Assembly (NCBI GenBank): GCA_947467395.1
Contig: CANIIC010000016.1
Coordinates: forward strand, 1-41,778
Source: Bryobacterales bacterium
GTDB lineage: Bacteria > Acidobacteriota > Terriglobia > Bryobacterales > Bryobacteraceae
Length of the DNA stretch: 41,778 bases
Direction of reading: 5' to 3'
The notes under the pieces are model-generated. The model was not told where the DNA came from and made no database searches. It saw only the letters and a program-made list of their open reading frames with translations. Positions 1 to 41,778 of the stretch are shown one piece after another (the stretch's first letter is position 1; each line of letters begins with the position of its first letter). The translations under genes and the position numbers were made by a program.

Positions 1-1047
1 GATTACGCGCATCCGCCGTCGGATTCGATCGAGAAGATCACGCACTCCATCTGCACCCTGGAATTCGAAGATCATCGCCCGTTGTATGACTGGCTAATCC
101 AGCAGCTGGGGATCTTCGCGCCGCAGCAGATTGAATTCGATCGACTGAACATCACCTACACGCTGCTCAGCAAGCGTAAGCTGCTGGCATTGGTGCAGAA
201 CAATCTCGTTGCCGGCTGGGACGATCCCCGCATGCCCACTATCAGCGGCATGCGCCGCCGCGGCTACTCGCCTGAAGCGATTCGTACGTTCTGCAAGAAC
301 ATCGGCGTCTCGAAAACCAACGGCACCACCGAACTGCAGTTGCTGGAATACTTCGTCCGTGATGACCTCAACAAGCGCGCCTCGCGTGTGATGGCCGTGC
401 TGAATCCGTTGAAGGTGGTGATCGACAACTACCCCGACGATCTCGTCGAGCACATGGAAGCGATCAACAACCCGGAAGATGAAGCCGCGGGCAAGCGCAC
501 CGTGCCGTTTTCGAAGGTCCTTTACATTGAACAGGACGACTTCCGCGAAGACCCGCCCAAGCAGTTCTTCCGCTTGGCGCCGGGCCGTGAAGTGCGCCTG
601 CGCTACGGCTACTTCGTGAAGTGCGTCAGCGTGGTGAAGGATGACGCAGGCAACGTCATTGAAGTCCACTGCACCTACGATCCAGAGACGCGCGGCGGCA
701 ACGCGCCCCCCGACGGCCGCAAGGTGAAATCGACCATCCACTGGGTTTCCGCCTCGCACGCCGTGGATGCCGAAGTCCGCATCTACGAAACGCTGTTCGC
801 CAAAGAGAATCCAAACGATGTGCCCGAAGGTCAGGACTTTACCGTAAACCTGAACCCCCATTCGCTCGAAGTGTTGCAGGGCTGCAAGGTCGAGCCCAGC
901 TTGCGCGGCGTCGCCAAGGGTACGCGGTTCCAGTTCGAACGCCTCGGCTACTTCGCGGCGGATCCCGACGGCACTCCAGACCGGCCGGTCTTCAATCGCA
1001 CGGTCCCACTGCGCGATTCGTGGGCCAAGATCGAGAGCAAAGCGTAA
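1..1047 (+). CDS. glnS: Glutaminyl-tRNA synthetase, C-terminal part (5' truncated by window edge)
   Basis: Frame 1 is open from base 1 ([33 protein letters not shown]...); GlnRS signatures include [22 protein letters not shown] and the beta-barrel anticodon-binding C-terminus; TAA at 1045-1047. Confidence 0.96.
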
Positions 1048-2607
1048 ATGTCAGCCATTCTTGGATTGGGCGGCCTGCTGGGTGACGCAGCAGCTGCCGT
1101 GCTGCACAACGGCGAGCTCAAAGCTGCCGTCGAACAGAACAAGCTGACGCGGAGCACGCGTCCCGGTGAGATTCCGCAAGCCGCGGTCGCAGAAGCGTTG
1201 CGGCTGGCGGGCGTTACCCCGGAGCAAGTCACCTGCGTCGCCATTGTGCGCCCGTTCGCCCATGGCCCGGAGCCTGACTTTCACCTCGCCCTGCGCGAAC
1301 AGTTCCCGCGCGCCGAAATCATCGTCGTCGAACACCATCAGGCCCACGCGGCATCGGCATTCTACACTTCACCGTTCGAGCAATCGGCGGTCCTCACGCT
1401 GGATCATGCCGGCGATTTCCGCTGCGGCGCAAAGTGGATGGGCGAAGGCACACAGCTCCGCCTCGACCGCGAGTGGTATTATCCGGACTCGCTGGGCCGG
1501 CTCTATGGAGCCGTCACCGAACTGCTTGGGTTCCGGCCGGGTGCGGATGAACACAAGATCCAGTGGCTCTCGACAGCTGGTGATGCCCGGCATTTGCCGC
1601 TGTTCCGCGAGTTGCTATCCGACTCCGCCCGCCTCGACCCGACGTATTTCGACGGTCGCAGCGGCAGTGGATTGAATGAAAAATTTCTCAACCGTCTCGG
1701 CATCGGCACTCCCATCTCCAGCGCCGACGCAGGCCACATCGCGCATGCCCTGCAGAAGCGAGTGGAAGAAGTGGTCGCAGGCTTGGCTGGAGAGGGCGAG
1801 AATCTGTGCCTGGCCGGCGGCCTGTTCATGAACGTGCTGCTGGTGGAATCGCTGGAACGCTCCGGCCGCTGGAAGAACGTCTACGTACAGCCCGCTGCGG
1901 GCAATGCCGGAACCGCGATCGGCGCCGTTTATCACGTGTGGCACCAACTGCGTCGCCACCAGCGCCGCATGAACCCCAGCACCATGTTCCTGGGTCCCGC
2001 GGCGACGCCCGAGGAAATCAAGCAGATCCTGGAAAACTGCAAGCTCAAGTTCCAGCACATCCGCTCACAGGACCAGCTGTTAGCAACTGCTGTAAAAATG
2101 CTGGGCGAGCAGAAGATCATCGCCTGGATGCACGGTCGCATGGAGTTCGGACCTAGGGCCTTGGGCCACCGCAGCATTCTCGCTTCGCCACTCGATCCGT
2201 ATTCGACCGAGAACCTGAACGTCTATATCAAGCACCGTGAACCGTTCCGCAAGTTTGCCGCGTCCGTACCTGCAGAGTTAGCGTCACAATACTTTGACGT
2301 CGGCCCCAACGCGCGCAATCTGGCTACCGTAGGCCGCGTCCGCCCCGAACACAAAGCCACGTTCGCCGCGGCAATTCTGGGCAACGACAACCTGATCCGC
2401 GTCCACGTGGTCCACCAAGCCGACAACCCGCTCTACCATCGCCTGCTGCTCGAGGCCGGTAAAGCGACGGGACTTCCCGTGCTCTACAACACCAGCTTCA
2501 ATCTGTTCGGCGACCCTCTGGTCTCCACGCCTCGCGACGCAGTCCGCAGCTTCTACAGCTCGGGCATCGACGCTCTGTTCGTCGGCAACTTCCTCATCGA
2601 GAAGTAA
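1048..2607 (+). CDS. Carbamoyltransferase, NodU/CmcH family
   Basis: 519 aa; VEHHQAHAASAFYTSPF, LDHAGD, CLAGGLFMNV, GRMEFGPRALGHRSIL and LYNTSFN motifs typical of the family (Kae1-like plus C-terminal domain); ATG directly abuts the glnS stop. Confidence 0.93.
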   Translation: MSAILGLGGLLGDAAAAVLHNGELKAAVEQNKLTRSTRPGEIPQAAVAEALRLAGVTPEQVTCVAIVRPFAHGPEPDFHLALREQFPRAEIIVVEHHQAHAASAFYTSPFEQSAVLTLDHAGDFRCGAKWMGEGTQLRLDREWYYPDSLGRLYGAVTELLGFRPGADEHKIQWLSTAGDARHLPLFRELLSDSARLDPTYFDGRSGSGLNEKFLNRLGIGTPISSADAGHIAHALQKRVEEVVAGLAGEGENLCLAGGLFMNVLLVESLERSGRWKNVYVQPAAGNAGTAIGAVYHVWHQLRRHQRRMNPSTMFLGPAATPEEIKQILENCKLKFQHIRSQDQLLATAVKMLGEQKIIAWMHGRMEFGPRALGHRSILASPLDPYSTENLNVYIKHREPFRKFAASVPAELASQYFDVGPNARNLATVGRVRPEHKATFAAAILGNDNLIRVHVVHQADNPLYHRLLLEAGKATGLPVLYNTSFNLFGDPLVSTPRDAVRSFYSSGIDALFVGNFLIEK

Positions 2608-2621
2608 CCCCGCAAATAGAA

Positions 2622-2645
2622 AGAGCCGCGGTTTCCCGCGGCTCT
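2622..2645. terminator. Bidirectional hairpin terminator between convergent carbamoyltransferase and recA
   Basis: Perfect 10-bp stem AGAGCCGCGG-TTTC-CCGCGGCTCT; on the minus strand it is followed by a T-rich tract (TTTCTATTT). Confidence 0.75.
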
Positions 2646-2671
2646 CGCTCCCTCGAATCGAAACTTCAGCC

Positions 2672-3760
2672 TTACCCGCGACTCCGTGCCGCCGTAGCTG
2701 TCGGTGCGGGCGCGGGTGCCGGAGCAGCTGCCGGAGCCTGAGGCGCGCCGTTCGCCGCTGCGGCATCCTTGGTCAACCCGAGCGCCTTGCGCAATTCGAC
2801 ATCCACGCGCTTGAACACGTCCGGATTGTCGCGCAGGAACTGCTTGGCGTTCTCGCGACCCTGGCCGATGCGTTCACCCTTGTAGCTGTACCAGGCACCG
2901 CTCTTCTCGACCAGATTCTTCTCGACGCCCAGATCGATCAGATCGCCTTCCTTCGAGATGCCTTCGCCGAACACGATGTCGAACTCGGCTTCGCGGAACG
3001 GCGGAGCCATCTTGTTCTTCACCACCTTGATCTTGGTGCGGTTGCCGATCACGACATCGCCGTCCTTGATCGCACTGATGCGGCGAATGTCGCAGCGCAC
3101 ACTGGAGTAGAACTTCAGCGCGCGGCCACCGGTCGTCGTTTCCGGGTTCCCGAACATCACACCGATCTTTTCGCGAATCTGGTTGATGAAGATCAGGCAG
3201 GTATTCGACTTATTCACCATGCCGGTCAGCTTGCGCATTGCCTGCGACATCAGCCGCGCATGTACGCCCATGAAGCTGTCGCCCATTTCGCCGTCGAGTT
3301 CGGCTTTCGGGACCAACGCCGCCACGGAGTCTACCACCAACACATCGATTGAGCCCGACGAGATCAGCGCGCTGGTGATTTCCAGAGCCTGTTCACCGTA
3401 ATCCGGCTGCGAGACCAACAGGTTGTCGATATCGACGCCCAGCTTGCGGGCATACACAGGGTCCAGCGCATGTTCCACGTCAATGTAGGCAGCCATGCCG
3501 CCTACCTTCTGCGCTTCGGCCACAACCTGCAACGCCAAGGTCGTCTTACCGGAGGATTCAGGACCGTAGATCTCGGAGATGCGCCCGCGCGGGAAACCGC
3601 CGATACCCAGCGCGAAGTCGACGGAGATGGAGCCGCTCGAAATGGACGGGACCGCCTGCACAGCCTGGCTACCCAAACGAATGACTGAGCCTTTGCCGAA
3701 CTGCTTCTCGATCTGGCCCAACGTGCTCACTAGAGCTTGACGGCGTTCTTTATCGTCCAT
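2672..3760 (-). CDS. recA: Recombinase RecA
   Basis: [13 protein letters not shown] Walker A, [17 protein letters not shown], [27 protein letters not shown]; start trimmed to [24 protein letters not shown] (ATG at 3760, purine-rich RBS upstream). Confidence 0.98.
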
Positions 3761-3846
3761 GAGGTCTCCTTCTTCTCCTTTTATTCTCCTATGGTAGCAG
3801 ACCCACCACGGGAACGTGCATCTCGGGGGAACCTCAAGTATACCCA

Positions 3847-3887
3847 AGAAAAAAGCTGGTTCCCGCGCAATTTCGTCGGGAACCAGC
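3847..3887 (-). terminator. Rho-independent terminator of the minus-strand gene 3921-4379
   Basis: 11-bp perfect stem GCTGGTTCCCG / CGGGAACCAGC (3855-3865 / 3877-3887), followed on the minus strand by TTTTTTCTT. Confidence 0.85.
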
Positions 3888-3920
3888 ATCAAGGGGCAAA
3901 CAACGGGGAAGGGGAAAGAT

Positions 3921-4379
3921 TTAAGACTGCGGCGTGCCGCTGGCGAGGCGCAGGGCCGTCTGCTCCAGAAGCGTGGCGCGCGTCACCAAGGCCAGGGCTT
4001 CGCCCTGAATCACGCCGCGTTTCTTGTGCGGGTTGTCACCGGCCAGCAGTTCCGTCTTGCGGTCCTGGAACACGGTGAGTAGCGTGACCAAATCCTGCAC
4101 CATCTTCCAGTCTTTCTGCTGCGCGGCGCTCAGATTCGGATTCATCGCGGCATATTCGGCCACCAATTCTTTCACTTTGGCCAGAGCCACATCCGCTTCC
4201 TTCATCTCCTGCTGCAGGTCCTGCGTGGGGAACCGCTTGTCCTTCAGTGTCACGGTCATCTTGCGATAGTCCGTCGCCAGGTCGCGAGCGTGATTCGCGA
4301 TCTGGCTCATGTGATCGCCGGCAAGCGCCGCCGAAGCGGTGAGCGTCAGGGTCAGTGCTAGAGTCATCAGGTTTTTCAT
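3921..4379 (-). CDS. Hypothetical secreted small helical protein
   Basis: Signal peptide [20 protein letters not shown] followed by a helical ~130 aa domain; own terminator downstream. Confidence 0.7.
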
Positions 4380-4425
4380 GAGTTGTCTCCTATCTGTCTA
4401 CTGAGAGAATCGGGTCACGCGGCGG

Positions 4426-4803
4426 CTAGGCCGCGCGACGAAGAGCATGCATCGCACCGGGAACCGCGTGGTCCAGGCGATCCTGGCACGCCAGGCAATG
4501 CCGGGCCCACGGCACTGCGGACATCCTGCGTTCGCTGATCTGCATCTCGCACTCCAGGCATACGCCGTAGGAGCCTTCCTCGATGCGCGTCAGCGCACCG
4601 TGAATCTCGCGCAACATGTAAGCATTGTGATCCAGTGTCCGCACGGCCACTTCGCGCTCACTCGCCATCGCGAGTTGCTCCGTCTCTTCCGCCGTACGTT
4701 CGATGTGGATCGCCGTTCGGTCCTGCTTCCGCATTTGCCGCGTGATTTCCGCTTCCAGCTGGCGGAGGTTGTTTTCAAACGTCTTCACAATCGTCTCGTC
4801 CAT
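4426..4803 (-). CDS. TraR/DksA-type zinc-finger protein
   Basis: Coiled-coil N-terminus then IEEGSYGVCLECEMQISERRMSAVPWARHCLACQDRLD (CxxC...CxxC), as in DksA/TraR family. Confidence 0.88.
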   Translation of the reverse strand: MDETIVKTFENNLRQLEAEITRQMRKQDRTAIHIERTAEETEQLAMASEREVAVRTLDHNAYMLREIHGALTRIEEGSYGVCLECEMQISERRMSAVPWARHCLACQDRLDHAVPGAMHALRRAA

Positions 4804-4815
4804 TTGCGTCTCTCC

Positions 4816-5142
4816 TCAATCTCCAAATCGCGATGCGACACGAATGCGTGCCGTTCGCGGCGCGCGCAGCGAGCTCCGGTTCCGGTCCAGAACGGAAGCG
4901 GCCCGCTGCGCCGCCTGACGAGCGGCGGACGTGACGTCCGGATTCCGCTCGCTGACCACAATCGATTCACCGGTGCGTAGACGGAGTTGCACGTGAACGT
5001 TCATCCGCACTGGCTGCTCGACTACGACGTTTACAGCTCCCACCAAGCCAGCAAAGCGGCTCAGGGCCATCTGTAAGTCACGGTAGATCTGCTGGGCTTC
5101 TTGTCCCGTCAGTTCCCGTTGCGCCGTGATTTTGATTCGCAT
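4816..5142 (-). CDS. HPF/RaiA-like (ribosome-hibernation/sigma-54 modulation family) protein, divergent
   Basis: 108 aa; ALSRFAGLVGAVNVVVEQPVRMNVHVQLRLRTGESIVVSERNPDVTSAARQAAQRAASVLDR resembles the beta-alpha-beta pattern of HPF-like proteins. Confidence 0.5.
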   Translation of the reverse strand: MRIKITAQRELTGQEAQQIYRDLQMALSRFAGLVGAVNVVVEQPVRMNVHVQLRLRTGESIVVSERNPDVTSAARQAAQRAASVLDRNRSSLRAPRTARIRVASRFGD

Positions 5143-5182
5143 GGCTGTTTGCTACAGCCCCAAGATACGGAATTTGCATGAA

Positions 5183-5227
5183 ATCGACAATAAGGAAGTC
5201 TCGACTCTTTCCATCGGTTTTGTCGAT
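5183..5227. promoter_or_regulatory. Inverted repeat upstream of the nhaR-like gene (candidate LysR operator)
   Basis: Perfect 8-bp inverted repeat ATCGACAA (5183-5190) / TTGTCGAT (5220-5227), 29 bp apart, immediately upstream of the regulator start. Confidence 0.4.
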
Positions 5228-5241
5228 GTATGATAAGAGAC

Positions 5242-6141
5242 ATGGAATGGCTGAACTATCACCACCTGTACTACTTCTGGGTGGTTGCCAAGCAAGGCAG
5301 CATCGCACGCGCCGTGGATGAATTGCGGCTGGCGCAACCGACAATCAGCGGACAGTTGAAGCTTCTCGAAGATTCACTGGGAGAGAAGCTCTTCACGCGC
5401 GCCGGCCGCGGCCTCGCGCTTACGGAGGTAGGTCAACTCACCTATCGCTATGCCGACGAAATCTTCTCCCTCGGCCGTGAGTTTCAGGACGTCCTCAAAG
5501 GCCGCCCTGCCGGACGCCCCGTCCCTTTTCGCGTAGGCGTGTCAGATCTGGTCCCCAAGTTGATCGCGTATCGCATCCTGCAACCCGCATTGACACTGGG
5601 GGAACCCATTCAACTCATTTGTCGCGAAGACGCGCCCGAGGTCCTGCTGGCCGAGCTCTCGAATCATCAGCTCGACCTCGTGTTGGCCGACAGCCCGGTG
5701 CCATCGTCGATCCGCGTGAAGGCGTACAGTCACTTGTTGGGATCCTGCGGAGTGCTGCTGTTCGCGGCCCCGAAGCTGGCGGCGAAGTATCGGCGTGGGT
5801 TCCCAGGGAGCCTGGACGGAGCGCCTTTCCTGTTGCCAATGGAAGGCTCCACCCTGCGACGCGCACTCGACCAGTGGCTCGACCATTACGGCGTCCGCCC
5901 CCGTATCGTGGGTGAATTTCAGGACAGCGCGTTACTCAAGACCTTCGGCGAGGCCGAAGCTGGGATCTTCCCCGGACCTGCGGCGATTGAGAAGGAGATT
6001 CGCAAACATTACGGAGCGGCCGTGCTCGGTCCTGCCGGGGGAGTCAGTGAGCGATTCTACGCTCTTTCCGTCGAACGGAAGCTGAAGCATCCAGCTGTCC
6101 TCGCGATCTCCGAAGCGGCTCGCGAGACACTCTTCGCATAG
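5242..6141 (+). CDS. nhaR: LysR-family transcriptional regulator, NhaR-like
   Basis: MEWLNYHHLYYFWVVAKQGSIARAVDELRLAQPTISGQLKLLEDSLGEKLF is the characteristic NhaR N-terminus; start trimmed to ATG 5242. Confidence 0.85.
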   Translation: MEWLNYHHLYYFWVVAKQGSIARAVDELRLAQPTISGQLKLLEDSLGEKLFTRAGRGLALTEVGQLTYRYADEIFSLGREFQDVLKGRPAGRPVPFRVGVSDLVPKLIAYRILQPALTLGEPIQLICREDAPEVLLAELSNHQLDLVLADSPVPSSIRVKAYSHLLGSCGVLLFAAPKLAAKYRRGFPGSLDGAPFLLPMEGSTLRRALDQWLDHYGVRPRIVGEFQDSALLKTFGEAEAGIFPGPAAIEKEIRKHYGAAVLGPAGGVSERFYALSVERKLKHPAVLAISEAARETLFA

Positions 6142-6149
6142 AGACACGA

Positions 6150-6177
6150 AAGGCCGAACCCACGTGGGCCCGGCCTT
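6150..6177. terminator. Putative bidirectional hairpin between convergent nhaR-like and DUF465-like genes
   Basis: AAGGCCG...CGGCCTT stem enclosing the palindrome CCCACGTGGG. Confidence 0.5.
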
Positions 6178-6206
6178 CAAACTACAACGGCGCAGCTGAT
6201 GCGGCG

Positions 6207-6443
6207 TTACGCCACCTGAGCAGCTGCCGCTCGGGAGAGAATCATGTTGATCTCATCCTTCAAGCGGAGTTTCTGCTTCTTCAGGCGATGCTCGACCTCG
6301 TCTTCGGCTAGCGTCACACTCCCCTTGGACTCCAGTTGTTCGAGCTGTTTGTGATACAGCGAGTGCTCTTCAATCAGAGACCGGAAATGCGCGTCCGTCG
6401 CCATCAGATGCGCCATCAATTCTTCGTTATTTGCTTGCTCCAT
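6207..6443 (-). CDS. YdcH/DUF465-like small helical protein
   Basis: MEQANNEELMAHLMATDAHFRSLIEEHSLYHKQLEQLESKG...DEVEHRLKKQKLRLKDEINMIL matches the YdcH-type pattern; start trimmed to ATG 6443. Confidence 0.8.
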   Translation of the reverse strand: MEQANNEELMAHLMATDAHFRSLIEEHSLYHKQLEQLESKGSVTLAEDEVEHRLKKQKLRLKDEINMILSRAAAAQVA

Positions 6444-6546
6444 CGGTGACACCTCTTTCCTTACATCTTTCTTCTTGAGGGCCACGCCGAGTCTGTCTCG
6501 GTGGGTCACCTAGCGATCCTTATCGACCGTAGGCAACCACAACGTA

Positions 6547-6954
6547 TCACTTTTGCCGGGTCATGACAATGGCCGATTCGCCTGAATCCGCATAGTAGCC
6601 GGGGCGCGTTCCGGAGGCTTGAAAACCGGCCGTTTCGTACAACCGAATGGCCCCCAGATTGCTGGCCCGAACCTCCAGAAACCAGGTTCCCGGAGCCGCC
6701 TCCATCGCCGTCTGCAACAGGGCCCGACCGACTCCGGCACGACGCGCGGAAGGAGCCACCGCGAGGTTCAATATTTCACTTTCCCCCGGTGCGGTTTGGC
6801 GTGTCACGATGAAGCCGCACACCCCGTCCTTCTCTGCCACCCAGCAGCTGTAGTTCAAGTAGTCAGAGGGGTTCCATTGGGATGCCTGGGGGCAGGCCGC
6901 CTGCACTTCTCCAATCGCCGCAAGATCGACCGGTAACGCAGGGCGCAGGATCAT
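6547..6954 (-). CDS. rimI: GNAT acetyltransferase, ribosomal-protein-alanine N-acetyltransferase RimI-like
   Basis: MILRPALPVDLAAIGEVQ...ILNLAVAPSARRAGVGRALLQTAM...FLEVRASNLGAIRLYETAGFQASGTRPGYY; starts in an ATGA overlap with the upstream gene. Confidence 0.85.
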   Translation of the reverse strand: MILRPALPVDLAAIGEVQAACPQASQWNPSDYLNYSCWVAEKDGVCGFIVTRQTAPGESEILNLAVAPSARRAGVGRALLQTAMEAAPGTWFLEVRASNLGAIRLYETAGFQASGTRPGYYADSGESAIVMTRQK

Positions 6955-8486
6955 TTCAGTTCGTAGGTCTGCACTTCGCCGACCGTCTCCCAGCGGATGT
7001 CTGCCTTCGCGTTGTGCACGACCTCGATGCGGCGCGGAGGACTCACCGGACCGCAGGTAAACACCGGCTTGCCGTCCTGCTCCGGATTCTTCTGCACCAG
7101 CACCGTGGTGATCGACGAATTGTCGAGCTGAATGTCGAGCTTCAGCACCGCGTCTACACACTGCACTTCGATCAGACGACCCGTGATGCGCGTGCCGGCG
7201 AAGCCTTCCTGGAAGGACACGGGAGCCTGCCCCGCGGTGAAAGTCGCCTGCGCGGCATTTTCCCGATTCGCCTTGGTTTCCGCCGCCCGCACCCGAGCCT
7301 CGGATTCTGCCATCACACGCCGTAATTCCCGCTCAGCTTCATCTTTCGCCGCCCTCGCCGCCGCGATCTCCGCATCCACGCGCTGCTGCTCGATGGCCGC
7401 ACGTTCCTTGCGCAACCGGACCCGCTCGACCTCGGTCCCTGCGGCACGCTCGGCACCCAGCCACGACTTCGCCGCTTCAATGTACAGCTTCGAATCCATC
7501 TGCGCGTGCGCCAGCGCTTCCCAATATTCGACGTGACGCGGCTCCAGTTGCGTCGCTTTTTCGAGCGGAGCGATCCGAGCTTGCGGGCTCGACATCAACG
7601 CCGCCAGCCTCGCGTGCGGCGCCCCCCACTTCGGATTTGCCGAAGCAGCGGCGTAAAGGGACTCCTGCGTGCCCTGCGCCAACAGCCCGCGCGCACTGTC
7701 GGGCGGGAAGGACTTGCCTTGCGCCTTCAGTTCCGCCAACAGCGACGTGACTTCGTCTTCCGGCATGCGGCGTTCGTAAAACTCCTTGGCCGGGGTGATG
7801 GCTTCACCGAACACATCCACCGACTGCAACCCGCCGCGCTCCGCGTATGCGTTCATGCGCTTGTCCAACTCCGGAGCTGCAATCCCATACGTATTGAACG
7901 CCGCCAGGGACACATCGGCTCCCTGCAGATTCTTGAGATAGACGCGGAAGCGCCCTGCGTATTCCGGCTGCGTCGCCAGCATGTGCAGCCGCGCCCATTC
8001 GCGCTGCCGTGCGGGACTCAGGCCAACCACCGGAGCTCCGATCGCTACGCGGGTGGTCTTCACTTCAATACTCGCGAAGAGGTCCGCCAGAGCCGTCTCC
8101 ACTTCGGGCGGCATCGTCCCGGCATTCGCTTCGATCAATTGCTTGGCGATCGCACTGCGCCACGCCGGACCCGGAGTCGTACTGAGATTCGCCGAGCCGC
8201 CTTCGACAAACGGCGTCGGCAAAGCGTAAGCCGCTCGGTCTTTGTCGCTATCGAACAGCACCAGCGTGATAGGCCACAGGGCTTCCAGTTGCTCTCGCCG
8301 GATCGGATCCTTGCCCAGCATCCCGCCGAGCACGAAGCGCAACTGCTCCATTTCGGTGAGTTGCTTGCGAGCATCGCCGTCGCCGGCGTTGCTGACCACC
8401 CGCAATGGGCCAATGCGATACTCCGTCCAATCCGCGGCGAAAGCCGAGGCGGCGAGCAAAAGCGCAACCAGAATCGCGCGCGTCAC
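6951..8486 (-). CDS. Secreted/periplasmic TPR and coiled-coil protein of unknown function
   Basis: GTG start at 8486 gives signal peptide (M)TRAILVALLLAASAFAADW; TPR-like region, then charged coiled coil, then C-terminal beta region. Confidence 0.7.
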   Translation of the reverse strand: MTRAILVALLLAASAFAADWTEYRIGPLRVVSNAGDGDARKQLTEMEQLRFVLGGMLGKDPIRREQLEALWPITLVLFDSDKDRAAYALPTPFVEGGSANLSTTPGPAWRSAIAKQLIEANAGTMPPEVETALADLFASIEVKTTRVAIGAPVVGLSPARQREWARLHMLATQPEYAGRFRVYLKNLQGADVSLAAFNTYGIAAPELDKRMNAYAERGGLQSVDVFGEAITPAKEFYERRMPEDEVTSLLAELKAQGKSFPPDSARGLLAQGTQESLYAAASANPKWGAPHARLAALMSSPQARIAPLEKATQLEPRHVEYWEALAHAQMDSKLYIEAAKSWLGAERAAGTEVERVRLRKERAAIEQQRVDAEIAAARAAKDEAERELRRVMAESEARVRAAETKANRENAAQATFTAGQAPVSFQEGFAGTRITGRLIEVQCVDAVLKLDIQLDNSSITTVLVQKNPEQDGKPVFTCGPVSPPRRIEVVHNAKADIRWETVGEVQTYELK

Positions 8487-8541
8487 ACCTTGATTGTGCC
8501 GCAAGTCGAGAGTTTTCGTACCCTCGGCCAACTAACTTTCG

Positions 8542-11043
8542 ATGCGCGAACCGCTTCTGCTCCCGTTGTTGTGGATCGCCAGCGGGGTTGTGCTGGGGCA
8601 GGCCTTCGATTTCGGCGTTCGGGAGTCCATTGGGCCCGCCGTCTCATTCGCTCTGCTGTCCCTAGCGAAAGCTTCGCCTCTTCTTCGCAAGATTGCTCTT
8701 TCTCTTTGCTTCACCTTCCTGGGAGCGTTCTTCGTCGCTGCGCACCGGCCAGATCGGATTCCGTTGCTGGATGTTTCGTCGCGCGACATGGCACTGGCCG
8801 AAGGCTGCGTGGTCCAGCCAACCGTCTTCTCCAATGACCGGACGCAATTCGTGCTGGAACTGGAGCGCGGTGCCCGGGCGCAGGTACAGGTGCCGAACAA
8901 CCCGATCCAGCTGCGCTACGGTCAACGCGTCGCCATCGAAGCCCGGTTTCGAGTGCCGCACAATTTCCAGAATCCAGGGGCCTTCGACTACGCTGCCTAT
9001 CTCTCACGGCGCGGCATCTTCTGGACGGCGCTGGTTCCCGCAAAAGGCAGCGTGCAAGTGTTGCCGGGGGACTGTGGAACGAGATGGCTTGGTTGGGTGT
9101 TTGCGCTGCGCACAGAAGCCATCGATCGCATCGATGCACTGTATCCCGACAATGACTACGCCGCCGCCATGCTGCAGGCGGTTCTGATCGGCGAATCCAG
9201 CAACCTGGAGCGGGTGTGGACAGAAGATTTCCGGCGTTCCGGAACGTATCACGCGCTGGTGATCAGTGGGATTCACGTGAGCGTGCTGGCCAGCGTGTTG
9301 CTCGCGCTGCTACACTTCGCCCCCATCTCTAAGAACAAGTCGCTGGCGCTGACCTCGCTTCTCGCCTGGATCTACGCTCTGGTCTCCGGCTGCACCGTGC
9401 CGGTGGTGCGCGCGGCTGCGGGCTTCACGCTGTACCTGATCGCGCGGATTTTCTTCCGGCGCGTACGGCCTCTGAATCTGCTCTCCGGAATCGCCATCGT
9501 GTACCTGGCTTGGGATCCGCTGCAGTTGTTCGAGGCGAGCTTCCAGCTGTCCTTCCTTTCTGTCGCCGCCATTGGAGCGTTCGCCTCGCCACTCCTCGAA
9601 ACATACCTGACGCCGTTCCGCCGTGCGATGCGCGACGTGAACACACTCAGCATCGATCCGCATCTCCCGCCGCGAGCGGCACAGGCACGTGTAGAGTTAC
9701 GACTCGCCGCGGAAACCGTCGCGCTGTGGACCTGGATTCCGGCCCGTTTCGCAGGCATCGCGATCGCCCTGTGCGGACGCCTCTGGTTCTTTGCCCTGGA
9801 GTTGGGCGCCGTTTCGCTGTGCGTGCAGATCGGGCTGGCGCTGCCGATGGCGGAATATTTCCATCGCATCTCTTTCACCGGCTTGAGCGCGAATCTACTC
9901 ATTGTGCCGTTGATGAATTTACTGGTGCCGGTCGGATTCCTGGCGCTGTTCACGGGCTGGCATTGGGCCGCACAGTTCGCCGACGCACTGCTGCGATGGT
10001 CCGCCGTGGTCGCACGTTGGCACGCGGCGCGCGAGCCGGAATGGCGCGTACCCGATCCTCCAGCGTGGTTTGGGATCGCGTTTGTGTTGGCGCTCCTGGG
10101 GACCGCGATACTGATCCGCCGGGAGCGGTTGCGTTGGCCCGCGCTGGCCGCGATTACCGCAATGCTGCCCTTGTTGGTCGCAAGTCCGTGGGCCATGGCG
10201 GCAGAACCCGGCTCGCTGGAGCTAACGGTGATCGACGTCGGTCAGGGTGACAGTCTGCTGCTGGTGTTCCCCCAAGGCGGCACGATGCTGATCGATGGCG
10301 GTGGGCGGCTGGAGTACGGCAACATGAAGCGCCGCTCCAATCTGGACATCGGAGAGGACGTGGTGTCCTCCTATTTGTGGTCACGCGGCATCCGGCACCT
10401 TGATGTGATTTCCGTGACCCACGCGCATCAGGATCATGCGGGCGGGATCAAAGCGTTGATCGATAATTTTCATCCGGACGACTTATGGACAGGCGCGAAT
10501 CCGCCGGAGGAGCTGTTGAAGCAGGCTCGCCAGAAAGGGGCTCGCGTCATCGAGAAGAAGGCCCCGGAAGTGATGGATTTCTCGGGTGCCACTCTGGAAG
10601 TGCTGGCGCCGGGCAGCGATTACGTCCCGTCATCCCCCGGTAATAATGATTCCCTGGTGCTTCGGATCACGCACGGTCAGCGCACGTTCCTCCTGATGGG
10701 CGACTTGGAGCGCGTCGAGGAGCAACGCTTGTTGCAGCACGGATCGGTGCACGCGGACGTCCTGAAAGTGGGCCATCACGGCTCGCGGACCTCCACCACG
10801 CAGGGCTTTCTAGACGCCGTGGCGCCGTCGATCGCGCTCATCTCCGCCGGGTATGAGAATTCCTTTGGGCATCCGCACCCCGATGTCGTGGGTCGCCTGG
10901 AGGCCCGGCATGCCACAATCCTGCGCACCGACCGGTTCGGACTAGCTACCGTGACCACCGACGGAACCCGTCTTCACTATGGGATCGAGACGTGGCAACA
11001 GCCCTCGAAAATCCTAGGACTTCCAGAGCATTTGGTACACTGA
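8542..11043 (+). CDS. comEC: ComEC/Rec2 family DNA internalization protein
   Basis: 833 aa: N-terminal OB-like region, multi-TM competence domain (YHALVISGIHVSVLA), C-terminal metallo-beta-lactamase domain (VIDVGQGDSLLL, THAHQDHAGG, KVGHHGSRTST). Confidence 0.95.
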   Translation: MREPLLLPLLWIASGVVLGQAFDFGVRESIGPAVSFALLSLAKASPLLRKIALSLCFTFLGAFFVAAHRPDRIPLLDVSSRDMALAEGCVVQPTVFSNDRTQFVLELERGARAQVQVPNNPIQLRYGQRVAIEARFRVPHNFQNPGAFDYAAYLSRRGIFWTALVPAKGSVQVLPGDCGTRWLGWVFALRTEAIDRIDALYPDNDYAAAMLQAVLIGESSNLERVWTEDFRRSGTYHALVISGIHVSVLASVLLALLHFAPISKNKSLALTSLLAWIYALVSGCTVPVVRAAAGFTLYLIARIFFRRVRPLNLLSGIAIVYLAWDPLQLFEASFQLSFLSVAAIGAFASPLLETYLTPFRRAMRDVNTLSIDPHLPPRAAQARVELRLAAETVALWTWIPARFAGIAIALCGRLWFFALELGAVSLCVQIGLALPMAEYFHRISFTGLSANLLIVPLMNLLVPVGFLALFTGWHWAAQFADALLRWSAVVARWHAAREPEWRVPDPPAWFGIAFVLALLGTAILIRRERLRWPALAAITAMLPLLVASPWAMAAEPGSLELTVIDVGQGDSLLLVFPQGGTMLIDGGGRLEYGNMKRRSNLDIGEDVVSSYLWSRGIRHLDVISVTHAHQDHAGGIKALIDNFHPDDLWTGANPPEELLKQARQKGARVIEKKAPEVMDFSGATLEVLAPGSDYVPSSPGNNDSLVLRITHGQRTFLLMGDLERVEEQRLLQHGSVHADVLKVGHHGSRTSTTQGFLDAVAPSIALISAGYENSFGHPHPDVVGRLEARHATILRTDRFGLATVTTDGTRLHYGIETWQQPSKILGLPEHLVH

Positions 11044-11079
11044 ACCCAGGGCGCTGTGTGCCCGAAATACGGTACCGAA

Positions 11080-11787
11080 GTGCGCTTACTGGTTCTCTTT
11101 CTCGCGTCCGCCCTCATCGCCAGCCCCGTCGCCTCTAAATTCCCTCCCGACCTCACTCCGGAGTTGAATGACGTTGTGCAGCGGTACGTTTCCGCCACCG
11201 AAAAACAGCGGAAAGCGATGTTAGGCGTCCAGATGGAGATGGAGATCGACGGCCGCTTCACGAAGCTCAACGAGCAAGGCCGCATGCGGGTAATGCGCAC
11301 CATTTCCAAGCTCGGCGAACTGAGCATGAAGATGGTGGAATTCGTTGGCGACAACCGCATCAAGACAGAGTTGATCGCACGCTACCTGGATGAAGAACAA
11401 AAGGCCAAGGCGTATGGCGCCATTACGATCGCCCCGGCCGACTACGAATTTGAGATCAAGGCGATCCTGAAACACGGCGGCCAGAGCACCTATGTCTTCG
11501 ACGTGACGCCGCGCAAGAACGACCCTGGGCGCTTCCGAGGAGAGCTGTGGGTGGATGGCGAGACCGGCATGCCGCTGCGCGAGGCGGGTCAGATGGTGAA
11601 GAGTCCCCACCTGCTTCTGGCGAACCTGCGCTTTGCGCGTGACTACGAATTGCACGACGGCATCGCCGTTGTGAAACACTTTCAGAGCAGTACCGACGTG
11701 CGCCTGCTGGGCGTGGGCCGGGCTGAGCTCGACGTTACATTCAGCAACCTTTCGCAGGCCCCTGCGGAAAAGACGGAACAACTGTAG
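11080..11787 (+). CDS. Secreted protein, LolA/RseB-like fold suspected
   Basis: GTG start at 11080 gives a signal peptide RLLVLFLASALIASPVAS; pattern of outer-membrane lipoprotein-sorting-like beta domain (GELWVDGETGMPLREAGQM). Confidence 0.55.
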   Translation: MRLLVLFLASALIASPVASKFPPDLTPELNDVVQRYVSATEKQRKAMLGVQMEMEIDGRFTKLNEQGRMRVMRTISKLGELSMKMVEFVGDNRIKTELIARYLDEEQKAKAYGAITIAPADYEFEIKAILKHGGQSTYVFDVTPRKNDPGRFRGELWVDGETGMPLREAGQMVKSPHLLLANLRFARDYELHDGIAVVKHFQSSTDVRLLGVGRAELDVTFSNLSQAPAEKTEQL

Positions 11788-11808
11788 GCCGGAGCCGAAC
11801 ACAACACG

Positions 11809-13254
11809 ATGAGAACGCTTTTTCTAAATCCACCCTCCTTTGAAGGTTTTGACGGCGGAGCCAGTTCCCGCTGGCCGTCCACCCGCGAGATCGAATCCTA
11901 CTGGTACCCGGTGTGGTTGTGTTACCCGGCGGGCATGATTCCGGACAGCAAGGTGGTGGACGCTCCGCCGCACGGCATCTCGATCGAACAGACCGTGCAG
12001 ATGGCGAAGGATTTTGAACTGCTGGTGCTGTTCACTTCGACACCCGGTTTCAACGTGGACGTGAAGATCGCGAACATGATGAAGGACCTGAACCCGAAGC
12101 TGAAGGTGTGCTTCGTGGGTCCTCCAGTGACGACGGAGCCGGACAAGGCTCTCAACGCCACCACAGCAATCGACTTCATCGTGCGCCGCGAGTTCGATCA
12201 CCAGATCGCCAACTACGCCAAGGGCGTGCCGCTCGAAGAACTGCCGGGCGTCAGCTACCGCAAGGACGGCAAGAACGTTCACAACCCGGAAGGTCCAGTG
12301 ATTGAGAACCTGGACGAACTGCCGTGGGTGAGTAAGGTCTACAAGCGTGATCTGGATTTCCGTCGCTATAACGTTCCGTTCCTGCTGAACCCCTACATCT
12401 CTCTGTACACGTCGCGCGGCTGCCCGGCCATGTGCACCTTCTGCCTGTGGCCGCAGACCCATTCCGGGCACCGGTGGAGACTGCGTTCGAACGAAGACAT
12501 CGTGAACGAAGTGAAGTACATCAAGGACAACTTCCCGGGCTTGAAGGAAATCTTCTTCGATGACGACACCTTCAACTATCGCGAAGCCCGCACCATCGCG
12601 CTGTGTAAGGAATTCGAGAAGCTGGACTTCACTTGGTCCTGCACGTCGCGCGTCACCACCTCGGAAGACACGCTGAAGGCGATGAAGGATGCCGGGGCGC
12701 GCCTGTTGATTGTCGGCTACGAAAGCGGCGACCAGCAGATCCTCAAGAACATCAAGAAGGGCGCGACCGTGGAAGGCGCCAAGCGCTTCACCAATCAGGC
12801 GCACAAACTGGGCCTGACCATCCATGCCGACTTCATCATCGGCCTGCCGGGTGAAACACGCGACACGATCCGTAACACCATCGACTTTGCCAAGAACCTG
12901 GACTGCGAAACAATTCAGGTTTCGATCGCCCATGCCTACCCGGGCACTGAGTTCTACGACTTCGCGAAGCAGAACGCACTGATCAACGTGCAGATGTCCG
13001 ACGAACAGGGACATCAGCTGCCCAACGTGATTTATCCCGGGATCTTGGATGAAGCCGAGATGATGGAATGGGTGGAACGCTTCTACGGCGAGTATTACTT
13101 CCGCCCGAAGGCCGCGTGGCGCATCGTGCGCAAGGCGATCTTCGATAACAGCGAACGCAAGCGTCTGTACAAGGAAGCTCGCGAATACATGGCCTTACGG
13201 TCGAAGCGTAAGAAGTACGTGGAAGACATGCGGTCGGCCAAGGCGAACGCCTAA
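11809..13254 (+). CDS. hpnJ: Hopanoid biosynthesis associated B12-binding radical SAM protein HpnJ
   Basis: MRTLFLNPPSFEGFDGGASSRWPSTREIESYWYPVWLCYPAG; radical SAM CxxxCxxC in SRGCPAMCTFCLWPQ; overall HpnJ-like sequence. Confidence 0.9.
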   Translation: MRTLFLNPPSFEGFDGGASSRWPSTREIESYWYPVWLCYPAGMIPDSKVVDAPPHGISIEQTVQMAKDFELLVLFTSTPGFNVDVKIANMMKDLNPKLKVCFVGPPVTTEPDKALNATTAIDFIVRREFDHQIANYAKGVPLEELPGVSYRKDGKNVHNPEGPVIENLDELPWVSKVYKRDLDFRRYNVPFLLNPYISLYTSRGCPAMCTFCLWPQTHSGHRWRLRSNEDIVNEVKYIKDNFPGLKEIFFDDDTFNYREARTIALCKEFEKLDFTWSCTSRVTTSEDTLKAMKDAGARLLIVGYESGDQQILKNIKKGATVEGAKRFTNQAHKLGLTIHADFIIGLPGETRDTIRNTIDFAKNLDCETIQVSIAHAYPGTEFYDFAKQNALINVQMSDEQGHQLPNVIYPGILDEAEMMEWVERFYGEYYFRPKAAWRIVRKAIFDNSERKRLYKEAREYMALRSKRKKYVEDMRSAKANA

Positions 13255-13260
13255 GTTCGG

Positions 13261-13656
13261 ATGACAAGCTCGCATTTGCGGTGGAAGACACGCGCCTTCG
13301 CGGCGTACGTCATCCTCAGCAATTCTTTCGGGAACCTGTTCCTGGCGATGGGCATGCACCAAAGCCAGGAGGTCAATTCTGTCCTGAGCGCACTGGCCGC
13401 AATCTTTAATCCTGTCGTCGCACTGGGCATCGTGTTGCTGATCTCCTGGTTGCTCACGCGCATGGCGATGTTGAGCTGGGCCGACCTCACCTATGTACTG
13501 CCCGTGACGGCACTGGGCTACGTCGTGAGCGCCGTGCTGGGCTTGCTGTTCCTGCATGAAGTCATCACTCCAGTTCGTTGGGCTGGAACAGTGCTGATCA
13601 TGCTGGGCACGATTCTGGTCGGCATTGGCGATCCGCACGCGGAGAAGTCCAAGTGA
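13261..13656 (+). CDS. Four-TM SMR/EamA-like (ArnE/F-like) membrane protein, subunit 1
   Basis: 131 aa, four hydrophobic helices, ...LTYVLPVTALGYVVSAVLGLLFLHEVITPVRWAGTVLIMLGTILVG; 6 nt after the hpnJ stop. Confidence 0.8.
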   Translation: MTSSHLRWKTRAFAAYVILSNSFGNLFLAMGMHQSQEVNSVLSALAAIFNPVVALGIVLLISWLLTRMAMLSWADLTYVLPVTALGYVVSAVLGLLFLHEVITPVRWAGTVLIMLGTILVGIGDPHAEKSK

Positions 13657-14003
13657 GGTCCTGGCTACTGCTCAGCGTCGTGGTCGGTGCAACGGTGACG
13701 TCGGACATGCTGCAGGCATTCGAGATGAAGCGGCAAGGCGAGGTGCAACAAGCGGGAACGTTCGTTGCGAGCATCTTCCAGAAGAAGCTGCTGATCCTCT
13801 CCATCTTCTGCATGGCGATTTCATTCTTCGCGTTTATGTCGCTGGTGCAAATCGCGGACTTGAGCTTTGCGGTGCCGGCCTCGGCCGCGAGCGTTGTGCT
13901 GGAAACCATCCTGGCCAATATCATCCTCAAGGAACGTGTCGACAAGAGGCGTTGGCTCGGCGTCGCCTGCGTCGCGGCTGGCGTATACTTACTGGCTCTG
14001 TGA
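13653..14003 (+). CDS. Four-TM SMR/EamA-like (ArnE/F-like) membrane protein, subunit 2
   Basis: GTG start overlapping the previous stop (GTGA, 13653-13656); SLVQIADLSFAVPASAASVVLETILANIILKERVDKRRWLGVACVAAGVYLLAL. Confidence 0.8.
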   Translation: MRSWLLLSVVVGATVTSDMLQAFEMKRQGEVQQAGTFVASIFQKKLLILSIFCMAISFFAFMSLVQIADLSFAVPASAASVVLETILANIILKERVDKRRWLGVACVAAGVYLLAL

Positions 14004-15079
14004 CGCTAGAACTCATTTGCGGGATTGCGGCGGGCTACCAGTTGTTCGCGCTGGTGGCGAGCCTCGCGTTCAAGGCGCAGCGCATTGAGACCATCGGGCA
14101 ACAAGGGCCCGTCAGTATCCTGAAGCCGGTGCATGGGATGGAGCCCGCGATGCGCGATGCCATCGCGTCCCATGCGTCGCTAGAAGGCGACTATGAGTTC
14201 CTGTGCGGCGTGCGCGACGGCGATCCGGCCCTCCAGTTGATTCATGAGTTCCCAAAGGCACAGATCGTGCCGACGCGAACACAGACACCGAATCTCAAGG
14301 TCGGCGTGTTGATCGACCTGGGAAATGCAGCACGCAACCCAACGGTGATTGTGAACGATGCCGATATTCGCGTGGAGCCGGACTACATCGCGCGGGTGAC
14401 CGGACCGCTGTCCGACCCCAAAGTTGGGTTGGTCACATGCCTGTATCGCGCGGAGGGCGACACCTTTGCCGCGCGGTTTGAAGGGTTGGGAATCGCGACG
14501 GATTTCGCGCCCTCAACCTTGGTCGCACGGATGGTGGGCGTGGACGAATTCGCGATGGGTTCCACAATGGCGTTCCGTCGCAACACGCTGGATCGCATCG
14601 GAGGCTTCGCGGCAATCGCCGACTACTTGGCCGACGACTATCAGTTAGGGCAGAGAATTCACGCACTGGGCTTGAAGTGCATGCTGAGCGATGTGATCGT
14701 GACCACACATCTTGGCGGTGGGTGGCGCGATGTGTGGCTGCATCAAGTGCGCTGGTCACGCACGATTCGCGTGTCGAACTTCTGGGGCTACATGGGCTTG
14801 CCCGTGACGTTCGCAACGTTGTGGGCCGCGGTCGCCGCGATCACCGGCAACTTCTATCTGGCGTCGATGCTCCTGGCGATGCGCCTCATGATGGCGATGG
14901 TCGCGGGCGGCGTAGTGCTCGGCAGCACGCAGGCGATGCAGCTCTGGCCACTGATTCCTGTGCGTGATCTGTTCGGCGTCGCCGTGTGGATCACCGCACT
15001 GTTCGGCCGCACGGTGGTGTGGCGCGGGCGCCGGCTCCGTCTGGATGATTCCGGCCGCATTCAGAACGCGGATCAGTAG
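14000..15079 (+). CDS. hpnI: Hopanoid biosynthesis associated glycosyltransferase HpnI (ceramide glucosyltransferase-like)
   Basis: GTG start overlapping the previous stop (GTGA); QQGPVSILKPVHGMEP, NDADIRVEPDYI, DDYQLGQRI and HQVRWSRTIR motifs. Confidence 0.87.
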   Translation: MTLELICGIAAGYQLFALVASLAFKAQRIETIGQQGPVSILKPVHGMEPAMRDAIASHASLEGDYEFLCGVRDGDPALQLIHEFPKAQIVPTRTQTPNLKVGVLIDLGNAARNPTVIVNDADIRVEPDYIARVTGPLSDPKVGLVTCLYRAEGDTFAARFEGLGIATDFAPSTLVARMVGVDEFAMGSTMAFRRNTLDRIGGFAAIADYLADDYQLGQRIHALGLKCMLSDVIVTTHLGGGWRDVWLHQVRWSRTIRVSNFWGYMGLPVTFATLWAAVAAITGNFYLASMLLAMRLMMAMVAGGVVLGSTQAMQLWPLIPVRDLFGVAVWITALFGRTVVWRGRRLRLDDSGRIQNADQ

Positions 15080-15220
15080 TTTCGACTGCGTTCACGCAAA
15101 CTTTACGGCATATAGAACGACCCTCACCGGGCCATCATCTTCACTCTTTTCAGGCACTTCGCGATTTGGCACGCGCCGTGCATTCATGAGGCCGACAGCT
15201 GATAAGGAGGCTGAACGCAC

Positions 15221-16111
15221 ATGGAAACGGTGAAAGCAAACAATACTCCGGAACAGAAGTCCGGTACAGCGAAGTGGATTGTGGCGGGAGCGATTGCAGC
15301 GCTCATGGCATCGGGCGGGTTCCTGGTCCAACGCGTGAGCCGGTTGGAAGCTCAGCTGGATGAGCAACGCACCACGGCACAGAAACAGCTCGCAGACCTC
15401 CGTGATGCGACCGCCTCTTCAACAGTGGCAATGAATCGCACAGTGGAAGAGTTGAATCATCAGGTGGCCGAAGGGAACAAATCGGCCTCTGCCTCGGCGC
15501 AGCGCGCGGCAGCGATCGCGCAGAAGAACGCGGAGAAACTGGTCGCGCAGTTGCGCGAACAACAGGACGAAGTCGACCAGAAGTTCACACAACAGATCGG
15601 TGAAGTAAAGACTGTTACCGACGAACACACGCAGAAGGTAACCGGCCTGGAATCGAGCGTCGGTGAAGTGAAGCAGTCTGTCGGCACAGTGCAGCAGGAG
15701 GTGGCGTCGACCAAGAGTTCGCTCGATCAGACCATCGCGGACTTGAAGTCGGTGCGCGGCGACTTGGGCGTGCAGAGCGGCTTGATCGCGACGAATTCGA
15801 CAGAGTTGAAGGCCTTGAAGGACTTGGGCGATCGCACCTACTATGAGTTCACAGTGAACAAGAAGGCTCCGGTGAAAGTCGCGAGCATAACACTGGAACT
15901 CAAGAAAGTGGACACGAAGCGTAACAAGTACAACGTGAACATCGTAGCGGACGACAAGCGCGTCGAGAAGAAAGACAAGACGATCAATGAGCCGGTGCAG
16001 CTGTATGTCGGCGGGTCACGGCAGCCTTTCGAGATCGTGGTCAATGAAGTAAAGAAGGACACGATCATCGGTTACGTGGCGGTTCCGAAGGTTCTGCGAG
16101 CGGGCCGCTAA
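15221..16111 (+). CDS. Membrane-anchored coiled-coil protein with C-terminal beta domain, unknown function
   Basis: AAGGAGG Shine-Dalgarno at 15204-15210; N-terminal TM (KWIVAGAIAALMASGGFLV), ~190 aa coiled coil, C-terminal YYEFTVNKKAPVKVASITLELKKVDTKRNKYNVNI... Confidence 0.75.
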   Translation: METVKANNTPEQKSGTAKWIVAGAIAALMASGGFLVQRVSRLEAQLDEQRTTAQKQLADLRDATASSTVAMNRTVEELNHQVAEGNKSASASAQRAAAIAQKNAEKLVAQLREQQDEVDQKFTQQIGEVKTVTDEHTQKVTGLESSVGEVKQSVGTVQQEVASTKSSLDQTIADLKSVRGDLGVQSGLIATNSTELKALKDLGDRTYYEFTVNKKAPVKVASITLELKKVDTKRNKYNVNIVADDKRVEKKDKTINEPVQLYVGGSRQPFEIVVNEVKKDTIIGYVAVPKVLRAGR

Positions 16112-16149
16112 GTAAGTTCCCAACCCCTGAACACTCGTTTCACCACTCG

Positions 16150-16181
16150 GGCGCGAAGCAACCACTTCGCGCCTATTTTTT
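16150..16181 (+). terminator. Rho-independent terminator
   Basis: GGCGCGAAG-CAACCA-CTTCGCGCC followed by TATTTTTT. Confidence 0.9.
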
Positions 16182-16205
16182 CGTTGGCACGGTACACTTG
16201 AAGAA

Positions 16206-16559
16206 ATGGTGATTTGCATCAAGAATCTGCGTGTTTCCGGCATCCTGGGCGTGTACCCCGAGGAGCGCAACAAGGAACGCGACATTGTGATCAACGCTCG
16301 CGTGGAATACAACGCGCAAGCCGCGATCCGAAGTGACGCTTTGGAAGACGCGCTGGACTACAAGCTGATTCGGGACCGCATCCAAAAAGTCGTAGCGGAA
16401 ACGAAGTTTAACCTACTGGAGAAGCTGGCGGATCAGTTGGTGAACGAACTCACCCAAGACACGCGCATCCTGAAGTTGGAGCTGGAAATCGACAAGCCGC
16501 GCGCGCTGCGGTTGACCGATTCGGTATCGGCCATCATCACCTGGGAACGGCACACCTAA
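16206..16559 (+). CDS. folB: Dihydroneopterin aldolase
   Basis: MVICIKNLRVSGILGVYPEERNKERDIVINARVEY...DALDYKLIRDRIQKVVAETKFNLLEKLADQLV. Confidence 0.9.
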   Translation: MVICIKNLRVSGILGVYPEERNKERDIVINARVEYNAQAAIRSDALEDALDYKLIRDRIQKVVAETKFNLLEKLADQLVNELTQDTRILKLELEIDKPRALRLTDSVSAIITWERHT

Positions 16560-16582
16560 AAAAGAAGGCAGAAGTCGAGGAA

Positions 16583-17839
16583 TCAGGAGTCAGAATTGAG
16601 CGCTCGCAGGAACGCTCTGGCTTTGTGAGCGCTTTCTTCGAACTCGTCTGATGGGACGGAATCGGCGGTGATGCCGCAGCCGGCGTAGTAGCGGACTTTG
16701 TTGTCGGCGACGAAGGCGGTGCGAATGGCGACAGACAACTCCATGTCGCCTTGCATTGAGATCCAGCCGATGGCTCCCATCGCAGGACCGCGCAACTGCT
16801 GTTCCTCGCGCATCGCAGCGCGCATGGCCTCGATTTTGGGGGCTCCACTGATCGATGCCGGTGGGAACGCCGCTCGCAGCAGATCCACCGAACTCGCGTC
16901 ATCCTTCAATTCACCGCGCACCGTCGAGTAGCTATGATGCACGGTCGGAAGCGTCATCAACGTCGCGTGTTCCGTTACCGTGACCGACCCGGTCTTGCAG
17001 ACGCGGCCCAAGTCGTTGCGAACTACGTCGACAATCATCGAGAGTTCGGCGCGATCTTTGACGCTGCTGAGCAAGTCGGATGCGAGTGTGCGATCTGCTT
17101 CCGTGGTTGTTCCGCGCGGGCGTGTGCCTTTGATCGGGGAGGTCTCGACGACGCCTTGCCGCACGTTCAAGAACAGTTCGGGACTGATGGACAACACAGC
17201 GCGCTGGTCATCGATACGCACAAACGCTGCGTAACGCGCCGGGTTGATTTGGCGCAGGCGCAGAAACAGATCCCAAGCCGCTTCGTTGGGCATGCTGGCT
17301 TCGAGTCGCCGGCAGAGATTTGTTTGGAAGATGTCACCGGCGTGGATCGTGGCCACAGTGCGGGCTACCGCGGCTTCAAAGGCGGCACGATCCGGTCGAC
17401 TGCTGATCGAACCTGCGGTGAACGGCGCCGCAAGTCCGGCCGGTTTTACGGGGTGCCAGGAATCATAGAGACTCAGGTACAACTGCGGTACGCCGGTGTC
17501 GTCGGCGGGCATCTTGCCTAGATCTTCGAGCTCCGCAGCCAGATCGTAAGCAAGGTAACCGGCCAGCAGAGCACCCGGAATTTCGCGCCACGCTTCAATC
17601 GCGGCTTCCAGCAATTGAAAGGCGGGTACCTCGAAGTCGAGGCGATGCGTGGGCGTCGTGACCGACGCTCGGCCATGCGAACAGGACAGGGTCGCCAGCG
17701 GCTCCTGGAGCTCGCAGGGACCATCGGGGCCGCTCTCGAGCAGCATGTACCCGGTCTGCTTCGCGCGCGAGGCCACGGCTGCGCGGAGTTGCGCCACCAG
17801 CTCCACCAGACGCGCTGCCGGGGTTCGATCAGACCACAT
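16583..17839 (-). CDS. pabB: Aminodeoxychorismate synthase component I (PabB / anthranilate synthase I family)
   Basis: IFQTNLCRRLEASM, SPELFLNVRQGVVETSPIKGTRPRG, MIVDVVRNDLGRVCKTGSV, FPPASISGAPKIEAM; start trimmed to ATG 17839, overlapping the pabA stop. Confidence 0.92.
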   Translation of the reverse strand: MWSDRTPAARLVELVAQLRAAVASRAKQTGYMLLESGPDGPCELQEPLATLSCSHGRASVTTPTHRLDFEVPAFQLLEAAIEAWREIPGALLAGYLAYDLAAELEDLGKMPADDTGVPQLYLSLYDSWHPVKPAGLAAPFTAGSISSRPDRAAFEAAVARTVATIHAGDIFQTNLCRRLEASMPNEAAWDLFLRLRQINPARYAAFVRIDDQRAVLSISPELFLNVRQGVVETSPIKGTRPRGTTTEADRTLASDLLSSVKDRAELSMIVDVVRNDLGRVCKTGSVTVTEHATLMTLPTVHHSYSTVRGELKDDASSVDLLRAAFPPASISGAPKIEAMRAAMREEQQLRGPAMGAIGWISMQGDMELSVAIRTAFVADNKVRYYAGCGITADSVPSDEFEESAHKARAFLRALNSDS

Positions 17840-18410
17840 GCGCCGCAGTTTCCAGGAAGTTTTTGAAGACGAGCGAGCCTTGTTCGGTGAGGAAGGACTC
17901 GGGATGGAATAGGACACCCTCAACCGGGCGTCCGGCCATGCGGCAGCCCATGATCAGGCCGTCTTCGCTCCAGGCGGAGGCTTCGAAATCAGGGGATGCA
18001 GAGGAAGAGTCGATGATCAAGGAATGATAGCGTCCGCCGGCAAACGGATTGGGTAGGCCGCGCAACACGCCGCGATTGTCATGACGAATCGGCGAGGTCT
18101 TGCCGTGTACCGGTTGACCGGACGGAATCACCTGGGCACCCAGAACGGTGGCGATCACCTGCATACCGAGACAGACGCCGAGCATGGGGATGCGGTCACT
18201 AAATGTGCGCACCACGTCCTGGCAGATACCGGTTTGATGGGGGCCAAAAGGACCAGGCGAGAGGACGATGCCCTGAGGCGCGAACGCCTCCACCTCAGAG
18301 AGGCGGAGGCGATCTGACCGGTGGACCTCACAGCGCCCACCGGCTGCTTCAAGAGCGTGCACCAGATTCCAGGTGAAGGAATCGTAGTTATCGAGAACGA
18401 GCAGTTTCAT
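17829..18410 (-). CDS. pabA: Aminodeoxychorismate/anthranilate synthase glutamine amidotransferase component II
   Basis: MKLLVLDNYDSFTWNLVHALEAAGG, VLSPGPFGPHQTGI, PMLGVCLGMQVIA, GVLFHPESFLTEQG; start trimmed to ATG 18410. Confidence 0.93.
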   Translation of the reverse strand: MKLLVLDNYDSFTWNLVHALEAAGGRCEVHRSDRLRLSEVEAFAPQGIVLSPGPFGPHQTGICQDVVRTFSDRIPMLGVCLGMQVIATVLGAQVIPSGQPVHGKTSPIRHDNRGVLRGLPNPFAGGRYHSLIIDSSSASPDFEASAWSEDGLIMGCRMAGRPVEGVLFHPESFLTEQGSLVFKNFLETAAHVV

Positions 18411-18415
18411 GGGGT

Positions 18416-18440
18416 CCTCGCCGGCTTTAGACCGGCGAGG
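18416..18440. other. Intergenic hairpin between the LigM-like gene and pabA (terminator or processing/attenuation element)
   Basis: CCTCGCCGG-CTTTAGA-CCGGCGAGG, 9-bp perfect stem, no T tract on the minus strand. Confidence 0.5.
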
Positions 18441-18453
18441 CACAACCAATAGA

Positions 18454-19938
<1,485 letters not shown>

Positions 19939-20049
19939 TCAATTTCGTGGGGAAAGCCCTTTGGTCAGGATAGCATGCAAAGATTGGGGGGCCGCCGGGC
20001 GGCGCAGGTGACAAACCGGAGCCCGATGCCGTATACTCACGGTCCACAG

Positions 20050-20673
20050 ATGGCGGTTTCGCACGGAGAGTTTCGGTTGTTGGAGACGATGCGGGTGGAC
20101 CCAGGCCGTGAAATCGAGCTCCTGGAGCGGCATTTGGCCCGATTGGCGCGGTCCGCAGCGGCTTTCGGGTTCCAGTGCGACGTCAATAAAGTTCGAGAAA
20201 CCGTGCTGACTGAGGCCGCCCGGCAGACGGAGCCCATCGTGATGCGGCTACTGCTGGATCGCAGCGGGGTGGCTGAGTGTCTGTATCGTCCGATCCCGGC
20301 GGGTCTGCATGCAGGAGTGCGACTGGCGGCCGCTCCAGTGAACTCGGGCGACCCGTTCCTAGCGAACAAGACCACCGCTCGGCAGGTTTACGATCAGGCT
20401 CGGGCTGGGCTACCGGAGAACTTGGACGCTCTCCTATTTAATGAGCGGGGCGAGGTGACCGAGACGACCATCGCCAACGTGGCAGTGCTGAGGAACGGCA
20501 CTTGGGTAACACCGCCGGTGTCCTGCGGGTTGCTGGCGGGAACGCTGCGGGAAGAACTGCTAGAGAACGGCAGTATCGTCGAGGGCGTAGTTGGGGTGGC
20601 AGAACTGGTGCCCGGCGAAACGATCCGCTGCTTCAACGCCGTACGCGGCATGTACGACGTGCCCCTCGTTTAA
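20050..20673 (+). CDS. pabC: Aminotransferase class IV, likely 4-amino-4-deoxychorismate lyase
   Basis: LLETMRVDPGREIELLERHLARLARSAAAFGF, KTTARQVYDQARAG, DALLFNERGEVTETTIANVAVLRNGTWVTPPVSCGLLAGTLREELL; start 20050 or 20026 (both ATG). Confidence 0.8.
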   Translation: MAVSHGEFRLLETMRVDPGREIELLERHLARLARSAAAFGFQCDVNKVRETVLTEAARQTEPIVMRLLLDRSGVAECLYRPIPAGLHAGVRLAAAPVNSGDPFLANKTTARQVYDQARAGLPENLDALLFNERGEVTETTIANVAVLRNGTWVTPPVSCGLLAGTLREELLENGSIVEGVVGVAELVPGETIRCFNAVRGMYDVPLV

Positions 20674-21533
20674 GCGGCGTCGACCGGAACCACGCGCACC
20701 GCAACATCGACGGCCTGACCGCCACCACCCAGCGAAATCCCTTTGACCGGCGTGACATCCCCGTAATCGCGTCCCCAGGCGAGAGTGACGTGTCCCTCTC
20801 GCGGCAGCACGTTATTCGTGGGGTCGAGATCCAGCCAGCCGTATCCCGGCAGGAAGACGGCAACCCAGGCGTGCGATGCTTCCGCACCGAGATACTGTGC
20901 TCCGCTCCGGAGGTAACCGCTGACGTAGCGCGCGGCCAGGTGATACGAACGCACCACGCCGATCATGACATGCGCGAAATCCTGGCAAACACCCTGGCGG
21001 CGCTTCAGAACCTCTTCGAGCGGCATATCGATGGAGGTCGTCTTCGGTTTGTAGCTGAACTCTTTATGGATGCGGGTGGAGAGTTCGATCACGGCCTCGG
21101 CCAAGGGTCGCCCGGGCTTAAAGGTGGCGGCTCCATAGGCAGCCAGTTGCGGCGACGCGGCGATGAATGGCGAATCGAAGGTGAACTCGTAGGCAGACAG
21201 CGAATCTGGGTCGGGATGCAGAGACAGCTCCTTGCGCGCGTCCTCCCAGGTGATCGTGGGCAACGGCCTGGCGGGAGGCGGCTCCACATCGATCAAGCTG
21301 GTGGCCGTGACCACAAAACGATCATGCGTTTTAAAGATGCCGAACATCGAGACTTCGTTGCCGTAGTAGTCGCGATGGGATTCAACCACAGAGGGCTTCG
21401 GCTCGACTTCGATCTTCGAATCCACCACCAGTTGGCCGTGGAATGAGCGCGGTGTGAGATGCGTTTCGGAAAGACACTGCCCGACCGGCTCTTCGTAGCG
21501 ATACGTGGTGGTGTGAACGGCTTTGTAGCGCAT
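20670..21533 (-). CDS. Transglutaminase-like family protein (N-terminal beta domain plus TGase core)
   Basis: MRYKAVHTTTYRYEEPVGQCLSETHLTPR; catalytic Cys in RRQGVCQDFAHVMIGVVRSYHLAARYVSGYL; His/Asp in SHAWVAVFLPGYGWLDLDPTNN. Confidence 0.92.
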   Translation of the reverse strand: MRYKAVHTTTYRYEEPVGQCLSETHLTPRSFHGQLVVDSKIEVEPKPSVVESHRDYYGNEVSMFGIFKTHDRFVVTATSLIDVEPPPARPLPTITWEDARKELSLHPDPDSLSAYEFTFDSPFIAASPQLAAYGAATFKPGRPLAEAVIELSTRIHKEFSYKPKTTSIDMPLEEVLKRRQGVCQDFAHVMIGVVRSYHLAARYVSGYLRSGAQYLGAEASHAWVAVFLPGYGWLDLDPTNNVLPREGHVTLAWGRDYGDVTPVKGISLGGGGQAVDVAVRVVPVDAA

Positions 21534-21542
21534 ACGTGTCCT

Positions 21543-24083
21543 TTATAGAGCGGGCTGGAAGCGCGCGCTGGTGACGTGGCTGAAGTGCAGTTCCGTAAGC
21601 GCGTCGGAGATATCGTACAAGTCGCCCTTCAACTGGCTGAGCAGTTCTTCCAGCGGCAGCATGTTGCCGTCGCGGTCGCGCGCGGAGAGTTCGGCAACTG
21701 AAGCTTCACGTATCTTCCGAAGCGCCGCTTCAGCCAATCGCAAAGGCGGCGGCTGAATGGAATTCGAGTAACCGGGCAAGTAGCCCATGTGTTCCACGAT
21801 CCCTTCGAACTGGAAGAGCAGGGAGCGCGGATTGGCGATGTCTTTGAGCAGCAGGTCCAGCACGAATTCCGGGCGCAGAGTAGTGAAATAGCGCGAACGA
21901 TACGTGATGGAACTGTCGGCGATCTGCAGCAGCGTCTGCATTGCCGGATCGAGATCGAACGGGGCGTCGCCGAAGGTCGCCAGCAATAGTTCGGACATCT
22001 GCAGCGCACGTTCCAAACGCTTGCCGATCTGCACAAACTGCCAGCCATGTCCGCGCGTGGAGTTCTCCATCAACAGCCCTGCGAAGGCTGAAAGTGTGAC
22101 GATCACGCGGTCCAGCAAGTTCATCTGGGCGACCAGCCGATTCTCGCGGTAGACGGGCACTGGGGCAGAGAACTCGGCTTCTAACTGCTGCAGCACGCGC
22201 CACGTGTCCTGCGACAGGCGCTCTTTGAGCGGCCACGCGACGCGGCGAATATTGTTGAGGTTCCAGCCGATGCCTGACGATCGGGCGGGGTCGTAGACCA
22301 TGCTCGAGAGCAAGCGTTCAATGTGCCAGCGTTTCTGCGCGATGGAAATCGCGGGGAATTCTTCGCCCAGATAGCCGAGCGCGCTCAACAACTGGATCGT
22401 CGTCTCCAGGGTCGCGGTGCGGCCAAAATCTTCTTCGCCAGAGAGGCTGGGGATCAGCGCCCGAACCAGGCGCACACCGGATTCCACCCGTTCTCCGTAG
22501 CGGCCCAGCCAAAAGAGGTTGTCCGCAACGCGGCTCGGCAGATCCGTCGGGTTCGCGGGAGACTGGTCACGTTCAGAAGATGCGTAGGCCGTTTCCTCGT
22601 CGCTGTTGCTGTCCTTCAGAACCCACGTATCCTTACTGCCGCCGCCCATCTGCATGGAGACAACCAGCGACGTAGCACTCGTCGAAACGCGGGTCAAGCC
22701 GCCGGGCATGACGCGATAGCCTTGGCCGTCCCAGATGGCGAATACGCGCATCACGATGTGGCGCGGCTCCAGTTTGCCGTCGATGTGCGTCGGCGCGGTG
22801 GAAAGGCTCACCTGCTCCTGCGCGACAAAGTCTTCCGGGCTCTCTTCAATGCGGCGGATCAGTTCTTCGCGCTGTGCGGCGTTCATCTGCGCCGGGAACG
22901 CAGGCGTGTTGATCGGCCCGCGCGGGACAGGCTTGATCACCACTTCATCCAGATGTTCCTTGACGAACTTGCGTGCGGCTTCATGGCCACACCACCATGT
23001 GGCGACCGACGGCATCAGCAGAGATTCACCCAGCAGTTGCTGGCTGAGCGCGGGCAGGAACGCCATGTGCGCGGCCGCTTCCATGATGCCGCTGCCAAGC
23101 GTGTTCGCCATCGCCACATTGCCACTGCGGATCGCTTGGGTCAGTCCCGCAACGCCTAACAGCGAATCGCCGCGCAGTTCCAGCGGATCGCAGAACGTGT
23201 CGTCCATGCGGCGCATGATGACGTCGACGCGCTCCAGGCCATCCAGCGTTTTGAGGTAGACGTTGTTCTCTCGAATCGTGAGATCAGCGCCCTCTACGAG
23301 CGGGAAGCCCCAGTGATGCGCCAGGAACGAGTGTTCAAAGTACGTTTCGTTGTTGGGGCCGGGGGTCAGCACCACAACCCGAGGATTGTCGCTCTTCCGC
23401 GCGCCCAGCAATTGCAGCGCGCGACGCCGTTTTTCCAGAAACGCGACCAGCGGCCGGACCTGACACTGATTGAATACCGAAGGCAGCGTTCGCGCGCTGA
23501 CCAAGCGATTTTCCAGCGCGTAGCCAATACCCGACGGATTCTGCGTACGGTCCGAGATCACCCACCACGTGCCGTTCGGCGATCGCGCCAAGTCCGCCGC
23601 GTACGTGTGCAGATGCACACCGTCTGGAGGCTGGATACCGACGCACGGACGCAAGAAGCTGGGGTTGCTGAACAACAGCGCGGCCGGCAGGTGGCGATCG
23701 TGAATCAGACGCTGCGGACCATAGATGTCGGCCAGCATGCTGTTAAGTAGCGTCGCGCGCTGCGTGATGGAGCGCTCAATGTGGTTCCATTCCTGGGAAT
23801 CGACCACCAGCGGAATCGGGTCCAGCAGCCAAGGCCGTTCCTTGCCCTGCGGATCGCCGTAGACGTTGTAGGTGATTCCGTTGGTGCGGATCAACTGACT
23901 GCCGACATCCCAGCGCCGCGCAAATTCCTGCCCACCCATGCGTCGCATCGCAACCGACAGATTGCGCCAGGCGTGCCGAGGCAGACCGGATTCCCGGAAG
24001 GCTTCGTCCCAGTGCCCCGCAGTGGGCACGTAGCGCCACTGCTGTGCGTCGGCTGTTTTGCTGGGGTCCTTCACGTGCTTCAC
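21543..24083 (-). CDS. Fusion of circularly permuted ATP-grasp (type 2) and alpha-E (DUF403) domains
   Basis: N-terminal half: TNGITYNVYGDPQGKERPWLLDPIPLVVDSQEW...[20 protein letters not shown]...[11 protein letters not shown]-terminal half: LPSRVADNLFWLGRYGERVESGVRLVRALIP (alpha-E). Confidence 0.92.
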   Translation of the reverse strand: MKHVKDPSKTADAQQWRYVPTAGHWDEAFRESGLPRHAWRNLSVAMRRMGGQEFARRWDVGSQLIRTNGITYNVYGDPQGKERPWLLDPIPLVVDSQEWNHIERSITQRATLLNSMLADIYGPQRLIHDRHLPAALLFSNPSFLRPCVGIQPPDGVHLHTYAADLARSPNGTWWVISDRTQNPSGIGYALENRLVSARTLPSVFNQCQVRPLVAFLEKRRRALQLLGARKSDNPRVVVLTPGPNNETYFEHSFLAHHWGFPLVEGADLTIRENNVYLKTLDGLERVDVIMRRMDDTFCDPLELRGDSLLGVAGLTQAIRSGNVAMANTLGSGIMEAAAHMAFLPALSQQLLGESLLMPSVATWWCGHEAARKFVKEHLDEVVIKPVPRGPINTPAFPAQMNAAQREELIRRIEESPEDFVAQEQVSLSTAPTHIDGKLEPRHIVMRVFAIWDGQGYRVMPGGLTRVSTSATSLVVSMQMGGGSKDTWVLKDSNSDEETAYASSERDQSPANPTDLPSRVADNLFWLGRYGERVESGVRLVRALIPSLSGEEDFGRTATLETTIQLLSALGYLGEEFPAISIAQKRWHIERLLSSMVYDPARSSGIGWNLNNIRRVAWPLKERLSQDTWRVLQQLEAEFSAPVPVYRENRLVAQMNLLDRVIVTLSAFAGLLMENSTRGHGWQFVQIGKRLERALQMSELLLATFGDAPFDLDPAMQTLLQIADSSITYRSRYFTTLRPEFVLDLLLKDIANPRSLLFQFEGIVEHMGYLPGYSNSIQPPPLRLAEAALRKIREASVAELSARDRDGNMLPLEELLSQLKGDLYDISDALTELHFSHVTSARFQPAL

Positions 24084-24097
24084 TCTCGCTGACTTCC

Positions 24098-27000
24098 TTA
24101 GCTGCGCGCCACGCGACTGCTGCGCCGCAAATCCAACGTCGCGGGGAACTCCGGATCGATCTCCACCGGCGGCACCGGCATCGCACCCGGCGTGTGACCA
24201 AACGCAAAGAACCGCGCACGCCGACGCGATTCGGCTTCATTCGAGTTTACCGGAAAGGTGTCATAACTCCTGCCGCCCGGGTGCGCCACATGATACGTGC
24301 AGCCACCCAAAGACCGGCCATTCGCGAGATCGAGCAGATCGATGATCAGCGGCGCGTGCACCGGAATCGTAGGATGCAAGCAACGCGGCGGCTGCCAAGC
24401 CCGGTAGCGAATGCCGCACACGAATTCGCCGTGCGTGCCCGTCGACTGCAACGGCAGGCGGCGGCCGTTGCAGGTCACGGCCTGCATCTCCGGCGTGAGG
24501 CCTTTGACGAAGACCTGCAGGCGCTCCACTGATGAATCGACGAAGCGAGAGGTTCCTCCACCACCCGGCTCTTCACCCAGCACGTACCAAGGCTCGATGG
24601 CCTGCCGCAGTTCGATGGTGACACCGTGATAGTTCACGGTGCCATAGACCGGGAAACGGAACTCAATGTGCGGATCGAACCAAGCAGGATCAATATCGTA
24701 GCCCTCGCTACGCAGATCCTCGGCAACTTGCTTGAAGTCCTGCGCGACATAGTAGGGCAGCAGGAACCGGTCGTGCAGGCGGGTACCCCAACGAATCAGT
24801 TTGGATTCGTAAGGTTGCTTCCAGAAACGCGCGACCAACGTGCGTACTAGCAATTGCTGCGCGAGGCTCATGCGCGCGTGTGGCGGCATTTCGAAGGCAC
24901 GCAATTCGAGGAGACCCAAGCGGCCGGTGGAACTGTCGGGCGAAAACAGTTTATCGATACAGAACTCAGCCCGGTGCGTGTTGCCGGTCACGTCAACCAG
25001 CAGATGACGGAAGATGCGATCCACTAGCCAAGGCGGAAAGTTCATCACCTTGCCGTGCAGCTGTTCAAATGCGATCTCGAGTTCGTAGATCGAGTCGGCA
25101 CGCGTTTCGTCGACGCGCGGAGCCTGGCTCGTTGGCCCGATGAACACTCCGCTGAACAAGTAGGACAGCGACGGATGATTTACCCAGAAGCCGAGCAGAC
25201 TCTTCAAGAGATCGGGCCGTCGCAAGAACGGACTGTCCGATGGTGTGATCCCACCCAGCACCAGATGATTGCCACCGCCGGTTCCGGTATGACGACCATC
25301 CAGCATGAATTTTTCGGTGCCCAAACGCGTCTGGCGCGCCTGTTCGTAAAGCGTGGTCGTGTTCGTGACCAGTTCATCCCAATTGCGCGACGGATGAATG
25401 TTGACTTCGATCACACCCGGATCAGGAGTAACCTTGATCACCTGCAAACGCGGGTCAAAGGGAGGCGGGTAGCCTTCGAGCGAGACCGGCATCGCGAGCT
25501 TCGCGGCCGTGTCTTCGATGGCCGTAACCAGTTCCACATAGTCGCTCGCCGAACTCACGGGCGGCATAAAGATGTTCAGGCGACCTTCGCGAGCTTCGAC
25601 GGTCAACGCAGTTCGGACTACCGGTCCCGTCGGATACAGCTCTTCGGGAAGCAACTGCTGGTTGCGACGATCACGCTGATTTTCGCCCGCACCGCGCAAC
25701 TGGTCCTGACGGCGGCGATCCCGGCGCACAGGCACCGCCAGCGGAGCAGTCGGAGCCATTGGATCCACGCTCCAAATGCGGGAGATCTGATCTGGTGGTT
25801 CAAGCGGCAAGCTCTGTAGCGGCAAGCGGAAGCCGAGCGGGGAATCGCCGGGCAGCAGGAATAGGCGGCGGCCACGCAACATCCACAGGCCGCTCTGCCA
25901 CTCGGGACCGTTCAAGCCAAACGCGCGCTGCAACGGCAGTACGAAGCCTGCGGGATTTCCCAATCCTCTGCTAAACACGCGCCGCAAGCGGTCGCGCTCT
26001 TCGGGGTCATCCAGATCGTTGTCGACTGGATCGACATTGATCGGCAACTGATTCTCTTTGTGGATGTAGGCGAGCGGATCCTCGTAGGCCGTAATGACGA
26101 ACTGCTTGCCGACCTTCAATCGCTCCGCCAAACCTTCTGCGAATTCTTCCGCCTCGAGATCGGTGTAGCCGTAATCTTTGTCGGGCTCGGCCACCAGCAG
26201 AGGATCGTGCCACAGTTCGACTCCATCGGTGCGCCAGTAACAGGCGTACGCCCAGCGGGGCAGCGATTCGCCGGGGTACCACTTGCCCTGACCGAAGTGC
26301 AACAAGCCGCCCGGCGCATACGTGTCACGGATGCGATTCAGCAAAGTGCCACTCAACCGGCGCTTGTTCGGACCCATGGCGGCGGTGTTCCACTCTTCAC
26401 CGTCCATATCGTCGATCGACACGAACGTGGGCTCACCGCCCATCGTGAGGCGGACGTCGCCTTGTTCCAATTCACGATCCACGCGATGGCCCAGTTCCAG
26501 AATCGCTTGCCACTGCGGATCAGAGTATGGCTTGGTGACGCGCGGATCCTCATGGATGCGCGTTACGTTCATCGCATGATCGAAGGACACTTCACACGGA
26601 CTCACCATGCCGGAAACGGGCGCCGCGGCCGCAGGGTTCGGCGTCGCCGCCAGCGGGATGTGCCCTTCACCGGCGAATAACCCGGATGTGGGATCGAGGC
26701 CCACCCAGCCCGCACCGGGCAGATACACTTCGGTCCACGCGTGCAGATCGGTGAAGTCTTCTTGCGGGCCTTCAGGACCTTCCAGTGGTTTCAGATCAGG
26801 CTTCAATTGAATCAGGTAGCCCGACACGAAGCGCGCCGCGAGACCGAGATTCCGTAACACCTGCACCATCAGCCACGCCGAGTCCCGACACGAGCCACTC
26901 TTCAGCGTCAACGTTTCTTCCGGCGACTGCACTCCCGGCTCCATGCGGATCAGGTAGCCGATGTCAGACTGAACACGCTGGTTCAGCTCCACCAGAAAGT

Positions 27001-27427
27001 CGATCATCGCCTTCTTTGTGCGCGGGACCGAATCCACGTAGGCCTTGACCTTCCGGCCCATCGGCGGCGTCGCTAGAAACGGAGCCAGTTCGATGCGCTG
27101 CTCTTCGTCGTAATCGAACGGAAAGTGCGTGGCGTGCGGCTCCAGAAAGAAGTCGAACGGGTTGATCACGGTCATTTCCGCGATCAAGTCCACTTCGACA
27201 GAGAACTTTTCCGTTGGATTCGGAAATACCAGGCGAGCCAGGAAGTTCCCTTGCGGGTCCTGCTGCCAGTTGATGAAGTGATCCTCCGGCTCTATTGTCA
27301 GTGAGTAACTGAGGATCGGCGTGCGGCTGTGCGGTGCCGGGCGCAAACGCACTACTTGTGGCGAAAGCGTCACCGGCCGGTCGTAGCGATAGACGGTCTT
27401 GTGGTGTAGCGCAGCTCGGATGCTCAT
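24098..27427 (-). CDS. Transglutaminase plus DUF2126 (putative amidoligase) protein, 1109 aa
   Basis: TGase part: LKSGSCRDSAWLMVQVLRNLGLAARFVSGYL, DLHAWTEVYLPGAGWVGLDPTSG; DUF2126 part: LTMGGEPTFVSIDDMDGEEWNTAAMGPNKR, GKWYPGESLPRWAYACYWR, FMLDGRHTGTGGGNHLVLGG. Confidence 0.93.
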   Translation of the reverse strand: MSIRAALHHKTVYRYDRPVTLSPQVVRLRPAPHSRTPILSYSLTIEPEDHFINWQQDPQGNFLARLVFPNPTEKFSVEVDLIAEMTVINPFDFFLEPHATHFPFDYDEEQRIELAPFLATPPMGRKVKAYVDSVPRTKKAMIDFLVELNQRVQSDIGYLIRMEPGVQSPEETLTLKSGSCRDSAWLMVQVLRNLGLAARFVSGYLIQLKPDLKPLEGPEGPQEDFTDLHAWTEVYLPGAGWVGLDPTSGLFAGEGHIPLAATPNPAAAAPVSGMVSPCEVSFDHAMNVTRIHEDPRVTKPYSDPQWQAILELGHRVDRELEQGDVRLTMGGEPTFVSIDDMDGEEWNTAAMGPNKRRLSGTLLNRIRDTYAPGGLLHFGQGKWYPGESLPRWAYACYWRTDGVELWHDPLLVAEPDKDYGYTDLEAEEFAEGLAERLKVGKQFVITAYEDPLAYIHKENQLPINVDPVDNDLDDPEERDRLRRVFSRGLGNPAGFVLPLQRAFGLNGPEWQSGLWMLRGRRLFLLPGDSPLGFRLPLQSLPLEPPDQISRIWSVDPMAPTAPLAVPVRRDRRRQDQLRGAGENQRDRRNQQLLPEELYPTGPVVRTALTVEAREGRLNIFMPPVSSASDYVELVTAIEDTAAKLAMPVSLEGYPPPFDPRLQVIKVTPDPGVIEVNIHPSRNWDELVTNTTTLYEQARQTRLGTEKFMLDGRHTGTGGGNHLVLGGITPSDSPFLRRPDLLKSLLGFWVNHPSLSYLFSGVFIGPTSQAPRVDETRADSIYELEIAFEQLHGKVMNFPPWLVDRIFRHLLVDVTGNTHRAEFCIDKLFSPDSSTGRLGLLELRAFEMPPHARMSLAQQLLVRTLVARFWKQPYESKLIRWGTRLHDRFLLPYYVAQDFKQVAEDLRSEGYDIDPAWFDPHIEFRFPVYGTVNYHGVTIELRQAIEPWYVLGEEPGGGGTSRFVDSSVERLQVFVKGLTPEMQAVTCNGRRLPLQSTGTHGEFVCGIRYRAWQPPRCLHPTIPVHAPLIIDLLDLANGRSLGGCTYHVAHPGGRSYDTFPVNSNEAESRRRARFFAFGHTPGAMPVPPVEIDPEFPATLDLRRSSRVARS

Positions 27428-28410
27428 GCGCTCTGCCGCTGTTGCTGCTGATACACCGCGTTCATGAAATCGGCTCGAACCTGAGCATCCACGTTGTTCA
27501 TCTTCTGCTGGAGGCTGTCCAGGTATTCGTGCAGACCGTTTCGGAGAATGTCCTCGACGGAACTGAAGTTCAGCTCACTATCGAGCAGGCCCAGCAGCTG
27601 TTCGGATCGGAATCGGAACGCGTCTTTAGGAGTCCCCGTAATGCGATGCAGCGACTCATTGGCTTCGCTGATGCAGTACAGAATGGCGCGCGGGAATTCG
27701 CGATCCATCACCAAGAACTCCACTACATGATTGGGGGTGATGCGGCCATATTTCTTCCGATACATCTCGAAGCCACTGACCGATTTCAACACCGCAGCCC
27801 AATGAATGTCGTCATACGGGGTTCCGACGTCTTTGACGGACGGCAACAGCATGAAGTACTTCACGTCGAGAATGCGCGACGTCTTGTCTGCGCGTTCCAG
27901 CTTGCGGCCCAGACGCAGAAAGTGCCACGCCTCGTTGTGAGACATGGTCGCGTCCGTGATGCCCTGGAATAAGTGACAGCCCAAACGGATCTCGCGGAAA
28001 GAATCCAGCATGCGTTCCGGCTGCGGGATCGTGTCATGCGTCTGGATGTGCAGATACATGCTGTTGATCTGCGCCCACATTTCCGGGGAGATGGTCTCGC
28101 GGACAGAACGTGCGTTTTCGCGCGCGGCCCGCAGACAGGAAATGATGGAGCTCGGGTTCTGCTCGTCGTAGGCCAAATACTCGATGACGGTGTCCTGCCG
28201 GGCTTCGCCGTAACGTTCCTTGAAGGCCTCGGTGTCACCGGTCGTATCGATCAATGGCTGCCACTGCTGCGCGGGAGCGAGCGGCAGATCGAGCTGGAGG
28301 TTCAGATTGACGCCAATATAGCGAGCGATGTTCTCGGCGCGTTCGACGTACCGCGAGAGCCAGTACACCGAGTCCGCTACACGGCTCAATAAGGGAAGCG
28401 ACTCGGTCAT
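27424..28410 (-). CDS. Alpha-E domain protein (DUF403)
   Basis: [43 protein letters not shown]; start trimmed to ATG 28410; ATGA overlap (27424-27427) with the downstream gene. Confidence 0.92.
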   Translation of the reverse strand: MTESLPLLSRVADSVYWLSRYVERAENIARYIGVNLNLQLDLPLAPAQQWQPLIDTTGDTEAFKERYGEARQDTVIEYLAYDEQNPSSIISCLRAARENARSVRETISPEMWAQINSMYLHIQTHDTIPQPERMLDSFREIRLGCHLFQGITDATMSHNEAWHFLRLGRKLERADKTSRILDVKYFMLLPSVKDVGTPYDDIHWAAVLKSVSGFEMYRKKYGRITPNHVVEFLVMDREFPRAILYCISEANESLHRITGTPKDAFRFRSEQLLGLLDSELNFSSVEDILRNGLHEYLDSLQQKMNNVDAQVRADFMNAVYQQQQRQSA

Positions 28411-29891
28411 CACGCCATCACCCACGTATCTTTGCTGCCGCCGCCCTGCGACGAGTTCACCACCAGCGATCCCTTGCGAAGCGCGACGCGAGTCAACCCA
28501 CCCGGGATCACACGAATGTCCTTGCCGTAGAGAACGTACGGACGCAGATCCACGTGCCGGCCTTCCAGATGATCGCCGATCAACGTCGGAACGCGAGAAA
28601 GCGCCAGCGTCGGCTGCGCGATGTAGTCACGCGGAGCTGCCTTGATCTTTGTGGCGAACTCATCGCGCTGCGCCTGCGTCGCATGCGGACCCACCAGCAT
28701 GCCGTAGCCGCCAGCTTCATTGGCGGCCTTCACGACCAGCTTGTCGAGGTTCTCCAGCACATACTTGCGATCGTCCTCGCGCCAGCAGAGAAACGTCGGC
28801 ACGTTGGGCAGGATCGGATCTTCGCCCAGGTAATACTTGATCATGTCGGGCACGTACGCGTAGACGACCTTGTCGTCGGCCACGCCATTGCCCGGCGCGT
28901 TCGCCAAGGCGACGTTGCCCGCGCGGAATGCGGCCATGATTCCCGGTACGCCCAGCAATGAGTCGGCGCGGAACGCTTCCGGATCCAGAAAATCATCATC
29001 GATGCGGCGATAGATCACGTCCACCCGACGCAGACCCATCGTGGTCTTCATGTAGACCTTCTGGTTCTCAACAACCAGATCCCGGCCTTCCACCAACGGG
29101 ATCCCCATCTTCTGCGCCAGGAAACTGTGTTCGAAATACGCAGAGTTGTACATACCCGGCGTTAGCAAGACGACAAGTGGCTTGTCCCGAGTACCGCCCG
29201 GAGCGATGGCTTCCAGTGTTTCCAGCAACAAGCTCGGGTACTCATCTACAGGACGAATCCGAAGCCCTTCAAACACCTGCGGGAACGTACGCTTCATCAG
29301 ATCGCGATTTTCCAGCACGTACGACACACCCGAAGGAACGCGCAGATTGTCTTCAAGCACGTAGATCTGTCCATCGCCATGACGAATCAGATCCGTGCCA
29401 GTGATGTGGCACCACACGCCATTTGGAGGATTGATACCCGCGCACTGCGGCCGGAAGAAAATCGCCGACTTGATCACTTCCTCCGGGATGATTTTGTCCT
29501 TGAGGATCTTCTGATCGTGATAGATGTCGTCAATGAACTGGTTCAGTGCAGTGATGCGCTGTTTCAGTCCGCGTTCGATCCACTCCCATTCCTGCCCCCG
29601 AATGATGCGGGGAATCAGGTCGAACGGAAACGCTCTCTCTGTCCCAGCAGAATCGCCGTACACATTGAACGTGATCCCCAGCTGGATCAGCAGCCGTTCG
29701 GCCGCCATCTGGCAGCGCTGCAGCTGGCCGTCCTGGAGCGATTCGAGCGTCTCCAGAAGCAACTGCGCTTCCGGCCGAGCCAGACCCGCCTCATCGAACA
29801 TTTCGTCATAAAACCCGTCTCTCTCATACGTAGAGAGCCGCATCGGATCATTCATGTGATCCGCATTCGTCCGGGCTGCTGTCCCACTCAT
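28410..29891 (-). CDS. Circularly permuted ATP-grasp protein (DUF404/DUF407 type)
   Basis: [94 protein letters not shown]; start 29891 overlaps the glgP-like stop (ATGA). Confidence 0.93.
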
Positions 29892-32545
29892 ATATTGCGC
29901 CTCATGTCGCTGGATGTGCCGCCTGCCGCGGGCACATAACACTTCAGGGTGTAGTCCATCACCATGCGATCCGCATTGAACCGCCAGCCAAGAGTGCGGA
30001 TGGTGCGTTTCATGCGTTTGATCCAGCCGCGCGGCAGACCGTCGCGGTCACGCTGATAGAACAGCGGGATCACTTCATCGTGCAGCACGCGGTAGAGGTC
30101 ATCCCCATCCCGGGCATCATGCACGTCCATATTCGAGTGGGTCCGCCCGTTGCCGATCGCGAACCCGTTCATGCCGTCGTAGGCCTCTGCCCACCAGCCA
30201 TCCAGAATCGACAGATTCAGACCGCCGTTCAGCACGACCTTCTGGCCGCTGGTCCCGGAAGCTTCCAGCGGACGACGCGGGTTATTCAGCCACACATCGA
30301 CGCCCTGCACCAGGTGCCGTCCGACGTTCATGTCGTAGTCTTCGATGAATACGAACTTGTCTGCGAACTGCGGATCCCGCATCAACTGCGCGATCTCCTG
30401 TAGCACCCGCTTGCCCGGCTCATCGTGAGGATGCGCCTTGCCGGCGAAGACAAACTGGACCGGGCGCTTCGGATCATTGACCATCGACGCCAATCGCTCG
30501 ATGTCCTTCAACACAAGGTTCGCGCGCTTATACGTCGCAAACCGCCGGGCGAAACCGATCGTCAATGCGTCCGGGCTCAGTACGCGGAGTAAACGCTGGA
30601 TGCTCGCCGGCGACTCCACGCGGCGCTCTGCTTGCGCCTTCGTCCGCCGCCGTACGAACTCGATCAAGCGAGCTTTCAGGGCCAAGTGCGTCTCCCACAA
30701 CTCTCCGTCGTCGATCGCCTCGATACCCTCCCAAATACGAGCCTCACCGCTATGCTGCTGCCAGCCAACGCCGAGGTGCCGATCATACAACCGAACCATC
30801 TGCGGCGCCAGCCATGTAGGCACGTGTACACCATTTGTGATGTGACCGATCGGAACCGCATCCTCTGATTTGCCCGGATGCAGGACCTTCCACATCTCGC
30901 GCGAGACTTCTCCGTGCAGCGCCGAAACCGCGTTCGCGCGGCGCGAAAGCTTCAAGCCCAGCACCGTCATGCAGAACGCTTCATCGTGACTGTCCGGATT
31001 CTCGCGACCCAGCGCCATCAACTGGTAGTGCGAAAGCCCCAGCTCCTCACGCATCGGTCCCAGATGCTCTTCAATCAGGCTCTGGCTGAACCTGTCATGG
31101 CCGGCGGGCACCGGCGTGTGCGTCGTGAACACCGTCTCGCGCGAGACCTGCGGCCTCACCTGCTCGAAGCTCAGGCCCTCTTCCTGCATGCGGCAACGAA
31201 TCGCTTCCAGCACGCCAAACGCGCTGTGGCCTTCGTTCAAATGCAGCACGCCCGGGGTGATCCCCATCGCCCGCAGAGCACGGAAACCACCAACGCCCAG
31301 CAACAACTCCTGCCGAATTCGCACGCGACCATCGCCGCCATACAAACGTGACGTCAACTGCCGGTCTTCCGGCGAGTTGCCTTCGATATTGGAGTCCAGC
31401 AACAGCAAGTCGCAACGCCCAACCTTTGCGCGCCACACCTTCGCCAGAATCGGCGCACCGCGCGTCTCGATTTGTACGGTCACCGGCTCGCCGTTCTTGC
31501 CGATCGCCGGCTCCATGGGGAGTTGGTTCACGTCCGTCAGCAGGTACTCTTCCTGCTGCCAGCCGTTCATGTCCAGATGCTGGCGGAAGTAACCCTGCGC
31601 ATAGAACAACCCGACGCCGACCAACGGAATGTCCAGGTCTGAGGCGCTCTTGATGTGATCACCCGCCAACACCCCCAGGCCCCCCGAATAAATCGGGAAC
31701 GATTCATGCAGCCCGAACTCGGCCGAGAAGTACCCCACCGGACGAGGCCGCAACACACCTGCGTGCGTCGCACCCCACGTCTTGTCGTCGCGCAAATATT
31801 CCTGCTGCCGGCGATACGCGTAGTTGATGCGGCCATGCAGCACCAGTTCACTCGCGCGCCGCTCCAGCGCTCCCAGCGGAACCTCACTCAACAGCGAAAT
31901 CGGATTGTGGTTCAGCCCGCGCCAGCCCGAAGGATCCAGGTCCCGGAACAGCGCGTTCGATTCTCCATCCCAGCTCCACCACAGATTGCGAGCCAGCGCC
32001 CACAACTTCTCCTGCGAAGGCGCAATGAAGCGATCCAACGTGCGAGCTTCGCTCACGACAGGCGCGACCTTCGCGGCAGCCGCGACCAACGTGTCGATCT
32101 CCGCTTCGGTGAATTCACGCGGCGAGATCGTTTGCACCACCAGTACACCCTGCAGCATCCCGCGATCCAGCAGCGGCACGCCGAGGAAAGACTGCAACGC
32201 ATCCTCGCCAATTTCGTGGAAATATTTGAAGCGCGGATGACGGGAAACTTCTGCCACTGCCAGCGGGCGCACTTGCTCCGCCACTAATCCCGTCAGGCCT
32301 TCATGCAGGGCCAGATGCAGCGTCCCGATGCAGGACTGTCGCAGACCCACAGTCGCCGCTAGCACTAGATTCGCGCGATCCGGCTCCAGTAGATAGACCG
32401 AACAGACGTCGGTCTTGTACTTGCGGGCGATCAGTCCGACCACCTCAAGCAGCGTCTCGGCCGGACGATCTACCTGCCGCGCTAAGGGCGCCAGATCTTC
32501 CAGGGTCAATAGTTCGTTGTTGGTTTCCACGCGTGCGGTACTCAT
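29888..32545 (-). CDS. glgP: Alpha-glucan (glycogen/starch) phosphorylase with N-terminal GAF domain and DUF3417
   Basis: ~180 aa GAF-like N-terminus ([67 protein letters not shown]); DUF3417 ([25 protein letters not shown]); phosphorylase core [31 protein letters not shown]. Confidence 0.92.
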
Positions 32546-32847
32546 TCGTCCTTCCCGATCCCCCTGCAAGGACGACTTGGCCGACGCAGTTGCCGCTATG
32601 GGCGGTTGAGTTCAGTTTACGCCAAAGAAGGCGATTTTCAGCCGTTTTCGCCGATCATAAGTAATGATCGAGGCCCAAACTTTTTTGAATGGCGTTCGGC
32701 TTATTTGTAACGCCTAAAGCCTTGCAGCAATTCAAGAAATTGGTGTAACCTCGGGATACTGCACCAGCCTGTCGTGGTGCCGTGCCTGCCTCGTCGTCAC
32801 TCCCCGCAGCTCTGTTGGCTCCGACCGATAAGAACCCTGGGAGGATC
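32546..32847. promoter_or_regulatory. Divergent glgP-like / edd intergenic region with several dyads
   Basis: Four inverted repeats: CGATCAT-N5-ATGATCG (32652-32670), GGCGTT-N12-AACGCC (32691-32714), CAATT-N5-AATTG (32728-32742), GCACCA-N8-TGGTGC (32761-32780). Confidence 0.45.
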
Positions 32848-34674
32848 ATGCCTTCAGATTCGAGCCGCTCTTCGTCCATCCAGCCCGCCATCGCGCGGGT
32901 CACGGACCGGATCCGGGAGCGAAGCCACATCCTGCGCACCGCCTATTTGGAGCGTGTGCGGAAGCTCGCTGCCCGGCCTCGCGCCGCGGAGAAGATGGGC
33001 TGCGCGAACGTGGCGCACGCCTTCGCGACCCTGCCCAAGGACGACAAGCTGCGCGTGTTTCAGGATCGCGCTCCCAACATCGGCATCGTCACCGCTTACA
33101 ACGAAATTCTGTCCGCCCATCAACCCTACGAGAACTTTCCCTGCCTGATTCGCGAAGAAGCCCGCCATCTGGGCGCGACCGCGCAGGTGGCCGGTGGCAC
33201 GCCCGCCATGTGCGATGGCGTCACCCAGGGGATGCCCGGCATGGAGCTGAGCCTGTTCTCGCGCGACACGATCGCCATGAGCACGGCCATCGCGCTCTCG
33301 CATGACGTCTTCGATGCAGCGCTACTGCTCGGCGTGTGCGACAAGATCGTGCCCGGTCTTTTGATCGGAGCTCTCCACTTCGGTCATCTGCCGAGCGTGT
33401 TCATCCCCGCGGGACCCATGAGCAGCGGACTCTCGAATAGCGAGAAAGGCAAGATTCGCCAGAAGGCCGCCCAGGGCCTGGTGGGTCGCGAGGAACTCTT
33501 GCAGGCCGAATCGGCCGCCTATCACGGAGCCGGCACCTGCACCTTTTACGGCACCGCGAACAGCAACCAGATGCTGCTGGAGGCCATGGGCCTGCACGTT
33601 CCCGGCAGCGCCTTCATTCATCCTCATGCGCCGCTCCGTCAGGCTCTTACGCGCGAGGCCGTGCGTACCGTGCTCAGTGCGCCGCGTATCGGCGAACTGG
33701 TCGACGAACGGACCATCGTAAACGCGATGGTCGCGCTGCTAGCCACCGGAGGCTCCACGAATCACCTGATCCACTGGGTCGCCGTCGCCCGTGCCGCGGG
33801 TATCCTCATCGATTGGACCGACTTCAGCGACCTCTCCGCCGCCGTGCCACTGCTCGCGCGCGTGTATCCGAATGGCAAGGCCGATGTGAACCAGTTCCAG
33901 GCTGCGGGCGGCCCTTCGTTCGTCATTCGAGAGCTACTGCGCTCCGGGTGCATGCACGGCGACGTGCGGACCGTCACCGGAACCGACTTGTGGGCCTACA
34001 CGAAAGTTCCTTCGGGCAACGCACACTCGGTCCTGTGGGAAGAGCTGCCGAAACAGAGCACCGACGAAAGCGTGGTGCGCACCTTCGAGGATCCCTTCGC
34101 CGAGACCGGAGGCCTGCGCGTCATGACCGGCAACCTCGGTCGAGCGGTGGTGAAGATCTCCGCCGTGCCCGAGCATCTGCGTGTGGTCGAAGCTCCCGCA
34201 GTGATCTTTGAGACGCAGGAAGCCCTGTTTGACGCCTTCAAGGCCGGCGACCTCGATCATGATTTCGTCGCCGTCATCCGCTTCCAGGGCCCGCGCGCAA
34301 ACGGCATGCCCGAACTCCACAAGCTGACGCCGCCGATGGCTGTGCTCCAGGGCAAGGGCTACAAAGTGGCGATCGTCACCGACGGCCGCATGAGTGGAGC
34401 GTCGGGAGAAGTGCTCTCGGCCATCCACGTCAGCCCCGAAGTCCTCGCCGGTGGACCGCTAGGGCGCGTCCGTAATGGCGACCTCATTCGGGTCGACTCC
34501 ATTAGCGGTACTCTTGAGGCGATCGTGCCCGCCGCGGAGTGGGCCTTACGCGAACTAGCCGTGATTCCACCGGCACTGGCAGAATCGAACGCGCAGGACC
34601 TGGGCCGCGAGCTGTTCGGCGGCTTCCGGCGCAATGTACTTACCGCGGAGGAGGGTGCCGTCACATGGTTGTAG
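32848..34674 (+). CDS. edd: Phosphogluconate dehydratase (Entner-Doudoroff) / IlvD-Edd family
   Basis: [93 protein letters not shown] 32848 with GGGAGG upstream. Confidence 0.95.
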
Positions 34675-35294
34675 AGCCCAGAGATCTCGCAGCATACGGG
34701 CCGGTCATCCCGGTCATCGTAATTCAGCGTTTGGAAGATGCGGTGCCGCTCGCGCAGGCCCTAATCGCGGGAGGAGTGCGCGTGCTCGAAGTCACGTTGC
34801 GCACGCCCGTCGCATTGCAAGCGATGAAGGCGATCGTCGATGCGGTACCCGAAGCCATCGTCGGTGCCGGCACGGTGCGCACGGTGGAAGATGTTCGCGC
34901 CGCAAAACTCGCTGGATGCCAGTTCGCCGTCAGCCCCGGCTACCTTCCGGAGATTGGCGATGAGTGTTTCGAAATCGAGCTCCCCCTGCTCCCCGGCGTC
35001 TCGACCACAACGGAAGTCATGTCAGCCACCGCCGAAGGCTACGACTTCCTGAAACTCTTCCCCGCCACCGCCGTCGGTGGCACCGGCTTGCTGAAAGCAC
35101 TCGGCGGCCCGTTCCCCGACGTCGCCTTCTGCCCCACCGGCGGGATTACGCCGGAGACGGCTCCTCAGTTCCTGGCATTGCCAAACGTGTTGGTGGTCGG
35201 AGGAAGTTGGCTGACACCAGAATCCGCGATTCAGGCGAAGGATTGGGCGAAGATCACGCAGCTCGCGAGGGAAGCAACCGCGTTAAAGACCTAG
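34665..35294 (+). CDS. eda: 2-dehydro-3-deoxyphosphogluconate aldolase / 4-hydroxy-2-oxoglutarate aldolase
   Basis: [79 protein letters not shown]; overlaps edd by 10 nt. Confidence 0.95.
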
Positions 35295-38200
35295 TGAAAA
35301 TCGTGCGACACCACGCCGACCCGCAACGGGTCCGGTAGCGCCACCACTCGCTCTGCCAGGATGTGGATCACGCTGTCCACGTTCTGCATCTTGCCTTCCA
35401 CCAGCACCCACGCGTGCGTCAGGATCTCGCGTTTCTGCTCTTCGAACACCTCGGGCAGGATCACTACGTTTGAGATCCCCGTCTCGTCTTCGAGACTGAG
35501 GAACATCACGCCCTTCGCCGTGCCGGGGCGCTGGCGGACGATGACATTACCCGCCACGCGCACTTTCCGGCCGTCGCGAATCGAGGGCAGCCCCGCAGCG
35601 GGGATCACGCGCAGTTGATTCATCTCGTCCCGGCGGTACGCCATCGGATGTTTGCCGATGGTCATACCGATGCCGCTGCGGTCGGCGACTAAGCGTTCTT
35701 CCAATGTCATCGCCCGCAGCGGTGTCTTCGCCTCTAATTCCGACACGGGCTTCAACAGTTCGCCTGTAGGACGCGATGCCCTCGAAGCTTGCCACAGTGC
35801 GTTCCTGCGATGCTGCGCGCCGATCGAGTTGAACGCACCAATCGCCGCGAGCTGCTGCATCTCGTCTTTGTTGATCTCCATCACGCGACGGCTCACATCA
35901 TCGATGGACGCATATGGCTGCCGGGATTCCAGCACCTTCGCCGTCGCCCCACGCAGCCCGCGCACGTAGTTGAAGCCCAGCCGCAGCTCCAGATTCTCCA
36001 ACGTACACAAGGCCTTCGAGCGGTTGATATCCACCGGGCGCACCTTCAACCCGTGCCGCTGCGCATCCTGCACGATGGTCGCCGGATGATAGAAGCCCAT
36101 CGGTTGGTGATTCAGCAACGCGCAGGTGAACGCCGGAAGGTAGTGCGTGCGCAAATACGCGCTGGCATACGCGAGCAGCGCGAAGCTCGCGGCGTGCGAC
36201 TCGGGGAAGCCGTACATCGCGAACGAGGTGATCGATTGCACGATCTTCTCCTGCGTCTCCCCCACAATGCCGTTGCGCACCATGCCCGCGCGCAGTTTTT
36301 CCTCGATGCCGCGCATACGTTTTTCGGATCGCTTGAAGCCCAACGCTCGACGCAACTCCTCGGCTTCGCTACCGGTGAAACTCGCGGCGATCATCGCCAT
36401 GCGCAGCAGTTGTTCCTGGAACAGAGGGACCCCGAGCGTCCGCTTCAACACCGGCTCCAGTAGAGGATGCAACGGATCAGGCCGTTCCCTGCCTTGCCGC
36501 CGCCGCAAATACGGGTGCGCCATCTTGCCGACGATCGGGCCTGGACGAATGATCGCCACTTGCACGACGAGATCGTAAAACTTCTCCGGTCGCAGGCGCG
36601 GCAGCGAGGCTTGTTGCGCGCGGCTCTCCACCTGAAACATCCCGATCGTATCCGCGCGCTGCAACGCAGCGTAGACTTTCTTGTCATCCGCCGGAAGATT
36701 ACCGAGGTCGATCTCTTCGTCATAGTGATCGCGGATCAGCACGATGGAATCTTCCAGCACCGCCATCATTCCCAGCCCCAGCAGATCCACTTTGACGATC
36801 CCTAAGTCCGCACAATCTTCCTTGTCCCACTGCACCACCACGCGACCCGGCATCGACGCGGGCTCCAGAGGGACCACCGAATCCAGCTGACCCTGACAAA
36901 TCACCATGCCGCCCGAATGCTGGCTCAAGTGCCGAGGCAGTTCCTGCATCCCCACGACCAGATCCAGAAACTTGCGCACACGCGCATCGCCCACATCGAG
37001 GCCCGCTTCCTGAAACTGTTTCTCCGGCGTGTCACCCGAATCCGTCCAGCCCCACATCGGCACCAACTTGGCGAGCCGCGCCAGCGTGGCTTCATCGAAG
37101 CCCAGTACCTTCCCCGCCTCGCGCGCGGCTGAGCGTCCGCGATACGTGTTCACGTTCGCCGTCATCGCCGCGCCCAACTGGCCGTAGCGTTCGTACACAT
37201 ACTGAATCGCCTTCTCGCGTTGTTCGCCCGAAGGCAGGTCGAGATCGATATCGGGCCACTCGCCGCGATTTTCCGAAAGGAAGCGCTCGAACAGCAGTTC
37301 CATTTGAATCGGATCAACGGCAGTGATTCCCAGCGAGTAACACACCGCGCTGTTCGCAGCCGAGCCGCGACCTTGAATGAGAATGCCCTGCTTACGGCAG
37401 TATTCGACGATGTCCCAAACGATCAGGAAGTAGCCGGAAAACCCCAACTTGTCGATCAACACCAGCTCGCGTTCCAGTTGTGACCGCGCTCCTTCGTACC
37501 GTTTGCCGAAGCGCTTGCGCGCGTATTCTTCGGTCAGTTTCCGCAACCAGCTCGATTGCGTGTGACCTTCGGGAACCGGATACAACGGGAACTGATAGCC
37601 GAGATCGGCAAGCGTGAACTCCAAGCGATCGGCGACCTCTTGCGTGCGCTCGACCGCATGAGGAACATCGGCGAAGAGCCGCAGCATCTCGCGTGTGGAT
37701 TTCGGGTAGCGTTCGGCGTTCCACTCCAGCAAGCGACCCGCGCGCGCCAGCGTGGTGTGATGACGCAGGCAGGTGAAGACATCGAGCAGTTCACGTTGCT
37801 TGGGCTCGACGTAACAGGTGCCGTTGGTCGCAACGATCGGAACGCGCAAACTGTGCGCGAGATCGATGATCGCTTGATTGCGAGCTTCCTGCTCACGACG
37901 GAAGTGGCGCTGAATCTCCAAGTAGACGTTGCGCTCACCGAACATGCGTTGCACGCGTTCCAACGCGCTGCGCGTGGGCGTGTCGCTCAGGCAGATCCAG
38001 TGGCCACTGAACTCTTCGAGTTCTTCGGGCGTAGCTAGCGCCTGCTGATGCTTGGGAACGCGCAACTTGGTTCGCGTGATCAATCGGCACAGGTTCTGAT
38101 ACCCGGTCCGGCTAGTCACCAGCAACGGGTAGCGATGGCCGTCAGTGCACGCGACTTCAGCACCTAGGAAGGGCCGCAATCCGGCCTTGGTCATGGCCTG

Positions 38201-38356
38201 GTGAAAGCGCGGCGCGCCGTAGACTCCGTCGAAATCCAACAGCGCCATGCCGGGTTGATCAAGGCCCGCGCACTTGGATGCGTAGTCCTCCGGCACGCAG
38301 GCTCCATTGAGGAAGCTGAAGGCGGATCGGGCGTGAAGTTCGACGAAAAAGGGCAT
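35291..38356 (-). CDS. dnaE2: Error-prone DNA polymerase DnaE2 (DnaE-like C-family polymerase)
   Basis: FFVELHARSAFSFLNGACVPEDY, SGYFLIVWDIVEYCRKQGILIQGRGSAANSAVCY, RGEWPDIDLDLPSGEREK-like block, GFPESHAASFALLAYASAYLRTHY; adjacent to imuA/imuB. Confidence 0.94.
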   Translation of the reverse strand: MPFFVELHARSAFSFLNGACVPEDYASKCAGLDQPGMALLDFDGVYGAPRFHQAMTKAGLRPFLGAEVACTDGHRYPLLVTSRTGYQNLCRLITRTKLRVPKHQQALATPEELEEFSGHWICLSDTPTRSALERVQRMFGERNVYLEIQRHFRREQEARNQAIIDLAHSLRVPIVATNGTCYVEPKQRELLDVFTCLRHHTTLARAGRLLEWNAERYPKSTREMLRLFADVPHAVERTQEVADRLEFTLADLGYQFPLYPVPEGHTQSSWLRKLTEEYARKRFGKRYEGARSQLERELVLIDKLGFSGYFLIVWDIVEYCRKQGILIQGRGSAANSAVCYSLGITAVDPIQMELLFERFLSENRGEWPDIDLDLPSGEQREKAIQYVYERYGQLGAAMTANVNTYRGRSAAREAGKVLGFDEATLARLAKLVPMWGWTDSGDTPEKQFQEAGLDVGDARVRKFLDLVVGMQELPRHLSQHSGGMVICQGQLDSVVPLEPASMPGRVVVQWDKEDCADLGIVKVDLLGLGMMAVLEDSIVLIRDHYDEEIDLGNLPADDKKVYAALQRADTIGMFQVESRAQQASLPRLRPEKFYDLVVQVAIIRPGPIVGKMAHPYLRRRQGRERPDPLHPLLEPVLKRTLGVPLFQEQLLRMAMIAASFTGSEAEELRRALGFKRSEKRMRGIEEKLRAGMVRNGIVGETQEKIVQSITSFAMYGFPESHAASFALLAYASAYLRTHYLPAFTCALLNHQPMGFYHPATIVQDAQRHGLKVRPVDINRSKALCTLENLELRLGFNYVRGLRGATAKVLESRQPYASIDDVSRRVMEINKDEMQQLAAIGAFNSIGAQHRRNALWQASRASRPTGELLKPVSELEAKTPLRAMTLEERLVADRSGIGMTIGKHPMAYRRDEMNQLRVIPAAGLPSIRDGRKVRVAGNVIVRQRPGTAKGVMFLSLEDETGISNVVILPEVFEEQKREILTHAWVLVEGKMQNVDSVIHILAERVVALPDPLRVGVVSHDFH

Positions 38357-38375
38357 TGACGTCCGTGTCCAGTAT

Positions 38376-38393
38376 AGGCGAAGATAAGGCGAA
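38376..38393. promoter_or_regulatory. Tandem direct repeat in the dnaE2/imuA divergent promoter region
   Basis: AGGCGAA (38376-38382) - GATA - AGGCGAA (38387-38393), 11-bp period, inside the 38-bp intergenic gap; a TATACT-like hexamer lies adjacent on the minus strand. Confidence 0.4.
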
Positions 38394-38394
38394 T

Positions 38395-39045
38395 ATGGCA
38401 ACCGCCGTCGCTACTCTCCGTGAAGAAATTCAGTCCCGGCTGGGGGTGGTTCTGCGCACAAAACCCGCCGAAGCGGAGACCTTGGCGACGGTGGCGGGCG
38501 CGATCCCACGGGGGGCAATGACGGAGATCGTGGGCCCAGCATCGTCGGGCCGGACGGCAGCGCTGTACTCGGTTCTAGCAGCGGCGACGGCGGGACAGGA
38601 GTTCTGTGCGCTGCTCGACGCCCAGGATCGCTTCGATCCGCTGAGCGCGGCGGCGGCAGGCGTGCGCTTGTCGCAACTGCTGTGGGTGCGCTGCAACGGC
38701 AATGTAGAGCATGCGTTGAAGGCGGCCGACATGCTGGCGAACGGCGGCGGTTTCGGCGTGATCGCGATCGATTTGGCGGATGCTCCGGAATCGGCCGTGC
38801 ATCGCGTTCCGCTGGCCGCGTGGTTTCGCTTACGTCGCGGCGTAGAGAATACGCGGACGGCACTAGTGGTGTTGGAACGATCGGCGCATGCACGTTCGTG
38901 TTCCGCGGTGAAGATCGAACTGAAGCGCGCGCGCGCGGTGTGGCGCGGGCTCATGCCCGGCGGCTTGCTGGAACGGTTCGAGTGCGGGGGTCACTGGATC
39001 CATAACCATCAGCCGCGCGCCGTCGAATTTCGCGTGATCAGGTGA
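38395..39045 (+). CDS. imuA: ImuA-like (RecA/SulA-like) mutasome protein
   Basis: IPRGAMTEIVGPASSGRTAALYSVLAAATAGQEFCALLDAQDRFDP, QLLWVRC; immediately upstream of imuB; start ATG 38395. Confidence 0.8.
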   Translation: MATAVATLREEIQSRLGVVLRTKPAEAETLATVAGAIPRGAMTEIVGPASSGRTAALYSVLAAATAGQEFCALLDAQDRFDPLSAAAAGVRLSQLLWVRCNGNVEHALKAADMLANGGGFGVIAIDLADAPESAVHRVPLAAWFRLRRGVENTRTALVVLERSAHARSCSAVKIELKRARAVWRGLMPGGLLERFECGGHWIHNHQPRAVEFRVIR

Positions 39046-39049
39046 AGAC

Positions 39050-40279
39050 ATGTTTGCCTGCATTCATGCGCCCGGAAATCTGCCGCTGCTGGTGGAATGC
39101 GCCGGACATTTTTCTCCGCTGATCGAAGAGACCTCGCCGGATACGGTGGTGTTCGACGTACGCGGCTTGCAGCGCATCCACGGCGATCCCGAACAGATCG
39201 CGGATGCGATTCGCAGGCGCATCGGGATCAAAGAAGCGGCGGTCGCGATTGCCCGGAATCCCGATGCGGCGGTGCACGCGGCGCGCGGGTTTCATGGAGT
39301 CACTGTGAACGCGTGCCTCGATTCTCTGCCACTGCATCTCCTTCGGGGATCACCGGATTTCGCGCGCAATATGGACGCGTGGGGCATCCGCACGTTCGGC
39401 GAGTTGGCGGCGCTGCCTCCGTTGGGGATCGCTGCGCGACTGGGAGATGAGGGCGTGTACTTGCAACGCCTCGCGACCGGCACGGTGCAACGCCAGCTAC
39501 GGCTACGCGTGGATCCGATGGAGTTCCGCGACAAACGCGAGTTAGAGGATTCCATCGATTTGCTGGAGCCGCTGCTGTTGTTACTTTCGCAGATGCTGGG
39601 CGATGTGTGCGAGCGGCTGCGTTATCACGGTCGCGCGACGAATCAGATCCGGCTACGCATGAAACTGGAGCGTGCCGAAGATCACACGCTGGTGCTGAAT
39701 CTTCCCGTGCCGACTCTGAACACGCGCGTCATGCTGAAGCTGCTGCAGTTGGAGATGAACGAACATGCGCCGTCGGCTCCGGTAGAGAAGATCTTCTTGG
39801 AACTGGAGCCCGCCGATCCGCGCACGACGCAGCATGGACTGTTTCTGCCGTCCGGTCCGGAGCCCGAAAAACTAGAGATCACACTGGCCCGGATTCGCCT
39901 ACTGGTGGGCGCGGAGAATGTGGGCGCACCGGAGTTGCTGGATACACATCGTCCCGATGCGGTGCGCATGACGGCGCTGGCTCAGGCCAAGAACTCGTAT
40001 CCTCCGTTACGCCCGGCATTCGCACTGCGGAGATTTCGACCGGCGCCGTCCGCGCAAGTCTGGTGCGAAGATCGCGGCAAGCCGCTGCGCATTGCGTCAT
40101 CGGTCGGCAGTGGAGCCATACTGGCGTGCGCAGGCCCGTGGTCGAGTTCCGGCGATTGGTGGACGAACGCAGCGTGGAGCCGTCAGGAGTGGGATGTAGA
40201 AGTGCAGGCGATCGGCGTGGCGCGGATTTCCCAGGACGTCGCGCGACGGAGATGGTTTGTGGAGGGAAGCTACGACTAA
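39050..40279 (+). CDS. imuB: ImuB-like Y-family polymerase homolog, compact
   Basis: LIEETSPDTVVFDVRGLQRIHGDPEQIADAIRRRIG, MDAWGIRTFGELAALPPLGIAARLGDEGVYLQRLATG, C-terminal ...SGDWWTNAAWSRQEWDVEV typical of ImuB. Confidence 0.88.
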   Translation: MFACIHAPGNLPLLVECAGHFSPLIEETSPDTVVFDVRGLQRIHGDPEQIADAIRRRIGIKEAAVAIARNPDAAVHAARGFHGVTVNACLDSLPLHLLRGSPDFARNMDAWGIRTFGELAALPPLGIAARLGDEGVYLQRLATGTVQRQLRLRVDPMEFRDKRELEDSIDLLEPLLLLLSQMLGDVCERLRYHGRATNQIRLRMKLERAEDHTLVLNLPVPTLNTRVMLKLLQLEMNEHAPSAPVEKIFLELEPADPRTTQHGLFLPSGPEPEKLEITLARIRLLVGAENVGAPELLDTHRPDAVRMTALAQAKNSYPPLRPAFALRRFRPAPSAQVWCEDRGKPLRIASSVGSGAILACAGPWSSSGDWWTNAAWSRQEWDVEVQAIGVARISQDVARRRWFVEGSYD

Positions 40280-40477
40280 CTACTCGTCGGACGAGAAGCC
40301 CGTGTTACCGGAAAATACATCACTCAACAGGGTTCCCATAATCCCGAGGCCCAGGCCGATGAAACTAAACAGGAGCCGGTGGACTGCGGGGGGTAATCCC
40401 AAATCCACTTGAATCAAGATCCCGGCGAAGAGTCCGAGGACGCTTCCCGCCAAGCCGCCGATGAGTCGTTTCCGCAT
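40280..40477 (-). CDS. Small two-TM glycine-rich membrane protein, unknown function
   Basis: 65 aa MRKRLIGGLAGSVLGLFAGILIQVDLGLPPAVHRLLFSFIGLGLGIMGTLLSDVFSGNTGFSSDE; convergent with imuB and abutting its stop. Confidence 0.5.
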   Translation of the reverse strand: MRKRLIGGLAGSVLGLFAGILIQVDLGLPPAVHRLLFSFIGLGLGIMGTLLSDVFSGNTGFSSDE

Positions 40478-40522
40478 ATTCGGGTACTAAGGATCTTTCG
40501 GGCGAAGCGGTACTTTCCGTTA

Positions 40523-40588
40523 GGGCGCAGCGGGAAGTTTTCCGCTGCCCTACACCTGAGGCTCGTATTTTGTTGAAAACGTGAGCCT
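40523..40588 (-). terminator. Two hairpins downstream of the DUF190/RND operon
   Basis: CAGCGG...CCGCTG (40528-40547) and AGGCTC...TTTTGTTGAAAA...GAGCCT (40559-40588) on the 3' side of the DUF190 gene. Confidence 0.5.
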
Positions 40589-40601
40589 GGAGCCGCCCCC
40601 A

Positions 40602-40910
40602 CTAGACCGCGTCCCGAACATCCTGGATGGTGATGAGACCGCCATGGACCAGAGTGCGCAGTTCCGGCAACACGGCTTCGATCTTGGCGGCTTCGTCCAC
40701 CGCGATGACGAGAACCGGATGGTCGTCGGAGACACCCAGGAGACGCCGGCGATGGACCTGGCCGTGACGGCCGTAGCCCATGGTGCCGCGTAACACTGTG
40801 GCTCCGGCGATGCCTTCGTGAAGCAGACGGCGGACGATCATCTCATGCAGTGGCATGTCGCCACTCATGTCCGTTTCCTTGACGTAGATCGTCACTTGGA
40901 CTTTGTTCAT
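40602..40910 (-). CDS. DUF190 (COG1993) family protein
   Basis: VQVTIYVKETDMSGDMPLHEMIVRRLLHEGIAGATVLRGTMGYGRHGQVHRRRLLGVSDDHPVLVIAVDEAAKIEAVLPELRTLVHGGLITIQDV. Confidence 0.9.
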   Translation of the reverse strand: MNKVQVTIYVKETDMSGDMPLHEMIVRRLLHEGIAGATVLRGTMGYGRHGQVHRRRLLGVSDDHPVLVIAVDEAAKIEAVLPELRTLVHGGLITIQDVRDAV

Positions 40911-41778
40911 ACGGTCTCCTTCGAGGGTGACTTGGAGCGGACGATGAGAGCGTACATGCTCGGCAGCGCCAATAGGGTGAGGAAGAGCGTGGAAAGCAGA
41001 CCGCCAACAACGACAGTTGCGAGCGGGCGCTGCACGTCGGAACCGATGCCGCTGGCTCGAGCGGCAGGGACCATACCGAGCAGCGCGACGACGACCATCA
41101 GCAGCACGGGCCGCAATTGCGCGACCGCGCCTTGACGAATGGCCTCGTGAACCGGCAACTCCGGCTCAGAGCGACGGATGCGGTTGATTTCCGCGATCAC
41201 CAGCACGCCGCTCATCACGGCGACACCGAATAAACTGATGAAGCCAACCGCGGCCGAGACGCTGAGGTTAATGTGGCGGATGTAGAGGAACAACACGCCG
41301 CCGACGAGGGAGAACGGAACGTTCATCAAGACAAGCCCGGCATATTTTGCTGAGCCGAACATGAAGAACAGCAGCACGAAGATGATCGCGATAGTGATCG
41401 GAAGGATGACAGTCAAACGGCCCTTCGCGCGCTGCAGATTTTCGAACTGACCGCCCCAGGTCACGCTGTAGCCGGCGGGAATCTGCATCGTGGCATTGAA
41501 GCGCTGCTGCGCTTCGGAGACAAAGCTACCTTGATCACGGCCGCGGATGTTCATACGGACCGTAATCTGGCGTTGATTTTCACGACGCGCGATGATGCTG
41601 GCGCCGTTGACCACTTTTACTTCTGCCAACTGCGAGAGCGGCACGCGGCCACCTTCACGCGTGGGCACCATCACATTACCGATGGCTGTGATATCGGTAC
41701 GGGCTTCGGGCACGTAGCGCACCGTGATATCGAAGCGGCGCTCGCCTTCGAACATGGTGCCTGCGGCGCGTCCACCGA
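40907..41778 (-). CDS. CzcA/CusA-family heavy-metal RND efflux transporter, C-terminal part (5' end beyond the window)
   Basis: Frame stays open to the window edge (GGRAAGTMFEGERRFDITVRY); AEVKVVNGASIIARRENQRQITVRMNIRGRDQGSFVSEAQ, GGVLFLYIRHINLSVSAAVGFISLFGVAVMSGVLVI; ATGA overlap with the DUF190 gene. Confidence 0.93.
   Translation of the reverse strand, partial: GGRAAGTMFEGERRFDITVRYVPEARTDITAIGNVMVPTREGGRVPLSQLAEVKVVNGASIIARRENQRQITVRMNIRGRDQGSFVSEAQQRFNATMQIPAGYSVTWGGQFENLQRAKGRLTVILPITIAIIFVLLFFMFGSAKYAGLVLMNVPFSLVGGVLFLYIRHINLSVSAAVGFISLFGVAVMSGVLVIAEINRIRRSEPELPVHEAIRQGAVAQLRPVLLMVVVALLGMVPAARASGIGSDVQRPLATVVVGGLLSTLFLTLLALPSMYALIVRSKSPSKETV

Follow-up and report, generated by a model that had tools for sequence, protein, structure and literature searches.

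Hopanoids are the sterol analogues of bacterial membranes and the main bacterial molecular fossils. To our knowledge, no protein has been established for moving glycosylated hopanoids across the inner membrane. Outward hopanoid movement is associated with HpnN of the RND family, to which the role proposed here for a pair of small membrane proteins can be likened. HpnI is a GT21 enzyme and joins a sugar directly to BHT in the published scheme (PMC12583986), and the occurrence of hpnI and hpnJ without hpnK has been reported (PMC5462960). Among SMR proteins, an opposite charge bias is the signature of heterodimers, and lipid SMRs often carry Asn in place of the central Glu (PMC9574504). The closest described system is ArnE/ArnF, the flippase of undecaprenyl-phosphate-L-Ara4N, which shares with the pair studied here its adjacent, overlapping genes and its 4-TM subunits of about 110–130 aa. 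In the open-licence literature, no paper describing the SMR1 and SMR2 genes was found.

Layout and enzymes of the hpnJ-hpnI operon

The analysed window is a stretch of 41,778 nucleotides from a Bryobacterales bacterium and lies on contig 16 of a 4.07 Mb assembly with 96% completeness. The operon runs on the forward strand and includes a gene for a LolA/RseB-like secreted protein of 243 aa (11056..11787, +), which ends 21 nt upstream of hpnJ. The latter encodes a cobalamin-binding radical SAM enzyme (11809..13254, +), closes with a TAA stop and is followed after 6 nt by SMR1 (13261..13656, +; 131 aa, 4 TM, EamA clan). SMR2 (13653..14003, +; 116 aa, 4 TM) starts with GTG in a 4-nt GTGA overlap with the SMR1 stop, and an hpnI-type GT21 glycosyltransferase of 359 aa (14000..15079, +) likewise starts with GTG in a 4-nt GTGA overlap with the SMR2 stop. 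The layout given by an earlier, sequence-only reading was exact when the sequence was read directly; the 243-aa gene was not mentioned in it. In 100 of 128 pairs from related loci, the closest in-frame start of SMR2 gave the 4-nt overlap with SMR1, a figure inflated by the choice of the nearest start. Since this overlap recurs and relatives likewise have the pair downstream of hpnJ, the order hpnJ-SMR1-SMR2-hpnI is not a product of chance.

Two flanking genes were also considered. The comEC/rec2-type gene upstream of the operon (8542-11043, +) is probably unrelated to it, because among the compared loci it adjoins hpnJ only in the sister genome. A coiled-coil gene 3' of hpnI (15221-16111) was rejected as a member of the system, being present among the compared loci only in the sister genome.

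The identity of the window HpnJ is unambiguous, with 751 bits against NCBIfam TIGR03471 (cut-off 578) and an intact CxxxCxxC motif. The operon HpnI scored 304.6 bits against TIGR03472, just under the cut-off of 310, matched PF13506 at 9.5e-43 and retains the NDAD, DDYQ and QVRW motifs expected of the fold. In the tree it belongs to a diverged clade specific to operons of the window family. A second HpnI paralogue of the same genome (contig C244; L219, 1-1020) lies above the HpnI cut-off and falls into a separate clade common to families f1 and f2. No hopanoid neighbours that would account for the remote HpnI copies were found.

True HpnK is absent from f1 and f2, which keep HpnI and HpnJ. Of 35 genomes, only five contained HpnK over the cut-off (G089, G111, G123, G156 and G183), and the best match in the window genome reached 172 bits against a cut-off of 232.6. 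Because true HpnK is missing, the HpnI/HpnJ product in the window family may differ from the textbook cyclitol ether. A ChbG/YdjC deacetylase homologue (contig C105; L103, 2916-3698; 172 bits to HpnK) was found across f1 and f2; its score does not support it as a hidden HpnK, as genomes with true HpnK have a second copy of similar score.

Nearly all of the 49 family loci had a homologue of the 243-aa gene upstream of hpnJ in the same orientation, and one lies beside an HpnI gene in the f2 genome G144 (L220, 5930-6751). PF17131 (LolA_like) was matched by 20 of 23 members with a best E of 8e-8, and PDB 3bk5, an outer membrane lipoprotein-sorting protein, was matched at E 0.002. By eye, the start of the 243-aa protein resembles a signal peptide. 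Going by these resemblances, the protein fits the part of a candidate periplasmic hopanoid carrier.

Fold, key residues and origin of the pair

SMR1 and SMR2 were both predicted by AlphaFold as 4-TM bundles with mean pLDDT values of 89 and 90, and the predicted models have the SMR fold at the usual subunit size of about 100-130 aa. Against PDB structures, the SMR1 model resembled EmrE/Gdx-Clo with a best TM-score of 0.58/0.72, and the SMR2 model reached 0.71/0.74 to EmrE. EmrE and Gdx-Clo were the top fold matches in the PDB with a probability of 1.0, but with weak E-values of 0.016-0.07. A phmmer search of the PDB with SMR2 alone yielded no match. Among named families, ArnE was nearest to SMR2 (E 6.8e-7 for the window protein, 4e-10 for the best member).

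Aligned to EmrE, residues E14, Y60 and W63 were lost in nearly all pair members, so that the central Glu, the Tyr switch and the binding Trp of Qac/Gdx drug and guanidinium SMRs are all gone. At the E14 site, SMR1 carried N, A, G, S and Q in 43, 34, 13, 5 and 4% of members, respectively, and SMR2 carried T (40%), S (35%), A (12%), G (9%), N (2%) and D (2%). A central position that is not acidic and is often Asn agrees with the lipid-subtype SMRs. One helical turn further, at EmrE T18, D or E occupied 97% of SMR2 members and D or N 99% of SMR1 members, and the window SMR2 carries an acidic D18 within TM1. Given an EmrE-like fold, this site would face the central cavity.

Arg/Lys bias was calculated with a published formula (PMC9574504) from approximated start sites. 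The medians were +4 for SMR1 and -6 for SMR2, and the two members had opposite bias in 110 of 120 pairs, as expected of adjacent genes encoding paired SMR heterodimers. In the window the values were +6 and -7, with SMR1 predicted as N-in/C-in and SMR2 as N-out/C-out. The two proteins are homologous (profile E 1.7e-40) and are split by a well-supported branch (100/99) in a tree of about 120 positions, whose deep order is rough; a single old duplication therefore predates their spread. Opposite bias in two such old sister groups argues strongly for an antiparallel SMR1/SMR2 heterodimer, which we regard as highly probable from the sequences.

These results bear on three claims of the sequence-only reading. 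Its heterodimer is supported, with opposite topology, by the charge pattern, and its resemblance to ArnE/ArnF is upheld by the family search, although SMR2 at 29.5 bits stayed far below the equivalog cut-off of 92 and SMR1 reached 10.7 bits. Its description of the proteins as SMR-like agrees with the predicted EmrE/Gdx-Clo fold but not with Pfam, where neither protein matched the SMR model PF00893 and both matched EamA instead (3e-5 for the window SMR1 and matches in 29 of 31 relatives; 4.5e-12 for the window SMR2).

Single relatives of the pair were found near an HpnI gene in three genomes with HpnH and without HpnJ (G097, G126 and G255). The one in G126 shares an operon with HpnI, HpnA, HpnH and an HpnG-like phosphorylase. 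The HpnI-linked single relatives have near-balanced charges of about -1 to -2 (counted by hand, as scripted values misplace some loops), carry Gln at the TM1 site like ArnE and branch just outside the pair in the tree. In a simple reading of these sequences, an HpnI-linked homodimer may have given rise to the HpnJ-linked heterodimer.

The single genes of these hopanoid producers are located at L210, L211 and L212. A DegT-type sugar aminotransferase adjoins the single relative in L211 and L212, and the neighbourhoods in G126 and G255 carry DegT-type genes. The HpnI-linked single SMRs suggest a different, perhaps amino-sugar, hopanoid headgroup.

Distribution of the pair among hopanoid producers

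HpnJ was detected with a family profile in 57 of 61 genomes of the window family. Among loci with at least 1.2 kb available downstream of hpnJ, the pair followed hpnJ in 28 of 29 same-family genera, and the 29th had one SMR gene. The pair was also downstream of hpnJ in 67 of 76 named public contigs, some of them from MAGs that bear the labels Planctomycetota, Myxococcota and Nitrospirota; as MAGs make up much of this set, unexpected taxon labels may reflect binning errors. Public relatives with the same operon and an HpnI of the same clade go by the names Bryobacterales, Solibacteraceae or Terriglobia.

Gene order varied outside the window family. In family f2 of the same class, the pair follows hpnJ and hpnI has been relocated elsewhere. 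Blastocatellia-type genomes have the order hpnJ-hpnK-SMR1-SMR2-hpnI, which also occurs in MAGs with a Myxococcota or Acidobacteria label. The pair occupies a site other than hpnJ in cyanobacterial MAGs, G190 and G268-G270, and no detectable pair was found in the HpnJ genomes G259, G260 and G262. On a Brocadiaceae contig (L105, 11035-13545), the genes downstream of hpnJ are an SMR pair, then a GT2 and then a polysaccharide deacetylase, which resembles an arnC/arnD/arnEF arrangement.

Co-occurrence was assessed in 199 Acidobacteriota genomes, with the pair defined by SMR2 at 100 bits or more. HpnH was present in 50 of them and HpnJ in 29, counting the split gene of G163 and excluding the distant homologue of G090. 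The pair occurred in 27 of the 29 genomes with HpnJ compared to two of the 170 without it. Within the HpnH-containing genomes, it was present in 27 of 29 with HpnJ and in none of 21 without it (Fisher 4e-12), a p-value that is uncorrected for relatedness and overstates independence, as 19 of the 29 genomes belong to f2. At the family level, f1, f2, f32 and f50 had the pair, and f25 and f66 lacked it.

The pair thus tracks the HpnI/HpnJ, or composite hopanoid, branch beyond hopanoid synthesis as such, and a service to hopanoids in general is ruled out by its absence from all 21 HpnH genomes lacking HpnJ. It very probably serves the HpnI/HpnJ pathway. The only complete pairs in the 199 genomes without HpnJ were those of G229 and G134, which also lack HpnH. 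In both (L208 and L209), the pair is flanked by opposite-strand genes.

In f25, HpnL takes the place of the pair, in the order hpnI-hpnJ-hpnK-hpnL as in Mycetohabitans, and HpnL also replaces it in f66, where the cluster is broken over short contigs. With 22 further HpnJ genomes added to the Acidobacteriota sample, the pair was present in 51 of 57 HpnJ genomes, two of them with HpnL, and absent from six, three of them with HpnL (Fisher 0.006, uncorrected for relatedness). Strict mutual exclusion is ruled out by two MAGs (G272 and G274) in which the pair coexists with an HpnL-like protein. HpnL and the pair are partly complementary, and HpnL tends to replace the pair.

The hpnJ-SMR order and the linkage to HpnI and HpnJ, both read from the window alone, accordingly extend to relatives, and in the 199 genomes SMR pairs of this kind are not widespread beside unrelated genes, with two close pairs outside HpnJ genomes. 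The proposed distinction from HpnN stands as far as the pair belongs to a family other than RND, but the two are not companions: HpnN over the cut-off was found in none of 35 genomes tested, and the window genome had no match at E 1e-10. Since the tested genomes with the pair yielded no HpnN, the two do not act side by side in them.

Proposed function and comparison with known systems

SMR1/SMR2 is read here as an obligate antiparallel heterodimeric flippase of the ArnE/F type for the composite hopanoid made by HpnI and HpnJ, with a probability of roughly 0.6. HpnI, using a sugar-nucleotide donor, and HpnJ, using SAM, would act at the cytoplasmic side. Because both need cytoplasmic co-substrates and the product would arise in the inner leaflet, the finished polar headgroup would have to be moved. 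SMR1/SMR2 would transfer the sugar-decorated hopanoid across the inner membrane, out of its cytoplasmic and into its periplasmic leaflet, and the 4-nt overlaps would couple the translation of SMR1, SMR2 and HpnI. In Bryobacterales-type genomes, the LolA-like periplasmic protein of the same operon may take the lipid onward to the outer membrane. We infer the flipping itself, its direction, substrate and energy source, and the LolA step. The simplest exit for the lipid would be through an SMR heterodimer of the lipid type that is coupled to the last glycosyltransferase.

The strongest competitor is a flippase of lipid-linked sugar, such as an undecaprenyl-phosphate sugar, which would act like ArnE/F in periplasmic hopanoid or glycan modification and not on the hopanoid. 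ArnE is the closest named family for 25 of 31 SMR2 members, the Brocadiaceae genes after the pair resemble arnC and arnD, and the single relatives of G126 and G255 neighbour sugar aminotransferases. It is nevertheless unlikely, given that the window operon showed no ArnT-like periplasmic transferase, that the pair tracks HpnJ, and that HpnI puts the sugar straight on BHT (PMC12583986). Somewhat less likely still is a scaffold role in the membrane, in which the pair would keep HpnI and HpnJ together or offer up the hopanoid substrate. Translational coupling to HpnI and tight linkage to both enzymes would suit it, but in f2 the pair stays with hpnJ while hpnI is elsewhere, the intramembrane acidic residue is conserved, and both the predicted fold and the antiparallel pattern of charges belong to transporters.

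It is improbable that the pair instead moves a small precursor or by-product of the HpnI/HpnJ chemistry in or out across the inner membrane, despite a remote similarity to NIPA and to the nucleotide-sugar transporters of SLC35. Bacteria have their donor sugars and SAM in the cytoplasm, which removes the need for such transport; lipid SMRs are a known subtype often without the central Glu (PMC9574504). The predicted SMR fold and the existence of SMR pairs like EbrAB and MdtIJ (PMC9574504) would also allow an ordinary exporter of drugs, guanidinium or polyamines placed in the operon by chance. This is very improbable with the central Glu, Tyr switch and binding Trp lost and with a co-occurrence that follows HpnJ and not other hopanoid producers.

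As a hopanoid flippase, the pair would be a compact candidate for the inner-membrane step, common to much of Acidobacteriota. It could explain the export of these lipids by producers without HpnN, and its complementarity with HpnL provides a hint about HpnL function. More tentatively, and with somewhat less than even odds, it would represent a new hopanoid flippase class, a composite-BHP-specialised SMR heterodimer that arose from the HpnI-linked single-gene form, replaces HpnL, is independent of HpnN and works with a LolA-like carrier.

Compared to known systems, HpnL (TIGR03476, flippase-like LPG-synthase TM family) is likewise a membrane protein and ends hpnI-hpnJ-hpnK clusters, but is a larger, unrelated putative flippase. 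EmrE, Gdx, EbrAB and MdtIJ share the predicted fold and, where paired, the opposite charge bias, whereas SMR1 and SMR2 are without E14, Y60, W63 and a PF00893 match. The 10-TM EamA/DMT transporters (YddG, SLC35) belong to the same clan, and their inverted-repeat halves correspond to antiparallel SMR1/SMR2, which are encoded as separate 4-TM genes. Unlike ArnE/ArnF of lipid A modification, the pair is linked to hopanoid genes, its SMR2 lies far below the ArnE cut-off, and D/E or D/N stand where ArnE/F have Gln. With ArnE/ArnF it shares the loss of the central Glu and an operon with a glycosyltransferase and a deacylase. The arn operon of E. coli, with arnC (glycosyltransferase), arnD (deformylase) and the two overlapping small membrane genes arnE-arnF, parallels the Blastocatellia-type hpnJ-hpnK-SMR1-SMR2-hpnI cluster and provides an architectural precedent for the proposed flippase.
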